Assembly (NCBI RefSeq): GCF_014925385.1
Contig: NZ_JACSDK010000017.1
Coordinates: forward strand, 124,001-188,000
DNA length: 64,000 nucleotides
Reading direction: 5' to 3'
Origin: Pelagibius marinus
Lineage (GTDB): Bacteria > Pseudomonadota > Alphaproteobacteria > Kiloniellales > Kiloniellaceae
Numbering within the stretch: position 1 is the first letter of the stretch; each line of letters starts with the position of its first letter. Position numbers and translations under genes: made by a program. The notes below the pieces were generated by a model. The model was not told the DNA's origin and made no database searches. It worked only from the letters and a program-made list of their open reading frames with translations. Positions 1 through 64,000 of this stretch are shown one piece after another.

Positions 1-252
1 GGCGTGGTGGTCGACATCGGCGGTTTCCTGGGCGTGGGCGCAAAGCCCGTCGGCCTTTCCTGGACCGCCCTGAGCGAGGAGCAGTCCGATGGTGAACTGC
101 TGCTGCTCACCAACATGACGCGGGAGGAACTGGAAGCAGCCCCGGCGTTCAAGACCATCGCCGAAAAACAGGTCGAGCAGGACCGGAAGATGATGGAAGA
201 GAAGGTGATCAGGGAAGAACCCACGCCGCCGACGCCGCAGCAGGTCCAGTAG
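1..252 (+). CDS. PRC-barrel domain protein, 3' part
   Basis: The frame is open from the first base of the window, so the true start lies upstream and only the last 83 residues are seen. The stretch GVVVDIGGFLGVGAKPVGLSW matches the second half of a PRC-barrel: a hydrophobic strand, a glycine turn, then a strand. PRC-barrel proteins of this kind in alphaproteobacteria are usually short and exported, and their ligand is generally unknown. The tail is charged (KQVEQDRKMMEEKVIREE) and ends in a Pro/Gln-rich stretch (TPPTPQQVQ). No neighbour gives a functional clue. Confidence 0.75.
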   Translation, partial: GVVVDIGGFLGVGAKPVGLSWTALSEEQSDGELLLLTNMTREELEAAPAFKTIAEKQVEQDRKMMEEKVIREEPTPPTPQQVQ

Positions 253-399
253 CGGCCCGCGGTTGTGCTCGGGGCGCGGCAGAGACTAAGGGTGCTCCGT
301 CATGGAGCATCCATTCTTCTCCGGGACCAACTTCCGGAGCGGAAGCCCGGACGAGGCACGCGGTTGCGGGGCCCGGCGATCAGCGATCAAGGGGGTGCG

Positions 400-882
400 A
401 TGAGCAATGCAGTATTCGTCTTATCTGCCCTGCTCTGCGTCGCCGGGGCCGGCGGAGTCCTCGCCCAGGAAAAGCCGGCGGACGACACGACGAAGCTGGC
501 CGAGGAGATCATCGACTGCGCGAGCCTGGACAGCAATGCAAGGCGGCTCGCCTGCTACGACGAAGTGGCCGCGCCCCTGCTCGGGGTTGAGGGGGCCTCC
601 GAGGAGAGCGATGTCCCAGCGGCGATTCACAAATTCACGGGTAAGGACAACTGGAACTCAGATGTCCTGGAACTCACCTCGCCCTGGCGCCTGGTCTGGC
701 AGAACAAGGGCAGTCTGCTCACCGTGGAACTGCATACGTCCCAAGGCGAACTGGTCGAAGTCGTCGGCAACCAGATTGGCGAAGGCGGGGGCCGCTCGAC
801 AGTTATCGGGCCCGGTAGCTACCGGCTGGCCGTGCGTGGGCTCGGCGGCTGGCAAGTCCAGCTCGTCACCGAAGAGGATTAG
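400..882 (+). CDS. Small exported protein with RLACYD motif
   Basis: A 160-residue protein. The ATG at 400 is chosen because GGGGGTG lies just upstream and because it places a signal peptide at the N-terminus (residues 1-22, a hydrophobic core ending at A-Q). The mature part begins acidic and holds CASLDSNARRLACYDEVA, a two-cysteine motif of the C-x(n)-RLxCYD type also seen in small periplasmic proteins such as the VasI family near type VI clusters. No type VI genes are nearby, so only the motif is shared. The C-terminal half (residues ~75-155) looks like an all-beta domain rich in glycine. Function is not known. An upstream in-frame start at 265 would bury the signal peptide and is rejected. 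Confidence 0.65.
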   Translation: MSNAVFVLSALLCVAGAGGVLAQEKPADDTTKLAEEIIDCASLDSNARRLACYDEVAAPLLGVEGASEESDVPAAIHKFTGKDNWNSDVLELTSPWRLVWQNKGSLLTVELHTSQGELVEVVGNQIGEGGGRSTVIGPGSYRLAVRGLGGWQVQLVTEED

Positions 883-919
883 GGGAAGACCGGGCCGCCG
901 TCGGCAGCCGGTATAGCAG

Positions 920-1042
920 CTACAGCAAGAAGAGCGCCATCAGGGCCAGGGTGATGACCACCAGGCCCGTGGAGATCGTGATGAAGCGCACGAAGCCCTT
1001 CCAGATCTGCTGATGTTCGCGAAGCAATTGATCGTCCGACAT
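920..1042 (-). CDS. aa3-type cytochrome c oxidase subunit IV (40 aa)
   Basis: A 40-residue gene. The translation starts MSDDQLLREHQQIWKGFVRF and continues into one hydrophobic helix (residues ~18-40) that ends at the stop. The pattern of an acidic start, then H-x-x-x-W-x-G-F, then one transmembrane helix is that of the small bacterial aa3 oxidase subunit IV family (COX4_pro_2). These peptides sit at the edge of the oxidase in the inner membrane and their role is poorly defined. The gene stands alone downstream of purN, away from the main ctaCDE genes, which is common in alphaproteobacteria. The assignment rests on this motif pattern and size. Confidence 0.7.
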   Translation of the reverse strand: MSDDQLLREHQQIWKGFVRFITISTGLVVITLALMALFLL

Positions 1043-1182
1043 ATGTGAAAGCCCTGCTCGTTACTTGCTGACTGCGACCACCCTTGGAACCCCAGCGGAA
1101 CGCGGGTTGGACGCGCGATTGGTTTGCTTGCGGTTTCTTCTAGCCTGAGACGCTGTAGCGGGCAAGTCCCGGAGTCTGCCGC

Positions 1183-1830
1183 TCAAGCCTCCGCCGGCGG
1201 GTTGAAGATCCGGGCGGAAGGGTCGAATTTCCCGGATATCTCGGCCTTGCCGCCCTGAAAGCGCACCTTGCCCTCGGCCACCAGCCGCAGGCAGGCGGGG
1301 TAGAGCCGGTGTTCGGCCGTCAGCACCCGGGCGGCCAGGCTGTCCGGGTCGTCGCCGGGCAGCACCGGCACCGCGGCCTGGCCGATGATGGGGCCGCCGT
1401 CCACCTCCTCGTTCACGTAGTGCACGCTGCAGCCGTGCAGCCGTACCCCGGCCGCCAGGGCCCTGGCATGGGTGTCGAGGCCGGGAAAGAGCGGCAGCAG
1501 GGAAGGGTGGATGTTGATCATGCGGCCCTGCCAGTGGCGCACGAAGCCGGCGCTGACCACCCGCATGAAGCCGGCCAGGCAGAGCAGTTCCACCCCCGCC
1601 GCCTCCAGCGCCGCCGTCACCGCGGTCTCGAAGGCTTCCCGGCCGTCGAAGCCCTTGTGGTCGATGGTCTCGGCCGCGACGCCCGCCGCCCGCGCGTGGT
1701 CGAGGCCGCCGGCCCCCGGACGGTTGGAGATCACCGTGACGATCTGCGCCGGGAATCCCGGTGTCGCGCAGGCGTCCAGCAGCGATTTCAGGTTGCTGCC
1801 GCGCCCGGAGATGAGGACGCCGACTTTCAA
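1183..1830 (-). CDS. purN: Phosphoribosylglycinamide formyltransferase
   Basis: GAR transformylase: moves the formyl group of 10-formyl-THF to glycinamide ribonucleotide, step three of purine synthesis, in the cytosol. The 215-residue product begins MKVGVLISGRGSNL, the phosphate-binding loop of the family. It carries the catalytic signature MINIHPSLLP with Asn and His, and the HGCSVHYVNEEVDGGPIIGQ segment with the catalytic Asp. No ATG is available. The ATG at the purM stop is out of frame and quickly stops, so a TTG at 1830 is chosen because GAGG lies eight bases upstream and the length fits the family. It follows purM after ten bases and is probably translationally coupled. Confidence 0.95.
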   Translation of the reverse strand: MKVGVLISGRGSNLKSLLDACATPGFPAQIVTVISNRPGAGGLDHARAAGVAAETIDHKGFDGREAFETAVTAALEAAGVELLCLAGFMRVVSAGFVRHWQGRMINIHPSLLPLFPGLDTHARALAAGVRLHGCSVHYVNEEVDGGPIIGQAAVPVLPGDDPDSLAARVLTAEHRLYPACLRLVAEGKVRFQGGKAEISGKFDPSARIFNPPAEA

Positions 1831-1840
1831 GCTCTTGTCC

Positions 1841-2941
1841 TCATTGAGGCCAGGTCGCCTCCAGGTTCCGGATGGTGACCTGGCCGCCCTCGCCGTGGTG
1901 GGCGGTGATGTGGCCGATGCCGAAGACCGTTTCGCCGGCCTCCTCGAAGGCGGCGCGCACGGCCTCGGCCTGTCCGGGATCGACCACCACGGCCATGCCA
2001 ACGCCGCAGTTGAAGGTGCGCACCATCTCCTGCGGGGCGATGCCGCCGAACTCCGCCAGCCAGCGGAAGACCTCCGGCACCGGCCAGGTGATGCCGTCCA
2101 GGACCACACCCAGCCCCTCGGGGATGACCCGCGGCAGGTTCTCCAGGAAGCCGCCGCCGGTAATGTGGGCCAGGGCCTTCACGCCCCGGCCGCCGTCCGC
2201 GGCGGTCTCCAATGCCGCCAGGCAGCTCTTCACGTAGATGCGGGTCGGCGCCAGCAGGGCCTCGCCCAGGCTCAGCTCCGGCGCGAAGGGCGCCGGCTGG
2301 GCGTAATCGAGGCCCAGGGTCTCGACCACCCGGCGGACCAGGGAAAAACCGTTGGAGTGCAGGCCGGAAGAGGCGAGGCCGAGGACCACGTCGCCGGCCG
2401 CCACGCTGGCGCCGGTCAGCACCCGGTCGCGCTCCACCGCGCCCACGGCGAAGCCGGCCAGGTCGTAGTCGCCGGCGGCGTAAAGCCCGGGCATCTCGGC
2501 GGTCTCACCGCCGATCAGGGCGCAGCCGGCCTGACGGCAGCCCTCGGCGATGCCTTCGACGATGGCGGTGCCGGCGGCAACCTCCAGGTGTCCGGTCGCG
2601 TAGTAATCCAGGAAGAAGAGAGGCTCAGCGCCCTGCACCACAAGGTCGTTGACGCACATGGCCACCAGGTCGATCCCTACGGTGCCATGGCGTTCGGCGG
2701 CGATGGCGATCTTCAGTTTGGTGCCGACGCCGTCGTTGGCGGCCACCAGCAGTGGGTCGCGGAAGCCGGCCGCCTTGAGGTCGAAGAAGCCCCCGAAGCC
2801 GCCCAGGCCCGCGTCCGCCCCGCTGCGCGCGGTCGAGCGGGCCAGCGGCTTGATGGCCTCCACCAGCGCGTTGCCGGCATCGATGTCGACGCCCGCATCC
2901 TTGTAGCTCAGCTGGTTGTCACGCGAATTCCGGCTTGTTAT
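1841..2941 (-). CDS. purM: Phosphoribosylformylglycinamidine cyclo-ligase (AIR synthetase)
   Basis: AIR synthetase: ATP-dependent ring closure of FGAM to AIR in purine synthesis. The conserved N-terminal [20 protein letters not shown] segment, the [12 protein letters not shown] motif and [14 protein letters not shown] are all present. The start is unusual. Between an in-frame TGA and the GTG at 2863 there is no ATG, GTG or TTG. The GTG would remove the conserved N-terminus. The only codon with a good Shine-Dalgarno is ATA at 2941 (GGAGG, five-base spacer), giving 366 residues, normal for the family. Two in-frame CTG codons are the other options. First gene of purM-purN and divergent from the DUF2066 gene. 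Confidence 0.93.
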
Positions 2942-2951
2942 GGCGTCCTCC
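2939..2951 (-). promoter_or_regulatory. purM Shine-Dalgarno with AUA initiation codon
   Basis: On the minus strand GGAGG (2951-2947) is followed by five bases and the codon ATA (2941-2939), which is in frame with purM. No standard start codon exists in frame between the preceding stop and residue 27. This makes AUA (or a downstream CTG) the likely initiator. Confidence 0.55.
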
Positions 2952-3030
2952 GGTCACATGAGGTATTTAAGACATGAGGCTTTTCAGCCCGCTTTGCCGG
3001 GCGAAGATAGAGAATCCGGGACGGTTTGCA

Positions 3031-4254
3031 ATGTGGTTTCGCCGGCTGAGCGGCGTTCGAGTGCTGGCCCTGGCCCTGGTGGCCTGCGGGGGCCTGTCCC
3101 TGGCACTGGCGGGGGCGCTGCTGCTGGGCGCGGATAGCGCCCACGCCCAGGGCGCCAGCGACATCTTCACGGTGCGCAACGTGCCGGTGGACGAGACCGC
3201 CGGAACCGCGGCCGAGGCCCGCCAGGTGGCCCTGGCGGTGGGCCAGCGCCGGGCTTTCCGCCGGCTGCTGCGGCGCCTGGTGCCGGAGAACCAGCTGGGC
3301 CTGGTGCCGGAGCCCGATTCCAACCTGCTGCAGTATTATGTGCTCGATTTCTCGGTGGCCGACGAGCGCACCTCCGCGGTGCGCTACCTTGCCGATCTGA
3401 CCTTCCGCTTCAACGGGGCGGAGGTGCGCAAGCTGCTGCGCAGCAACAACGTCGCCTTCGCCGAAACCCGCAGCAAGCCGGTGGTGGTGCTGCCGGTCTT
3501 CGAGAGCCCCGACACCGAGGCGACGCTCTGGCAGTACCCCAATCCCTGGCGCGATGTCTGGTCGTTGCGGCCGGGGGACGACGGTCTGGTGCCCCTGCCG
3601 GTACCCTTGGGCGACATCGGCGATATCGCGGCCATCGATGCGCAGCGTGCCCTGGCAGCCGACCCTGAGGCGCTGCGCGCGATCGCGGCCCTCTACGGCG
3701 CCGAGGACGTTCTGGTCGCCGAAGCCAGCCTGAGCGGCGACCCGGAGGCCGGCTCCGCGGTGCTGACGGTGGTGACCAACCGTTACAGCGACGGCACCAA
3801 CACGGCGGTGCTGCGCGACAAGGTGGTGCAGGTGACCGGTGAGCCCTACGACGGTTTCCTGACCCGCGCCGCAGACCGCATCGACAACGCCGTCCAGGAA
3901 GCCTGGAAGCAGCAGAACCTGCTGCAGTTCGGCAGCGAGCGCTCGATTGTGGTCTACGTGCCGCTGGACGGCCTCGACGATTGGCTGAACGTGCGCCGGC
4001 GCCTGCACGGTGTCGCCGCGATCCAGCAGACCGGCGTCACCACGCTGACCCGCTACGAGGCGCAGCTGGAAATCACCTTCTTCGGCGACGAGCAGCGCCT
4101 GAGCCGGGCGCTGGCGCAGCGCGATCTGTTACTGGCGCTGCGCCCGGACAGCAATTGGGAGCTGATGTTGGCCGAAAAGCGCGACAGGCTGATGTCCGAG
4201 CCGCAGCCGGCCCTTGACGGACAGAGCATCTTCCCGGCACCCGCGCCGCAATGA
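3031..4254 (+). CDS. DUF2066 domain exported protein
   Basis: A 407-residue protein of unknown role. The ATG at 3031 puts a basic n-region and a long hydrophobic core at residues ~8-38, ending at the S-A-H-A-Q cleavage-like site. The mature region opens with DIFTVRNVPVDETAGTAAEARQVALAVGQRRAFRRLLRRL, the hallmark of DUF2066. In alphaproteobacteria this gene sits between purM (divergent) and the AI-2E permease, as here, and a place in the envelope is inferred from the signal. An earlier in-frame ATG at 2974 would add 19 residues before the signal. It overlaps the next gene by four bases (ATGA), so the two are probably co-translated. Confidence 0.85.
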   Translation: MWFRRLSGVRVLALALVACGGLSLALAGALLLGADSAHAQGASDIFTVRNVPVDETAGTAAEARQVALAVGQRRAFRRLLRRLVPENQLGLVPEPDSNLLQYYVLDFSVADERTSAVRYLADLTFRFNGAEVRKLLRSNNVAFAETRSKPVVVLPVFESPDTEATLWQYPNPWRDVWSLRPGDDGLVPLPVPLGDIGDIAAIDAQRALAADPEALRAIAALYGAEDVLVAEASLSGDPEAGSAVLTVVTNRYSDGTNTAVLRDKVVQVTGEPYDGFLTRAADRIDNAVQEAWKQQNLLQFGSERSIVVYVPLDGLDDWLNVRRRLHGVAAIQQTGVTTLTRYEAQLEITFFGDEQRLSRALAQRDLLLALRPDSNWELMLAEKRDRLMSEPQPALDGQSIFPAPAPQ

Positions 4255-5453
4255 ACGATCAGGAATCGCAAGGGCAGGATCCGCAGGGGCGGGGGGCGCA
4301 AGCGCAGGAGAGCCAGGGCCGCGTGCTGGCGCATGTGCCGACGGCCAGCCAGCTGCGCTTCTGGCTGGTCCTGCTGGTCGTCACGCTGATCTGCGTCTAC
4401 CTGCTGCGCAGCGTGCTGCTGCCCTTCGTGGCCGGCATGGCCGTCGCCTATCTGCTGGACCCGATCTGCGACCGCCTGGAGAAGTGGAAGCTGTCGCGCA
4501 CCTGGGCGACCTCCATCGTTACCGTCTGCTTCGTTCTGATCTGCATCCTGGTATTGCTGCTGGTGATCCCGGCCGTGGTCAGCCAGATCGCCACCCTGAT
4601 CGAGCGGGCGCCGGACTACCTGGCCGCCATCCAGCGGGAGGTCGCAGTCCTGGTCGAGATGCTGCGCGACCGCATAGATGCCGGCACCGAAGAGAAGATC
4701 AGGTCGGTGCTGGGCGGCTCGGCCGACAGGATCTTCGCCTGGGTGACGGAGGTGCTGGGCGGCATCATTTCCGGCGGCGTCGCCTTCTTCAACTTCGTTG
4801 CGCTGATGGTGATCACTCCGGTTGTGACCTTCTATCTGCTGCGCGACTGGGACCGCATGGTCGCCAAGGCCGACGACTGGCTGCCGCGCAAGCACCAGGA
4901 GACGATCCGGCGCCTGGCGCTGGAGGTGGACGAGACCCTGGCGGGCTTCCTGCGCGGGCAGGGCATGGTCTGTTTGTCTCTAGCCGTTTTCTATGCCGTC
5001 GGCCTGACCCTGGCCGGCCTCGACTTCGGCCTGGTGGTGGGGCTCATCGCCGGCTTCCTGTCGTTCATCCCCTACGTCGGCTCGCTGGTCGGGCTGGTGC
5101 TCTCCGTCGGGCTGGCGCTGGCGCAGTTCGACAACCTGCTGTCGGTGGGCGTCGTCGCCGTCGTCTTCTTCATCGGCCAGGGCATCGAAGGCAACGTGCT
5201 GACCCCCAAGCTGGTCGGCGAGAAGGTCGGCCTGCACCCCGTCTGGGTGATGTTCGCGCTGCTGGCCGGCGGCGCGCTCTTCGGTTTCGTCGGCGTATTG
5301 CTGGCGGTGCCGGTCGCCGCCATCGTCGGTGTGGGCGTCCGCTTCGCACTCTCTCAGTACCGCCTCAGCGCCTACTACACAGGCCATGCCCCTGGCGATG
5401 ACGGGGGGCCGCAGGACGCGGCGCAGAACGGCGGGCAGGACGCCACGCCGTGA
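4251..5453 (+). CDS. AI-2E family transporter (PerM/UPF0118)
   Basis: A 400-residue polytopic inner-membrane protein. After a Gln/Gly-rich cytosolic tail (residues 1-30) come paired membrane helices (~40-85), a central cytosolic/periplasmic helical region (~105-165), and a C-terminal helix bundle. The bundle carries the family signature FLSFIPYVGSLVG, followed by the GQGIEGNVLTPKLVGEKVGLHPVWVMFALLAGG block. Members of this family export small molecules (AI-2 by TqsA) or act in Na+/H+ exchange, and the substrate here cannot be told. It overlaps the preceding and following genes by four bases each, forming a DUF2066 - permease - hdaA operon, an order conserved in alphaproteobacteria. Confidence 0.92.
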   Translation: MNDQESQGQDPQGRGAQAQESQGRVLAHVPTASQLRFWLVLLVVTLICVYLLRSVLLPFVAGMAVAYLLDPICDRLEKWKLSRTWATSIVTVCFVLICILVLLLVIPAVVSQIATLIERAPDYLAAIQREVAVLVEMLRDRIDAGTEEKIRSVLGGSADRIFAWVTEVLGGIISGGVAFFNFVALMVITPVVTFYLLRDWDRMVAKADDWLPRKHQETIRRLALEVDETLAGFLRGQGMVCLSLAVFYAVGLTLAGLDFGLVVGLIAGFLSFIPYVGSLVGLVLSVGLALAQFDNLLSVGVVAVVFFIGQGIEGNVLTPKLVGEKVGLHPVWVMFALLAGGALFGFVGVLLAVPVAAIVGVGVRFALSQYRLSAYYTGHAPGDDGGPQDAAQNGGQDATP

Positions 5454-6175
5454 CGTCGCCCGCGCAGCTTCCCCTAGACCTCGGCCACCGCCCGGCCCTG
5501 GCGCGCGAAGACTTCCTGGTCGCGCCGAGCAACGAGGTGGCGGTCGCCTGGATCGACCGCTGGCCGGACTGGCCGGCGGGCGCGCTGGCCCTCTTCGGGC
5601 CGCCGGGCAGCGGCAAGACGCATCTCTGCCAGGTTTGGCGCCAGGCATCCGGCGCCATCCAGATCGACGCCGAGATGCTGCGCCGTGACGAGCCGGCAGC
5701 CTATCTGGGCGATGCCGAGGGAGGCGTAGGCGCCTGCGTGGTGGAAGACGTCGCCGGCTGCTTGGCCGCGGAGCCGGAGGTCGCGCGGCGCCTGCTGCAC
5801 CTCTACAACATGATGCTGGAGCGGCGCGGCTTCCTGCTGTTGTCGGACCGCCAAGCGCCGGCCCGCTGGGACTGTCCACTGGCCGACCTGCGCTCGCGTT
5901 TGTCGGGCATGCAGGCCGTCGCCCTGGGCGAGCCGGACGACGCCCTGATCGAAGTGGTGCTGGTGAAGCTCTTCGCCGACCGCCAGATCGCGGTCAGCGC
6001 CGAGGTGGTGCGCTTCGTGAGCGCGCGCATCGAGCGCTCCTTCGCGGCGGCGCGGCGCGTGGTGGCGGCAATCGACCGGACCGCGCTGGCCCGGCAGCGG
6101 CAGATCACCATACCGCTGGCGCGGTCGGTGCTGCAGGAGATCGATGCTTCACAGGAAGCGGAAGACCTGAACTAG
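5450..6175 (+). CDS. hdaA: HdaA, DnaA-related replication-inactivating AAA protein
   Basis: A 241-residue relative of DnaA lacking the DNA-binding domain IV. The start (GTG, overlapping the upstream stop) is followed at residues 5-11 by QLPLDLG, a textbook sliding-clamp binding motif. Through it HdaA docks on DnaN to trigger ATP hydrolysis by DnaA and prevent re-initiation. The Walker A loop is GPPGSGKTHL (residues ~47-56). The Walker B region is CVVEDVAG, slightly degenerate compared with DnaA. The sensor II arginine region is in SARIERSFAAARRVV. It is the last gene of the DUF2066-permease-hdaA operon and is followed after 11 bases by an SDR gene with its own strong GGGAGG. Confidence 0.92.
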   Translation: MTSPAQLPLDLGHRPALAREDFLVAPSNEVAVAWIDRWPDWPAGALALFGPPGSGKTHLCQVWRQASGAIQIDAEMLRRDEPAAYLGDAEGGVGACVVEDVAGCLAAEPEVARRLLHLYNMMLERRGFLLLSDRQAPARWDCPLADLRSRLSGMQAVALGEPDDALIEVVLVKLFADRQIAVSAEVVRFVSARIERSFAAARRVVAAIDRTALARQRQITIPLARSVLQEIDASQEAEDLN

Positions 6176-6186
6176 GGAGGTAGGGA

Positions 6187-6966
6187 ATGGATCTGGGGAT
6201 CAAGGGGCGCAAGGCGCTGGTCTGTGCGGCGAGCAAGGGGCTGGGGCGCGCCTGCGCCCTGCAGCTCGCCACGGAAGGCGTCGACGTGACCATCGTGGCG
6301 CGCACGCCCGAGCCGCTGGAGAAGACGGCGGAGGAGATCCGCAGCGCGACGGGCGTGACCGTCAACGCCGTCGCCACGGACATCACCACGCCGGAGGGGC
6401 GCCAACTCGCGCTGGCCGCCTGTCCGCAGCCCGACATCCTGGTCAACAACGCCGGCGGGCCGCCGCCGGGCGACTTTCGAGACTGGGACCGCGACGACTG
6501 GATCAAGGCGCTGGACGCCAACATGCTGACGCCCATCGAGCTGATCAAGGCGACGGTGGACGGCATGATGGAGCGCCGCTTCGGGCGCATCGTCAACATC
6601 ACCTCCGGCGCGGTGAAGGCGCCCATCGACATCCTGGGTCTCTCCAACGGCGCGCGCGCCGGCCTTACCGGCTTCGTGGCGGGCGTGGCGCGCAAGACGG
6701 TGATCAACAACGTCACCATCAACAATCTTCTGCCGGGCCCCTTCGACACCGACCGCCTGCGCCAGACGATCAAGGCGGTGGCCGACAAGTCCGGCCGCTC
6801 CACGGAGGAGGTGGCCAAGGAGCGCGCGGCGGGCAACCCGACCGGGCGCTTCGGCGACCCGGTGGAGTTCGGCGAAGCCTGCGCCTTCCTGTGCAGCGCT
6901 CACGCCGGCTACATCACCGGTCAGAATCTGCTGATCGACGGCGGCGCCTTTCCGGGAACACTTTAG
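6187..6966 (+). CDS. SDR family oxidoreductase
   Basis: A 259-residue short-chain dehydrogenase/reductase, probably NAD(P)-dependent. The nucleotide-binding turn reads CAASKGLGRACALQL (residues ~12-26), followed by VNNAGG (~93-98). At the catalytic site the usual S...YxxxK is altered: NITSGAVKAPIDILGLSNGARAGLTGF shows the Ser, but S-N-G-A-R stands where Y-x-x-x-K is expected. Both the Tyr and the Lys are therefore replaced, a pattern found in a divergent SDR subgroup often labelled 3-oxoacyl-ACP reductase-like. Classical activity is doubtful. It is preceded by GGGAGG seven bases before ATG and ends at two strong hairpins. It interrupts the otherwise conserved hdaA-ppk order. Confidence 0.85.
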   Translation: MDLGIKGRKALVCAASKGLGRACALQLATEGVDVTIVARTPEPLEKTAEEIRSATGVTVNAVATDITTPEGRQLALAACPQPDILVNNAGGPPPGDFRDWDRDDWIKALDANMLTPIELIKATVDGMMERRFGRIVNITSGAVKAPIDILGLSNGARAGLTGFVAGVARKTVINNVTINNLLPGPFDTDRLRQTIKAVADKSGRSTEEVAKERAAGNPTGRFGDPVEFGEACAFLCSAHAGYITGQNLLIDGGAFPGTL

Positions 6967-6968
6967 CG

Positions 6969-7003
6969 CCCAATTTCTGTCACAAGCTGTGACGGAAGTT
7001 GGG
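6969..7003 (+). terminator. Hairpin after the SDR gene
   Basis: CCCAA ... TTGGG encloses TTC/GAA and a GTCACA/TGTGAC stem with a three-base loop, giving about 16 base pairs when U-G pairs are allowed. The downstream sequence TCAATTTT is a weak T-run. It lies three bases after the SDR stop. Confidence 0.55.
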
Positions 7004-7021
7004 TCAATTTTGACCATTCCG

Positions 7022-7048
7022 GGGCGCCGAGGGAGGACCACGGCGCCC
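7022..7048 (+). terminator. Second GC hairpin, possible back-up terminator
   Basis: GGGCGCCG and CGGCGCCC form a perfect eight-pair stem around an 11-base loop, followed by CTTCCC. It lies between the SDR gene and the histidine-rich protein gene. Confidence 0.4.
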
Positions 7049-7104
7049 CTTCCCGTAGCACCGATCTCACCAACGCTTTTAGGCAGCTTTGGAAGGATCG
7101 GAAA

Positions 7105-7716
7105 ATGTCCAGGAAGTTCGTGCTGGCGCTTACTGCGCTATTCATCCTGACCGCAACGCCGGCGCTCGCCGACGACTATCGTCACGATCGCGGCAGCCGT
7201 TGGAGCGGTGATCATTACCGCGGCGAGGGCAGGCATCACAAACACATGAAGCATCATCGGGCGAAGCGACACGACCGCCGGGTGGTCTGGCACAGCGGCC
7301 GCCACTGGGTACCGCCCGGTCACCGCAAGCACCGCCACAAGGCGGTCGTGCACAAACATCATCACGATTATCAGCGCGGAGGCCACAAGCATCGCCATGG
7401 CTATCGGCGCCACCGCGACGACGACTGGGCGCTCTATGCGATCCTGGCGCTGCAGATCGTGGACGTGCTGAACGAAAGCCAGCGCGACCACGTGGTCTGG
7501 GCGCAGCGACGTGCCTACAGCGTGCCCCTGGGCGACACCATCCAGTGGAATGACGGCGGCGCTTCCGGCAGCGTGGTGCCGACGCGCGACGGCAGGGACG
7601 CCGCGGGACGCTACTGCCGGGAGTTCCAGCAGCAGATCGTGATCGGCCAGCGCCGGCAGTCCGGCTATGGGGTGGCCTGCCGGCAGCCCGACGGCGCCTG
7701 GGAGGTCATCTCCTAG
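7105..7716 (+). CDS. Histidine-rich exported protein with surface-antigen (17 kDa-like) C-terminus
   Basis: A 203-residue exported protein with a clear signal peptide (residues 1-22, ending A-L-A-D). Residues ~24-112 are extremely rich in His and Arg (about 21 His in some 90 residues, in runs such as HHKHMKHH and HKHHHD). A short hydrophobic segment (ALYAILALQIVDVL, ~113-126) follows. The C-terminal ~65 residues end YCREFQQQIVIGQRRQSGYG then ACRQPDGAWEVIS. That is the pattern (CREFQ...GxACRxxDGxW) of the RT0821/Lpp0805 and rickettsial 17 kDa surface-antigen group. The His-rich part suggests metal binding (inference). It has its own RBS (GGAAGGATCGGAAA) and is not obviously in an operon. Confidence 0.75.
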   Translation: MSRKFVLALTALFILTATPALADDYRHDRGSRWSGDHYRGEGRHHKHMKHHRAKRHDRRVVWHSGRHWVPPGHRKHRHKAVVHKHHHDYQRGGHKHRHGYRRHRDDDWALYAILALQIVDVLNESQRDHVVWAQRRAYSVPLGDTIQWNDGGASGSVVPTRDGRDAAGRYCREFQQQIVIGQRRQSGYGVACRQPDGAWEVIS

Positions 7717-7756
7717 GCCCGAGGCCATGGCTTTGTGGTATGCTTGGGTGAGTTGC

Positions 7757-7796
7757 GGGCCTTCCCGCAGACCGCGAGGCTCTGTCGGGAAGGCCC
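7757..7796. terminator. Stem-loop downstream of the His-rich gene
   Basis: GGGCCTTCCCG (7757-7767) and CGGGAAGGCCC (7786-7796) are perfect 11-base complements separated by 18 bases. There is no T-run, so this may be a Rho-type or processing structure rather than an intrinsic terminator. Confidence 0.4.
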
Positions 7797-7863
7797 TGGC
7801 TCATGGGGCTGGGTAGGGATCACCCACGGGCCGGCACCTGTGTAGCCAAAACGATTCTACGGT

Positions 7864-7883
7864 GCTTTGATGTACATCAAAGC
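7864..7883. promoter_or_regulatory. Perfect FNR/FixK-type palindrome upstream of ppk
   Basis: GCTTTGATGTACATCAAAGC is a perfect 20-base palindrome containing TTGAT-N4-ATCAA, the consensus of FNR/FixK/Anr-family (CRP superfamily) regulators. It lies about 150 bases before the chosen ppk start, and ppk is the only gene reading away from it, since the upstream gene ends at 7716. Binding by such a regulator is inferred from the motif alone. Confidence 0.65.
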
Positions 7884-7915
7884 TGCGGGCGGTGCGCCGG
7901 CCCCCGTCGCAAGGC

Positions 7916-7944
7916 TTGCCAAGTCCTTGGCCTAGCTACATATA
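7916..7944 (+). promoter_or_regulatory. Possible ppk promoter
   Basis: TTGCCA (7916-7921) and CATATA (7939-7944) are separated by 17 bases, resembling -35 and -10 boxes. This is a weak match in a GC-rich genome. If real, the FNR-like site would be centred some 75-80 bases upstream of the transcription start. Confidence 0.25.
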
Positions 7945-8034
7945 GCAGTAATATTTTGGTATCCATGGCTGTGGTATGAGGGCCTCGCCCTGGGGGTGCC
8001 TGCTGGCCCCGCAGCCGGACCGGAGAGTGAAAAA

Positions 8035-10230
8035 GTGGAAGAAAGCAAGGTTGTCGCGCTGGAAGTGGAACCGCTGGAGCAGGAGTCCGACCTGCCCGCC
8101 GGGGCAGAGGTGGCCGCGATCGACCTGTCGTCCTCCGAGCGCTTCATCAACCGTGAGATCTCCTGGCTCGCTTTCAACGAGCGGGTCCTGGAGGAAGCCT
8201 ACAACGCCAACCACCCGCTGCTGGAGCGCCTGCGCTTCCTTTCCATTTCCGCCAGCAACCTGGATGAATTCTTCATGGTGCGCGTGGCCGGTCTGCGCGG
8301 TCAGCTACGCGCAGGGGTGAAGACACCCTCACCGGAGGGCCTGTCTCCCGGCCAGCAGCTGACGGCGATCAACGAGCGGGTCGCCAAGCTGATGCGCTGG
8401 CAACAGGAGAAGTGGCTGGACTTGATCGGCGAGCTCGAGGAGGCCGGCCTCACGGTGGTCAATGCCGATCAGGTGACCGGCAAGGAGCGGCGCTGGCTGG
8501 ACCAGTATTTCACCGATCATCTTTACCCGGTGCTTTCGCCCATCGCCATCGACCCGGCGCATCCTTTTCCCTTCATCCCGAACCGCGGCCTGTCGATCGT
8601 GGTGGAGTTGCTGCGCGACGATGCCGAGTCTCAGATCAACGGCCTCATTCCCATCCCGACCCTGGTCGAGCGCTTCATCCGCCTGCCGGGTGACAAGGCG
8701 CGCTTCATCCGCCTCGAGGAATTGCTGCGGCTCTACTTCGATGAGCTCTTCCCGGGTTTTGAGGTGAAATCCAGCGGCTTCTTCCGGGTGCTGCGCGACA
8801 GCGATCTGGAAGTGGAGGAAGAGGCTGAGGATCTGGTACGTGTCTTCGAAAGCGCCCTGAAGCGCCGCCGCCGCGGGTCGGTGATCCGGCTGACGGTCGA
8901 TGCGGATATGCAGCCGGCGCTGCTGGACTTCGTGGTCCGCGAGCTCCAGGTCGAGCCGGAGAACGTCTTTCCGCTGGACGGTATGCTGGGCCTTTCCGAC
9001 ACCAGCGAGCTAATTATGGACGACCGCCCCGACCTGGTGTTCGCCCCTTACAATCCGCGCTTCCCGGAGCGCATTCGCGACTTCGGCGGCGACAGCTTCG
9101 CAGCCATCCGCGCCAAGGACCTGGCAGTTCACCATCCCTACGAGAGCTTCGACGTGGTGGTGCAGTTCCTGCGCCAGGCGGCAAACGACCCGGCGGTGAT
9201 CGCCATCAAGCAGACGCTGTACCGCACCTCGGAAGACTCGCCCATCGTGAAGGCCCTGGCGGAGGCGGCCGAGGCCGGCAAGTCGGTGACCGCGCTGGTC
9301 GAGCTGAAGGCGCGCTTCGACGAGGAGCGCAATATCCGCTGGGCGCGGAACCTGGAGCGTGCCGGCGTGCAGGTCATCTACGGCTTCCTGGAGCTGAAGA
9401 CCCACGCCAAGATCTCGCTGGTGGCGCGGCGCGAGAAGGAGTCGATCCGTACCTACGTGCACTACGGCACTGGCAACTACCACCCCATCACCGCGCGGAT
9501 CTACACCGACATCTCCTTCTTTTCCTGCGATCCGGTGCTGGCGCGCGACGCCACGCGCCTGTTCAACTACATGACGGGCTACGCGACGCCGAAGGCCATG
9601 GAGAAGATCGCCTTCGCGCCGCTGACCCTGCGCCAGACGCTCCTGAAGCTGATCAATGGCGAGATCGCCCACGCCAAGGCCGGCCGTCCGGCGGCCATCT
9701 GGGCCAAGCTGAATTCCCTGGTCGATCCGGAGATCATCGACGCCCTCTACAAGGCTTCCAAGGCCGGCGTTTCCATCGACCTGGTGATTCGCGGGATCTG
9801 CTGCCTGAGGCCCGGCGTCCCGGGGCTTTCCGACAATATCCGGGTGAAGAGCATCATCGGCCGCTTCCTGGAGCACAGCCGAATCGTTTGCTTCGGTAAC
9901 GGCAAGCCGCTACCGTCCAGGGACGCCAAGGTCTTTATTTCCTCGGCGGACTGGATGCCCCGCAATCTGGACCGCCGGATCGAGACTTTGGTGCCGATCG
10001 AGAACGCCACGGTTCACCAGCAAGTCCTCGACCAGATCATGATCGCCAACTTCAACGACGAAGCGCAGAGCTGGATCCTGGAACCGGAAGGGACCTACCG
10101 GCGGGTGCGCTGCACGGCGAAGTCCTTCAGCGCGCATACCTACTTCATGACGAACCCCAGCCTGTCCGGGCGTGGCTCGGCTCTGAAGAAGTCGAAGAAA
10201 GCGCCCCGGTTGGTTCTCAAGAAATCCTGA
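8035..10230 (+). CDS. ppk: Polyphosphate kinase 1
   Basis: PPK1 makes long-chain polyphosphate from ATP, reversibly, at the inner membrane. The GTG at 8035 is preferred because GGAG lies nine bases upstream; the longer in-frame GTG at 7996 adds 13 residues and has a poor RBS. Domains in order are: N-terminal helical domain opening [19 protein letters not shown]; the head domain; then the two PLD-like catalytic domains. The active-site block [15 protein letters not shown] holds the phosphorylated His in THAK. The second His is in [10 protein letters not shown]. The C-terminus contains [13 protein letters not shown]. It is 731 residues long, a little longer than the E. coli enzyme. ppx follows after seven bases, so synthesis and breakdown are encoded together. 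Confidence 0.96.
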
Positions 10231-10237
10231 CAATCGT

Positions 10238-11755
10238 ATGAATGCCCGGCATCAGGCGGCAGTCGTCTCCCTGGCAAAGGGGAACGCCCGCGATCAGCGC
10301 GTCGCCGTTATCGATATCGGCTCGAACTCCATTCGTCTCGTGGTATTCGACGGCCTGAAGCGCGCGCCGGCGACTGTCTTCAATGAGAAGGTGCTCTGCG
10401 GACTGGGGCGCGGGCTGAAGTCCAGTGGCCGCCTGAGCCCGGAGGGCGTTGAATTGGCCGTGCCCAACCTGTTGCGCTTCACGGCGCTGGCGCGGGCCAT
10501 GGGCGTGGGCCGCATCGACCTGATCGCCACCGCTGCGGTGCGCGAGGCCGAGGACGGCCCCGCCTTCCGCCAGGCGGTGGAGGAGCAGTGCGGTCATCCG
10601 ATCCGCGTGTTGAGCGGCGAGGAGGAGGCCGAGCTTTCCGCCCTCGGCGTGATCGCCGGCAACCCGGCCGCCGACGGCATCATGGGTGACCTCGGCGGCG
10701 GCAGCCTGGAACTGGTGGAGGTGACCGATGGTAAGGTCGGCCGCTCGACCACCCTGGGCCTCGGGCCACTGCGGCTGATGGAGAGCTGCGGCGACGACCG
10801 GGGCAAGATGCGCGGCGTCATCGACAAGGCATTCTCGAAAGTCGATTGGCTGAACGCCGGAAAGGACCGGACCTTTTATCCGGTGGGCGGCGCCTGGCGC
10901 AATCTGGCGCGACTGCACATGGAGCAGAGCCGCCATCCGCTGCACGCCATCCACGAGCACACCATCAGCAGTGCCGAGGCCATCAAGCTGGCGCGGCTGC
11001 TGGCCCGGCAGGGCAAGTCCTCGCTTGCCGGTCTCCAGTACATATCGCGCCGGCGGCGCGAAACCTTGCCCCTGGGCGCTCTGGTCCTGGCCCGCCTGCT
11101 ACGCAAGCTGCAGAGCAAGGAGGTGGTCTTCTCGACCTATGGCGTTCGCGAGGGCTACCTCTTCAATCAGCTTCCGAAGGAGGTGCGACGGCAGGATCCG
11201 CTGCTGGTCGCGGCGGCGGAGATGGCGGAGCGGGAAGGCCGTTTCGGCGATGTCGGCGAGGCCATGATGAAATGGTGCGATGCGCTGTTTCCGGAGGAAA
11301 GCGACGAGGAGCGCCGCCTGCGGCTGGCCGCCTGCTACGTTTCCGACCTGGCCTGGCGCGAGCATCCGGACTTCCGCGCCGTACAGGCCCTGCGCCGCAT
11401 CCTGCATTCGCCGCTGGTCGGCATCGACCATCCCGGCCGCGCCTTCCTCGCCTATACCGTCTTCCTGCGTTACGGCGCGCCGGCGGATGCGAAAGACGCG
11501 CGGCAGACGATCGCACTGCTTGACGAGCGCTGGCGGGAGCGGGCGATCCTGCTGGGCCTTGCCCTGCGCCTGGCTTACCGGGTCTCGGCGGCGACGCGCT
11601 GGGTGCTGGACCACAGTGGTCTCAGCGTCGACGGCAAGGTGCTGGAGTTGAGGCTGCCGGACGACGGCTCGGTGCCGGACGGCGAGGCGGTGCAGCGCCG
11701 CCTCAAGACCCTGGCCCAGGCCGGCCAGTTCGAGGAAACCAGGATCGTCGTTTAG
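10238..11755 (+). CDS. ppx: Exopolyphosphatase / Ppx-GppA phosphatase
   Basis: A 505-residue member of the sugar kinase/Hsp70/actin superfamily that removes terminal phosphate from polyphosphate and may also act on pppGpp. The phosphate loop VAVIDIGSNSIRLVVFDG (residues ~22-39) and the second loop GDLGGGSLELVEV (~149-161) define the family. A C-terminal helical extension with HD-like features follows (~310-505), as in long alphaproteobacterial Ppx. It starts seven bases after ppk, forming the conserved ppk-ppx pair. The predicted FNR-like site before ppk would control both. Confidence 0.94.
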   Translation: MNARHQAAVVSLAKGNARDQRVAVIDIGSNSIRLVVFDGLKRAPATVFNEKVLCGLGRGLKSSGRLSPEGVELAVPNLLRFTALARAMGVGRIDLIATAAVREAEDGPAFRQAVEEQCGHPIRVLSGEEEAELSALGVIAGNPAADGIMGDLGGGSLELVEVTDGKVGRSTTLGLGPLRLMESCGDDRGKMRGVIDKAFSKVDWLNAGKDRTFYPVGGAWRNLARLHMEQSRHPLHAIHEHTISSAEAIKLARLLARQGKSSLAGLQYISRRRRETLPLGALVLARLLRKLQSKEVVFSTYGVREGYLFNQLPKEVRRQDPLLVAAAEMAEREGRFGDVGEAMMKWCDALFPEESDEERRLRLAACYVSDLAWREHPDFRAVQALRRILHSPLVGIDHPGRAFLAYTVFLRYGAPADAKDARQTIALLDERWRERAILLGLALRLAYRVSAATRWVLDHSGLSVDGKVLELRLPDDGSVPDGEAVQRRLKTLAQAGQFEETRIVV

Positions 11756-11769
11756 CCGGGGAACGGCGG

Positions 11770-12825
11770 TCAGCGCACCTCGATCTCGCGCTCGATCTCG
11801 AAAACGGTGACCCTTCCGCTGTCGGCTTCCCGTTCCACCCGATAGAGACCACGATAGGTGCCGGCCGGCCAGGCCGACCTGGTGAGCTTGCGCCCGACCC
11901 AGCGGGTCAGGACGGCACGGTTGCGCTCCAGCACCTCGTCCTTCTGGAAGAAGACCTTCCCCTCGGGCGAAAGGATGGTCAGCTTCTGGATGTCGCCTTG
12001 GCGCAGGCCCCAGGCGCCGGCGTAGAAGATCAGGACCGGGGACTTGGCGGAGAGCGGGCCGGGTTCCTCGATGCCTTCCAGCACCTCGCGATGGGTCGTG
12101 GTGCGGCCCAGGAAGCCGGCCGAGAGCAGGCCGCCGACGCGGTAGGGAAGCTGAGCCTGCGCGGCCGGCGACCAGAGGCTCTGTGCCGCCTTGCCGCAGG
12201 CCGCCGAGGGCTCCAGGCCGGTGAAGGGATCCAGCAGCTTGTTACGGTAGGTCACGGCAAAGTGGACGTGAGGGAAGTCGCTGTTGCCGGAGAGACCGAT
12301 GAGGCCCAGCTTCTGGCCGCGCTCCACGCGGTCGCCGCGTTTCACCGCGACCGTGCCCTTCCTCATGTGGGCGTAGGTGGTGATCCAGCCGCCGCCGTGC
12401 TTGATGGCAACCCAGTTGCCGTTGCGTTCCTGGCGGGTCTTGCCCGGCCCGGTGTCCTGCATCAGCAGGTCGGGCTGGCCGTCCTCGGCGATGAGCACCT
12501 CGCCGGCCGCGGCGGCGACCACCGCGACGCCTCGACGCATCTCGATCTGCGTCGGGATCCGGATGTCGATGCCGCGGTGGCCGTCGTAGGAGAGGCCGCC
12601 GCAGGTGTGGTCCTTCCAGCCGGGGCCGGGGTCGTAGTCGATGTAGTTCTGGACGTTGCAGACCTCGCCCATGCGGCAGTCGAGGGGCAGGTCGAAGCCG
12701 CCGCCGGGCGGCGCCGGGGTTTGGGCCGGAGCGGGGCCGGCGAGCAGGGCGCCGGCGAGAAGCCCCACGAGGTGAAGGGAGGCAAGACGAAGGGGACCGC
12801 GCACCCGCTGGATCAGGCGGCCCAT
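11770..12825 (-). CDS. M23 family metallopeptidase (LytM-type), exported
   Basis: A 351-residue exported protein: a basic start, then a hydrophobic core ending PAPAQ (residues ~1-35). The M23 domain shows the Zn-site HRGIDIRIP (HxxxD) and HVHFAV (HxH) together with GNWVAIKHGGGWITTYAHM, so the Zn ligands and the catalytic His of an active endopeptidase are present. Such enzymes cut peptidoglycan cross-bridges. The C-terminal ~110 residues form an additional, probably beta-rich, domain found in this alphaproteobacterial subgroup. Cys residues (CRMGEVCNVQ, CGGL) could form disulfides. It is convergent with ppx and sits five bases downstream of rnd, hence likely co-transcribed with rnd. Confidence 0.88.
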   Translation of the reverse strand: MGRLIQRVRGPLRLASLHLVGLLAGALLAGPAPAQTPAPPGGGFDLPLDCRMGEVCNVQNYIDYDPGPGWKDHTCGGLSYDGHRGIDIRIPTQIEMRRGVAVVAAAAGEVLIAEDGQPDLLMQDTGPGKTRQERNGNWVAIKHGGGWITTYAHMRKGTVAVKRGDRVERGQKLGLIGLSGNSDFPHVHFAVTYRNKLLDPFTGLEPSAACGKAAQSLWSPAAQAQLPYRVGGLLSAGFLGRTTTHREVLEGIEEPGPLSAKSPVLIFYAGAWGLRQGDIQKLTILSPEGKVFFQKDEVLERNRAVLTRWVGRKLTRSAWPAGTYRGLYRVEREADSGRVTVFEIEREIEVR

Positions 12826-12830
12826 GGCGC

Positions 12831-14003
12831 TCAGTCCTTGCCGGACTGCCCGAGCGGCACCACCCGGACCTTGTTGCCCGAGGCGCTGAGCGCCACCGTG
12901 CCGTGTTTCAGGGCCAGGGCGTCGCGGCCGAAGATGTCGAAGCGCCAGCCTTTGAGGGCCATGACGTCGGCCTCGTCGTCGATGGCGATCTGCTCCAGGT
13001 CGGCGGTATTGGCGATGAGCTTCTGGGCCACGTCGTGCTCCTCGCAGCGCAGCTTCAGCATCACCTTCAACAGGTCCATCAAAGGGCCGATGCCGTTGGT
13101 CGACTGCTGCTTGGGCGGTGGCTTGGGCAGGTCGCCGTCGGGGACCGCCAGGCCCTTGGATACGGCCTCCAGGATCGCCTTGCCGATGCGCCCGCGGGCG
13201 AGGTCGCGGTTGATGCCGCGCGAGCGCGCCAGCTCTTCCTCGCTGGTCGGGCGGTGGGCAGCGATGTCGAAGAGCTGCTCGTCCCGCAGCACCCGGCCGC
13301 GCGGCACGTCGCGCTGCTGGGCCTCTTCCTCGCGCCAGGTCGCCAGGGCGCGCAGCACAGCCAGATAGCGCCGGTCGTTTGAGCGGGTCTTGAGGCGCTT
13401 CCAGGCCTCCTCAGGCTCCAGGCGGTAGGTCTCCGGCGAGCACAGGATCGCCATCTCCTCGTCCAGCCAGGTGGCGCGGCCGCTTTTGTCCAGGCGGCGG
13501 GCAAGCTTCTTGTAGACCTTGCGCAGGTGGGTCACGTCGGCCAGGGCGTAGGTCAGCTGGCGCTGGGCCAGGGGACGGCGGGACCAGTCGGTGAAGCGCG
13601 AGGACTTGTCGATCTGGGCGCCGGTCAGCTTGCGCACCAGGGTGTCGTAGCCCACCGATTCGCCGAAGCCGCAGACCATGGCAGCCACCTGGGTGTCGAA
13701 AATGGGGGCCGGCAGGCGCCCGGTCATATGGAAGAAGATTTCCATGTCCTGGCGCCCCGAATGCAGCACCTTGACGATCTTGGGGTCGTCGAAAAGCGCC
13801 AGCAGAGGGGCCAGGTCCAGGCCCTCCGCCAGGGTATCGATAGCCGCGACGTCGTCATCCTCCGGCCCCGCCACCTGCAAGAGGCAGAGCTTCGGCCAAT
13901 AGCTGGAATCCCGCAGGAATTCGGTATCGACAGTAATAAATTCGGCTGAAGCCAGCCGCGCGCAGAACGCCTGGAGTTCCGCGCTTTCCGCAATCAGGTT
14001 CAT
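12831..14003 (-). CDS. rnd: Ribonuclease D
   Basis: A 3'-5' exoribonuclease for tRNA and small RNA maturation. The DEDD exonuclease signature is complete: FITVDTEFLRDSSYWPKLCL (D, E), SGRQDMEIFF (D), then the Exo III stretch QLTYALADVTHL (Y, D). One HRDC domain is seen at ~213-280 (RNDRRYLAVLRALATWREEEAQ) and a second C-terminal HRDC-like part follows. The start chosen is ATG at 14003 (MNLIAESAELQAFCARL); a GTG five codons upstream is possible. The length of 390 residues is normal. It is divergent from aspS across a region with two strong hairpins. Confidence 0.93.
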   Translation of the reverse strand: MNLIAESAELQAFCARLASAEFITVDTEFLRDSSYWPKLCLLQVAGPEDDDVAAIDTLAEGLDLAPLLALFDDPKIVKVLHSGRQDMEIFFHMTGRLPAPIFDTQVAAMVCGFGESVGYDTLVRKLTGAQIDKSSRFTDWSRRPLAQRQLTYALADVTHLRKVYKKLARRLDKSGRATWLDEEMAILCSPETYRLEPEEAWKRLKTRSNDRRYLAVLRALATWREEEAQQRDVPRGRVLRDEQLFDIAAHRPTSEEELARSRGINRDLARGRIGKAILEAVSKGLAVPDGDLPKPPPKQQSTNGIGPLMDLLKVMLKLRCEEHDVAQKLIANTADLEQIAIDDEADVMALKGWRFDIFGRDALALKHGTVALSASGNKVRVVPLGQSGKD

Positions 14004-14032
14004 GGCAGCGGTATACACTTAAACGCGCAGCC

Positions 14033-14079
14033 GCGAAAGCGCGTAGGCGGCCCCTGAGGGGCCTCCACGGCGCTTTCGC
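14033..14079. repeat. Two-part palindrome upstream of rnd
   Basis: GCGAAAGCGC (14033-14042) pairs perfectly with GCGCTTTCGC (14070-14079). Between them GGCCCC (14049-14054) pairs with GGGGCC (14058-14063) around TGA. It lies just upstream of the rnd start, in the region shared with aspS, and could form an RNA hairpin in a leader or act as a cruciform or terminator. Confidence 0.5.
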
Positions 14080-14095
14080 AGGGCTTCCCGGGGGC

Positions 14096-14122
14096 GGCCC
14101 GGCCCCGCGTGAGGGCCGGGCC
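14096..14122. repeat. Perfect ten-pair GC hairpin in the rnd-aspS region
   Basis: GGCCCGGCCC (14096-14105) pairs perfectly with GGGCCGGGCC (14113-14122) around a seven-base loop. It lies about 95 bases before the aspS start and has no T-run. Confidence 0.45.
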
Positions 14123-14215
14123 CGGCCGCGCCTCCAGGCTTGACAAAAGGCCAGATTCCCGGCCTCTTGCGCGCTGATTCCAAGCCCTTGCTGTCCTTAT
14201 TCCGGAAGCTTTTCA

Positions 14216-15994
14216 ATGCACGCCTACCGTTCCCACACCTGCGGCGAACTGCGCACAACCCACGCCGGCGAGCGGGTCCGCCTTTCCGGGTGGATCCACC
14301 GCAAGCGCGACCATGGCCAGCTCCTCTTCGTCGACCTGCGCGATACCTACGGGATCAGCCAGTGCGTGATCGACGTCTCCAGCCCGATGTTCCAGGAGCT
14401 GGAGAACGCCAGGGTTGAAAGCGTTATCACGGTTACCGGCCCGGTGGTGAAGCGTACGCCGGAGACCGTGAACCCGGCCATGCTGACGGGCGAGGTGGAA
14501 CTGAAGGTCGAGGAACTGACCGTCCAGTCCCGGGCCGCGGTGCTGCCGCTGCAGGTCAACGCCGACGAGGACGCCGGCGAGGAGACCCGCCTGCGCTTCC
14601 GCTACCTGGACCTGCGGCGCGAGAAGATGCAGGCGCGCATCCGCCTGCGCGGCCAGGTGATCCAGGCGATCCGCGAGGGCATGGTGAGCCAGGGCTTCCA
14701 GGAGTTCCAGACCCCGATCCTGACCGCCAGCAGCCCGGAGGGCGCGCGTGACTACCTGGTGCCGAGCCGCATCCACCCCGGCAAGTTCTACGCCCTGCCG
14801 CAGGCGCCGCAGATGTTCAAGCAGCTGTTGATGATCGCCGGCTTCGACCGCTACTTCCAGATCGCGCCCTGCTTCCGCGACGAGGACAGCCGCGCCGACC
14901 GCTCGCCGGGCGAGTTCTACCAGCTCGACTTCGAGATGAGCTTCGTGACGCAGGACGATGTCTTCAACGCCATCGAGCCGGTGCTGCACGGCGTTTTCGA
15001 GCAGTTCGCCAGGGGCCGCAGCGTGACTCCGGCGCCCTTTCCGCGCATTCCCTTCCGCGAGGCCATGCTGAAGTACGGCTCCGACAAGCCGGATCTGCGC
15101 AACCCCATCGAGATCGTCGACGTGACCGAGGCCTTCCGCGGCTCCGGCTTCGGCATCTTCGCCAAGGCCGTCGAGGCGGGCTCGGTGGTGCGCGCCATCC
15201 CGGCGCCGGGCGCCGGATCGCGCCCGCGCAGCTTCTTCGACAAGCTGAACGACTGGGCGCGCGAGGAAGGCGCGGCCGGACTGGGCTACATCATTTACGG
15301 CGAGGACGGCACGCCCAAGGGCCCCATCGCCAAGAACCTGGACGAGGCGCGCACCGCCCAGATCAAGGAAGCCGCGGGCCTGAAGGACGGCGACGCGGTG
15401 TTCTTTTCCTGCGACAAGGAAGGCGCGGCGGCCAAGCTGGCCGGCCAGGTCCGCAACCGTCTCGGTGACGAGCTGGACATCCTGGAGAAGAACTCCTTCC
15501 GCTTCTGCTGGATCGTCGACTTCCCGATGTTCGAGCTGGACGAGGACAGCGGCAAGACCGAGTTCAGCCACAATCCCTTCTCCATGCCGCAGGGTGGCCT
15601 GGAGGCACTGGAGACCAAGGACCCGCTGGATATCCTGGCCTACCAGTACGACATCGTCTGCAACGGCGTGGAGCTGTCGTCGGGCGCGATCCGGAACCAC
15701 CTGCCGGAGGTCATGTACAAGGCCTTCGCCATCGCCGGCTACAGCCAGGACCAGGTGGACAGCGAGTTCGCCGGCATGATCTCGGCGCTGAAGTTCGGCG
15801 CCCCGCCGCACGGCGGCTCCGCCCCGGGCATCGACCGCATCGTCATGCTGCTGGCCGACGAGCCCAACATCCGCGAGGTCGTCGCTTTCCCGATGAACCA
15901 ACGCGCCGAGGACCTGATGATGCAGGCCCCCGCGCCGGTCAGCGAGCGCCAGCTGCGCGAGCTGCACATCAAGCTCGACCTGCCGCCCGAGTAA
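14216..15994 (+). CDS. aspS: Aspartyl-tRNA synthetase, probably non-discriminating
   Basis: A 592-residue class II synthetase of bacterial type: N-terminal OB-fold anticodon-binding domain (~1-110), catalytic core split by the GAD insertion (~290-420), and C-terminal motif 3 ([14 protein letters not shown]). Motif 2 is [20 protein letters not shown]. In the OB-fold the residue after RKRD is His (RKRDHG), as in enzymes known to charge both tRNA(Asp) and tRNA(Asn), whereas E. coli has Leu there. GatCAB is present at 44-48 kb and can convert Asp-tRNA(Asn), so non-discriminating activity is inferred. Agmatine deiminase follows 29 bases downstream. Confidence 0.96.
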
Positions 15995-16023
15995 GGCTGG
16001 CGAAGCACCCGGGGGCAGGTACC

Positions 16024-17046
16024 ATGGCTGATCGCACTCCCGCCGACGACGGCTTCTTCATGCCCGCCGAGTGGGCGCCGCATGAGCGCTGCTGGATGGC
16101 CTGGCCCTGCCGCGACAGCCTGTGGGGCGAGGGACTGGCGGCGGCCCGGGCGGCCCACGCGGCGGTTGCCAAGGCAATCTCCGGCTTCGAGCCGGTGACC
16201 ATGCTGGCCAACGCCGAGGAGTTGGAAGAGGCCCAGGCGCAGTGCGGGCCCGGTGTTACCTGCCAGGCCATGCCGCTGGACGACTCCTGGATGCGCGACA
16301 GCGGGCCCAGCTTCGTCATCGACGGCAAGGGCGGTATCGCCGGGGTCGACTGGCGTTTCAACGCCTGGGGCGGCAAGTTCCAGCCCTACGACCAGGACGC
16401 GCTGACCGCCGAGCGTCTGCTGGCGCAGCTCGAGGTGTCACGCTATGCCGCGCCGTTGGTGCTGGAAGGCGGCTCGATCCATGTGGACGGCGAGGGCACG
16501 CTGCTGACCAGCGAGGAGTGCCTGCTCAATCCCAACCGCAACCCGGACCTGGGGCGCGCCGACATCGAGGACCTGCTGCGCCGCTATGCCGGCGTCGAGC
16601 GTTTCGTCTGGCTGGGCGAGGGCCTGGATAAGGACGACACCGACGGCCATGTCGACAACATCGCCTGCTTCGTGCGTCCCAGCGTGGTCATGGCGGTCAC
16701 CTGCGACGACCCGGCGGACCGCAACCACGCGATCCTGAAAGACAACCTGGCGCGGCTGGCCAAGGCAAAGGATGCCAGGGGCAGGGCGCTGGAGGTCATC
16801 GAGCTGCCGCTGCCGCGCGAACCGCGCTATGTCGACGGCCAGCGCCTGGCGCTGTCCTACGTGAACTACTACATCGCCAACGGCGGTGTGGTCATGCCCC
16901 GCTTCGGCGACGCCAACGACGCCCCGGCCTTCGAGATCGTCTCCAGGGCTTTCCCCGAGCGCAAGGTGGTGCAGGTCGAGGCCAGCGCCATCCTGGTCGG
17001 CGGCGGCGGCATCCACTGCATCACCCAGCAGCAGCCGCGGCCCTGA
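16024..17046 (+). CDS. aguA: Agmatine deiminase
   Basis: A 340-residue member of the guanidino-group-modifying superfamily that converts agmatine to N-carbamoylputrescine, a route from arginine to putrescine. Diagnostic segments are HERCWMAWPCR near the start, PLDDSWMRDSGP (residues ~81-92), EGGSIHVDGEGT (~148-159), DTDGHVDNIACF (~202-213) and the catalytic cysteine in GGGIHCITQQQP near the C-terminus. The usual partner N-carbamoylputrescine amidase (aguB) is not beside it. It starts 29 bases after aspS and may share its transcript. Confidence 0.93.
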   Translation: MADRTPADDGFFMPAEWAPHERCWMAWPCRDSLWGEGLAAARAAHAAVAKAISGFEPVTMLANAEELEEAQAQCGPGVTCQAMPLDDSWMRDSGPSFVIDGKGGIAGVDWRFNAWGGKFQPYDQDALTAERLLAQLEVSRYAAPLVLEGGSIHVDGEGTLLTSEECLLNPNRNPDLGRADIEDLLRRYAGVERFVWLGEGLDKDDTDGHVDNIACFVRPSVVMAVTCDDPADRNHAILKDNLARLAKAKDARGRALEVIELPLPREPRYVDGQRLALSYVNYYIANGGVVMPRFGDANDAPAFEIVSRAFPERKVVQVEASAILVGGGGIHCITQQQPRP

Positions 17047-17466
17047 GACGAGCGGCCGGCGGGGGCAGAACAGGGCTGGCTGAATTGGCCGCAGCGGCCC
17101 TGGATCAGGGACTCGCAGTCGGGCGACCTGGGACAGAGCCAATCCCCCTAACGACCTTTCTCCACTCCAGGTGAGCAACCATAGATAGTGGTTTCTTTGT
17201 ACCTGGTAGTGTTGGTCGTATCTTTGGGCGCCTGTGAGGCGCGCGCGGCGCGACCAGAGAGTTATGAATCAGTAGACAAGGGGAGTTATTAGAACCATAC
17301 CAAAGGCAGTATTTCGCCTCTGCGGCGAAATACTCGTTTGGTATGAAATTAAGACAACATTTACGAGGGTCTACTAAAGGTTTGGCACGGCAATAAGTCC
17401 TGCGCCTCAATTCTTCGGGGTGAGGCAGGGCAAGACCGAACGAAATCGAGAGGGGATCCCGGGATC
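17047..17466. other. Intergenic region with long hairpin
   Basis: About 420 bases with no convincing reading frame. The second half is clearly less GC-rich than the surroundings and holds a large stem-loop at 17296-17345. It precedes the binding-protein gene, so it may carry its promoter and leader. Confidence 0.55.
17296..17345. ncRNA. Structured 50-base hairpin, possible RNA leader or small RNA
   Basis: Outer arms CATACCAAA (17296-17304) and TTTGGTATG (17337-17345) are perfect complements. The inner arms AGTATTTCGCC (17308-17318) and GGCGAAATACT (17324-17334) also match fully and leave a five-base loop. In total 20 base pairs with one small internal loop. No T-run follows, so it is not a standard terminator. 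It lies about 120 bases before the binding-protein start. Confidence 0.4.
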
Positions 17467-18648
17467 ATGACGACTCACTTCTTCCGCAAGGCGCTGCTTC
17501 CGAGCTTGGCGCTTGTTCTCGCGGCGACCACCCCCATCGCGGCCAAGGCCGAGATGGGCGTGAGCGACAGCACCATTACTTTCGGCCAGTCGGCCGCGCT
17601 GGATGGTCCGGCCTCGGCGCTGGGCACCGGCATGCGTGAAGGCATCCTGGCGGCCTTCGCCGAAGCCAACCGCAACGGCGGCGTCGGCGGCCGGCAGCTT
17701 GAGCTGACCAGCCAGGACGACGGCTACGAGCCGGATCGGGCGATCAGCAATGTCCAGAACCTGATCAATCAGGAACAGGTTTTCGGCCTGATCGGTGCCG
17801 TCGGTACGCCGACCTCCAAGGCGACCCAGCCGATCGCCACCGACGCCGGCGTGCCCTTCGTCGGCCCCTTTACGGGCGCCGGCTTCCTGCGCGCGCCGGA
17901 GCTGACCAATGTGGTCAACGTGCGCGGCACCTACGGTCAGGAGACCGAGGCCTGGATCAAGCACCTGACCGAGGATCTCGGCTATGACCGCATCGCCATC
18001 CTGTATCAGGATGATTCCTTCGGTCGCGTCGGACTGGCTGGCGTCAACAAAGCAATGGAAGCGCGGGGCCTGAAGCTGGTGGCCGAGGGCACCTACAAGC
18101 GCAACACCACGGCCGTGAAGTCGGCGCTGCTGGATATCCGCAAGGCGGAGCCGCAGGCGGTTGTCATGGTCGGCGCCTACAAGCCGATCGCCGAGTTCAT
18201 CAAGCTGGCCCGCAAGGTCAAGCTGAACGCGACCTTCGTGAATATCTCCTTTGTCGGCTCGAAGGCGCTGGCCAAGGAACTGGGCCCCGACGGCGAGGGC
18301 GTGGTGATCACCCAGTGCGTGCCCTTCCCCTGGGACACGTCGATTCCGCTGGTCAAGCAGTACCAGGCGGCTCTGAAGGCCAACGACGCGGGCGCCGAGC
18401 CGGGCTTTGTGTCTCTGGAAGGCTACATGGTCGGCCGTGTCGCCATCATGGCGCTGGAGAACGTCCAGGGCGAGCTGACGCGCGAATCGTTCCTCAAGGC
18501 CGTTGCAGACACCGGGACTTTCGACCTCGGTGGTGTGACGCTGACCTATGGCCCGGGTGACAACCAGGGCATGGACGAGGTCTTCCTGTCGGTCATCCAG
18601 GCCGATGGTTCCTTCAAGGCGGTTCAGCGCCTGGGTGGTTCCAGCTAA
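17467..18648 (+). CDS. Branched-chain amino-acid-type ABC substrate-binding protein (orphan)
   Basis: A 393-residue periplasmic binding protein of the LivK type (Peripla_BP_6). Signal peptide at residues 1-28 (ends AAKA). The mature part begins ITFGQSAALDGPASALGTGMREGILAAFAEANRNGG, the usual first lobe of the family, and includes the RTYG-type stretch VRGTYGQETEAW. No permease or ATPase genes are near. A chemoreceptor gene begins about 95 bases after the stop, past a hairpin, so this protein may serve sensing rather than uptake (inference). The ligand is unknown; the family binds amino acids, amides and aromatic acids. Confidence 0.9.
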   Translation: MTTHFFRKALLPSLALVLAATTPIAAKAEMGVSDSTITFGQSAALDGPASALGTGMREGILAAFAEANRNGGVGGRQLELTSQDDGYEPDRAISNVQNLINQEQVFGLIGAVGTPTSKATQPIATDAGVPFVGPFTGAGFLRAPELTNVVNVRGTYGQETEAWIKHLTEDLGYDRIAILYQDDSFGRVGLAGVNKAMEARGLKLVAEGTYKRNTTAVKSALLDIRKAEPQAVVMVGAYKPIAEFIKLARKVKLNATFVNISFVGSKALAKELGPDGEGVVITQCVPFPWDTSIPLVKQYQAALKANDAGAEPGFVSLEGYMVGRVAIMALENVQGELTRESFLKAVADTGTFDLGGVTLTYGPGDNQGMDEVFLSVIQADGSFKAVQRLGGSS

Positions 18649-18661
18649 AGACCAGGAGAGA

Positions 18662-18692
18662 GGGCGCTGCTGCGAGGCAGCGCCCTTCCTTC
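18662..18692 (+). terminator. Intrinsic terminator or attenuator after the binding protein
   Basis: GGGCGCTGC (18662-18670) and GCAGCGCCC (18677-18685) form a perfect nine-pair stem with a six-base loop, followed by TTCCTTCT. It could reduce read-through into the chemoreceptor gene so that more binding protein than receptor is made. Confidence 0.65.
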
Positions 18693-18741
18693 TATGCGCC
18701 GCAACAGCGGCAGACCTGCACGAAGTTTGGGGACAGAGTTT

Positions 18742-20961
18742 ATGAGCGAAGCAACAAATGCGGGCTCTAAGCGCAGCGAAAAGAACGGTTGGGGAAAGTG
18801 GCTTCCGAAGCGCAGATCCTCGAAGGAAGCGAAGCCGGCAAAGCTCAAGTTCAGCGGCGTGGGGATCGGTCCCAGGCTTTTCGGCGCCTTCGGCGCGGTT
18901 GCCTTTCTGACCTTGGCGGCCAGCGCCATCGCCTGGTTTTCTTTCGCCAATGTCGGCAACGTACTGCATCAGGTGACCGACCGTAGCGTGCCGGCCATGA
19001 CCGAGGCGCTGCGCCTCTCGGCAGCCAGCGCCTCGTTGTCCGCCGAAGCGCCGGCGCTTGTCGCTGCGAAGAATGACGAGGAGCGCCGCAAGCTGAATGC
19101 GAGCCTCTTCCCGAAGATCTCGGCCATGGGCTCGACGTTGAGCGCCCTGCGCGAGCGTCTCGGCGATTCCGATCAGCTGAATGCCGTCACCGAGCTCACC
19201 CGGCAGACCACCGGTAACCTCCAGACGCTCAACGCCGCCGTCACTGAGATGCTGCAGCTGCAGGCCGCGCTCGAGGAGAAGGTCGCCGAGGTCGCCGTGG
19301 CGCACAACGAGATCCTCGGCATCACCGTGCCCATGGTCGACGATGTCAATTTCGAGCTGGTGATCGAAGCCGAAGACGCTGCCGAGGTGGGTGGCGCGGC
19401 CGTCACCGAGCTGTTCGACAGTGGTGTCGGCGGCTTGATGGCCGTGCTGCGGACCGAGGCGCACGCGAACATGGTCGAGGGCATTCTGCGCGACGCGGCC
19501 CAGGCCAGCGAAGCGAGCCGTTTGCAGCCGCTGCGTGAGCGCTTCACCGCTGCGCAGGCGGCCCTTCTGGAGAGCGTTGAGAGGATGCCCGCCGGCCATC
19601 AGTCGGAGAGCCTGAAGGGCATGATCACCACCTTGCTGGCGCACGGCACCGAGGCCGGCAACATCTTCGAGATCCGCGAGGCGGCACTGGCGGCTGCGGC
19701 AAACGCTGCGGAGGTGCTGGCCCGCACGCGGCAGTTTTCCGCAGATCTGACCACCGAGGTGGACCGTCTGGTGGCCGTCGCCGGCGACGATCTCAACGTC
19801 GGCATCGATTCCTCCGACGCGGCTATCGCGGGCGGCAAGCTCTGGCTCTTCGCGATCGCCGCGGGCAGCCTTGTCTTCTCCGTGGCCATTGCCTGGCTCT
19901 ACGTTGGTCGCAACCTCTTGGCGCGGCTGTCCGCCGTGGCCGTCTCCATGCGCGAGATCGCCGACGGCAAGCTGGACACCGAGGTCAGGCTGACCGGCAG
20001 CGACGAGATCACCGAGATGGCCAAGACGCTCAGCGTGTTCCGTGACGGCCTGGCAGAGGTCGAGCGCGCCAACGCCAAGATCGCGGAGGAACGCGAGACG
20101 GCGGCGCGCGAACGGCGCGAGGCCATGGTGAAGCTGGCCGACGACTTCGAGGCCAGCGTCATGGGCGTGGTGGAGTCCGTCACCACGGCGTCGAATGAGG
20201 TGCAAACCTCTTCCATGAGCATGACCGACACGGCCAAGGGCGCGAACAGCAAGGCCAACGCCGCCGGCGAAGCCGCCGAGCGGGCAGCCAGCAATGTGCA
20301 GACCGTGGCCAGCGCCGCCGAGGAGCTTGCCTCCTCGATCAAGGAGATCGGGCGGCAGGTCAACCAGTCATCCAACATCGCCACCAACGCCGTGGAGAAG
20401 GGCGAGAAGACCAACCAGCAGGTCGAAGGCCTGTCGGCGGCGGCCCAGAAGGTCGGCGAGGTGGTCGAGCTGATCACCGATATCGCCGAGCAGACCAATC
20501 TGCTGGCCTTGAACGCCACGATCGAGGCGGCGCGCGCCGGCGAGGCGGGCAAGGGCTTCGCCGTGGTAGCCAGCGAGGTCAAGGGACTGGCCACGCAGAC
20601 CGCCAAGGCCACCGAGGATATTGCCGGTCAGATCAAGGACATCCAGAACGCCACCCGTGATGCGGTCACGGCGATCAAGGACATCACCGAGACGATTTCC
20701 GAGATCGACGGCATCGCCACGGCCATTGCCGCGGCGGTCGAGCAGCAGTCCTCGGCGACCCAGGAAATCTCCCGCAACGTGCAGGAGGCCGCTTCCGGGG
20801 CCCAGCAGGCCGGCAGCAACATCACCGGCGTGCATGAGGCGATTGAGGAGACCAGCTCCGCGGCCGATCAGATGCTCAGCGCTTCGACGACCCTGGCCGA
20901 GCAGGCCAACGGCTTGAAGGCGCAAGTGAGCGACTTCCTGAAGCAGGTGCGCAGCGCCTGA
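18742..20961 (+). CDS. Methyl-accepting chemotaxis protein with large periplasmic sensor
   Basis: A 739-residue transmembrane receptor. ATG 18742 is preferred over 18694 because it follows GGGGACAG; the upstream ATG lies against the terminator. A 45-residue basic cytosolic tail precedes TM1 (~48-68). A ~295-residue periplasmic helical region follows, with repeats such as LSAEAPALVAAKNDEERRKL that resemble the helical bimodular/TorS-type sensor. TM2 is ~365-385, followed by a HAMP segment (~387-440), then the signalling domain with the hairpin tip EQTNLLALNATIEAARAGEA (~581-600). No CheR-binding pentapeptide is seen at the end. TorS-type sensors are read through a binding protein; the orphan LivK-type gene just upstream fits that role. 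Confidence 0.92.
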   Translation: MSEATNAGSKRSEKNGWGKWLPKRRSSKEAKPAKLKFSGVGIGPRLFGAFGAVAFLTLAASAIAWFSFANVGNVLHQVTDRSVPAMTEALRLSAASASLSAEAPALVAAKNDEERRKLNASLFPKISAMGSTLSALRERLGDSDQLNAVTELTRQTTGNLQTLNAAVTEMLQLQAALEEKVAEVAVAHNEILGITVPMVDDVNFELVIEAEDAAEVGGAAVTELFDSGVGGLMAVLRTEAHANMVEGILRDAAQASEASRLQPLRERFTAAQAALLESVERMPAGHQSESLKGMITTLLAHGTEAGNIFEIREAALAAAANAAEVLARTRQFSADLTTEVDRLVAVAGDDLNVGIDSSDAAIAGGKLWLFAIAAGSLVFSVAIAWLYVGRNLLARLSAVAVSMREIADGKLDTEVRLTGSDEITEMAKTLSVFRDGLAEVERANAKIAEERETAARERREAMVKLADDFEASVMGVVESVTTASNEVQTSSMSMTDTAKGANSKANAAGEAAERAASNVQTVASAAEELASSIKEIGRQVNQSSNIATNAVEKGEKTNQQVEGLSAAAQKVGEVVELITDIAEQTNLLALNATIEAARAGEAGKGFAVVASEVKGLATQTAKATEDIAGQIKDIQNATRDAVTAIKDITETISEIDGIATAIAAAVEQQSSATQEISRNVQEAASGAQQAGSNITGVHEAIEETSSAADQMLSASTTLAEQANGLKAQVSDFLKQVRSA

Positions 20962-20973
20962 TTTCCGACAAGG

Positions 20974-20999
20974 GGCCGGCGGCTCAGACGCCGTCGGCC
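20974..20999. terminator. Bidirectional hairpin between convergent genes
   Basis: GGCCGGCGGC (20974-20983) and GCCGTCGGCC (20990-20999) pair with one mismatch and a six-base loop. The structure overlaps the stop of the minus-strand DUF6505-like gene and lies just after the chemoreceptor stop. Confidence 0.4.
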
Positions 21000-21502
21000 G
21001 GGTCGTCTTCTGAAGTATCGGGTGTGATTTCCCAGATCTTTGCGTGATCGCCGGCGCGCGCCGGTTCGATGACGCGGAAACGCTCCACGAAACCCTCGTC
21101 ACGCGGTTCGCGTTCGATCGCCAGCAAGGTGCCCAGCTTGTGCTCGCACAAGCCGGCGGCGTCTTCGAGCTCCTGGCGCGCCGCCGCCAGGGCCTGGCCG
21201 AAGCTGGGGGCGCTGTAGGCTTCCTCGATGTGGCGGGCGAGGCGCTCCACCGCGGCGAAAAAGTCGGCTTCGCCGACCTCGGCCACTTCGACCAGCGTTG
21301 TGTGCCCGAAACTCGTCAGGCCAAGCCAGGCGGATTTGAAGGCGATCTGCGCCTTGCCCTCCAGGCGCGCCGGGTCGAGGCCGGCATAGGCGAAGCTGCC
21401 GGGGATGGCCCATTCCCCGACGTCGCAGGGGCGCTCGAAGACATGCAGGTCGGACTGGTCCAGCCGGAGGGCGCGGGGCAGGCGTGTTGGCGTTTGCGTC
21501 AT
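20984..21502 (-). CDS. DUF6505-like protein
   Basis: A 172-residue cytosolic protein with no signal or membrane segment. The N-terminal RALRLDQSDLHVFERPCDVG followed by EWAIPGSFAYAG, plus the GFVERFRVIEPARAGDHAKIW end, resembles the small alphaproteobacterial family DUF6505. I recall this family from genome annotation; its role is not known to me. Two Cys (one in FERPCDVGEW, one in AGLCEHKLG) could bind a metal, but this is a guess. Convergent with the chemoreceptor. The next upstream gene on this strand (GGDEF protein) begins far enough away that coupling is unclear. Confidence 0.65.
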   Translation of the reverse strand: MTQTPTRLPRALRLDQSDLHVFERPCDVGEWAIPGSFAYAGLDPARLEGKAQIAFKSAWLGLTSFGHTTLVEVAEVGEADFFAAVERLARHIEEAYSAPSFGQALAAARQELEDAAGLCEHKLGTLLAIEREPRDEGFVERFRVIEPARAGDHAKIWEITPDTSEDDPADGV

Positions 21503-21546
21503 GACAGGGCGATCCTACACGACAGGACCGCCGCCGCCAGAGCCGT

Positions 21547-22284
21547 TCAGCCGGCGGTGTCTCCAGCGGGCTCCGCGGAGAGCGAGTCCAGCAGTCGCGG
21601 ACCCTTGTTCTTGTAGAGGTTCTGGTCGGCGAAGAAGAGCAGGGTGTCCGGCTGGCTGTTGCGGTCATAGGGGGTCATGCCGAAACCCGCGGAGACGGGT
21701 ATCCGTTTGCCCTGCAACGTCACGATGAGCCCGTTGACCAGGGAGGAGAGCTTGTGGGCCAGCTGCTCGCACTGGCCTTGCGAGGTGTGGGTCATGATGA
21801 CGGCGAATTCGTCGCCGCCGACGCGCGCCACGTAGTCGCTTTCGCGGGTGTTGCGCTTCAGTGTCTGCCCGGTCGCCCGCAGGATTGCGTCGCCGGCGGG
21901 ATGGCCGTAGGTGTCGTTGATGGCCTTGAAATGGTTGAGGTCGCACATCAACAGAAGACCAGTTTCGTCCAGCCGGCGCGCCCGGGCGAGGGCGCGCGAC
22001 AGCTCGGCCTCAAAGCCGCGCCGGTTCAGCAGGCCGGTCAGCTCGTCGGTGACGGAGAGGGATTCGAGGTAGCGGATGCGCGCGCGCTGCAGGGCCATCG
22101 ACTGGTCCGCTTCCGCCGCCGCGGTCAGCAGCTCGTCGAGCAGCTTCAAGCCGGGGGCGCCCAGCGAGTCGGGAGCCGTCTGAGCCAGGCGGCGCAGCCG
22201 GTCCGCCGCGGAGCAGAGCTGCGGCAGGCTGTCCTGGCGGATCAGGTTCTCGATATTCACGTCGTCAAGGACGCTGGGAATCAT
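21547..22284 (-). CDS. GGDEF-domain diguanylate cyclase
   Basis: A 245-residue soluble protein. Residues 1-80 are helical and show no known sensor. The GGDEF domain begins SVTDELTGLLNRRGFEAEL (~residue 75) and carries the catalytic motif RVGGDEFAV. The product-inhibition I-site RxxD is present as RESD exactly five residues before GGDEF. All residues needed for c-di-GMP synthesis appear intact, so activity is likely. The C-terminus ends with an acidic tail. No membrane segment, so it is cytosolic. Two further c-di-GMP or phospho-signalling genes (divK, pleD) lie 4 kb away but are not linked in an operon. Confidence 0.9.
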   Translation of the reverse strand: MIPSVLDDVNIENLIRQDSLPQLCSAADRLRRLAQTAPDSLGAPGLKLLDELLTAAAEADQSMALQRARIRYLESLSVTDELTGLLNRRGFEAELSRALARARRLDETGLLLMCDLNHFKAINDTYGHPAGDAILRATGQTLKRNTRESDYVARVGGDEFAVIMTHTSQGQCEQLAHKLSSLVNGLIVTLQGKRIPVSAGFGMTPYDRNSQPDTLLFFADQNLYKNKGPRLLDSLSAEPAGDTAG

Positions 22285-22570
22285 CGTACGGTTTCCTGCA
22301 AAGGCGGCGTAGTGCTATCTCTGATCGAGTTGCAAGCAACAGGCCAACATAGAAGTCCGTAAAATCAATGCGTTATGCCAGACGACCGCAAGCGGCCCGG
22401 CAAAATCTGCCGCCCGGGCGGCAGCCCTTTCCCCTTCGTACACAGATGTTGCCCGCGCCCGGGCCGGCCCGACCCTCTTTCGCGCGCTTGATTTTTAGCT
22501 GAGAATCAATCACTTGGGGCTTAGTTCCTAAGACGGTCTGCGCTAAGATGCGGATCTATCGGGGGTACGA

Positions 22571-23386
22571 ATGCGACGGATATCTGCGGCGCTGCTGGTG
22601 GCGCTGACAATCGGCTGTGGCGGCGGAGGGCCGGCCGCGGCGGCAATGGCCGGAGAGAGGCTGTCGCCGCACCGGGCGGTCTACGCCCTGTCGCTGGGCA
22701 GCCTGCAGTCGTCCAGTCCCGTGGTCGAGGCGGCGGGCCGATTCGAGTTCGAGTGGAAAGATGTCTGCGACGGCTGGGCGGTGAGCCAGAAGTTCCGCAT
22801 CGCGCTGCTGTACGAAGATGGGGTCTCCGTCAGTTTCGGGTGGAGCCTGTCGTCCTGGGAAGCGATGGACGGCAAGCACTACCGCTTCTTCGTCCGACGC
22901 TTCGACGGCAGCGGCCTGACGGAGTCGGTGCGCGGCAAGGCCGAGCTTGACGAGGACGGCAGCGGCCGGGCCGTGTTCAGCGAGCCGGAAGCCCGCGAGA
23001 TCGATCTGCCCGCCGGGACCCTCTTTCCGACCCACCACACCCTGCACGTACTGGCCCGCGCCGAGGCGGGCGACGTGCCGATCTGGACGCTGGTCTTCGA
23101 CGGCTCCGGCGATGAGGGACTGTTCGGTGTCTCGGCGGCGTTGTCGCGGCGCATGGCGCCTGGAGCGCCGGCACAGATTTCCAGCCCGCTGCTGGACGGC
23201 GTGCCGTCCTGGCGGGTCGACCTGGCTTTCTTCGATGCCGATCAGCGGGACGCCGAGCCGGAGCAGGAACAAGGCCTGCGGCTCTTCGCCAACGGCGTGG
23301 TCGACGAGATGCGTCTGGATTACGGCGACTTCGTGCTGGATGCCGATCTCACCGAACTGACCGAGCTGCCGGCCCCCGACTGCTGA
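22571..23386 (+). CDS. EipB-family cell-envelope protein (DUF1849)
   Basis: A 271-residue exported protein. Signal peptide residues ~1-25 (MRRISAALLVALTIGC then a small-residue run to AAAAMA). The mature start LSPHRAVYALSL, the segment FEFEWKDVCDGWAVSQKF, and the rest form the pattern of DUF1849/EipB. This is a periplasmic beta-spiral fold important for envelope integrity in Brucella. In Brucella EipB an N-terminal and a C-terminal Cys form a disulfide; here KDVCDGW and the terminal PAPDC hold the only mature Cys residues, consistent with the same bond. Convergent with dinB, six bases apart. RBS weak. Confidence 0.88.
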   Translation: MRRISAALLVALTIGCGGGGPAAAAMAGERLSPHRAVYALSLGSLQSSSPVVEAAGRFEFEWKDVCDGWAVSQKFRIALLYEDGVSVSFGWSLSSWEAMDGKHYRFFVRRFDGSGLTESVRGKAELDEDGSGRAVFSEPEAREIDLPAGTLFPTHHTLHVLARAEAGDVPIWTLVFDGSGDEGLFGVSAALSRRMAPGAPAQISSPLLDGVPSWRVDLAFFDADQRDAEPEQEQGLRLFANGVVDEMRLDYGDFVLDADLTELTELPAPDC

Positions 23387-23392
23387 GCCACC

Positions 23393-24739
23393 TTAGGAAT
23401 TTCCCCGCTGCGTTCCCTTCGACGGCGCGCCTTTGTGGAGGTGCAGGCCGCGTCCCTTGAGGATGGCCTGGTCGCCGAGCTTGGCGCGCACCTGGTCGAT
23501 CGCCCGCTCGACCTGCGCCCGCTTGGTGCGCTCGGGATCCAGCAGGTCGGGCAGGTCTGCCCGCTCGGCGGCGACCAGGTCGGCGGCGCCGATGCCGATG
23601 AGGCGGAAAGAGCGGCCGTCGGTCTCCTGTTCCAACAGCGGCTGCGCGGTGCGGTAAAGCTCCTCGGCCAGCTGGGTCGGGGCGCCCAGGCGTCGCGAGC
23701 GGGAGATCTGCCGGAAGTCGGCGGTCTTCAATTTCAGCTGCACAGAGGCGCCGGCCAGGCCCGCCTTCTTGAGCCGCCGCGCGACGGTTTCGCAGAGTGG
23801 CCAGAGGCGCTCCAGCAGCGGCTCGGCGGCGGAGATGTCGCGGTTGAAGGTGGTCTCGGAGGAGATGCTCTTGGCCGGTGAGCGCGGGTTCACGCCGCGG
23901 TCGTCCTGGCCGCGGGCAAAGTGATAAAGCCGCTGGCCGATGCGCCCGTAGTGGCCCACCAGTTCCGCTTCGGAATAGGGCAGCAGGTGTCGCACCAGGG
24001 TGATGCCCTCGCGCGCCAGGGACGCGCGTAGCGACTTGCCCACCCCCCAGATGATGCCCACCGGCTGGTTGGCCAGGAAGCTGGTCGCCGCGTCGAAGCC
24101 CAGCACGGCGAAGCCGCGGGGCTTGTCCAGATCCGAAGCGATCTTGGCGAAGAACTTATTGTAGCTGAGGCCAACGGAGGCGGTGAGATCCAGCTCCCGC
24201 TCGATGTCGCGCACCAGCCGGGCCAGGCTGCGGGCGGGCCAGCCGTGGTGCAGCGCCTCGGTGCCCGAGAGGTCGAGGAAGGCCTCGTCGATGGACAGCG
24301 GCTCGACCAGCGGCGTCAACTCCAGCATGCGTTCGCGGATGGTGCGGCCGACCTCGGCGTACTTGGCCATGTCGGGGCGGATCACCACCGCGTCGGGGCA
24401 GGCCTTGAGCGCCTTGAACATGGGCATGGCCGAATGGACGCCATACATGCGCGCCACGTAGCAGGCGGCGGAGACCACGCCGCGCTGGCCGCCACCGACG
24501 ATCACCGGCTTGTCGCGCAGTTCCGGACGGTCGCGCTTTTCGACGCTGGCGTAGAAGGCGTCGCAGTCGATGTGGGCCAGGCTCAGGCGGTCCAGGTCCG
24601 GGTGCCAGACCAGGCGCGGACTGTCGCAGGCGGGGCAGCGGCGCGGCCGGGCTTCCTTCGTCGGCGGCTCGGGATAGGTCTCCAGGCAGTCGCGGCAGAG
24701 ACCTGGTATGGCTCGACCTGGTATGGCTCGGTCGGGCAT
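23393..24739 (-). CDS. dinB: DNA polymerase IV (Y family)
   Basis: Error-prone translesion polymerase. The 448-residue product starts with an unusual repeated RAIPG-RAIPG stretch, caused by a 15-base tandem duplication. A small Cys cluster follows (CRDC ... CPAC), a likely zinc-binding N-terminal module seen in alphaproteobacterial DinB. The catalytic palm carries HIDCDAFYASVEKRDRPEL (first Asp) and LSIDEAFLDL (Asp-Glu). HhH and little-finger domains follow to ~residue 420. A clamp-binding peptide is not obvious at the C-terminus. The start is four bases after the upstream ROK kinase stop, so the two are co-transcribed. Confidence 0.93.
   Translation of the reverse strand: MPDRAIPGRAIPGLCRDCLETYPEPPTKEARPRRCPACDSPRLVWHPDLDRLSLAHIDCDAFYASVEKRDRPELRDKPVIVGGGQRGVVSAACYVARMYGVHSAMPMFKALKACPDAVVIRPDMAKYAEVGRTIRERMLELTPLVEPLSIDEAFLDLSGTEALHHGWPARSLARLVRDIERELDLTASVGLSYNKFFAKIASDLDKPRGFAVLGFDAATSFLANQPVGIIWGVGKSLRASLAREGITLVRHLLPYSEAELVGHYGRIGQRLYHFARGQDDRGVNPRSPAKSISSETTFNRDISAAEPLLERLWPLCETVARRLKKAGLAGASVQLKLKTADFRQISRSRRLGAPTQLAEELYRTAQPLLEQETDGRSFRLIGIGAADLVAAERADLPDLLDPERTKRAQVERAIDQVRAKLGDQAILKGRGLHLHKGAPSKGTQRGNS
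24701..24730. repeat. 15-base tandem duplication in the dinB 5' end
   Basis: ACCTGGTATGGCTCG occurs twice in a row (24701-24715, 24716-24730) on the plus strand. It is in frame and doubles the peptide RAIPG near the DinB N-terminus. A third, diverged partial copy (GGTCGGGCATGGCTC) follows, which contains the start codon. Confidence 0.85.
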
Positions 24740-24742
24740 GGC

Positions 24743-25672
24743 TCAGGACGCTTCGGCCAGGGCCGCCGGCAGTTCTTCCGGCCGCCATAGCCGCGCGGCG
24801 CCGAAGACGCCGCTGGAATCGCCGTGGCGGGCTTTCAGCAAGCGGGTGGCCACATGGTCGGAAAAGACGTAGCGGGTCAGCAGGGCTGGCACCCTGTCAT
24901 AGAAGCGGTCGACGTTGGAGAGGCCGCCGCCCAGGACGACGGCATCGGGGTCGATGATATTGATGACGTGGGCGAGGGCGCGGGCCAAGCGGTCCTCGTA
25001 GCGGATCAGGGCAGCCTCGGCCGCCGCTTCGCCCGACGCGGCGCGCTCGACGACGTCCTTCGCGGTGCCCTCGCGCCCGCCGTGGCCATGGTAGTCGCGG
25101 GCCAGGTTGGGGCCGGAGAGGAAAGTCTCGATGCAACCCTGTTTGCCGCAGTAGCAGTCCGCCCCCGGGCGTTCTTCGGCGGTGGGCCAGGGCAGGGGGT
25201 TGTGGCCCCACTCGCCGGCGATGGCGTTGGGGCCGACCAGCGGACGCCCGCCGACCACGATGCCGCCGCCGACCCCGGTGCCGACGATGACGCCGAAGAC
25301 CACCTCGAAGCCGGCCGCCGCGCCGTCGGCGGCTTCCGAGATCGCCAAGCAGTTGGCATCGTTCATCAGGCGGACCGGGCGCTCCAGGGCCGCGGCCAGG
25401 TCACGGTCCAGCGGCTGGCCGAGAAGCCAGGTAGAGCTGGCATTCTTGATCAAACCTGTGGTTGCGGAGAGCGCGCCGGGAATACCCACCCCGACACTGC
25501 CCCGGCGCCCCAGGTTGTCCTCAACCTCTTGAACCAGAACGACAATCGCGCGCAGCGTCGCGGCGTAGTCGCCGCGCGGCGTGGGCACGCGCTTGCGGAT
25601 CATAACCCCGCCGTCGCTGTCCAGGGCGGCGACCTCAATCTTCGTGCCGCCGAGATCCACTCCGATCTGCAT
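24743..25672 (-). CDS. ROK family sugar kinase (fructokinase / NAG kinase-like)
   Basis: A 309-residue kinase of the ROK family. ATP loop MQIGVDLGGTKIEVAALD at the start, catalytic Asp in LMNDANCLA (~105), GTGVGGGIVV, and the ROK zinc site CYCGKQGCIETFLSG (residues ~172-186) preceded by GEWGHNPLPW. The last third carries DAVVLGGGLSN. The substrate cannot be fixed: the pattern fits Mak-type fructokinase or N-acetylglucosamine/N-acetylmannosamine kinases. It precedes dinB by three bases on the same strand and is divergent from divK. Confidence 0.88.
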   Translation of the reverse strand: MQIGVDLGGTKIEVAALDSDGGVMIRKRVPTPRGDYAATLRAIVVLVQEVEDNLGRRGSVGVGIPGALSATTGLIKNASSTWLLGQPLDRDLAAALERPVRLMNDANCLAISEAADGAAAGFEVVFGVIVGTGVGGGIVVGGRPLVGPNAIAGEWGHNPLPWPTAEERPGADCYCGKQGCIETFLSGPNLARDYHGHGGREGTAKDVVERAASGEAAAEAALIRYEDRLARALAHVINIIDPDAVVLGGGLSNVDRFYDRVPALLTRYVFSDHVATRLLKARHGDSSGVFGAARLWRPEELPAALAEAS

Positions 25673-25932
25673 GATTCCCCTATCTTTTCGGAATGTAGTT
25701 CTGTTGCCCCGCAGGCAGGAATGTTACCAAAGCTTACCAAAAATTAACTTTGTTCCTCTATCAATGATGAGATTCCGGCGATCCGGCCAGGCGTTGAAAA
25801 TGCAGGGCCGCCGTCGGGAGTTCAGGAACTGTCGGTACCGTCTTTCACCAGGACTGTGCCCTTCACTCACGGGGACTTATCGGGCAGGGCAATCAGATGA
25901 TGAATGGAACGAATATCGTCAAAGAGGCAGGT

Positions 25933-26298
25933 GTGGCTAAGACCGTCCTGATCGTGGAGGATAACGAGCTGAACATGAAGCTCTTCCACGATCTTCTCGA
26001 GGCACATGGCTACAACATCCTCCAGACCAAAGACGGCATGGAGGCGCTGCGCCTGGCGCGCGAGCATCACCCTGACCTGATTCTGATGGATATTCAGCTG
26101 CCGGAAGTCTCCGGGCTCGAGGTCACCAAGTGGATCAAGGAAGACGACAATCTGAAGTCGATCCCCGTGGTCGCCGTCACGGCCTTCGCCATGAAGGGCG
26201 ACGAGGAGAAGATCCGCGAGGGCGGCTGCGAGGCCTACATCGCCAAGCCGATTTCCGTCACCAACTTCCTGGAGACCGTCGAGCGGTTCCTCAGCTAG
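25933..26298 (+). CDS. divK: Cell-cycle response regulator DivK
   Basis: A 121-residue single-domain receiver. The sequence [27 protein letters not shown] and [24 protein letters not shown] are DivK hallmarks. The acidic pair and the phospho-acceptor Asp (in MDIQLPE) are intact, as are the conserved Thr/Ala ([11 protein letters not shown]) and Lys (AKPIS). In Caulobacter it is phosphorylated by DivJ/PleC and controls CtrA. The GTG at 25933, with GAGG just upstream, reproduces the usual DivK N-terminus. An ATG at 25897 would add a 12-residue extension ([12 protein letters not shown]). pleD follows 22 bases later, the classical pair. Confidence 0.94.
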
Positions 26299-26320
26299 CC
26301 GCGGCGGGACTTCCTCCGAT

Positions 26321-27745
26321 ATGACCGCCCGGATTCTAGTCGTCGACGACATTCCGGCAAACGTCAAGTTGCTCGAGGTCAAACTGACCGCAGAGTATTT
26401 CGACGTTATAACCGCCGCCGACGGCCCCACCGCGATCGAGTTGGCGCATAGCCAGGCGCCTGACCTCATTCTCGCCGACGTCATGATGCCCGGCATGGAC
26501 GGCTTCGAGCTGTGCCAGCGGCTGAAGGCGGACCCCGAGACCAGCCATATTCCCCTGGTCATGGTGACGGCGCTGAGTGACGTGGCCGACCGCGTGCGTG
26601 GCCTGGAGGCAGGCGCCGACGACTTTCTGACCAAGCCCGTCAACGACATCGCGCTCTTTGCCCGCGTCCGCTCCCTGGCGCGCCTGAAGCAGATGATGGA
26701 CGAGCTGCGCGTCCGCCAGGCGGCCAGCGGCAACGGCGAGATGGTGACCGAGGCGGACATGGAAAGCGCCGGTGGGCTGCGCGATGCGCGGATCCTGCTG
26801 GCCGATTCCAGCGAAACCGTGGCCGGTAAGGTCCAGAGCTACCTGGGCGAGGACGGTCACAAGGTGCACCACGTGAAGGCGGGTCACGATGCGCTGGTAG
26901 CGGCGCAGGGTGAGGACTTCGACCTGCTGATCGTAAGCCTGCACCTGGGCCAGGAAGACGGTCTCAGGCTGTGCTCCCAGTTCCGTTCCCAGGACGACAC
27001 CCGCCACGTACCGATCCTGCTGCTGCTGGACGAGGAAGACCTGCCGCGCCTGCCCAAGGGCCTGGAGATCGGCGTCACCGACTACCTGATCAAGCCCATC
27101 GACAGGAACGAGCTGCGCGCACGGACGCGCACCCAGATCCGCCGCCGGCGCTATCACGACAAGCTGCGCGAGATGCTTCAGCGCTCGGTGGCCCTGGCCT
27201 ATACCGACACCCTGACCGGCGTCTACAACCGGCGCTACATGAACGCCCACCTGGACCGCAAGATCATGGAGATTGCGGAGACGGTGAAGCCGGTTTCGGT
27301 GCTGATGTTCGACATCGACCACTTCAAGAGCATCAACGACACCTGCGGCCACAACGCCGGCGACGAGGTGCTGGTCGAACTGGCCCAGCGCGTCTCCCGC
27401 GGGGTGCGCGACATCGACCTGCTGTCGCGCTACGGCGGCGAGGAGTTCGTCATCGTGATGCCGGATGCCGACGTCGAGGTGGCGCTGAGCGTGGCCGAGC
27501 GTGTCCGCGCCCTGGTGGCCGACCAGGCTTTCCAGTTGAGCGGTGCGGCGGGAGCCCAGCAGGTCTCCATCTCCGTCGGCGTGGCCACCACCCGCGACCC
27601 CACTGAGACCGTGGAATCGCTTATCGGCAGGGCCGACGAGGCGCTGTACCGGGCGAAGGGGCGGGGACGCAATTGCGTCAGCTCGGCGGAACTGGAACAG
27701 CTCTCGCAGCGCACCGCCTCGTTGCCGGCGACGGGCGACGACTGA
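26321..27745 (+). CDS. pleD: PleD-type response regulator diguanylate cyclase
   Basis: A 474-residue REC-REC-GGDEF protein. First receiver (1-120) is complete, with acceptor Asp in LILADVMMPGMDGFE. The second (~150-270) is degenerate: LLIVSLHLGQEDG has Ser where the acceptor Asp should be, as expected of the adaptor receiver. The GGDEF domain starts AYTDTLTGVYNRRYM, has catalytic RYGGEEFVIVMP and the I-site R-D-I-D five residues before it. Phosphorylation of the first receiver should drive dimerisation and c-di-GMP synthesis. It is downstream of divK in one transcript, and convergent with rpmG. Confidence 0.95.
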   Translation: MTARILVVDDIPANVKLLEVKLTAEYFDVITAADGPTAIELAHSQAPDLILADVMMPGMDGFELCQRLKADPETSHIPLVMVTALSDVADRVRGLEAGADDFLTKPVNDIALFARVRSLARLKQMMDELRVRQAASGNGEMVTEADMESAGGLRDARILLADSSETVAGKVQSYLGEDGHKVHHVKAGHDALVAAQGEDFDLLIVSLHLGQEDGLRLCSQFRSQDDTRHVPILLLLDEEDLPRLPKGLEIGVTDYLIKPIDRNELRARTRTQIRRRRYHDKLREMLQRSVALAYTDTLTGVYNRRYMNAHLDRKIMEIAETVKPVSVLMFDIDHFKSINDTCGHNAGDEVLVELAQRVSRGVRDIDLLSRYGGEEFVIVMPDADVEVALSVAERVRALVADQAFQLSGAAGAQQVSISVGVATTRDPTETVESLIGRADEALYRAKGRGRNCVSSAELEQLSQRTASLPATGDD

Positions 27746-27805
27746 AGTTCCGCTTGCCGGCAGGGCGCCGGCTGTTCTCCAGGAAATCAACTCCGGAATC
27801 GAAAA

Positions 27806-27828
27806 GCGGCCGCCAAGGAGGCGACCGC
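27806..27828. terminator. Hairpin between convergent pleD and rpmG
   Basis: GCGGCCGCC (27806-27814) pairs with GGCGACCGC (27820-27828), eight of nine positions, with a five-base loop. It could end both transcripts. Confidence 0.4.
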
Positions 27829-27857
27829 CCGATGTGGCAAGACAGGGAGGTCCCTGC

Positions 27858-28025
27858 TTACTTCATCTTGGATTCCTTGAAGATCACGTGCTTGCGCGCG
27901 ACCGGGTCGAACTTCCGCAGTTCGAGCTTCTCGGTCATGGTGCGCGGGTTCTTCTTGGCCACGTAGAAGTAGCCGGTGTCCGCGGTGCTCACCATCTTGA
28001 TCAGTTGCGTGGCTGGCTTGGCCAT
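27858..28025 (-). CDS. rpmG: 50S ribosomal protein L33
   Basis: A 55-residue protein. Translation begins [20 protein letters not shown] and continues YVAKKNPRT...[15 protein letters not shown], the standard L33 sequence. It has no CxxC pairs, so it is the zinc-free (C-minus) form. L33 sits near the E-site of the large subunit. It lies alone on the minus strand, with the S41 protease gene ending about 120 bases upstream, and converges on pleD. This placement between pleD and rnr is common in alphaproteobacteria. Confidence 0.96.
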
Positions 28026-28148
28026 GTCCGCTATCCTTTACCTGAACTCATCGAGTTGCCGGGAAAATACTGTGCCTTGGGCGGCTGTCAAGCCCGGCGC
28101 GACTGCAGCGCCTTCCGCAAAGCAATTTAGGAAATTATACCTTATTCT

Positions 28149-29789
28149 TCAGGAGCCCGAGGTCTTCTGAGGCTGGGTGTGGCTGCTGGCCGCGGTGTCC
28201 GGGATGCCGTGCAGGGTGCGGGCATAGAGGCCGGGCTCCTCCAGCAGCTGGCGGGCCACCGTCAGGTCGATCTCGGCGTCGTCGCCCTCGCGGGCGGGGC
28301 AGTTGGCGCGGAACTCCTCGACCGCGGTGTCGTCGTTGATGTCGACGTCGCGGCGGCGCAGGTCGGCGGCCAGGGGCAGGGCGCCGCTGTGGATCAGGGT
28401 CAACACGTCGGCCGACGTATTGACGTCGTTGGACGTGGTGCAGACGTCGGGCAGCACGCCGCGGCGGTGCAGGGCGTAGCCCGAGGGCGCGTGGAAGCGG
28501 GCCCAAGTCAGGATGAACTCGCCGGTGTTCGGCAGAGGCAGCACCGTCTGCACGGTGCCCTTGCCGTAGGAGCTGCTGCCGACCAGAACGGCGCGGCCGG
28601 AATCCTGCAGGGCCGCGGCGACGATTTCCGAAGCCGAGGCGGAGCCGCCGTCGATCAGCACGACCAGCGGCAGGTTCTCAATGAGGTCGCCGCGCTTGGC
28701 CGGGTAGTACTGGTGGCTGTCGGTGTGGCGGCCGTGGATCGAAACGATGCGGCCGTGGGTCACGAAGACGTCGGAGACGGAGACGGCCTGTTCCAGAAGG
28801 CCACCGGGATTGCCCCGCAGATCGAGAATGAAGCCGCGCAGGTCGCTGCCGATCTCGTTCTGGGCCTGCGCGATCTTCTGGCGCAGGCTGTCGGCTGTAC
28901 GCTTGTTGAAGCCGGTCAACTTGATATAGCCGAGGTTGCCCTCGCGGTGATAGCTGACCGTCTGCGGCACGATATGGCTGCGCATCACCGCCAGCGTCAG
29001 CGGCGCCGGCTCGGCATTCCGCTCAATGGCCAGCTGGACCTCGGAGCCGATGCGGCCGCGCAGGCGGTTCACCGCCTCGTGCTGGGAGAGGCCTTCGACG
29101 CTCTCGCCGTCGATGGCGACGATGACGTCGTCCTCGTGCAGGCCGGCATCCTTGGCCGGGGTGTCTTCCATGACGGAGAGCACCAGCACGCCTTCTTCGA
29201 TCAGCCGAATGCGCACGCCGATGCCGCCGAAGCCGTCGCGGCTGGCCCGGTTCTCGCGGGCCGCCTCGCGCCCGGCGTAGCGGGAGAAGTTATCGAGCTG
29301 GGTCAGCAGGCCGTCGAACACGGCCTCGTAGATCTTTTCCGGCTCGGCGGCTTCCAGGTCGCGGGAGTGATAGCGCGACACCGAGATCACCGCTGCCGTC
29401 AGGGCGCCCCAGGATTCGGGGTCACCGGGCGCGGCGAGGGGGAAGCTGGCCATGGCCTGGCCGTCGTAGCTGACCCGCAGGCGCTCGCCTTCGACTTCGA
29501 TCCCGAGGGCCGGATCGATGCTGGCCAGGCTCTGCATCCCGGCGATGGCGAGATCCTGGACCGGGACCTCATCGATATAGATGTCGCTGACATTGCCGTA
29601 GCCGGCAGTGAAGAGGCGTTCGGCCCGGGCTTCGTTGTAGCCCACCTGCACCGTGCTGTCCTGCGAGGCGCAGGCGACCATCAGGAAGGCGAGGCAAAGC
29701 GGGCCCGACCGACGGATCAGACGGTGGAGATCAAAGACCGGCAATCGAAGGCGGCTGAACAACCCCTGTGACGTCCTCAAGCTTCGCAA
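28149..29789 (-). CDS. S41 family C-terminal processing peptidase, probable lipoprotein
   Basis: A 546-residue exported protease. A lipobox-like LMVAC ends the hydrophobic segment at residue ~40, suggesting a lipid-anchored protein. Order: N-terminal helical part, PDZ domain (~190-270: GIGVRIRLIEEGVLVLSVMEDTPA), and the S41 catalytic core with the Ser in LIDGGSASASEIVAAAL and the Lys in SSYGKGTVQ. The catalytic pair is intact. The only candidate starts are TTG codons (29789, 29780 and later ones); 29780 has AGGGA at a better distance, so the exact N-terminus is uncertain. It sits between rnr and rpmG, interrupting a usually tight order. Confidence 0.88.
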   Translation of the reverse strand: MRSLRTSQGLFSRLRLPVFDLHRLIRRSGPLCLAFLMVACASQDSTVQVGYNEARAERLFTAGYGNVSDIYIDEVPVQDLAIAGMQSLASIDPALGIEVEGERLRVSYDGQAMASFPLAAPGDPESWGALTAAVISVSRYHSRDLEAAEPEKIYEAVFDGLLTQLDNFSRYAGREAARENRASRDGFGGIGVRIRLIEEGVLVLSVMEDTPAKDAGLHEDDVIVAIDGESVEGLSQHEAVNRLRGRIGSEVQLAIERNAEPAPLTLAVMRSHIVPQTVSYHREGNLGYIKLTGFNKRTADSLRQKIAQAQNEIGSDLRGFILDLRGNPGGLLEQAVSVSDVFVTHGRIVSIHGRHTDSHQYYPAKRGDLIENLPLVVLIDGGSASASEIVAAALQDSGRAVLVGSSSYGKGTVQTVLPLPNTGEFILTWARFHAPSGYALHRRGVLPDVCTTSNDVNTSADVLTLIHSGALPLAADLRRRDVDINDDTAVEEFRANCPAREGDDAEIDLTVARQLLEEPGLYARTLHGIPDTAASSHTQPQKTSGS

Positions 29790-29945
29790 TCCCTAGCGCT
29801 CCCTGCGGCTTAGACAATAAACGAAGTCATTAACTATGCGCAAAGCGCAATTTCGTTTGTCCAGAGCCGTTTGACCCAATTTACCGGCTTATTAGGCACC
29901 AGCCTGAGTCAAAGATTCGTTAACATCCGAGTAATAATTCGCCCG

Positions 29946-32324
29946 CTATCGCTTGCGGCCGGGGCTTCCTTTGCGCCCGCTTTTACCCGGTTTTCCTCCC
30001 TTGGCCTTGTTAGTCCCGCTTTGTGGCTTTTTTCGGGAGGTCTTGGCGAGCCGCTTCCTGGGCGCCTTTTTTGGGGAATTTCTGGCGGAATCTCTGGGTT
30101 TCCGGGGGTTGTCCGGCGCTTCTTCGGTCTCGTCGAGGGCGAGGATGAGGCCGCCGGTCATGGGCTCGGCCTCCAGCAGCCGGACCCGCAGGCGGTCGCC
30201 CAGGCGGTAGACCCGGCCCCAGCGCTCCCCCTCCAGGCTGTGACGCGCCTCGATATGGCGATAGAAGTCGTTCGGCAGGGTGCTGATGGGGATCAGGCCG
30301 TCGGCGCCGCTGTCGTCCAGGGTGACGAAGAGCCCGAAGCGGGTGACGCCGTTGATGCGCCCGGCGAAGGTGGCGCCGACCTGCTCCTGCAGGAAGGCGG
30401 CGGTGAAGCGGTCGACGGCATCGCGCTCGGCCGCCGCCGAGCTCCGCTCGGTGGAGCTGATGTGGCCGCCCATCTCCTCGAACTGGTGTTCGCTGCCCGG
30501 CGGCAGGCCGTCGTCGCCCAGCTTCAGGCCCGAGACCAGGGCGCGGTGTACCAGCAGGTCCGCGTAGCGCCGGATCGGCGAGGTGAAGTGGGCATAGTGG
30601 GTGAGGGCCAGGCCAAAGTGGCCGAGGTTCTCCGGGCTGTAGATGGCCTGGCTCTGGGCACGCAGAATGAGGTCGTTGACCAAAGGTGCCTCGGCTTGGC
30701 CCTCGACCCTGGTCAGCAGGCGCGTCAGGTCGCGTGGGCGCACCACCTGGGCGGCGTTGAAGCGCAGGCCGAGGTCGCGCAGCACCTCCGCCAGGGCCGA
30801 GAGACGCATGGGGTCGGGCTTGTCGTGAACGCGGTACATGCAGGGTTGGCGCAGGCGCTCCAGCTCCTTGGCCGCAGCCACGTTGGCGGTGATCATGAAC
30901 TCCTCGATCAGCCGGTGGCTGTCGAGCCGGGTGCGGGCCTCGATGGCCGCAACGCGGCCGTCCGCGGTGAGGCGGATCTTGCGCTCCGGCAGGTCGAGCT
31001 CCAGGGTGCCGCGGTCGTGGCGCGCCGCGAGCAGCGCCTCGAAGGCGCCGTAGAGGGAGGGCAGGATGGTCTCCAGCACCTCGCCGTGGTCGCCGCCCTT
31101 CTGGCCGTCGCGTGCCGCCTGGACCTCCTCGTAGGTGAGGCGGGCGGCCGAGCGCATGAGGCCGCGCACGAACTTGTGGCGCAGCAGCTTGCCCTGGGCA
31201 TCGATCCAGAGGTGCACGGCCATGCAGGGCCGGTCCTCGCGCGGATTGAGCGAGCACCAGCCGTTGGACAGCGCCGTGGGCAGCATCGGCAGCACGCGGT
31301 CGGGGAAGTAGGTGGAGTTGCCGCGCAGGTAAGCGGACTTGTCGAGGGCGCTGCCGGGCCGCACGTAGTGCGATACGTCGGCGATGGCGACCAGCAGATG
31401 CCAGCCTTCCGGATTCTTCTCATCAGAATCGGGTTCGGCGAAGACGGCGTCGTCGAAGTCGCGGGCGTCGGCGCCGTCAATGGTGACCAGCGGGATGTCA
31501 CGCAGGTCCTGGCGCCTGCCCAGCGGCGCGGCCTCCGCGGCCTCGGCCTCGGCCAGGGCCTTTTCCGGAAACTCGCTCAGCAGGCCGTGCTCGTGCAGGG
31601 TGATGAGGCTGAGCGACTTGGGATCGTCGCCGCGCCCCAGACGTTCGGTGACGCGTACGCTGCGCAGGCCCAGGCTGTCGCGTCGCTGGCGGCTCGGCAG
31701 GATCTCGGCCAGCACCAGCTCGCCGGGCTCGGCCCCCTTGGCGTCGCTCTCGCGCAGGACGAAGTCCTTCTTCGCGCGCTTGTCGGTGGGGCGCAGGCGG
31801 CCGCCTTCGCTGCCGACCTCGTAGACGCCCAGCACGCGCTGCGGCGGGCGGTCCAGCTTGCGGATGATGTGGGCTTCGTAGGTGCCGTCGTCGACGCGCT
31901 GCAGGCGGACCAGCGCCCGCTCGCCCATGGCGAGGACGGCGCGGCTGCGCTTGTCGGGGGCCACGTAGATGCGCGGCGGCGCGGCCTTGTCGTCATCCCA
32001 GACGGCGGGACGGGCCAGCAGTTCGCCGTCCTCGTCCATCTCCGTCACCTCGACCACCAGCACATTGGGCAGGCGCCCGGGCGCGGAGAGACGCCTGGCG
32101 GGCTGCTTTTCCAGCAGGCCGTCCTGCTTCAACTCTTTCAGCAGGGCCTTCAGGCGGATGCGATCGTTGCTGCCCTTGATGCGGAAGGCGCGCGCGACCT
32201 CGCGCTTGCCGACAGGCTCGCTGCTTTCGTTGATGAAAGCGAGAACCTGTTCCTTGCTGGGGAAGGGAGCGGAGTGGGCCTCTTTCGGCTTTTTGGGGCC
32301 GGCCTTGTCCTTCTTGCCGGCCAA
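29946..32324 (-). CDS. rnr: Ribonuclease R
   Basis: A 792-residue processive 3'-5' exoribonuclease that degrades structured RNA. N-terminal winged-helix-like segment (~20-75), cold-shock domains, RNB catalytic domain with the metal-binding TIDGADARDFDDAVF (~residue 275), then RNA channel motifs SPIRRYADLLVHRAL and a C-terminal S1 domain (VGATFAGRINGVTRFGLFV). It ends with a very basic tail rich in Lys, Arg, Pro and Gly. The start is TTG at 32324, two bases after the topA stop, so it is probably translated by coupling to topA. An own RBS is not obvious. Confidence 0.95.
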   Translation of the reverse strand: MAGKKDKAGPKKPKEAHSAPFPSKEQVLAFINESSEPVGKREVARAFRIKGSNDRIRLKALLKELKQDGLLEKQPARRLSAPGRLPNVLVVEVTEMDEDGELLARPAVWDDDKAAPPRIYVAPDKRSRAVLAMGERALVRLQRVDDGTYEAHIIRKLDRPPQRVLGVYEVGSEGGRLRPTDKRAKKDFVLRESDAKGAEPGELVLAEILPSRQRRDSLGLRSVRVTERLGRGDDPKSLSLITLHEHGLLSEFPEKALAEAEAAEAAPLGRRQDLRDIPLVTIDGADARDFDDAVFAEPDSDEKNPEGWHLLVAIADVSHYVRPGSALDKSAYLRGNSTYFPDRVLPMLPTALSNGWCSLNPREDRPCMAVHLWIDAQGKLLRHKFVRGLMRSAARLTYEEVQAARDGQKGGDHGEVLETILPSLYGAFEALLAARHDRGTLELDLPERKIRLTADGRVAAIEARTRLDSHRLIEEFMITANVAAAKELERLRQPCMYRVHDKPDPMRLSALAEVLRDLGLRFNAAQVVRPRDLTRLLTRVEGQAEAPLVNDLILRAQSQAIYSPENLGHFGLALTHYAHFTSPIRRYADLLVHRALVSGLKLGDDGLPPGSEHQFEEMGGHISSTERSSAAAERDAVDRFTAAFLQEQVGATFAGRINGVTRFGLFVTLDDSGADGLIPISTLPNDFYRHIEARHSLEGERWGRVYRLGDRLRVRLLEAEPMTGGLILALDETEEAPDNPRKPRDSARNSPKKAPRKRLAKTSRKKPQSGTNKAKGGKPGKSGRKGSPGRKR

Positions 32325-32326
32325 GA

Positions 32327-35026
<2,700 letters not shown>

Positions 35027-35165
35027 GAGGGGCGGATGATTCGCTCAGTTTGTTACCAACTTCCTAACGGGGGCAGGCTGCTCCCGAAGAGTTCCCCTAG
35101 ATGGGGGGCGGCGGATCCCGGTCAACACAGCCAAGTCAAGAAGGCCGGGTCAGCAAGGCTAGCCG

Positions 35166-36308
35166 TCATAAAGGGTCGGCAGGGGCTTTGTAAAGCCGCG
35201 CAAATCGGTTGCCGGGGTGACGCTCGACCTTTCCGGCCAGCTCCAGTTCCAGCAAAACCCCATGTACGACGGCGATCGGCAGGCCGCTGAGACGCACCAG
35301 GTCATCAACCAGAATGGGGTCCGCGCCGAGCAGTTCTTCAATGTCCGCGCGTTCCGCCGGGGCGGCTTCCGGCGGCGGCGTGACCACCGAACCGGCACCG
35401 CCGGCAGGCGGCGGGGGCGTTGCCAGCCGCCGCTGGGCGCCGAGGGCGGTGAGGACATCGGCGGCGGATTCGATCAGGGTGGCGCCGTCGCGCAGCAGCT
35501 GGTTGCAGCCGGCGGCGCGCGGGTCCAGCGGCGAGCCGGGCACGGCGAAAACCTCGCGCCCCTGGTCGCCGGCGAAACGCGCGGTGATGAGGGAGCCGGA
35601 GCGCCTGGCCGCCTCCACCACCGCGACACCGAGGGAAAGCCCGGAGATCAGCCGGTTGCGGCGCGGGAAGTGGCGCGCCTGGGGCACGATGCCCAAGGGC
35701 AGCTCGGAGATGATGGCCCCATATTCGGCGATCTCGGCGTGGAGGGCCTCATTCTCCGGGGGATATATAATGTCGACGCCGCCGGCCAGCACCGCCACCG
35801 TAGGACGGGGCAGGGCGCCGCGGTGAGCCGCCGTGTCGATGCCCCGGGCCATGCCGGAGGTGACGGCCAGCCCGGCCGCGGCGATGTCGGCGGCCAGGCG
35901 CTCGGCGAAGCGGCGGCCGTTGGCCGAGGCGTTGCGCGCGCCGACAATGCCCACGGAATCCAACGCGAGAACGGCCGGGTCGCCGAGGATGCAGAGCAGC
36001 GGCGGGGCATCATCCAGGGCGCGCAGGAGGGCGGGATAGGCGGGCTCGCAGAGGGCGAGGAGGCGCACGCCGGCCTTGATCGCGGCTTCGGCCTCCGCTT
36101 CCGCCTCGGCCGGCGGGCAGAGGCGGATCTTGCGCCTGGCGCCTGCCCGCCGGGCCAGCTCCGGCAGCGCCTCCAGGGCCGCCGTCGGGGTGCCGTAGCG
36201 CTCCAGCAACTGGCGGAAAACCACCGGCCCGACGTTTTCCGAGCGGATGAGGCGCAGCCAGTCGAGCCGCGCGGCATCGCTTAAAGGTTTAGTTTCCTTC
36301 TCCGTCAT
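35166..36308 (-). CDS. dprA: DNA processing protein DprA (Smf)
   Basis: A 380-residue protein that loads RecA onto incoming single strands in transformation. N-terminal helical region with LSDAARLDWLRLIRSENVGPVVFRQLL, then the Rossmann-like core: SVGIVGARNASANGRRFAERLAADIAAAGLAVTSGMARGIDTAAHRGAL, LAGGVDIIYPPEN, FPRRNRLISGLS, SGSLITARFAGDQGREVFAVPGS. A C-terminal winged-helix domain (ADIEELLGADPILVDDLVRLSGLP) follows after a Pro-rich linker. The ATG at 36308 fits the family start; a longer frame upstream (to 36464) is AT-rich and ignored. Between topA and the DUF4041 insertion. Confidence 0.94.
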   Translation of the reverse strand: MTEKETKPLSDAARLDWLRLIRSENVGPVVFRQLLERYGTPTAALEALPELARRAGARRKIRLCPPAEAEAEAEAAIKAGVRLLALCEPAYPALLRALDDAPPLLCILGDPAVLALDSVGIVGARNASANGRRFAERLAADIAAAGLAVTSGMARGIDTAAHRGALPRPTVAVLAGGVDIIYPPENEALHAEIAEYGAIISELPLGIVPQARHFPRRNRLISGLSLGVAVVEAARRSGSLITARFAGDQGREVFAVPGSPLDPRAAGCNQLLRDGATLIESAADVLTALGAQRRLATPPPPAGGAGSVVTPPPEAAPAERADIEELLGADPILVDDLVRLSGLPIAVVHGVLLELELAGKVERHPGNRFARLYKAPADPL

Positions 36309-36598
36309 CGACCTAAGATCGTCGTGGCGCGGGGCCGAGGTCAAGCCTTTCGCGGGCCGAGTCCTCTCGGGCTCACTCTTTCTTCCTGCCAATTTTGGAT
36401 TCCTAAGAATGTAAACAGGCGGCAAGTTTGTGGGAGCAATCCGGCCGGCGGGCGAGATTGACAAAGAAGACCTTGGCTGGTTTTCCAGGTTTGTGAGGAT
36501 CGGCAGACTCTCCTAGGTTGTGCCCAACCTCGGTCGGGAAGGTCACCGGTCAAGCGAACAACCTACGCTGCACAATTCTTCGAAGAATATTGAGTCAG

Positions 36599-37933
36599 CT
36601 ATATTTCTTCCGGAAATTCGTCGGATACTGTTTGCATGTCGGTCAGCCTTTGTTTTCGACGAGCGAGTGTCTCGTGCCACTCCTGTGCCTCGCGGTCCTT
36701 GAAGAAGCTGGCATTGGGCGCAAGACGCGTTACGGCGTCTTCTATTTGTTGGAGACTGACTCGGAAGAACTCTTTACGCATATTGGCAGCATTGACGCGA
36801 CGGTCTGAAAACTCTTGATGAAGTGCGGACTCCAATGCAGGAGCTTCTTCAGAATATATCATTGCATGTGTATCGAATCCGAAAGGTACACTTGCATCAC
36901 CAAGTTCGCGGACTCGATCATCGGGTTCTAGGCGGCGTGTCAGACCGATTTTGACTACGTCCTCGCCGAACGAACCAATATTCGAGATGATGTAAACATA
37001 GCCAGATTTGGTCATCTCTGCCATTGCGCGAGCTCGTTCGGTCTTTGCATGGGCCTCCGCCAATGCGGCTTCGAGCTCGGCGATACGACTCCCATCCACT
37101 CCGGCCTCCTTGCGCGCTTTTTCTAGCAACTCCTGGAATCTTTCTTCTTCTCGCTCTGCGGCGTGGGCTTCCGCCAGCAACTTCTTCTCTTCTCTCTCCG
37201 CACGAGCGCGCTCAGCTCGCTCTTCCTTCTCGATTTTCAGTTGCTCGCGATGCTCGTGCGTCAAATGCAGTTCTGCAAGTTTCAGCAAGACATAATCTTC
37301 GTTGATTACTAGATCCATTGATGAGTTGGCGTTATTGATCTGCTTGGCCGCATTCAATATGCGCCGCTCCATGGCAACAACGTTATTCCAACGTGTGTTT
37401 GCTATTGCAGCTTCGCACTCATTGTTAAAGGCACGCATCGTTAGGCGTGTCTGCCGGTTGATCATCGTCTGCCCCCTCGACTTGCTGCCATCTACGGCCC
37501 AGTTTGTCGGGCAGCTCGTCGCGGTTTTGGCAGATACCATTGCTTTTTGACGTTCTCGCGCCTCCTTGATTTTTTTCTTGTAAACTTCACTGTCCCCGAA
37601 ATCGAAATGGGGTTCGTAGACACCGAGTTCCGCAAAGGACAAACGTTCGTCGTAGACCGCAACCTGCTGCTCGAGCTTTCTTAGCAGTTGGTGCTTTTCC
37701 TTGTATGTCGAACGAACCTCCTCGATGTCTCGTCTAGTGTTGTCAGCTTCGCGGTTCAATCGTTCGACCTCTGATTCAACAGAAGCTATGGGAGCATACT
37801 TTCGTAAACGTATCCGCGCCCAGATCCAGAGCGGGAATAATACAAGCGGGAGGAGCATCCACAGCAGTATCGCGATAACATAAGTGTTTGCGATAGCTGT
37901 CAATTCATTGGACGCTGAGCCTGGGTCGAGCAC
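36599..37933 (-). CDS. DUF4041 / GIY-YIG (Mug113-type) nuclease-like protein, membrane-anchored
   Basis: A 444-residue protein unlike its neighbours. GTG start after GGAGAG. One N-terminal transmembrane segment (~17-40), coiled coil (~50-95), DUF4041 core with AFNNECEAAI and RWNNV..MERRI, then a long charged coiled coil (~225-300). The C-terminus is a GIY-YIG-like domain: SGYVYIISNIGSF, VVKIGLTRRLEP, DRVRELGDASVPF, ESALHQEF and RVNAANMRKEFFRV hold the motif strand pair, Arg, Glu and Asn. Such proteins occur in phages and mobile elements; the function is unproven. Base composition is markedly less GC-rich than its neighbours (about 43-60 percent GC in the 60-base stretches I counted). It splits dprA from plsY, so it is probably acquired. 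Confidence 0.85.
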   Translation of the reverse strand: MLDPGSASNELTAIANTYVIAILLWMLLPLVLFPLWIWARIRLRKYAPIASVESEVERLNREADNTRRDIEEVRSTYKEKHQLLRKLEQQVAVYDERLSFAELGVYEPHFDFGDSEVYKKKIKEARERQKAMVSAKTATSCPTNWAVDGSKSRGQTMINRQTRLTMRAFNNECEAAIANTRWNNVVAMERRILNAAKQINNANSSMDLVINEDYVLLKLAELHLTHEHREQLKIEKEERAERARAEREEKKLLAEAHAAEREEERFQELLEKARKEAGVDGSRIAELEAALAEAHAKTERARAMAEMTKSGYVYIISNIGSFGEDVVKIGLTRRLEPDDRVRELGDASVPFGFDTHAMIYSEEAPALESALHQEFSDRRVNAANMRKEFFRVSLQQIEDAVTRLAPNASFFKDREAQEWHETLARRKQRLTDMQTVSDEFPEEI

Positions 37934-38128
37934 AAAACTCTCCTTCTCTAGCGTTGTGTCTTAAGCCGAGACATTCGGGCTAGGAACAGATGAAGTCGTT
38001 GAGCGCTGCTGCGAATGTCCAATTCTCTGCCGGATTTTCAATCATAGCGAGAGTTTTGGAAAATCAAAGCGGGCAACCGCGGGTGCTAGCCGCAGCCAAG
38101 AGAGCAGTTCAAACGAGGGGAGGGTTCC

Positions 38129-38749
38129 TTACCCCTTCTTCTGGCCGATCCTGGATTCCTCGCCCTTCACCAGGCGGCGGATGTTCTCGTGGTGGCGCAG
38201 CCAGACCAGGAGGGCGAGGAGGGCGGTCAGCTGGACCATCTGCAGGTCGCCGAGGATGAACCAGCTCAGCACCGGGGCGGCGCCGAGGGACAGCAGGGCG
38301 GCCAGGGAGGAGTAGCGGGTGGTGAAGGCCACCAGCAGCCAGAGGGCGCAGCAGGCGGCGCCGAGGCGCCAGTCGAGGGCCAGGAAGACGCCGAGGGTGG
38401 TGGCCACGCCCTTGCCGCCTTTGAAGCCCAGCCAGACCGGGAAGAGGTGGCCGAGGACGGCTCCGAAGCCGGCGGTGATGGCCATGTCGGGGCCCCACAT
38501 CTGGGCGATGAGCACCGCCGCGGCGCCCTTGCCGCCGTCCAGCAGCAGGGTGGCGGCGGCCAGGCCCTTGCGGCCGGTGCGCAGCACGTTGGTGGCGCCG
38601 ATGTTGCCGGAGCCGATCTGGCGCACGTCGCCCAGGCCGGCCAGCTTCGTCAGCACCAGCCCGAAGGGGATCGAGCCCAGGAGGTAGCCGCCGATCAGCG
38701 CGGCGGTGATGTAGGGCCAGGCGTATTCCCAGGAGATCGGATCGGGCAT
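38129..38749 (-). CDS. plsY: Acyl-phosphate glycerol-3-phosphate acyltransferase
   Basis: A 206-residue integral membrane enzyme that makes lysophosphatidic acid from acyl-phosphate, the first step of phospholipid synthesis with PlsX. The three conserved loops are visible: [29 protein letters not shown], and [18 protein letters not shown], together with [13 protein letters not shown]. Five or so transmembrane helices alternate with these loops. The C-terminus is basic ([16 protein letters not shown]). It is downstream of pyrC by 17 bases and normally precedes dprA; here the DUF4041 gene lies in between. Confidence 0.95.
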
Positions 38750-38766
38750 GTCGTCCCCCGAGGCCG

Positions 38767-40071
38767 TCAGGCCGCTTCAAAGAGGGCGCGGCCGTCGACC
38801 ACGGTGCGGATGACGCGGCCCTGCACCGGCAGGCCCTCGAAGGGGCTGTTCTTGGATTTGCTCTCGAAGTTGTCGGGTTCGATCTTCCAGGAAAGATCCG
38901 GCTTGAAGATCATCAGGTCGGCGGGCGCGCCCTTGGCCAGGCGGCCGGCGTCGAGCCCCAGGATCTGCGCCGGCTTCACCGTCAGGTGGGCGAGCAGGTC
39001 CAGCAGGCCGCACTTGTCCCAGTGATAGATCTGCAGGGACAGCGGCAGCAGGGTCTCCAGCCCGACGATGCCCGGCTCGGCGAGGCCGAAGGGCAGGCGC
39101 TTGGATTCCTGGTCGTGCGGGCTGTGGTCGCTGGCGATGGCGTCGATGGTGCCGTCGGCGACGCCCTCCAGGATGGCGAGGCGGTCGTCCTCGCTGCGCA
39201 GTGGCGGCGAGACCTTGGCGAAGGTGCGGTACTCGCCGACAGCCAGCTCGTTGAGGGCGAAGTAGTGGGGGGCGGTATCGCAGGTGACGTCGAGGCCGCG
39301 GTCCTTGGCGCGGCGGATCGCCTCCACGCTTTCGGCGGTGGAGACGTGGGCGACGTGGTAGCGCCCGCCCGTCATCTCCACCAGGCGCAGGTCGCGCTCG
39401 ATCATCATCACCTCGGCCAGCTTGGGAATGCCCGGCAGGCCGAGGCGGGTGGCCAGCTCGCCGCCGTTCATGGCGCCGCCGGCCAGGCTCGGCTCCTCCG
39501 GGTGCTGCACGATGAGGTGGCCGAAGGTCTTGGCGTAGGCCAGGGCGCGGCGCATGACCTGGGCGTTCTCGACCGGCTTCAGGCCGTCGGTGAAGGCGAC
39601 GGCGCCGCTCTCGGCGAGCATACCCATCTCGGTCAGCTCGCTCCCCTCCAGGTTCCGGGTGACGGCGGCGTAGGTGTAGACCTTCACGCCCTTCGCCTCG
39701 CGGGCGCGCCGCGCGATGAACTCGACGCCGGCGACGTCGTCGATGACCGGGTCGGTATTGGGCAGGCCGACCATGGAGGTGACGCCGCCGGCGGCGGCGG
39801 CGCGCCCGGCGGTAACCATGGTCTCCTTGTGCTCTTCGCCAGGCTCGCGGATCTGCACGCGCATATCGACCAGGCCGGGCGCCAGGCAGGCGCCGCCGCA
39901 GTCCACCCGCTGCGCGCCCTCGGGCACGCCGTCTTTGAAGAGATCTGCGCCCAGGTCGGTGATCTTGCCGTCCTCGGCCAGCAGGCCGCCGGGGGCGTCC
40001 AGCCCGCTGGCGGGATCCAGCAGGCGGGCGTTGACGTAGGCGGTGCGGTGCTTGGGCGGAAGGACGGTCAC
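38767..40071 (-). CDS. pyrC: Dihydroorotase homologue lacking the HxH metal motif
   Basis: A 434-residue amidohydrolase-superfamily protein next to pyrB. The GTG at 40071 gives the family-like start [23 protein letters not shown]; longer starts overlap pyrB. The position that is DxHxH in active dihydroorotase reads D-M-R-V-Q (in [19 protein letters not shown]), so both metal-binding His are lost. Other conserved spots remain: HPEEPSL His, GRYHVAHVS His, and ASDHSP Asp. In Pseudomonas a similarly degenerate PyrC' partners PyrB as an inactive structural subunit. The same role is inferred; another active dihydroorotase would then lie elsewhere. The name pyrC is used for family, not proven activity. 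Confidence 0.88.
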
Positions 40072-40081
40072 GGGAGATATC

Positions 40082-41074
40082 TCATTGGGCAGCCTGTTCC
40101 TGCCGGCTGCGCTCAGCATGCAGGTTGTGGTTCAGGGTCTCGAGGCAGGCCATGCGCACGGCCACACCCATTTCCACCTGCTCGCGGATTACCGAGCGGT
40201 GGATGTCGTCGGCCAGTTCGCTGTCGATCTCGACGCCGCGGTTCATCGGCCCCGGATGCATGATCAGCGCGTCGGGCTTGGCCGCCTGCAGCTTCTCGCC
40301 GTCCAGGCCGAAGAAGTGGAAGTACTCGCGGGTCGAGGGTACGTAGCTGCCCTGCATGCGCTCGGTCTGCAGGCGCAGCATCATGACGATGTCGCAGTCC
40401 TTCAGCCCCTTGCGCATGTCGGAGAAGGTCTCGACGCCCATGCGGTCGATCTGGCCGGGCATCAGCGTCGGCGGCGCGATGAGCCGGACCCTTGCGCCCA
40501 GGGTGGTCAGCAGGTGGATGTTGGAGCGGGCGACCCGGCTGTGGGCGATGTCGCCGCAGATGGCGACCTGCAGCCCCTCGATGCCGCCCAGGCGGCGGCG
40601 GATGGTGAGGGCGTCGAGCAGGGCCTGGGTCGGGTGCTCGTGGCTGCCGTCGCCGCCGTTGATGACGGCGCAGTTCATCTTCTCGGCCAGCAGTTGCACG
40701 GCGCCGGAATCCGGGTGGCGCACCACCAGCACGTCGGGGTGCATGGCGTTCAGCGTCATGGCCGTGTCGATGAGCGTTTCGCCCTTCTTGATCGACGACC
40801 AGGCCACCGACATGTTGATCACGTCGGCGCCGAGCCGCTTCGCAGCCAACTCGAAGGACGTGCGCGTTCTCGTTGAACTTTCGAAGAAAAGATTGATGAC
40901 CGTGCGGCCATCGAGGAGATGCTTCTTCTTGTCGGCGCCGCGGTTGAGGGCGACGTAGCCGTCCGAGAGATCGAGAAGAAAGAGGATTTCGCTGGCCGTC
41001 AGCCCCTCGATACCGAGGAGGTGGCGGTGCCGGTAGCCTTCGTAGGAGGCCGTCGTGCCGTGGGTCGAAGTCAT
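40082..41074 (-). CDS. pyrB: Aspartate carbamoyltransferase catalytic subunit
   Basis: Condenses carbamoyl phosphate and aspartate, the committed step of pyrimidine synthesis. The 330-residue chain carries the carbamoyl-phosphate loop [21 protein letters not shown] (~residues 64-84), the [12 protein letters not shown] segment, and [24 protein letters not shown] and the aspartate-site [12 protein letters not shown]. No pyrI regulatory gene is seen. The dihydroorotase homologue begins about ten bases downstream and the two products probably associate. The upstream region (41075-41156) has no further gene. Confidence 0.97.
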
Positions 41075-41156
41075 TAAAGCCGTGTTATGACACCGCCCTT
41101 GCCCGGCGGCAAGCGGCAGTCTTCCACCGCCGCGATAAAGGCCGTGGGTAAGTCGC

Positions 41157-42374
41157 CTAAATGATGCCTTTTCCGCGCAGTTGGGCGCGTTCCTGCGGGC
41201 TCATGCCGAGCAGTTCCTCCAGCACCGCGTCGCTGTCCTGGCCGGCGCGCGGCGGGGCGAATCGGTACTCCACCGGCGTCTGCGAGAACTTGATCGGATT
41301 GCCGATGAGGTCGACCTTGCCGTTCTTGCTGCCGCGGTAGGGCATGGAGATCTTCATGTCGCGGGCCTGCACCTGGGGGTCGGCGAAGACCTGATCCAGG
41401 GTGTTCACCGGGCCGGCCGGCACCGCCAGCTCGGCGAGGCCCTCGACCCAGTGCTTTTGGGTCATATGCCGGGTGATCTCCGGCAGGATCTCGTAGAGCG
41501 CCTCGCGGTTGCGCACCCGGTCGGCATTGGTTTTGAAGCGCGCATCCTCGGCCAGTTCCGGGCAGCCGGCGAAGTCGCAGAAGCGCTGGAACTGGCGGTC
41601 GTTGCCCACGGCGAGGATGAAGTAGCCGTCGGCGCAGGGCATCACCTTATAGGGGACGATGTTGGGGTGCTCGCTGCCCTGGCGCTTGGGCACCTGGCCG
41701 GAGGTCAGGTAGTTGAGGCCCTCGTAGGTCAGCCAGGCCACCTGGCTGTCGAGCAGGCCGAGGTCGATGTGCTGGCCCAGGCCCGTCATGCCGCGGTAGT
41801 GCAGCGCCGCCAGGATGGCGCTGACCGCGTACATGCCGCACATGATGTCGGCGATGCCCACGCCCACCTTCACCGGTTCGCCCTCGGGCTCGCCGGTCAG
41901 GCTCATGATACCGCCCATGCCCTGGGCCAGGTAGTCGTAGCCGGCGCGCGGGGCGTAGGGGCCGGTCTGACCGAAGCCGGTGATCGAGCAGTAGATCAGC
42001 CCCGGGCGGCGGTCCTTCAGGTCGTCGTAGCCCAGGCCGTACTTGGCCAGGCCGCCGACCTTGAAATTCTCCACCAGGATGTCGCAGAAGCCGATGAGGT
42101 CGCGGGCGAGCGCCTGGCCCTCGGGTTTGGAGATGTCGATGGAGACCGAGCGCTTGTTGCGGTTGGCGGAGAGGAAGTAGGCGCTCTCCGTGGTGTCCTC
42201 GCCGTCCGGGCCGGGCACGAAGGGCGGGCCCCACTTGCGGGTGTCGTCACCCTGGCCGGGACGTTCGATCTTGATCACTTCGGCGCCGAGGTCGCCCAGA
42301 AGCTGGGTCGCGGTCGGGCCGGCCAGGATGCGTGTCAGGTCAAAGACCCTGAGGCCGGAAAGCGGGGCGGTCAT
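41157..42374 (-). CDS. CaiB/BaiF family (class III) CoA-transferase
   Basis: A 405-residue interlocked-dimer CoA-transferase. Family signatures: [48 protein letters not shown] at the start, [20 protein letters not shown], and [15 protein letters not shown] where the Asp forming the acyl-enzyme is expected. Substrates range from formate/oxalate to carnitine and succinate; none can be chosen here. The neighbours (pyrB, an AEC exporter) give no pathway. It is inserted in the otherwise conserved pyrB-ruvX interval. Confidence 0.92.
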
Positions 42375-42509
42375 CGGGTGAGAATCCTATGCGGCGATAT
42401 AGGCTGCCCTGGGTTTTGCCGGTCCGGGCTCGGACGGTCAAGTGCCGCCGCCGCAGGGCCGGGTCGCGCGTGGTCGCTCCGCCGGACCGGGAAGCATCAC
42501 CGGGCCGTG

Positions 42510-43433
42510 TCAGACGATGAAGAGCACCAGCAGCGGTAGCGTGACCGCGGCCACCAGGGTCTGCACGGTAAGGATGTTGGCGACCAGCCCCGGCGCACCG
42601 CCCATCTGGCGGGCCAGGATGTAGGAGGAGGTGGCGGCGGGCAGGGCGTTGAAGATGACGGCGACGGTGAGCGGCAGGCCGTGGACGCCCAGCAACAGGC
42701 AGAAGCCGGCGGTCAGCAGCGGCAGCCCCGCCAGCTTCAGCGCGACGGCGGAGACCACCCAGCCGCCGCTGGTCCGGGCGGCGCCGAAATCGAGCCCGGC
42801 GCCGACCGCCAGCAGGGCCAGGGGCAGGGCGGCGCGGGCCAGGATGGTGAGGGTCTCGCCGGCCACCGGCGGCAGGCCTAAGCCGCTGAAGTTCAGCGCC
42901 AGCCCCAGAAGGCAGGCGAGGATCAGCGGGTTCTTCATCATGGCCTGGACAAGGCCCGGCCCGGATCCCGACGCTCCCGCCGCACGGTCGCCGAAGCGCA
43001 GAAGGGCGGCAATGCAGACGACATTCACTGTCGGCACCACGACGGCGACGATGAGGGCGGCGATGGCGAGGCCGGGCTCGCCGTAGAGGGCGAAGGGAAT
43101 GGAGAGGCCGATGTAGGTGTTGGGCCGGATCGAGGTTTGCAGCACGGCGGTGACGGCCGGGCCGTTCTTCCGGGTGACGAGCTGGAAGGCGACCAGCAGG
43201 GCGGACATGGCGGCGATGGCCAGGACGACGGCGCCGGCCATGGCGGCGGCGGGCAGGGCCGAGAAGTCGGCGCGGGCGAGGGTGGTGGCGAGCAGCGCCG
43301 GCAGCAGGAAGAGGTAGGTGAGGCGCTCGGCCGGTTCCCAGAAGCCGGCGGGAAGCCAGCCACGCCGCCGGATGACGTAGCCCAGCAGGATCAGCAGGAA
43401 GACCGGCAGGACGGCGGTGGCGAGAGCCTGCAT
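42510..43433 (-). CDS. AEC family transporter
   Basis: A 307-residue inner-membrane carrier with about ten hydrophobic segments. The auxin efflux carrier-like fold is shown by TAVLPVFLLILLGYVIRRRGWLP at the start and the two-fold organisation with LILACLLGLALNFSGLGLP in the middle and LPAATSSYILARQMGGAPGLVANILTVQTLVA near the end. Bacterial relatives (MdcF, MleP types) carry organic acids; the substrate here is not evident. It starts five bases after the ruvX stop on the same strand. Confidence 0.9.
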   Translation of the reverse strand: MQALATAVLPVFLLILLGYVIRRRGWLPAGFWEPAERLTYLFLLPALLATTLARADFSALPAAAMAGAVVLAIAAMSALLVAFQLVTRKNGPAVTAVLQTSIRPNTYIGLSIPFALYGEPGLAIAALIVAVVVPTVNVVCIAALLRFGDRAAGASGSGPGLVQAMMKNPLILACLLGLALNFSGLGLPPVAGETLTILARAALPLALLAVGAGLDFGAARTSGGWVVSAVALKLAGLPLLTAGFCLLLGVHGLPLTVAVIFNALPAATSSYILARQMGGAPGLVANILTVQTLVAAVTLPLLVLFIV

Positions 43434-43438
43434 GGGGC

Positions 43439-43918
43439 CTAGCTCTGCCGCTGCCGTGAGATGGCGTCGAGGGCGCCCTGCAGGATGTAGGCGGCGGCCA
43501 TCTTGTCGACCACCTCGCCGCGTCGCTTGCGGGTCATGTCGGCCTCGTCCACCAGGAAGCGCTCCACGGCCGCGGTGGAGAGGCGTTCGTCCCAGAAGGC
43601 GATGGGCTGGGTGAAGCCGGCCTTCTCCGCCAGGTTGCGGGCCAGGGCGCGGACCGACTGGCAGCGCGGCCCCTCGGAGCCGTCCATGTTCACCGGCAGG
43701 CCGATGACCAGGCCACCGATCCTGTAATTCTTGCAGACCGCCGCCAGGCGCTCGGCATCCTGGGTGAACTTGCCGCGCTTGATGGTCTCCAGGGGCGAGG
43801 CCACCCTGAGCGCCGAATCGGAGATCGCCAGCCCGATGGTCTTGGTCCCGGGGTCGAGGCCCAGCAAGCGCTCGCCCGGCTTCAGCCGCTCGGCCAGATC
43901 TGTGACGGCGAGGTCCAT
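43439..43918 (-). CDS. ruvX: RuvX/YqgF RNase H-fold nuclease
   Basis: A 159-residue RNase H-like protein with the active-site segments LLGLDPGTKTIGLAISD (Asp), RIGGLVIGLPVNMDGSEGPR, and IAFWDERLSTAAVERFL (Asp-Glu), plus a C-terminal Asp helix (VVDKMAAAYILQGAL). Family members act in pre-16S rRNA processing and have been called a putative Holliday junction resolvase. It is divergent from gatC, an arrangement typical of alphaproteobacteria, and followed by the AEC exporter gene. Confidence 0.94.
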   Translation of the reverse strand: MDLAVTDLAERLKPGERLLGLDPGTKTIGLAISDSALRVASPLETIKRGKFTQDAERLAAVCKNYRIGGLVIGLPVNMDGSEGPRCQSVRALARNLAEKAGFTQPIAFWDERLSTAAVERFLVDEADMTRKRRGEVVDKMAAAYILQGALDAISRQRQS

Positions 43919-44105
43919 CGAGCGTGAAATCCTCTTTCGGCCCGGATCAGGAAAAACAACCCCTTATAGGCAGCCCCCGGCGGGGCGGCAAGGAGCCCCA
44001 ATCTTGCGGCTTCCGGGGGCCGGTGCTAGGTTCCGGCGGTTTTTGATCGCTCCGGCAACCGCAGCGGCGGGGCGGAGCACTTTCCGGAAATGAGGGTTGA
44101 GGCCG

Positions 44106-44393
44106 ATGTCGGTCGACAAGGAAACTGTCGCGAATATCGCGAGACTGGCGCGCGTTCGCGTCGACGAGAGCCACAAGGAATCGCTGGCCAAGGAATTGTC
44201 CAACATCCTGGGCTGGATCGAGCAGCTTTCCGAGCTGGACACCGAGGGCGTGGAGCCCATGACCTCCGTGGTCTCGATGAAGCTGCCGCTGCGCGAGGAC
44301 GAGGTGACCGACGGCGGCTACCCCGACAAGGTGACGGCCAACGCACCCGAGGGCGCCCATGGCTTCTACGCCGTGCCGAAGGTGGTGGAATGA
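44106..44393 (+). CDS. gatC: Asp/Glu-tRNA(Asn/Gln) amidotransferase subunit C
   Basis: A 95-residue subunit that stabilises the GatA-GatB interface. It begins [21 protein letters not shown], holds [20 protein letters not shown] and [20 protein letters not shown], all diagnostic. ATG 44106 with GAGG six bases upstream is chosen over a TTG three codons before. The stop overlaps the gatA start by four bases. First gene of the gatC-gatA-GNAT-gatB operon. Confidence 0.95.
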
Positions 44394-45871
44394 TGAGCGA
44401 GCTGACCAACCTCACCATCGCCGAGGCGCGCGACCTGCTGGCCAAGGGCGAGACCTCCTCCAAGGAGCTGACCGAGGCCCATATCGCCGCGGTCGAGGCG
44501 GCGCGCTCGCTCAACGCCTTCATCACCGAGACGCCTGAGAAGGCGCTGCAGATGGCCGAGGCCTCCGACAAGCGGCGCAAGGCGGGCGAGGCCGGCGTGC
44601 TGGAAGGCCTGCCGATCGGTATGAAGGACCTGTTCTGCACCGAGGGCGTGCTGACCACCGCGGCCTCCCACATCCTGGACGGCTTCCACCCGACCTATGA
44701 GTCGACGGTGAGCCGGAACATGTGGAACGCGGGCGCGGTGCTGCTGGGCAAGACCAACCTGGACGAGTTCGCCATGGGCTCCTCCAACATGACCAGCCAC
44801 TACGGCGGGGTGGAGAACCCCTGGCGCAAGTCCGGCGACAACCGCCCGCTGGTGCCCGGCGGCTCCTCCGGCGGTTCGGCCGCCGCGGTTGCGGCGCGCT
44901 GCGCCCTGGGCGCCACGGGCACGGATACCGGCGGCTCGATCCGCCAGCCGGCGGCCTTCTGCGGCATCGTCGGCATGAAGCCGACCTACGGGCGCTGCTC
45001 GCGCTGGGGCATCGTCGCCTTCGCGTCCTCGCTCGACCAGGCGGGGCCGATGGGGCGCACGGTGCGTGACACGGCGATCATGCTGGAGGCCATGGCCGGC
45101 TACGACGCCAAGGACTCGACCTCGGTCAACGTGCCGGTGCCGAATTACGAAGCCGCGCTGAGCGGCGACATCAAGGGCATGAAGATCGGCATTCCCAAGG
45201 AATACCGGATCGACGGCATGCCGGCGGAGATCGACCAGCTGTGGCTGCAGGGCATCAAGTGGCTGGAAGAGGCCGGGGCCGAGGTCATGGAGATCTCGCT
45301 GCCGCATACGCACTACGCGCTGCCGACCTATTACATCATCGCGCCGGCGGAGGCCTCCTCAAACCTGGCGCGCTACGACGGCGTGCGCTATGGCCTGCGC
45401 GAAGGCGCCGACGGCAGCCTGGACGAGATGTACGAGGCGACGCGCGGCAAGGGCTTCGGGATGGAGGTGCAGCGCCGCATCCTGATCGGCACCTATGTGT
45501 TGTCGGCCGGCTACTATGACGCCTACTACAACAAGGCGCGCAAGGTGCGCAGCCTCATCGCGCGGGATTTCGCTCAGGCTTACGAAAAGGTCGACGCGAT
45601 CCTGACGCCGACGGCGCCCTCGGCGGCCTTCGGCATGGGCGACAAGATGGACGACCCAATCGCCATGTACCTGAACGACGTCTTCACCGTGCCGGCCTCG
45701 CTGGCCGGGCTGCCGGGCATCTCGGTCCCGGCGGGCCTGTCCCAGGACGGTCTGCCGCTGGGCCTGCAGCTGCTGGGCAAGGCCTTCGACGAGGAGACGG
45801 TGTTCAAGGTCGGCGGCGTGCTGGAAGAGGCGGCGGGTTTCGACGCGACGCCGGCCTTCCTGGCGGCATAG
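44390..45871 (+). CDS. gatA: Asp/Glu-tRNA(Asn/Gln) amidotransferase subunit A
   Basis: A 493-residue amidase-signature enzyme that releases ammonia from glutamine for GatB. The catalytic Ser-Ser-Lys triad is visible: Lys in [15 protein letters not shown], the cis-Ser in [14 protein letters not shown], and the nucleophile Ser in [15 protein letters not shown]. Two adjacent ATG codons (44390, 44393) are both usable; the first overlaps the gatC stop as ATGA. Followed after four bases by a GNAT gene and then by gatB. Confidence 0.97.
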
Positions 45872-45875
45872 GGCA

Positions 45876-46346
45876 ATGGCGGCGGGCGCAGCCATCGCGG
45901 GTCTTGAGGTCCGGCTGGCCGAGCCGGCGGACTTCGACGACCTGCTGGTGCTGTTCCAGCGATTTTACCGCGAGGAAGGCTTTGGCGCGGCAGTCGATGG
46001 TGTCGCGACGAACCTGCGCCGGATTCTGTCACGCGACGATACCGACGCCCTGGTGGCGCGGATCGACGGCGTGGCGGTGGGCGCGGCGGCGATGAGCAGC
46101 GCCTTCGGCCTGGAGGTCGGGCTCTATGCGGAGCTGGAGGACCTCTTCGTCGATCCGGCCTGGCGCTGTCGCGGCGTCGCTTCGGCGTTGGTCGAAGCGG
46201 CGGTCGCCTGGGCGAAGGCGCGGGGCTGCAGCGACCTGGAGATCGTACTGACGCCGCACGCACAGGCCAAAGACGATCTGGCGCCCTGGTACAAGGCGCG
46301 GGGCTTTGTGGATACGGGACGGATTATTTACGAGCGGGCTCTTTGA
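45876..46346 (+). CDS. GNAT family N-acetyltransferase
   Basis: A 156-residue acetyl-CoA-dependent acyltransferase. The fold is shown by LEVRLAEPADFDDLLVLFQRFYREEGF at the start, a central strand VGAAAMSSAFGLEVGLYAELEDLFVDPAWRCRGVASALVEAAVAWAKARG holding the acetyl-CoA loop R-x-x-G-V-A, and DDLAPWYKARGFVDTGRIIYER at the end. The target is unknown. It lies between gatA and gatB, four bases after one and 24 before the other, so it is in the amidotransferase operon, an uncommon insertion. Confidence 0.92.
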   Translation: MAAGAAIAGLEVRLAEPADFDDLLVLFQRFYREEGFGAAVDGVATNLRRILSRDDTDALVARIDGVAVGAAAMSSAFGLEVGLYAELEDLFVDPAWRCRGVASALVEAAVAWAKARGCSDLEIVLTPHAQAKDDLAPWYKARGFVDTGRIIYERAL

Positions 46347-46370
46347 AGAGCCGGTTGCGGAGAAGAGAAG

Positions 46371-47822
46371 ATGGCAACGACGATCAAAGGCAAGACGGGC
46401 GAGTGGGAGATGGTCATCGGGCTGGAGGTCCATGCCCAGGTGATCTCCAAATCAAAGCTGTTCTCGGGGGCCTCCACGGCCTTCGGAGCGGAGCCCAACA
46501 GCCAGGTCTCCCTGGTCGACGCGGCCATGCCGGGCATGCTGCCGGTGCTGAACAAGTACGTGGTCGAGCAGGCGGTGCGCACCGGACTGGGCCTCAAGGC
46601 GCAGATCAACCTGACCTCGGTCTTCGAGCGTAAGAACTACTTCTACGCCGATCTGCCGCAGGGCTATCAGATTTCCCAGTACCTGGAGCCCATCGTCGGC
46701 GAAGGCACCATCATCCTGGATCTGGAGGACGGCGAGACCCGCGAGGTCGGCATCGAGCGCCTGCACCTGGAGCAGGACGCCGGCAAGTCGATCCACGACC
46801 AGCATCCGACGCAGTCCTACATCGACCTGAACCGCTCGGGCGTGGCGCTGATGGAGATCGTCTCCAAGCCGGACATGCGCTCGGCGGAGGAGGCGGGCGC
46901 CTACCTGCGCAAGCTGCGCACCATCCTGCGCTACCTCGGCACCTGCGACGGCAACATGGACGAAGGTTCGATGCGCGCCGACGTGAACCTCTCGATGCGC
47001 CGCCCGGGCGAGCCGATGGGGACGCGCACGGAGACCAAGAACGTCAACTCCATCCGCTTCGTGCAACAGGCCATCGAGCAGGAGGCCAGACGGCAGATCG
47101 AGGTTCTGGAAGCCGGCGGCGAGATCGTGCAGGAGACGCGCCTCTTCGACGGCATGACCGGCAAGTCGCGCTCCATGCGCTCAAAGGAAGAAGCGCACGA
47201 CTACCGCTACTTCCCCGATCCCGACCTGCTGCCGCTGGAGCTGGACCCCGCCTGGGTAGAGACTATCAAGGTCAGCCTCCCGGAACTGCCGGACGAAAAG
47301 AAGGCGCGCTTCGTGAAGGACTTCGGCCTGCCGATCTACGACGCCGGGGTGCTGGTCGCCGACCGTGACACCGCCGCCTTCTATGAGACGGTGGCCGAAG
47401 GGCGCGACCCGAAGCTGGCGGCCAACTGGGTGATCGGCGACTACTTCGGGGCCCTCAATAAGAGCGGCGCGGACCTGGAAAGCGCGCCGGTCGACGCCAA
47501 GAAGCTGGGCGGCCTGCTGGATCTTATCGCCGACGGGACGATCTCCGGGCGCATCGCCAAGGAAGTCTTCGAGGAGATGTGGGACAGCGGTCAGGACGCC
47601 GGGGCCATCGTCGAGGCCAAGGGCCTGAAGCAGATCAGCGATTCTTCGGAGATCGAGGGAATGGTCGAGGAGATCATTGCCAACAATCCGAAGCAGGTCG
47701 AACAGTTCAAGGGCGGCAACGAGAAGATCCTCGGCTGGTTCGTCGGCCAGGTGATGAAGATGACCCAGGGCAAGGCCAACCCCGGCATGGTCAACGAAGT
47801 GCTGCGCAAGAAGCTGGGCTGA
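46371..47822 (+). CDS. gatB: Asp/Glu-tRNA(Asn/Gln) amidotransferase subunit B
   Basis: A 483-residue kinase-transamidase that activates the aspartate or glutamate on the mischarged tRNA. N-terminal [22 protein letters not shown] is diagnostic, then the cradle domain with [16 protein letters not shown] and [12 protein letters not shown], and the helical plus YqeY tail with [17 protein letters not shown] at the end. It closes the gat operon and is followed by a perfect 15-pair hairpin. Confidence 0.97.
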
Positions 47823-47851
47823 CGCCTTGCCGGTTCGGCGCTGCGAGATCA

Positions 47852-47885
47852 ATCCTCGATCAGGTGGACTCACCTGATCGAGGAT
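47852..47885. terminator. Strong hairpin after gatB
   Basis: ATCCTCGATCAGGTG (47852-47866) pairs perfectly with CACCTGATCGAGGAT (47871-47885) around the loop GACT. TAAATT follows, so the T-run is poor. It probably terminates the gat operon. Confidence 0.7.
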
Positions 47886-47907
47886 AAATTGCTCACTCCT
47901 AGAGGGT

Positions 47908-47949
47908 TAGAGCAACTTGTCCGCGTCCGCTTGGACGCAAGCTGCTCTA
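47908..47949. repeat. Intergenic palindrome overlapping the DUF2336 stop
   Basis: TAGAGCA (47908-47914) pairs with TGCTCTA (47943-47949), and an inner CGTCC/GGACG stem with CTTG/CAAG flanks continues it. The minus-strand stop of the DUF2336 gene is inside this element. It resembles dispersed intergenic palindromes and likely acts as a terminator for the minus-strand gene. Confidence 0.5.
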
Positions 47950-49113
47950 GGCGCGCAGGGCGTCGGGATCGTCGGCCTTGAGGCGGCCGAGCTGGTAGAT
48001 CACGCTCTCGAGGCTGTCGGGGCTGATCCGGCGGTAGCTCTGCACCAGGTTGGAGATGATGCGCTGCTCCATCTCGGGCTGCGTCCCGTTGTGGCCGGCG
48101 CGCCGGCGCTCCAGCACTTCCTCCAGCATGATCTGAAAAGCCGGCTGTAGCTGCGCCGGCAGCTGGGCGCGCGCATAGAGGCTGTTGAGTGCCGGCGTGC
48201 CGGCCTTGCGCAGGGCATTCTGCGCGTTGGCGCTGGGGACGCGGGCAAGGGCCGCCATGCCGGCGCTGAAGAACTCCAGCAGGCCGGCGGAGAGCACGCG
48301 TAGCAGCAGGGTCGGCGTCAGGCCCTTGGTGCGAGCAAGACGGGCGACCGCCGCTTCGATTTCCCGGCCGCCCTTCAGGGCCGCGAGGTTCTGCAACAGG
48401 GCCCGCTCACGCCCGTGCTGGCCGAGCTGCTCGACCAGGGCAGGCGGCAGGGCATGCTTCTGGATGATTCTGGCCTGAAGCGCCTTGGACACCAGGTGAA
48501 CCAGTCGCTCCTTCACCGCGAAGGGCAGCACCGGGCGCTCGACCAGCAGCTCCTGCACGGTGGTGTCGGCGCCGAAGGCGTCGAGCAGGCTGCGGTAGGA
48601 CTCATTGGAAATCTGGGCACCGTCGTTGGCCAGCAGAATCTCGATGACGGTCTTTTGGCCGGTACCGATCAGGGCGCCGGAGACCGCCTCGCTGAGCGCC
48701 TCGCGCCCGGCGATGGCGCGCTGCTTTACCGGGTTGCCGTCGGAAATGATCGAGAGGAGGTCGTCGTCGGTCAGAACCGGCGAGCTCTGAAGAATCGGAA
48801 TGGCGACCGCCTCGACGTCCTGCGCCAGCCGCAGGGCGATGTCGCTGGGCAGGAGGGGGCTGGACTTGATGTGCTCGGCCAGGGTGCGGCGCACCTCTAA
48901 CTCGGTGTCTCGGATGAGAGTCTTGAGGACCTCTACCGCGACCGCCTTTTCCTCCGCCGTCAGCTCGCCGCGTGCCATGGCCTTGCCCAGTCCGGCGGCC
49001 AGCTGGGGCCGGCAAGTGCCCCAGCGGGCGTAAATCAGCTCGCCGCGCCCGCGGGGCTTGGCGGCCGGTTTACTGCGCTCTTTGGGCTTGGGAGCGGCGC
49101 TTGCGAGAGACAT
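47947..49113 (-). CDS. DUF2336 protein
   Basis: A 388-residue helical protein. It opens with a basic Ala/Lys/Pro-rich tail (KERSKPAAKPRGRG), followed by repeated helix pairs in the manner of HEAT-like repeats (e.g. VLKTLIRDTELEVRRTLAEHIKSSPLLPSDIALRLAQDVEAVAIPILQSSPVLTDDDLLSII), the form of DUF2336, a family almost confined to alphaproteobacteria. No catalytic motif or membrane segment is seen, and the role is unknown. ATG 49113 is chosen; a TTG five codons upstream is possible. The AT-rich region upstream carries an inverted repeat. Confidence 0.85.
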   Translation of the reverse strand: MSLASAAPKPKERSKPAAKPRGRGELIYARWGTCRPQLAAGLGKAMARGELTAEEKAVAVEVLKTLIRDTELEVRRTLAEHIKSSPLLPSDIALRLAQDVEAVAIPILQSSPVLTDDDLLSIISDGNPVKQRAIAGREALSEAVSGALIGTGQKTVIEILLANDGAQISNESYRSLLDAFGADTTVQELLVERPVLPFAVKERLVHLVSKALQARIIQKHALPPALVEQLGQHGRERALLQNLAALKGGREIEAAVARLARTKGLTPTLLLRVLSAGLLEFFSAGMAALARVPSANAQNALRKAGTPALNSLYARAQLPAQLQPAFQIMLEEVLERRRAGHNGTQPEMEQRIISNLVQSYRRISPDSLESVIYQLGRLKADDPDALRA

Positions 49114-49133
49114 CGTCGTATCGGCCAAATAAG

Positions 49134-49158
49134 GTTTATCAATAGTGAAATGATAAAC
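49134..49158. promoter_or_regulatory. Inverted repeat upstream of the DUF2336 gene
   Basis: GTTTATCA (49134-49141) and TGATAAAC (49151-49158) are perfect complements with nine bases between. Overlapping AAGGTTT (49131-49137) and AAACCTT (49160-49166) extend the symmetry. It lies about 20 bases before the start codon and in an AT-rich spacer, so an operator is plausible. Confidence 0.4.
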
Positions 49159-49262
49159 GAAACCTTTACCGACGACAAAAAGTATCGTTTCTATATTTAT
49201 ATAGTTTTATTTGAAGTGTAATCGACTTTTGCCTCAATTTTTAGGTAACGCTGCGCCACAGG

Positions 49263-49943
49263 TTAGGCTGACAGGTGGTTGCGCTTCAGGTAGAGCGTGG
49301 TGTCCGCCGCGGCGACGAAGCCGCGGTCGGTCCCGCTGGGTTCGCGCAGCCAGGCGCCGGCACCGTATCGATCATCGCCTTCCTTCAGTTCCCCGGAGAC
49401 GACAAAGATCTCCAAGCCCTTTGCCGCGGCCGATGCGTCGATGTAGTCGGCGGGCAGGTTTGTGCCCCCGGCGAGGCGTAGCATGGTGATGTCTTCCGGA
49501 TAGTGGTCGTCGTGATAGAGCGGAAGGACCTCGACGCCGGGGCCCGCGCCCCGCCATTCGGCCTGCGTGGTATCGACGACCACGTGTTCGCGGTCGTCAC
49601 CGGGAAACTGGCAAAGCTTCACGAAGATGATGCAGCCGTCCTTGGAGAAAGGCGCGTGGCGGAAGCCCGGGGGATTCAGAAGAAAGGTGCCGACGGGGTA
49701 GTCACCGTGCTCGTCGGAGAAGACGCCGTCGAGAACCAGGATCTCCTCGCCCTGCGGATGCCCGTGCTCATGGAAGGCGGAGTCCGCGTCATAGCGCACG
49801 ACCGAGGTGACGCGGCTGAACTCGCCGTCGACCAGGTCCAGGCGCTTGCGCCACACCGTGGGACTGGGACTCGCCTGCCATTCCATCTTCGCCGTGTCCA
49901 TGGCGGCGGGGCGTCTGAAATCAGCGTTGAGGCTGTCGCTCAT
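49263..49943 (-). CDS. ChrR-like bicupin protein
   Basis: A 226-residue protein with two cupin barrels. The first (~30-115) is of the ChrR type, with HEHGHPQGEEILVLDGVFSD and EHGDYPVGTFLLNPPGFRHAPFSKDGCIIFVKL; the metal ligands (His, Glu, His) are present. The second (~135-220) is more degenerate (GLEIFVVSGELKEGDDRYGAGAWLREPSGT). The N-terminal anti-sigma zinc domain of ChrR is absent, so it is not itself an anti-sigma factor. A role in oxidative or electrophile response is conceivable because two GST genes lie divergently next to it. Confidence 0.8.
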   Translation of the reverse strand: MSDSLNADFRRPAAMDTAKMEWQASPSPTVWRKRLDLVDGEFSRVTSVVRYDADSAFHEHGHPQGEEILVLDGVFSDEHGDYPVGTFLLNPPGFRHAPFSKDGCIIFVKLCQFPGDDREHVVVDTTQAEWRGAGPGVEVLPLYHDDHYPEDITMLRLAGGTNLPADYIDASAAAKGLEIFVVSGELKEGDDRYGAGAWLREPSGTDRGFVAAADTTLYLKRNHLSA

Positions 49944-50109
49944 TCTGCTTCCTCCCGTTATCTACCTCTAGGTAGGTAGATGCTAGATAGGTCACGAGAG
50001 CTTGATCTGCAAGTGGTCCTTGGTCCCCTTGCAATCTGTTCCCCTTGCCCGCATTTGTGCATGGTGCGGCGGCGAGAAACCGCCATTGATTGGGGCGAGG
50101 GAGATCCGG

Positions 50110-50805
50110 ATGACCATCGAACTGTATTCCTGGGCAACGCCAAATGGCCACAAGGTGCACATCATGTTGGAGGAGCTGGCGCTTCCTTACAACGTGCATG
50201 CGATCAACATCACAGCAGGCGATCAGTTCGACCCCGAATTCCTGAAGATCAGCCCCAACAACAAGATGCCGGCCATTGTCGATCCGGAAGGGCCGGACGG
50301 CAAGCCGATCTCCGTTTTCGAAAGCGGCGCCATCCTCATCTATCTGGCTGAAAAGACCGGCAAGCTGCTGCCTGCCGACGCCCGCGGGCGCTACACGGCG
50401 TTGCAATGGCTGATGTGGCAGATGGGCGGCCTGGGCCCGATGCTGGGCCAGGCGCACCATTTCCGCCAGTACGCGCCTGAGCAGATCGACTACGCGGTCA
50501 AGCGCTACACCAACGAGTCCAACCGTCTGTACGGCGTTCTGGACAAGCGGCTCAGCGAGGCGCGCTTCCTGGCCGGCGAGGAATACTCGATCGCCGATAT
50601 CGCGGCCTGGCCGTGGACCCGCTTCCCCGAACGCCAGGGCGTCGAGCGCGCCGACTACCCCAACTTCCAGCGCTGGTTCGAGGAGATCGCCGAGCGTCCG
50701 GCCGTCGAGCGCGGCGTGGAGGTGCTGGCCGACCGGCGCACGGAAGGCTTCGACGCCAAGGCCAAGGAGATCCTTTTCGGCGCCACGCAGTACGCCCGGC
50801 ACTAA
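50110..50805 (+). CDS. Glutathione S-transferase (Nu-class-like), copy 1
   Basis: A 231-residue enzyme with the thioredoxin-like N-domain (MTIELYSWATPNGHKVHIMLEE, SPNNKMPAIVDPEGPDGKPISVFESGAILIYLAEKTG) and helical C-domain (LQWLMWQMGGLGPMLGQAHHF). The PNGxKV start and NKMPAI-VDP segment resemble YfcG/YghU (Nu) GSTs, which have disulfide-reductase activity. ATG 50110 follows GAGGGAGATCCGG. A closely related copy follows 192 bases downstream on the same strand. Confidence 0.92.
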   Translation: MTIELYSWATPNGHKVHIMLEELALPYNVHAINITAGDQFDPEFLKISPNNKMPAIVDPEGPDGKPISVFESGAILIYLAEKTGKLLPADARGRYTALQWLMWQMGGLGPMLGQAHHFRQYAPEQIDYAVKRYTNESNRLYGVLDKRLSEARFLAGEEYSIADIAAWPWTRFPERQGVERADYPNFQRWFEEIAERPAVERGVEVLADRRTEGFDAKAKEILFGATQYARH

Positions 50806-50997
50806 CCAGGTGCTCCAGGCCGGAACCAAGGCAAGGCGCGGCAGCGTCCGGGGGCGAAGGACAGGAAAGGGCTGGTCCTGACGGCGTCGCGAACCGATAT
50901 TACCGCTGCCGGGAATTCGCCTTGGCGGCGATAAGGGCCCGGTCCCGTGCGGGGCCCCGTTTTGTGGGTAGGTCAAGATGAGGGGGAGAGTGGGTCC

Positions 50998-51621
50998 GTG
51001 ACCATTGAACTGTACACCTGGAGCACGCCGAACGGACGCAAGGCCTCGATCGCCTTGGAGGAGATGGGGTTGGACTACAATGTCCACCCGATCAATATCG
51101 GCCAAGGCGAGCAGCACGCGCCGGCGTTCCTGGAAATCAGCCCAAACAACAGGATACCGGCGATTGTTGACCCGGAAGGTCCGGACGGCGAGCCGATCGC
51201 GCTGTTCGAGAGCGGGGCCATTCTCATCTATCTCTCGGAAAAGACCGGCATGTTCATGCCGGGCGACGCGCGGGCGCGCTATATGGCGCTGCAGTGGCTG
51301 ATGTGGCAGATGGGCGGCTTCGGGCCGATGCTGGGGCAGGCGCACCATTTCCGGCGTTTCGCCAAGGAGGAGGTGCCCTATGCGATCGAGCGCTACACGA
51401 ACGAGACCAGGCGTCTTTACGGTGTGCTGGACAAGCGCCTGAAGGAGGCCGAATACCTGGCTGGAGCCGACTACTCCATCGCCGATATCGCCACCTATCC
51501 CTGGGCGGCCCGCCACGAATGGCACGGGATCGCCCTGGAGGATTTCCCCGCCGTCAAACGCTGGTACGACGCCATCGGCGCGCGTCCGGCGGTGGAGAAG
51601 GGAATGGCCGTCCCCAGCTGA
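50998..51621 (+). CDS. Glutathione S-transferase (Nu-class-like), copy 2
   Basis: A 207-residue paralogue of the preceding GST: MTIELYTWSTPNGRKASIALEEMG, SPNNRIPAIVDPEGPDGEPIALFESGAILIYLSEKTG and LQWLMWQMGGFGPMLGQAHHFRRF are closely similar. It is about 24 residues shorter at the C-terminus. The GTG at 50998 reproduces the family start; a longer frame to 50947 would add a nonconserved tail. A tandem duplication is likely; the two copies differ in the first helix and at the end, so specificities may differ. Confidence 0.92.
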   Translation: MTIELYTWSTPNGRKASIALEEMGLDYNVHPINIGQGEQHAPAFLEISPNNRIPAIVDPEGPDGEPIALFESGAILIYLSEKTGMFMPGDARARYMALQWLMWQMGGFGPMLGQAHHFRRFAKEEVPYAIERYTNETRRLYGVLDKRLKEAEYLAGADYSIADIATYPWAARHEWHGIALEDFPAVKRWYDAIGARPAVEKGMAVPS

Positions 51622-51656
51622 CCAGGCTGGAACCTCATTCCCTGACCATGGCTGTG

Positions 51657-51875
51657 TCAGGCGGAGGGACGTCGTCCGCGGCGGCGGCCCTTCGGCATGG
51701 CGATGAGCTCGGCCGGTGCCTTCTGACCCATGCCGACAAGATCCATTAGCTCTTCTTTACAGCGTTTCAGGTTGGTCAACTCGCGGGAGTCGTCACGGTC
51801 GTAGACCTCGACGCAGCTCAGCTTGATTTCGACCAGATCAATGAGAGTTTCGACAGACGATCGCGAAAGGCTCAT
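51657..51875 (-). CDS. Small conserved hypothetical protein (72 aa)
   Basis: A 72-residue protein: MSLSRSSVETLIDLVEIKLS then CVEVYDRDDSRELTNLKRCKEELMDL and a basic Arg/Gly-rich end (PKGRRRGRRPSA). The first part is a predicted helical hairpin with acid-basic surface. I recognise a small alphaproteobacterial family of this pattern but not its role. The Arg-rich tail suggests nucleic acid contact (inference). Convergent with the second GST. Confidence 0.65.
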   Translation of the reverse strand: MSLSRSSVETLIDLVEIKLSCVEVYDRDDSRELTNLKRCKEELMDLVGMGQKAPAELIAMPKGRRRGRRPSA

Positions 51876-51982
51876 GAGATTCCCCTGCTTGTTTTGATTA
51901 GCCCTCTGAGAGCATTTTTTAGGCTAATGGGTTAAGGGGACGTAAAGGCTAACAGAAAGTTCTGTGTAAAAAGGCGCAGGGG

Positions 51983-52945
51983 TTAAGGATTATAGTCTGA
52001 GGGGTTGAGGGGCGCTGCGGAGGGCGTCGCCTTGCGTGCGATCCTCCCCCGCAGGAAGCGCTGCTGCAGGCGCCCGTCGATGACCGCAAGCCCGGCGAAG
52101 ATCAACAGCATTCCGAGAAGGGCGCTCAAGCTGATCCGCTCTCCCAGGACCAGGGTGCCGAGAAGCAGCGCGGCCACCGGGATGAGGAAGGTGACCAGCA
52201 GCAGGTTGGTCGCACCGGCGCTGGCGAGGATCCGGAAATAGAGAATGTAGGCGAGGGCGGTACTGACCAGGCCCAGGGTCAGGAGCGCCGTCCAGGTGGC
52301 GGCGTCCGGGCTGAAGGTCCAGGGCTGCTCCAGAACCGCCGCGAAAGGCAGCAGGATTAGCGCCGCCGCCGAGGTCATGCCCGCCGCCGCGCCGACCGGC
52401 GTCAGGTGGCGCAGCCGGCGTCCGTAGATGCCTGCGCAGGCATAGCAGACGGCGGCGCCGAGGACCGCGAATTGGCCCCAGGAGTGCCCGTCCAGGCCAT
52501 CCAGGGCCCCCGGGCCGATCAGCACCAGGGCGCCGCAGAAGCCGATGGCGATGCCGCTCAGCGCGCGGCGACTCATGCGCTCGTCGGCGGTGAGGAAGTG
52601 CGCCAGCACGAAGGTGAAGAGCGGGGTGGTGGCATTGAGGATGGAGGCCAGGCCGCTGTCGATCTGGGTCTGGCCCCACATGATGAGGGAGAAGGGCAGG
52701 GCATTGTTGACCAGCCCCATGACCACCAGCGGCCCCCAGTCGGCCAGACCCCGGGGAAGCCGCTGCCCCGTGAGCAGGGCCAGGGCAATCAGCCCGAGCG
52801 CGGCCGTGCCGACCCGCCCGCAGGCCAGGGTCGCGGGGCCCAGGTCGCGCAGACAGATCTCGGTGAGGAAGAAGGCCAGGCCCCAGACGAGGGCCAGGAG
52901 GACCATCTGGAGCCAGTCGCTCCCCTTCATTTGCGGTGCCTGCAT
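51983..52945 (-). CDS. DMT-superfamily (EamA) transporter
   Basis: A 320-residue exporter with ten hydrophobic segments arranged as two EamA repeats: LQMVLLALVWGLAFFLTEICLRDLGPATLACGRVG in the first and FAVLGAAVCYACAGIYGRRL followed by GLVSTALAYILYFRILASAGATNLLLVTFLIPVAALLLGTLVLGERIS in the second. These carriers export amino acids, metabolites or drugs; the substrate is not shown. It lies alone on the minus strand downstream of glk, 92 bases away. Confidence 0.92.
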   Translation of the reverse strand: MQAPQMKGSDWLQMVLLALVWGLAFFLTEICLRDLGPATLACGRVGTAALGLIALALLTGQRLPRGLADWGPLVVMGLVNNALPFSLIMWGQTQIDSGLASILNATTPLFTFVLAHFLTADERMSRRALSGIAIGFCGALVLIGPGALDGLDGHSWGQFAVLGAAVCYACAGIYGRRLRHLTPVGAAAGMTSAAALILLPFAAVLEQPWTFSPDAATWTALLTLGLVSTALAYILYFRILASAGATNLLLVTFLIPVAALLLGTLVLGERISLSALLGMLLIFAGLAVIDGRLQQRFLRGRIARKATPSAAPLNPSDYNP

Positions 52946-53037
52946 GGCAAGGAATCCAGACTGAGCGCGGCGGCGCCAGCATAGCGGAGCGGCCGGCCAA
53001 GGCTATCCGCTTCTTGCGCCTCGCTGGCCCCGCGGGT

Positions 53038-54018
53038 TCAGAAGGGTTGCTCAGCCGTGGCGGCGAGGCCGAGAAAGGCCGCGTTCGGCCGGGTGATCAG
53101 CCAGGTGGGGATGTCCTGCAGATAACCGCGGAAGCGGCCCTTGTCCTCGAAACGTGCGCGAAAGCCGGAGGCGGCCAGGAAATCCGGAAAGCGCGGCAGG
53201 ATGCCGCCGGCCAGGTAGACGCCGCCGCGCGCGCCATAGCTGAGCGCGAGGTTGCCGGCGAAGGTGCCGAGCAGCAGGCAGAAGAGGTCCAGCGCCTGAC
53301 GGCAGAGCGGATCGCCGCCCTCTAAGCCGCGGTGGGTTACCGTCGCCGGGTCCAAGACCTCCGCCACGTCGCCCTGCAGGCGCGTCAGGGCGCTGTGGAT
53401 GTTGGAGAGGCCGGGGCCGGAGAGCACGCGCTCGGCGGAGACGTGGCCGAAGTCTTCCCTGAGCAGGGCGAAGAGGTCGGCTTCCAGGCGATCGGTCGCG
53501 GCCATGGTGACGTGGCCGCCCTCGCTGATCAGGGGACGTGGGGCGGGCTCGGCCGGGAGCAGCGCGGCGACGCCCAGTCCGGAGCCGGGACCGAGGACCG
53601 CCAGCGGGGCGGGTGGCCCACTGTCGGGAGCAGCCTCGAGGCCCCCGATCGCCAGCCGGTCGCCGTCGCCGAGGCGGGCCAGGCTGAGCGCCAGGGCCGC
53701 ATAGTCGTTGAGCAGTCGCACCTGGCTGAAGCCGAAGCGCCGGCGGAGTTCGCCTTCCGTCGTGTCCCAGCCGGCATTGGTCATGACCGCGCGGGCCTCG
53801 TCGACCGGGCCGGCGAAGGCGAGGACCGCCGTCTGCGGCACCTGCGCGCTGCCCAGGCGTTCCAGCGCGGCGGCGACGGCGCCGTAGGAGGTAGCGTGAT
53901 CGGCGACGGGGAAGGTGAGGACCTCGCCGAGTTTGCCTTCCCTCAAGAGAGCAAAACGCGCGTTGGTGGCGCCGATATCGGCCAAGAGGGCCGTTGCCTG
54001 GCCAACGCCGGGATTCAT
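53038..54018 (-). CDS. glk: Glucokinase (bacterial Glk type)
   Basis: A 326-residue ATP-dependent glucokinase. The phosphate loop LLADIGATNARFALLREG, the sugar-binding AFAGPVDEARAVMTNAGWDTT, FGFSQVRLLNDYAALALSL with catalytic Asp, the GPGSGLGVAALLP loop, and GGHVTMAATD are all present. Its start overlaps the otsA stop by four bases, making it the last gene of otsB-GH15-otsA-glk. In that setting it would phosphorylate glucose released by trehalose breakdown, feeding glucose-6-phosphate back to OtsA or glycolysis. Confidence 0.94.
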   Translation of the reverse strand: MNPGVGQATALLADIGATNARFALLREGKLGEVLTFPVADHATSYGAVAAALERLGSAQVPQTAVLAFAGPVDEARAVMTNAGWDTTEGELRRRFGFSQVRLLNDYAALALSLARLGDGDRLAIGGLEAAPDSGPPAPLAVLGPGSGLGVAALLPAEPAPRPLISEGGHVTMAATDRLEADLFALLREDFGHVSAERVLSGPGLSNIHSALTRLQGDVAEVLDPATVTHRGLEGGDPLCRQALDLFCLLLGTFAGNLALSYGARGGVYLAGGILPRFPDFLAASGFRARFEDKGRFRGYLQDIPTWLITRPNAAFLGLAATAEQPF

Positions 54019-55400
54019 CGGGTGCGGCCCGACTTCTGCAGCGTCTGGAGAAAGTTCTCCCGCCAGGCGGTGACGTCGTTCTCGGCGATGGATTTGTACA
54101 TGGAACGCCAGCGCTCCTGCCGGGCGCCCAGCGGCATGGTGAGGGCCTCCTGCATGCGCTCGGCCACGCCCTCCACGTCGTAGGGGTTGACGATGAGGGC
54201 GCCGTCCAGTTCCCGCGCCGCGCCGGCGAAGCGGGACAGCACCAAGACACCGGGATCCTTCTCGCTCTGCGCGGCCACGAACTCCTTGGCGACCAGGTTC
54301 ATACCGTCGCGCAGCGGCGTCACCAGGCCGACGCGGCTGACCCGGAAGAAGCCGGAAAGCACGCGGCGGCTGAAGCTCTTGTTCAGGTAACGTATCGGCA
54401 TCCAGTCGTATTCGGCGAAGGTCCCGTTCACATGACCGGCGGTGGCTTCGAGTTCGCGCTTCATGTCGATGTAGTCGGCCACGTCGGAACGCGACGGCGG
54501 ATTGATCTGCAGGAAGACCACCTTGCCGCGGTTGTCCGGATAGGCAGCCAGCAGGTGCTCGAAGGCTTCGACGCGCTTGATCAGTCCCTTGGAGTAGTCG
54601 AGACGGTCGACACCGATCATCAGATCGCGCTTGCCGAGGCTTTCGAGGAGGCGGTGGACCTGTTTGCTGTCTTCGCTCTCCACCGCCATCTGGGCGAACA
54701 TCTCGGTATCGATGCCGATGGGAAAGGCCTGAGCCTTCAGCGCTCGGCCGAAAACCTTGATGGTACCGTCATCGCCAATTTCTCCGCCGGCCTCGCGCCG
54801 GATGTAGTCCTGGAAGCAGTGCAGGTGGTCGACGGTCTGGAAGCCGAGCAGGTCATAGGCGCAGAGCGCCTTGACGATCTCGCGGTGCTGGGGCAGAGCC
54901 AGCAGGACCTCAAGGGAGGGCCAGGGAATGTGCAGGAAGAAGCCCATTTTCTGTTTGCAGCCGGCGCTGCGCAGAATCTCCGCCAGCAGCAGAAAATGGT
55001 AGTCATGGACCCAGACAACATCCGTGTCTTCCAGCATCGGCTGTAGCCGGTGCGCGAAGAGCGTGTTGACGCGCTGATAGCCGGCCCAGGTGCGTTGGGC
55101 AAACTCCGCGAGGTCGAGGCGATAGTGGAAGAGGGGCCAGAGCGTCGAATTGGCGAAACCGACGTAGTATTCGTCGTAGTCGCGCTGGGTCATGTCGATC
55201 GTCGCGTAGGTGATCTTGCCGGCCTGGGTCAAGGTGGGCTGGCCGTAGTCCCTCTCCAGGACCTTGCCGCTCCAACCGAACCAGATGCCGCCGCGCGCGC
55301 GCAGCGCGGCGCGGACCGCAACCGCCAGACCGCCTTCTGCGCCCGGCCGGGACTGCTTGACCGCGGCGACGCGATTTGAGACGACGACCAGACGGCTCAA
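54015..55400 (-). CDS. otsA: Trehalose-6-phosphate synthase (GT20)
   Basis: A 461-residue retaining glycosyltransferase joining UDP-glucose and glucose-6-phosphate. Typical motifs in order: [10 protein letters not shown] at the start, [71 protein letters not shown] and [17 protein letters not shown]. It overlaps the upstream GH15 gene and the downstream glk by four bases each, so all are co-translated. Trehalose is commonly made for osmotic or desiccation stress. Confidence 0.96.
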
Positions 55401-57196
55401 TAAGCTTCCTCCCAGGTTTTTGACAGGCGCATGGCGGAGTTTATCAGGCCAACCATGGAATAGGTCTGTGGAAAGTTGCCCCAGAGTTCCTGTGTGTCGG
55501 TCGCCATGTCTTCCGACAACAGGCCCAGGGGGTTGCGGGCGGCCAGCATGGTCTCGAAGAGCTCGCGTGCCTCATCGGTACGACCGACCGCCGCCAGGGC
55601 ATCGATGTACCAGAAGGTGCAGACGTTGAAGGCGACCTCCGGCGCTCCGAAGTCGTCGGCCGCCACATAGCGATGCAGGAAGCGATCATGCTTCAGCTGC
55701 TTTTCGACCTGCGCCAGGGTGCCGAGAAAGCGCGGATCGTCCGCCGGCAGAAAGCCGATCTCCTGCAGGCAGAGAAGGCTGGCGTCCATATCCTCGCCGT
55801 CGAAGGTCGAGACCAGGGAGTTGAGGCGGCTGTTCCAGGCGCGCTCCAGGATGCCGTCGCGGATGGTCTTTGCACCCTTGGCCCAGAAGTCGTGGCGTTC
55901 GGTCATTTCCAGGCGCGCCGCGATCCGGGCCAAGCGGTCGCAGGCGGCCCAGCACATGACCGCCGAGTAGGTGTGGACCTGCTGGCGGGTCCGCAGTTCC
56001 CACAATCCGGCATCGGGCTTGTCCCAGAGGTGCAGCGCCTTGTGGCCCAGGCTCTCCAGCTTTTCGAAGAAGCTGACGTCGCCCGGATGGTCCAAGCGGC
56101 AGTCGAAGAAGCTGTGAGTGGTGGCGAGGATGACGCTGCCGTAGCCGTCGTTCTGGATCTGTGTGTAGGCTCCGTTGCCGATGCGCACCGGTCCCATACC
56201 GCGATAGCCGGAGAGCGACTCGCAGACAGCCTCGTCGAGGCGCACCTCCTGCGAAATGCCGAAGACCGGCTGCAGATGCCCGTCATCGGCGTTGGCGCCG
56301 ACGTTGGAGGAGACGATGTTGGAAATGTAGCTGAGGTAGCCTTCCATGGTCTTGGTCGCGCCGAGGCGGTTGAGGGCGTGAACCACGAAGTAGGTATCGC
56401 GCAGCCAGCAGTAGCGGTAGTCCCAATTGCGGCCGGAATTCGGTGATTCCGGGATCGAAGTGGTCATCGCGGCGATGATGGCGCCGGTTTCCTCGAAGCT
56501 GCAGAGTTTCAAGGTGATGGAGGCGCGGATGACCGCTTCCTGCCACTCGAAAGGCAGGGCCAGATAGCGCGTCCACTCCCGCCAGTACTCGTCGGTGTTG
56601 CGGAAGAACTCCTGGCTGGTCTTGTCGATCGGCGCGGTCAGGCTCTCATCCGGTCCGAGGATCAATGTGATGGGCCGCTCGAGAATGAAGGGAACTTCAT
56701 CGTTTATGTAAGTAATGGGGGCGTCGGTCGTCAGGCGCAGCGTCAGGTTTGGCATGACATAGCGCAAGTGGTTGCTGCCCCGGGTTTTCTCGGGGTCGCC
56801 CTTGCCGTAGTCGTAGGTCGGCCGGACCTTGATGCAGATGCGCGGACTGCCGGAAAGGGCGCGGAGGTGGCGCACGATGGTCGGCGGTCGAAAAATGCGG
56901 CCGTGGTGTTTGAAGCGCGGCGCGAAGTCCGTCACTTCGACGACGCCGTCGCCTGAATCGTAGAGCCGCGTCACGACCACGGCGGAATTGCGACGGTAGT
57001 ACTGCTCGGAGCGGGTGAAACCCAGGAGCTCGATGTCGTAGATCCCACGGCCACCGGAGTTCTCGCCATTGAGCAGGCCGGAGAAGACCGGGTCGCTGTC
57101 GAGCCGCGGCATGCAGGACCAGACGATCCTGGCCTTGGAGTCGATGAGCGCGCCGAAGGTGCAGTTGCCGATGATGGCCAAGTCTAGTGAACTCAA
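55397..57196 (-). CDS. GH15 family glycosidase (glucoamylase/trehalase-like)
   Basis: A 599-residue soluble protein with the GH15 layout: an N-terminal beta-sandwich domain (LAIIGNCTFGALIDSKARIVWSCMPRLDSDPVFSGLL) and an (alpha/alpha)6 barrel. GRNWDYRYCWLRDTYF holds the family-typical WDYRYCWLRD; the second catalytic Glu region is at ELWGNFPQTYSMVGLINSAMRL near the end. No signal peptide, so it acts in the cytosol. Some GH15 proteins are trehalases and others degrade glucans. Its place between otsB and otsA, with overlaps of four bases on both sides, favours a trehalase role (inference). Confidence 0.9.
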   Translation of the reverse strand: MSSLDLAIIGNCTFGALIDSKARIVWSCMPRLDSDPVFSGLLNGENSGGRGIYDIELLGFTRSEQYYRRNSAVVVTRLYDSGDGVVEVTDFAPRFKHHGRIFRPPTIVRHLRALSGSPRICIKVRPTYDYGKGDPEKTRGSNHLRYVMPNLTLRLTTDAPITYINDEVPFILERPITLILGPDESLTAPIDKTSQEFFRNTDEYWREWTRYLALPFEWQEAVIRASITLKLCSFEETGAIIAAMTTSIPESPNSGRNWDYRYCWLRDTYFVVHALNRLGATKTMEGYLSYISNIVSSNVGANADDGHLQPVFGISQEVRLDEAVCESLSGYRGMGPVRIGNGAYTQIQNDGYGSVILATTHSFFDCRLDHPGDVSFFEKLESLGHKALHLWDKPDAGLWELRTRQQVHTYSAVMCWAACDRLARIAARLEMTERHDFWAKGAKTIRDGILERAWNSRLNSLVSTFDGEDMDASLLCLQEIGFLPADDPRFLGTLAQVEKQLKHDRFLHRYVAADDFGAPEVAFNVCTFWYIDALAAVGRTDEARELFETMLAARNPLGLLSEDMATDTQELWGNFPQTYSMVGLINSAMRLSKTWEEAY

Positions 57197-58062
57197 GGCG
57201 TTTCTCCCTCCAGTCCGGTCGCGACCCAGGGCCGCAGCCAGGCGACAACCGCATCCTCGTCCGGCAGGCTGTAGGCTGCGGCACTGTTCTCATCAAAGCC
57301 GACACGGATTGAAAGGCCGCCCATCCGGTTGACGCTTTGAAAGCCGTCCTCGTCGGTTACATCGTCGCCGATGAAGACCGGGACGCGTCCGGCGAAAGGC
57401 GGTTCCTCCAAGAACGCTTCGATCGCGGTCCCCTTGTTGGCGCCTCCCGGCTTTACCTCGACCACCATCTTGCCGCGCTTCAGTTCGAGGGGAGAGGGGC
57501 TGGCCTCGACCAGTTTGCCGATAAAAGCTTTCAGCTCCGACTCAAGGGCGGGCGCGTTGCGGTAGTGCAAGGCGAGGGACTGCTGCTTGTCTTCGAGGAG
57601 AAGGCCTTCGCGCGCTTCGACGAACTTCGTTAGCGGCCCGCGCAGCGGGTCCAGCATCTCAGCGCCGGCAACCCGGTGGATCACGCCGTCGGCGTTGCGC
57701 CGCTCCAGGCCGTGGACGCCGGCGCTGGGCAGCTTCAGCGGCGCGAACAAGCCGTCGAGGTCGCTGATCGTGCGTCCGCTGATGAGGGCGACAGCGCCGT
57801 TCAGCCTGTCCTTGAGCCGCTCCAGGAGAGAGAGCAGTTGCGCGGGGACATGAACGGCGTCGGGATGATCGGCGATGGAAAGCAGCGTCCCGTCCACATC
57901 GAGGAAGAGGGCATGCGTTCGCGAAGAAGCGGGCAGTTCGGGCGCTTCCCCTTGCATGTTGCCGTGTTCGCCATTTCCTGAAGCTTCTTCGCGGTCGGCG
58001 CCCGATAAAAGCGAGCGGGCGGCGGGAAGTGGTTTGGACTGAGAAACCGCGTTGGACTTCAA
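57193..58062 (-). CDS. otsB: Trehalose-6-phosphate phosphatase
   Basis: A 289-residue HAD-family phosphatase that dephosphorylates trehalose-6-phosphate. The nucleophile motif is ALFLDVDGTLLSIADHPDAV, motif II is GAVALISGRTISDLD, and motif III/IV is GANKGTAIEAFL with VFIGDDVTDEDGFQSV. A ~40-residue N-terminal extension (KSNAVSQSKPLPAAR...) precedes the domain; an internal ATG at ~57958 would remove most of it, so the start is uncertain. First gene of the trehalose operon, ahead of a ~160-base gene-poor stretch. Confidence 0.94.
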   Translation of the reverse strand: MKSNAVSQSKPLPAARSLLSGADREEASGNGEHGNMQGEAPELPASSRTHALFLDVDGTLLSIADHPDAVHVPAQLLSLLERLKDRLNGAVALISGRTISDLDGLFAPLKLPSAGVHGLERRNADGVIHRVAGAEMLDPLRGPLTKFVEAREGLLLEDKQQSLALHYRNAPALESELKAFIGKLVEASPSPLELKRGKMVVEVKPGGANKGTAIEAFLEEPPFAGRVPVFIGDDVTDEDGFQSVNRMGGLSIRVGFDENSAAAYSLPDEDAVVAWLRPWVATGLEGETP

Positions 58063-58220
58063 TGGTGCTTGTGCCTAGCTCTCGTCTTCAAGGCAGCGGC
58101 AGTGAGGTGATCTCGTTTGCTGCCCTAATTGAAGTAACTGCCGAGCCTATCGAAGGCAAGGTATTCATTACATTTCATTCGCTTCGCACGCAAACGGACG
58201 CAGGCGCCGCGCGGGTGTTT

Positions 58221-58406
58221 TCATTCGATCTCTTCCTTTGTGAGCAGGTCTTGGGGCCGGTCTCTGCCGGTCAGTTCGGCAAACACCGAGAGCAGGAAGC
58301 GAGTCTCGAAAATGGCGTCGCGCGCAGCGGCATTCTGCCGTGGTGCTTCCCGACATTGAGCCCCGTGAGAGGAGGGACGCTCCGCTGGTTGTTCCGATGT
58401 CGGCAT
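58221..58406 (-). CDS. Possible small hypothetical protein (61 aa)
   Basis: A minus-strand frame of 61 residues: the second half, RDAIFETRFLLSVFAELTGR then DRPQDLLTKEEIE, has codon third positions mostly G or C (roughly 70 percent by hand count), as in true genes here, while the first half is compositionally odd. No domain is recognised and no convincing RBS seen. It lies just downstream of ATTGC-type half-sites shared with the S24 repressor promoter, so it could be a target of that regulator. It may also be noise. Confidence 0.3.
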   Translation of the reverse strand: MPTSEQPAERPSSHGAQCREAPRQNAAARDAIFETRFLLSVFAELTGRDRPQDLLTKEEIE

Positions 58407-58457
58407 GTCAGTTCTCTCCGCACGTCATCAGCTCAGATCTTAGGTGTATTTTACGAT

Positions 58458-58476
58458 ATTCGCAATTATCTGCAAT
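58458..58476 (-). promoter_or_regulatory. Operator-like half-sites upstream of the small frame
   Basis: On the minus strand ATTGC and ATTGCGAAT occur 11 bases apart (plus-strand ATTCGCAATTATCTGCAAT). They share the ATTGCGAA core with the two sites before the S24 repressor but not their full length. Confidence 0.25.
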
Positions 58477-58587
58477 CAGAAAACGCCATCACTAGAAAAT
58501 ATTCGACCGATGAGTTAGCGCCGCTGGCGCCGTCAAATCGCGAGAGGACCAGCGGATTTATGAAATCCGCAATCAGCGAAGGCGCCG

Positions 58588-59205
58588 CTACCCGCGGGGC
58601 CGCAGCTTTACCCAGGTCACCGGCGCGACCCATTCGACAGGCACGTTCTGCTCAATGGGAGTTGCCGAGTTGACGGAGACCAGGGTCACCTCGCCTACTG
58701 CGTTGCCGGGTTCGACGATCTTCACGAGCTGGCGGCCGTCCTTGGTCTGCACCACGCATTCACGCCCGTAGCACTTCGCCAGGTCCAGCCCGTCGTCGCG
58801 GGAATACCCCAAGTGTTCGCCGTCGCGGAAGCGCGGAGACATGGAATTGCCCCGCACCACAACGCAGACGCCACCGCCTTCCCCCTGCGGGGCATCGATC
58901 TTGTAAAGACCGGAACCCTTTTCGTGATCGTCGACCGAGTAGACGGTCTCACCGGCGCCGACGTAGCCAACCACCAGGCTGGACGCCTTGGCGTCGCGAT
59001 TGACGAAGGCGCCAAGCTTGGAGACTACGTCTTCCAGCGACGTTTCCAGGTACTCCGCCATCTCCACCGCTTCCTCGATTTTGATGCTACGGCTTTGGTT
59101 GAGGATCTCGGTGATGCGCGAGGGGTCGAGCCCCATGTGCGTGGCCAGACCGCGTTGGGTCTTGCCAAGCTGGCGCAGACGATCTTGGAACCAGCGCTTT
59201 TCCAT
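58588..59205 (-). CDS. Phage-type repressor: HTH plus S24 (LexA-like) peptidase domain
   Basis: A 205-residue CI/LexA-like regulator. The helix-turn-helix lies at residues ~10-50 (KTQRGLATHMGLDPSRITEILNQSRSI). A linker leads to VVGYVGAGETVYSVDD, where the Ala-Gly pair matches the self-cleavage site of S24 repressors. The catalytic Ser is in VRGNSMSPRFRDGEHLGYS and the Lys in TKDGRQLVKIVEP. All elements for RecA-stimulated auto-cleavage are present. It is divergent from two small genes, and two near-identical 19-base sites lie just before its start, so autoregulation is likely. Probably a domesticated or prophage-derived switch; no structural phage genes follow. Confidence 0.9.
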   Translation of the reverse strand: MEKRWFQDRLRQLGKTQRGLATHMGLDPSRITEILNQSRSIKIEEAVEMAEYLETSLEDVVSKLGAFVNRDAKASSLVVGYVGAGETVYSVDDHEKGSGLYKIDAPQGEGGGVCVVVRGNSMSPRFRDGEHLGYSRDDGLDLAKCYGRECVVQTKDGRQLVKIVEPGNAVGEVTLVSVNSATPIEQNVPVEWVAPVTWVKLRPRG

Positions 59206-59214
59206 GAGTCTAAG

Positions 59215-59233
59215 ATTGCGAAATTTGCCATTT
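59215..59233. promoter_or_regulatory. Repressor operator-like site 1
   Basis: ATTGCGAAATTTGCCATTT lies ten bases before the S24 repressor start codon. It matches site 2 at 17 of 19 positions and contains TTGC-N7-GCCA, an imperfect inverted repeat. Confidence 0.55.
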
Positions 59234-59240
59234 GATGTCT

Positions 59241-59259
59241 ATTGCGAAATATGCAATTT
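59241..59259. promoter_or_regulatory. Repressor operator-like site 2
   Basis: ATTGCGAAATATGCAATTT, 26 bases from site 1, contains the inverted repeat TTGC-N7-GCAA. A further CGCAAT half-site lies at 59286-59291. Position between divergent genes suits control of both. Confidence 0.55.
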
Positions 59260-59340
59260 ATGTATTTGAAGGTTGAGCCGCAAGGCGCAATTTCTAACAC
59301 GCCGGGCCGAGGCCCAAGGAATGGATCAGAGAGGAGAGCA

Positions 59341-59874
59341 ATGCGGCCTAGAACGCCAGTCTCACACCAGCGGCGCACCACCACCGCCGCTGTGAAACAG
59401 CAGGCCCTGGACCTTCTGGCCGAGGCCCTGCCTCAAGGTTGGATAAGCCAGCCCCTGGCGCCGGGGGGCGCCCAGGGAAAGCCGGCCGCACCGCGGACGC
59501 GTCTTTCCGCCGCGTCGCGCTGTCCCGCTGCCGATATCCTGGTGATCTCTCCGCGTGGGCGCTGCCATTTTCTTTTCGTGCGGGCGCCGGCCGACCGCTG
59601 GTGGGACGGCGGCCCCAAAAGCGTGCCCGCCGAGGAGATCGGGGAGCGCGAGGCGGAGATGGCGCGCCAACTGCGTGCGGCCGGCCACCGGGCGCGGGCC
59701 ATCTGGGGAGAGCGGGACCTGCTGCGTGCGCTGAGGTCCTGGGGCTGTCCCCTGGCTCCTGATGCCGGTGTCGGGCGCGTGGACCTTTCGGCCGGGCCGC
59801 CGCAGCGCGCGAAGCCGCGCCGGCGGCGTCCGGTCCTGCATCTGTTCAGCGGTGGAGGACGGCTGGATGGGTGA
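59341..59874 (+). CDS. Hypothetical protein, possible VRR-NUC-like nuclease fold
   Basis: A 177-residue basic protein starting at ATG 59341 after GAGGAGAG. The middle part, ADILVISPRGRCHFLFVRAP then EEIGEREAEMARQLRAAGHRARAIWGERDLLRALRSWGCPL, has the order of strands and the ending (an L...G-x-P-L helix) of VRR-NUC/restriction-like domains. The catalytic E-x-K of such nucleases is not present, since VRAP stands there, so it may be inactive or a different fold. The C-terminus is Arg-rich. It is divergent from the S24 repressor and overlaps the next gene by eight bases. Function unknown. Confidence 0.6.
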   Translation: MRPRTPVSHQRRTTTAAVKQQALDLLAEALPQGWISQPLAPGGAQGKPAAPRTRLSAASRCPAADILVISPRGRCHFLFVRAPADRWWDGGPKSVPAEEIGEREAEMARQLRAAGHRARAIWGERDLLRALRSWGCPLAPDAGVGRVDLSAGPPQRAKPRRRRPVLHLFSGGGRLDG

Positions 59875-60412
59875 TGCGGGGACGAGCGCGTACGGGCAAG
59901 AGAAGCTGCGTCTCGAGGCGGCCGTGACGGAAGGTTTGCGCCTGGCGCGTGAGGCCGGACATGCGGAACCGAGTTTGCGTGACGCAGTCTGGGAACTGCT
60001 GTTGGAGGCCGCAGACACCTTGCGGCGCCTGCCCAACCGCGAGCAGGGCTGGTTGACCGCGGCGGCGCGCGCCCACTGGCCCGACTACGTGCGGAACACC
60101 GCCGAGGAGTTCGCCGGCGCGGTCGGCAGCGCGGGGCGGCAGACAGCGCCGGTTTTGCGGCCGACGCCGGCCCGGGCCGAGGCCATCGACCGCATGGATA
60201 CGGTGCTGCTGTGGCTGCCGCTGGCCGGCGGCGCCAATGCGCGGCGCGACGTTTCCATCCTCTTCGAACTGGCCTGCGGGCTCAGGGTGCAGGTCCTGCG
60301 TCAGCGCTTCGGCTGTGGTCGTCGGACGGTCTATGACGTGCGCGACCGAGGGGTGGCGCGGATCTGCGGCTGGCTGCGCAGCCAGAGCGAGCTCTGCCGC
60401 AAGCTGGAGTAG
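59867..60412 (+). CDS. DUF6362-like helix-turn-helix protein
   Basis: A 181-residue protein. GGAGG lies eight bases before ATG 59867, inside the previous gene. The last third reads AIDRMDTVLLWLPLAGGANARRDV then LRQRFGCGRRTVYDVRDRGV, resembling DUF6362 with a helix-turn-helix at the end, a type seen in alphaproteobacterial phage-derived loci. The middle region (HWPDYVRNTAEEFAGAVG) matches the family look as well. The assignment is from memory of the family pattern and tentative. A DNA-binding role is inferred. It closes the two-gene operon divergent from the repressor and is convergent with hspQ. Confidence 0.6.
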   Translation: MGDAGTSAYGQEKLRLEAAVTEGLRLAREAGHAEPSLRDAVWELLLEAADTLRRLPNREQGWLTAAARAHWPDYVRNTAEEFAGAVGSAGRQTAPVLRPTPARAEAIDRMDTVLLWLPLAGGANARRDVSILFELACGLRVQVLRQRFGCGRRTVYDVRDRGVARICGWLRSQSELCRKLE

Positions 60413-60418
60413 GCGGCC

Positions 60419-60742
60419 CTAGTTCGCCTGCAGCTGCTTGGGCACGTAGCGGCCGTCTTCGATGCCCTCGAAAAACTCTTCGATCTGCGGATGCCCCACC
60501 GCCACTCCGCTCTCGTCGACCACCAGGTTCTGCTCGGAGACATAAGCGACGTAGGCGGTTTCCTCGTTCTCGGCCAGCAGGTGATAGAACGGCTGGTCCT
60601 TGTCGGGGCGGATCGCTTCCGGGATCGCTTCCCACCATTCCTCGGTGTTGGAAAACGTCGGGTCGACGTCGAAGATCACGCCGCGAAACGGAAAGAAGCG
60701 GTGGCGGACGATCTCGCCGATCTGGAACTTCGCCGTGCGCAT
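60419..60742 (-). CDS. hspQ: Heat shock protein HspQ (YccV-like)
   Basis: A 107-residue protein with the single YccV/hemimethylated-DNA-binding domain: AKFQIGEIVRHRFFPFRGVIFDVDPTF and QPFYHLLAENEETAYVAYVSEQNLVVDES are diagnostic. In E. coli HspQ stimulates the Lon protease and was first described as a hemimethylated DNA-binding protein. It ends within seven bases of the convergent DUF6362-like gene. Upstream (60743-61137) is a long gene-free, AT-richer region that probably holds its promoter and that of the pseudopilin operon. Confidence 0.93.
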   Translation of the reverse strand: MRTAKFQIGEIVRHRFFPFRGVIFDVDPTFSNTEEWWEAIPEAIRPDKDQPFYHLLAENEETAYVAYVSEQNLVVDESGVAVGHPQIEEFFEGIEDGRYVPKQLQAN

Positions 60743-61137
60743 GGTCGAGCCGTCTTGCCTCTCAAGTTTTACGACAACTTACTGCTAATTATTCATATGC
60801 GCGCCCGGCGCGCGGAAACAAGCCCCATGGTTGCCCGGTTGCAGTGATCGCGCGTGAAACAATCGCTTCGGAATTACCGCAAAGATAGCGTTTATCACGC
60901 CTAGGTGGTAACCGAGAAAGGCTTGTTAAGTCATTGATAAATAACAGATTCAGTTTTTGTCTTAAATCCCGCCAATTGCAACTGAACCGTTTGGCCGTCC
61001 GCTCGCGATTAACTGGGCCGCTAGACCCATCGCACTTAAGTGTTTGTTAAACCGAAGAGCGTCGAATCCCCCCATAACGGGGGATCAGGATCCGACTGTG
61101 CCGACCGCGCGGGCGGGCCTCCGATGAGAGGAATGCG
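60743..61137. other. Gene-free divergent region between hspQ and the pseudopilin operon
   Basis: About 395 bases, clearly richer in A/T between 60880 and 61060. No coding frame is convincing. A small seven-pair hairpin (ATCCCCC with GGGGGAT, loop CATAAC) lies at 61066-61085. It likely contains promoters for both divergent units. Confidence 0.55.
61066..61085. other. Small hairpin before the TadE-like gene
   Basis: ATCCCCC and GGGGGAT flank a six-base loop. It is about 50 bases before the first pseudopilin gene and could be part of the leader. Confidence 0.3.
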
Positions 61138-61770
61138 ATGTTTGAGCTTGCAATGGTTGTACAGGTAGGTCTGACCTGCCTGACACGTGTCGCGTGCAGT
61201 TTGCGCGCCTGCACGTCGTCAGTCTGGGCCTGCCTGCGCCCGACCTTCGGCCCGCTGCTGCGCGACGAGCGCGGCAATGCGCTGCTCGAGTTCGCGTTCG
61301 TGGCGCCGCCCTTCCTGCTGCTGCTGGTCGGCACGCTCGAGGTCTCGGTGATGTTCTTCACCAGCGCCGTCATCGAGGGCGCGACCAAGGAGGCCGCGCG
61401 TCAGATCCGCACCGGCAATATCCAGGCCACGGCCGACCCGCTGGCCGCTTTCCAGGCTGAGCTCTGTGATTCCCTCTTCGGCGTCATCGACTGCACCAAG
61501 GTGGCTTTCAACGTGCAGACCTTTTCGAGTTTCTCGGCAGTCTCGATGCCGATCGAGCTGGACGAGGACGGCGAGATCGTGAACACGGGCTTCTCCCCGG
61601 GCGGCAGCAGTGCCGTCACCGTGGTGCGCGCCATGTACCGCTGGCAGTTCATGACCCCCCTGATCGACAAGGTGATGCCCGCCGGACTGGGCGGCCACTT
61701 GCTGATCTCGACGGTCGCCTTTCAGAACGAACCTTACAATGTCAACATCGGCGGCGGAGGCGGTGGTTGA
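61138..61770 (+). CDS. TadE/TadG family pseudopilin-like protein 1
   Basis: A 210-residue protein. After an unusual ~45-residue Cys-containing N-terminus comes the TadE signature RDERGNALLEFAFVAPPFLLLLVGTLEVSVMFFTSAVIEGATKEAARQIRTG: Gly followed by a Glu at +5 and a long hydrophobic helix, as in prepilin-like proteins. The mature part is probably periplasmic; the C-terminus is a Gly run. The stop overlaps the next start (TGATG). RBS GAGAGGAATGCG. TadE proteins help assemble Flp/Tad pili, but the core ATPase and secretin genes are not in this window. Confidence 0.85.
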   Translation: MFELAMVVQVGLTCLTRVACSLRACTSSVWACLRPTFGPLLRDERGNALLEFAFVAPPFLLLLVGTLEVSVMFFTSAVIEGATKEAARQIRTGNIQATADPLAAFQAELCDSLFGVIDCTKVAFNVQTFSSFSAVSMPIELDEDGEIVNTGFSPGGSSAVTVVRAMYRWQFMTPLIDKVMPAGLGGHLLISTVAFQNEPYNVNIGGGGGG

Positions 61771-62297
61771 TGCGCGCCTTCCAAAGATTCCTGCGCGATG
61801 ACGACGGCACGGCATTGCTGGAGTTCGGGTTCCTGCTGCCGGTCATGCTGCTGCTGTTCATCGGCGTGGTCGAGGCGACCAACGTTCTGCGCCTGGATCG
61901 CAAGGTCGTGGCTTCGGCGCAGACGGCGGCGGACCTGCTGACTCAGCGAACCAAAGTGTCCAATGCCCAGCTGGACGACATCCTGACCGCCTCCGAAATG
62001 ATTTTCGAACCTTTCCCGGCCGCCAGCCACAGCGTCGGGATCGCGGCGGTCAACTTCGATCCGGACACGGGCAGTCCGACCTTGGATTGGACCAAGAGCA
62101 AGAACGGCGGCAGCGTCCCCAACGCCCTGGCCCTGGCCGCCGGCCTCGGCGATCCCGGAGACGGTGTCGTCGTGGTTCGCGTGACCTACGACTACACCCC
62201 CATTTTCTTCGACTTCGTGATGGGCCCGACCACGATCGAGGAGACAGCCGTGTTGCGCCCCCGGCGCAGCTCTGTCGTGGAAGGCCCGGGAAGTTGA
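61770..62297 (+). CDS. TadE/TadG family pseudopilin-like protein 2
   Basis: A 175-residue protein with the same leader type: RDDDGTALLEFGFLLPVMLLLFIGVVEATNVLRLDRKVVASAQTAADLLTQRT. The rest is periplasmic and shows no known fold. ATG 61770 overlaps the previous stop; the stop at 62295-62297 again overlaps the next start. It is one of three consecutive Tad-like genes that share the same organisation. Confidence 0.85.
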   Translation: MRAFQRFLRDDDGTALLEFGFLLPVMLLLFIGVVEATNVLRLDRKVVASAQTAADLLTQRTKVSNAQLDDILTASEMIFEPFPAASHSVGIAAVNFDPDTGSPTLDWTKSKNGGSVPNALALAAGLGDPGDGVVVVRVTYDYTPIFFDFVMGPTTIEETAVLRPRRSSVVEGPGS

Positions 62298-63757
62298 TGC
62301 AACGGCCCAGATTTGGGATGGAGAAACTGGCGATGCGTACACTAGCAAGACTTGCCCGTGCGGCCATCGGCTACCTTGGAGAAGCGGGGCGACGGCCGCT
62401 GAAACGGGCCCGGCAAGACGGGGCGCGGCTGTTGGCCGACGCCCGCGGCCATGTGACCGTGATCGTCGGATTCTGCGCTATCGCAATCTTCGGCGGCGTG
62501 GGAATCGCCGTTGATACCTCGATCGCTTACAACGTGAAATCGCAGCTGGCCGCGGCGGTGGATGCCGCCGCCCTGGCGGGCGCCCGCGCCTTTGCCAGCC
62601 CCAACCGCAATACCGACATCCAGAACTTCTTCGACGCCAACTTCCAAGAAGGCTACATGGGCTCGGTTCTACAGCCCCTGCAGATCGTCCCGAACGATGA
62701 GAGCCGGACCATCACGGTGACGGCGCGGGCGACCATCCCGACCTTCTTCATGAGCGTACTGGGGACGGACTCGACCGACGTCGCCGCAACCGCGGAGGCG
62801 ACGCTGTCGTCGCGCGACGTGGAGGTTGCCCTGGTGCTCGACGTCACCGGCTCGATGGGTGGCTCGAAGATCGCCGATCTCAAGGTCGCCGCGAAGGAAC
62901 TGATCGATATCGTCGTCCAGGACCTGCAGGACCCCTTCTATTCGAAGGTGGCGATCGTGCCCTATTCCGTGGCGGTCAACGTCGGCAGCTACGCCGACCA
63001 GATACGCGGCACGCTCACCAGCGGCACCTGCACCTCCCCGGGATGTACCGAGTTTGAATTTGATCGAGCCTCCTCGGGTACGGACACGTTTATTGCCTCG
63101 ACCTGCGTCACCGAACGGCCGGGCCCAAACATTGCGACCGACGCACCGCCGAACCTGGCGCCGCTGGGCAGGCATTACGATGACGGGGCGACGGCTCTCT
63201 ACGGCTGCGTCGATGCGCCTATCGTGCCGTTGTCGAGCAACAAGACCGCTTTGAAGGCCGCCGTCGACGCCTTGTCGGCGGACGGCTATACCGCCGGACA
63301 CATCGGTGTCGCCTGGGGCTGGTACATGGTTTCACCGAACTTCGGCTATCTCTGGCCAGCCGAAAGCCAGCCGAGGGACTATGGCGAGATCCACCTGGGC
63401 CAGGAAGTGCTGAAGGTGGTGATCGTCATGACCGACGGTCAGTTCAACACCTTTTACAGCAACGGTATCATCGCGAAGAACGCCGGCCCCGGCAATGGCA
63501 ACTTCAAAATCAACCAAAATGCGACGCACGGTAACAGCTTCGATCAGGGCGAAGACCTCTGCGACAACATGAAGGCGGAGGGCGTCATCGTCTATACGGT
63601 GGGCTTCGCAATTTCGTCCGGCAGTTCAGCCGCGAATTTCGTGAACTACTGCGCCAGCCAACCGGACTACGCCTACCTGCCGTCCAGCGGCACCGAGCTG
63701 AAGCAGGCCTTCAAGGACATCGCGGTGCAGGTCTCGAACCTGCGCATCTCCATGTAG
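62297..63757 (+). CDS. TadG-like pilus assembly protein with vWA domain
   Basis: A 486-residue protein. N-terminal TadG-like leader DARGHVTVIVGFCAIAIFGGVGIAVDTSIAYNVKSQLAAAVDAAALAGARAF, then a vWA domain with an intact MIDAS: DVEVALVLDVTGSMGGSKIADLK (DxTGS variant of DxSxS) and VVIVMTDGQFN. The C-terminus holds a stretch of Cys that could form disulfides (CTSPGC, CVTERP, CVDAP, CDNMK, CASQ). Such proteins anchor Tad pilus assembly at the membrane. It is the last gene of the operon and is followed by a strong terminator. Confidence 0.9.
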   Translation: MQRPRFGMEKLAMRTLARLARAAIGYLGEAGRRPLKRARQDGARLLADARGHVTVIVGFCAIAIFGGVGIAVDTSIAYNVKSQLAAAVDAAALAGARAFASPNRNTDIQNFFDANFQEGYMGSVLQPLQIVPNDESRTITVTARATIPTFFMSVLGTDSTDVAATAEATLSSRDVEVALVLDVTGSMGGSKIADLKVAAKELIDIVVQDLQDPFYSKVAIVPYSVAVNVGSYADQIRGTLTSGTCTSPGCTEFEFDRASSGTDTFIASTCVTERPGPNIATDAPPNLAPLGRHYDDGATALYGCVDAPIVPLSSNKTALKAAVDALSADGYTAGHIGVAWGWYMVSPNFGYLWPAESQPRDYGEIHLGQEVLKVVIVMTDGQFNTFYSNGIIAKNAGPGNGNFKINQNATHGNSFDQGEDLCDNMKAEGVIVYTVGFAISSGSSAANFVNYCASQPDYAYLPSSGTELKQAFKDIAVQVSNLRISM

Positions 63758-63814
63758 CGGCGTCTGATTTAGCGAAAACCGGAAACCAGCTTTGCCCTGA
63801 CGGCCTGCGGCGAT

Positions 63815-63842
63815 AAAAAATTGCGATCAACGCAATTTTTTT
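63815..63842 (+). terminator. Intrinsic terminator after the TadG-like gene
   Basis: AAAAAATTGCG (63815-63825) and CGCAATTTTTT (63831-63841) are perfect complements around ATCAA, and the 3' arm itself is the T-run. It lies about 60 bases after the stop. Beyond it (to 64000) no gene is visible. Confidence 0.85.
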
Positions 63843-64000
63843 GTTGCACAGTCCTGCTAAGGGCGTATCGCTTCTTCTCTAAGTCATTGGAAGATAACCG
63901 GCTTTTGCCGGAGCAGGGAAGCGCCTGTGTCAGCTCTGTGCCAGAAGGTGCCTTCTAGCGCCAATCAAGCCCAGCCTGCTGGGCCGGGCAGACCTCAAGG

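Follow-up and report, generated by a model that had tools for sequence, protein, structure and literature searches.

What does a phage-like regulatory switch control when it lies in a stretch of DNA without phage structural genes? The question is raised by a locus of Pelagibius marinus, in which a repressor gene of the self-cleaving type faces two small genes across a pair of repeated sites. The window, that is, the whole stretch analysed, comprises 64,000 nt (assembly GCF_014925385.1, contig NZ_JACSDK010000017.1, forward strand 124,001-188,000), and no phage structural gene lies within it, as the first-pass annotation had stated. The genome carrying the window (G000) was examined as one of eight Pelagibius-genus genomes, seven of which have the module. 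The features of the module are as follows.

58451..58465, no strand: operator-like site, 107 bases beyond the site at 58558; present in 7/7 genomes
58558..58572, no strand: operator-like site just beyond the S24 stop codon; present in 7/7 genomes, its second half weaker in several
58588..59205, minus strand: S24/HTH repressor, 205 aa; Pfam HTH_3 33 bits, Peptidase_S24 25.7 bits
59216..59230, no strand: predicted operator 1, TTGCGAAATTTGCCA, in the divergent promoter region; conserved in 7/7 genomes
59242..59256, no strand: predicted operator 2, TTGCGAAATATGCAA; conserved in 7/7 genomes
59341..59874, plus strand: protein of predicted VRR-NUC fold (vrr), 177 aa; the two top Foldseek matches are VRR_NUC, and VIA-align gives Z 11.8 against 4qbn
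59867..60412, plus strand: DUF6362 protein, 181 aa; candidate Q21-like antiterminator or late regulator, from Pfam, phrog_6836 and fold
60419..60742, minus strand: hspQ, the host gene bounding the module; TIGR02097 E 3.7e-40

The S24, vrr and DUF6362 genes adjoin hspQ at one and the same locus in seven of the eight genus genomes, which argues that the module is not a recent scrap of prophage. The expected co-occurrence of the three genes is thereby found across the genus except in G005, the only genome without the module, whose assembly is 91% complete. Comparison of G000 with G004 points to purifying selection, with dN/dS values of 0.03 for the S24 gene, 0.13 for DUF6362 and 0.21 for vrr, and the module genes carry no excess change on the G000 branch; the dN/dS values, like the fourfold divergence given below for terL, were computed on in-frame pieces after trimming, and part of the dS values are saturated.

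The repressor call proved sound, both HTH_3 and Peptidase_S24 exceeding the Pfam cut-offs. Residues Ala84-Gly85, Ser121 and Lys162 are unchanged in all ten aligned repressors (alignment A6; positions assigned by eye). By the catalytic positions of LexA and CI, we take Ala84-Gly85 to be the cleavage site and Ser121/Lys162 the dyad, features that the Pelagibius protein would share with LexA/CI-type repressors. These conserved residues make induction of the switch by DNA damage plausible. As a profile, the repressor matches CI- and HipB-type HTH domains in the PDB; as a single sequence it found no PDB relative. The description of the locus as a compact switch of phage origin, with a self-cleaving-type repressor and its operators, is borne out.

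The paired sites, which start at 59216 and 59242 and hence lie 26 bases apart as first described, are kept in all seven module-bearing genomes. The half-sites suspected ahead of a small ORF at 58406 are likewise real, since the sites at 58451 and 58558 each recur in 7/7 genomes. A matrix built from 32 sites of the seven genomes gives the four window sites (59216, 59242, 58451 and 58558) scores of 19-23, and a first-order Markov null yields 13 sites per Mb at a score of at least 13; the four are themselves training sites, so that their conservation across genomes is better evidence than their scores. The small ORF was rejected as a regulated gene: it is unconserved, a 44%-identical piece in G004 being its only counterpart among the six other genus loci. 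The suggested mini-regulon is strengthened by the conserved 58451 and 58558 sites and by the palindrome at 63821, where the terS promoter used to be, but not by the small ORF. A large genome-wide operator regulon was also rejected, since complete counts of the pattern do not clearly exceed those of a reversed-pattern control (67 versus 54 in G000, 39 versus 47 in G004, 55 versus 56 in G006 and 132 versus 99 in G002). Among the matches listed, three exact ones to the operator pattern elsewhere in G000 have, by eye, no evident gene context in common.

The two divergent genes (59341-59874 and 59867-60412) overlap by 8 bases, in agreement with their initial reading as an operon. The VRR-NUC-like fold proposed for the first product is upheld by the predicted structure but not by sequence: the model (pLDDT 69) aligns over 93/93 target residues of 4qbn, and the fold appears common to the nucleases 4qbn, 4qbo and 4qbl (Z 10.5-11.8), whereas searches of Pfam, PHROG and NCBIfam gave no match at E≤1 and a PDB sequence search found no relative. 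We take ExK to be the catalytic motif of VRR-NUC proteins. Where these nucleases have their catalytic Glu, the Pelagibius copies have Phe, reading FxK or FxR in 6/6 aligned vrr copies (alignment A1, by eye; the G006 vrr-like copy, a 38% tblastn match, was left out as its frame was missed by the ORF filter). Judging from this replacement, the vrr protein is probably not a nuclease despite its kept fold. Among the papers listed by a literature search, none bore on inactive VRR-NUC proteins in transcription.

The assignment of the second product as DUF6362-like holds: the Pfam family (PF19889) scores 37.8 bits against a curated cut-off of 31 (E 2.6e-9), and phrog_6836 matches at E 3e-15. The top structural match of its model is the phage 21 protein Q21 (6p1c; VIA-align Z 8.9, 122 residues, rmsd 4.0). 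Three Q21 entries reach Z 8.8-8.9 and the next fold Z 6.3, although Q21 lies outside the first 50 Foldseek matches and, for a protein made of helices, a Z of about 9 is no high value. The likeness to Q21 would thus consist of a similar predicted fold together with a position before terminase genes; sequence similarity is undetectable and the match is by fold alone. A profile search against the PDB gave two chance-level rows and no sequence relative of DUF6362, and our literature search found no paper naming the family, which now gains a testable role as an antiterminator.

Outside the genus, DUF6362 relatives occur in two IMG/VR contigs, and in viral contig L087 the gene lies directly upstream of terminase genes; among the phage records, none encodes a relative at E≤0.01. 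Among 12 longer loci from across the class, seven have a large terminase at most about 2.1 kb from DUF6362, and the other five gave no match to the terminase probes; these loci were hand-picked from search matches, two of them because terminases had already been seen there, and two of the seven had themselves supplied probe sequences. Some terminases are called 'RcGTA-like', a label coined in this analysis. TerS and TerL families occur among the ORFs downstream of DUF6362, and Peptidase_S24 in 17/54 divergent ORFs near up to 32 DUF6362 loci; these flank-family counts refer to ORFs and not to loci, and the flanking set held 76 downstream and 53 upstream ORFs from 1.5-kb flanks of 32 loci, overlapping frames included and one ORF added by hand. 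By motif count, a GDSMEP-type ORF stands beside DUF6362 in 13 loci. The tblastn comparison left out 4 of 29 class loci for want of a match, and the profile comparison covered all 29 and six others.

Within the genus, terS and terL lie 2-4 kb downstream of DUF6362, after tad genes, in three of the seven genomes (G002, G003 and G004), and G007 keeps terS with a truncated terL. The G004 cluster, the only one readable through, encodes a PF12236 connector, a PF19821 capsid protein and a T7-type tail; in G002 and G003 the contigs break off within the cluster. HK97 portal genes were found only in G004 and G007, away from the module locus, and tail sheath gave just weak matches below the cut-off in G003 and G004. 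In the window assembly, profile searches found neither terL nor an HK97 portal, and the G004-type portal and capsid had no match in the 84 kb of the window genome searched. What is left in G000, as judged against G002, G003, G004 and G007, is a terS-promoter remnant of palindrome and −35 element (63821-63849), next to a recombinase gene.

63821..63835, no strand: palindrome of the former terS promoter, TTGCGATCAACGCAA; may be an operator for S24, a terminator hairpin behind the tad genes, or both, score 13.7
63844..63853, plus strand: −35-like TTGCAC left over from the terS promoter, cut at 63854 (CTGCTAAGGGC...)
63955..64000, minus strand: 3' end of a tyrosine recombinase gene (Phage_integrase), which reaches 65454 outside the window

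We assign a probability of roughly 0.6 to the following explanation: the module is an SOS-type switch of a phage-derived late operon, which was domesticated together with particle genes, possibly gene-transfer-agent-like ones, and has been orphaned in the window genome. The S24 repressor, bound to the paired operators, would keep its own promoter and that of vrr-DUF6362 off. The VRR-fold protein and DUF6362 would be made upon a trigger, most likely DNA damage with RecA-assisted self-cleavage. At the late promoter, that of terS, DUF6362 could then load onto RNA polymerase as a Q21-type antiterminator, with the VRR-fold protein probably as its DNA-binding partner, and the polymerase would read the long terS-terL-head-tail operon that starts 2-4 kb downstream in the three relatives. 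In G000 this operon is lost beside the recombinase gene, and the switch there has no adjacent target left.

The weakest link of this explanation is the terS palindrome, which may be a terminator rather than an operator, since it has A- and T-runs and folds as an RNA hairpin (−14.5 kcal/mol in G000; −4.7 to −14.5 across the five genomes folded). Its matrix score in G000 is no higher than that of an unrelated site at 44128 (13.85); in G006 the terS site (14.9) scores below an unrelated one (16.0). Also weighing against the explanation are the adjacency of terS-terL in only 3/7 genomes, the five longer loci that gave no match to the terminase probes, the lack of a clear genome-wide operator excess and the fold-only nature of the Q21 match. 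Such a hairpin with its T-run fits a different, rather unlikely reading, in which the late cluster is an unrelated prophage hot spot where related podovirus-like phages landed or spread (G002, G003 and G004), the palindrome a tad terminator and the S24 module an orphan remnant of immunity or late control with no link to the cluster. In keeping with it, integrase genes of one kind lie right at the G000 junction, close to the corresponding place in G007 and roughly 2.4 kb off in G001 and G006; a related prophage on contig C31 of G002 carries a DnaB helicase; and terL has a lower fourfold divergence (0.33-0.37) than its neighbours (0.46-0.60), which could reflect later horizontal exchange. The locus terL copies, however, group apart from the C31 copy (86% identical mutually, 65-69% to it), and each of the seven genomes has an equivalent palindrome at this position, with further, T-run-free palindromes inside the terS 5' end of G002, G003 and G007, but not of G004. 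Moreover, no Pfam family of integrases, repressors or replication proteins was found among 96 ORFs of at least 110 aa in the G004 cluster, most of which match no family at all (ORFs crossing the L155/L156 border were left out); a single weak integrase row from PHROG (E 2.6e-4) belongs to a protein whose best match is an internal virion protein.

Somewhat less probable again is a host role in trans, in which the G000 switch now serves, for example, lysis or stress genes, like AlpR-AlpA of Pseudomonas. Despite the loss of the adjacent operon the module remains intact and its genes show no acceleration, and S24-DUF6362 pairs in three genomes of another genus (L167-L169) have no terminase-probe match in 20 kb; against this, G000 shows no clear distant set of operators, and a recent loss of the late operon would look alike. 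That the locus is simply a decaying, functionless prophage relic seems very improbable: the late terminase and particle genes are indeed lost from G000, and to that extent the original label of prophage relic applies, but 7/8 genomes keep the regulatory module, with low dN/dS and conserved operators. The defence or competence role floated initially found no pointer in the analyses run, which drew on Pfam, PHROG and NCBIfam families, structure matches and gene context.

Returning to the SOS-type switch, two known systems offer parallels. In the Caulobacter gene transfer agent, as described in two reports (PMC9632790, PMC11150451), the HTH-S24 repressor RogA shuts off an operon of two genes, the second of which encodes an antiterminator for the packaging operon. 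The same HTH plus S24 architecture is found in Pelagibius, as judged from the Pfam domains of its repressor. RogA is reported without cleavage residues, whereas the Pelagibius repressor has them, and the operons differ as well, GafY (DnaA_C) and GafZ (DUF6456) being replaced by the VRR-fold and DUF6362 proteins. Membership in the RogA-GafYZ system was rejected: DUF6456 and GTA_TIM are found in 0/8 genus genomes, with both detected in a Caulobacter vibrioides control, and by profile comparison the activators are unrelated to GafYZ (probability 0.1 for A5-A3 and A1-A4, from shallow profiles). Strong S24 relatives elsewhere in the order are divergent from DnaA_C and DUF6456 genes and share a similar operator pair (neighbours Pfam-checked in G047, G053 and G035; four of five S24/gafY regions counted, L054 being left out for a wrong start). 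One kind of S24 repressor thus goes with different activator pairs, DnaA_C/DUF6456 in some families and VRR-fold/DUF6362 in Pelagibius.

In Pseudomonas aeruginosa, according to PMC7969949, the self-cleaving repressor AlpR controls the antiterminator AlpA after DNA damage. The repressor-antiterminator logic resembles that of the Pelagibius switch, and AlpA is a weaker structural match to DUF6362 (Z 4.8); the lysis genes of that system are alpBCDE, whereas the neighbouring target in the Pelagibius relatives is a terminase and particle operon. In its proposed mode of action the Pelagibius switch resembles RogA-GafYZ and AlpR-AlpA, yet it belongs to neither system.

A more far-reaching version, which we regard as tentative and on balance doubtful, is that the relatives carry a new, independently domesticated particle, GTA-like or toxin-delivering, derived from a T7-type (podovirus-like) phage. 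Its control would fall to a self-cleaving repressor, to a dead VRR-NUC protein recruited as a transcription partner and to DUF6362, which would represent a new family of Q21-type antiterminators; the window strain would have lost the particle and kept the switch. The G004 terL has no relative among the viral contigs, and its 136 matching phage records all lie below 60% identity. In the literature searched, including an excerpt of PMC9662315, we found no report of a podovirus-type gene-transfer-agent-like system, which is what the relatives' cluster would represent if it makes particles. In this version the particle genes would also comprise an array of repeated proteins that share a conserved N-terminus and vary at their C-termini. 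Among its members are a PBECR1-like nuclease, PBECR1 being a polyvalent-protein domain, and probably a GH108 lysin.

The module formed by an S24 repressor, a divergently oriented gene for a VRR-NUC-fold protein (vrr) and a gene for a DUF6362 protein is a variant, not described before, of a known type of switch. The S24 repressor, two nearby sites and divergent gene pair claimed in the first-pass annotation were all found in place. Related sites had also been proposed near a small frame at 58406; two are present behind the repressor gene and recognizable in 7/7 genomes with the module, while the frame itself is not conserved across the genus loci and was dropped as a regulated gene. The confirmed features are as follows.

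58588-59205, minus strand: HTH-S24 repressor
59341-59874, plus strand: first divergent gene, VRR-like protein
59867-60412, plus strand: second divergent gene, DUF6362 protein
starts 59216 and 59242: paired operators (predicted)
58451 and 58558: two additional operator-like sites, behind the repressor gene

In 58 genomes searched, the window genome included, high-identity S24 and DUF6362 relatives occur in 7/8 genus genomes, together in every one and never apart, which partly bears out the co-occurrence proposed as a check; weaker matches extend to 3 more genomes for DUF6362 and to 19 for S24. In all seven genomes the module adjoins the host gene hspQ and paired palindromes TTGCG-N5-YGCAA are recognizable, and trehalose genes flank its other side in six (exception G004). 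Identity to the window copy is 80-95% for S24, 54-83% for DUF6362 and 40-72% for the VRR-like protein (six genomes), with dN/dS values against G004 of 0.03, 0.13 and 0.21, respectively. Relative-rate counts revealed no acceleration of the module on the window's side. Six related loci are named: four from Pelagibius, one from a Rhodospirillales bacterium and one from Rhodospira (44% identical). S24-DUF6362 pairs were also seen at L167, L168 and L169 (three genomes, all belonging to a single other genus), where the terminase probes used gave no match within 20 kb; as the L168-L167 alignment is confined to the module itself, the pair has moved.

The repressor retains an Ala-Gly site and a Ser/Lys dyad in 10/10 aligned sequences, at positions that we take to be those of LexA/CI-type self-cleavage. 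For the suggested VRR-NUC-like protein, the fold held up in a predicted model (pLDDT 69; VRR-NUC domain match, Z 11.8, 93 residues) but the catalytic residue did not: Phe replaces the Glu of ExK, presumably the catalytic motif, in 6/6 copies, so the protein is probably a DNA-binding derivative of VRR-NUC. The DUF6362 model (pLDDT 81.5) matches Q21, the phage 21 antiterminator, in three entries (Z 8.8-8.9, 120-122 residues), a similarity absent from sequence searches and seen by predicted fold; the next matches (Z ≤ 6.3) are mostly sigma region 4, and AlpA scores Z 4.8.

Terminase profiles matched in 6/8 genus genomes, with no match in the window genome or G001, weak matches in G005 and G007, and one at a different place in G006. 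In G002, G003 and G004, one match each follows DUF6362 at a distance of 2-4 kb, just beyond the tad genes. The G004 cluster (about 40 kb) encodes a connector (PF12236), a capsid (PF19821), tail proteins, a nozzle and a T7-type fibre; among 96 of its ORFs, Pfam searches revealed no family of integrases, repressors or replication proteins, though most of these ORFs match no family at all. Unlike this cluster, a related prophage in G002 (contig C31) carries a DnaB helicase. At least five genes of the G004 cluster share a conserved N-terminus (about 240 residues) with variable C-termini, one of which matches PBECR1 below that family's cut-off. An ORF with a GH108 lysin domain looks like an additional member, and the whole resembles an array of polyvalent or polymorphic effectors carried by a phage. 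It spans L155:2543-19606 and L156:247-1734, with small ORFs after several members. Chiefly on the basis of this one complete cluster, Pelagibius may encode a T7-type particle that is gene-transfer-agent-like or toxin-carrying. Literature searches found no report for Pelagibius with gene transfer agents, a single metagenome survey for Pelagibius with prophage, and, in the library searched, no paper naming DUF6362. Identity among the large terminase genes (terL) of this locus is 86%, compared with 65-69% to the one on C31 and 54-55% to one in G006, which would suit vertical descent; their fourfold divergence (0.33-0.37), however, lies below that of the neighbours (0.46-0.60) and counts against it.

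An operator-type palindrome lies just before the small terminase gene terS, or its former place, in 7/7 genomes, scoring 13.7 to 19.3 on a matrix trained on 32 sites (chance, 13 per Mb at score ≥ 13; window genome, 5.4 Mb); single unrelated sites in the window genome, G004 and G006 score about as high. TTGCAC, 17 bases and CATCTT, in that order, separate it from terS in G002, G003, G004 and G007. In the window, palindrome and TTGCAC run into a junction at 63854, common to G001 and nearly to G006; beyond it lies a minus-strand Phage_integrase gene, with its 3' end at 63955. Because this promoter remnant ends at the junction, the late operon is taken as lost from this locus in the window genome. 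In G007 the junction lies within terL, of which about 115 residues remain at the locus along with terS. As the palindrome also shows terminator features, S24 control of terS is likely but putative; G003 has the weakest hairpin of five folded (-4.7 kcal/mol) and the highest operator score (19.3). The junctions of the window, G001, G006 and G007 carry the same 9-12-base sequence, CTGCTAAGG(GCG), close to tyrosine recombinase genes that are single or in tandem, and with two differing left end points; this sequence may be where a mobile element of the recombinase type, causing adjacent deletions, ends. In the terS promoters of G002, G003 and G004, GCAC repeats with a 9-base step start at the -35, a possible antiterminator loading element. 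Elsewhere in the window, an operator-like palindrome TCGCGAATATCGCGA at 44128 equals the terS site in score.

In the most likely scheme, DNA damage would release the repressor from DNA, the VRR-fold protein and DUF6362 would be produced, and DUF6362 would load at the late promoter and take polymerase through the long operon. The Caulobacter gene transfer agent switch RogA-GafYZ (PMC9632790, PMC11150451) and AlpR-AlpA of Pseudomonas aeruginosa (PMC7969949) follow the same logic. The GafY and GafZ families, DnaA_C and DUF6456, are found beside S24 relatives in Pelagibius's order: strong relatives diverge from both genes in G047, G053 and G035 (Pfam-checked), with a similar arrangement, by eye, in G040. 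DUF6456 lies within about 2 kb of an S24 relative in G028 and G039; the best S24 match by E-value (G033) sits at a contig end without DUF6456 beside it. Palindromes of the form ATGCG-N5-YGCAT, spaced by about 39 bases, occur in four of these S24/DnaA_C-type loci; a single site among them is degenerate. Membership in RogA-GafYZ itself was ruled out, since DUF6456 and GTA_TIM occur in 0/8 Pelagibius-genus genomes.

The genome position of DUF6362 agrees with the Q21-type structural match. Large terminase lies no more than about 2.1 kb downstream in 7 of 12 hand-chosen longer alphaproteobacterial loci, the probes used matching no terminase in the other five. A short ORF and then a large terminase come after DUF6362 on viral contig L087; on L085 apparent late genes, as judged by eye, come after it. 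Peptidase_S24 accounts for 17/54 divergent ORFs scanned near DUF6362. In G009, of the same family, a prophage gene for DUF6456 (GafZ-type; L107:7517-8119) lies directly ahead of genes for an HNH-like protein, a large terminase and a portal-like protein, a late position like that of DUF6362.
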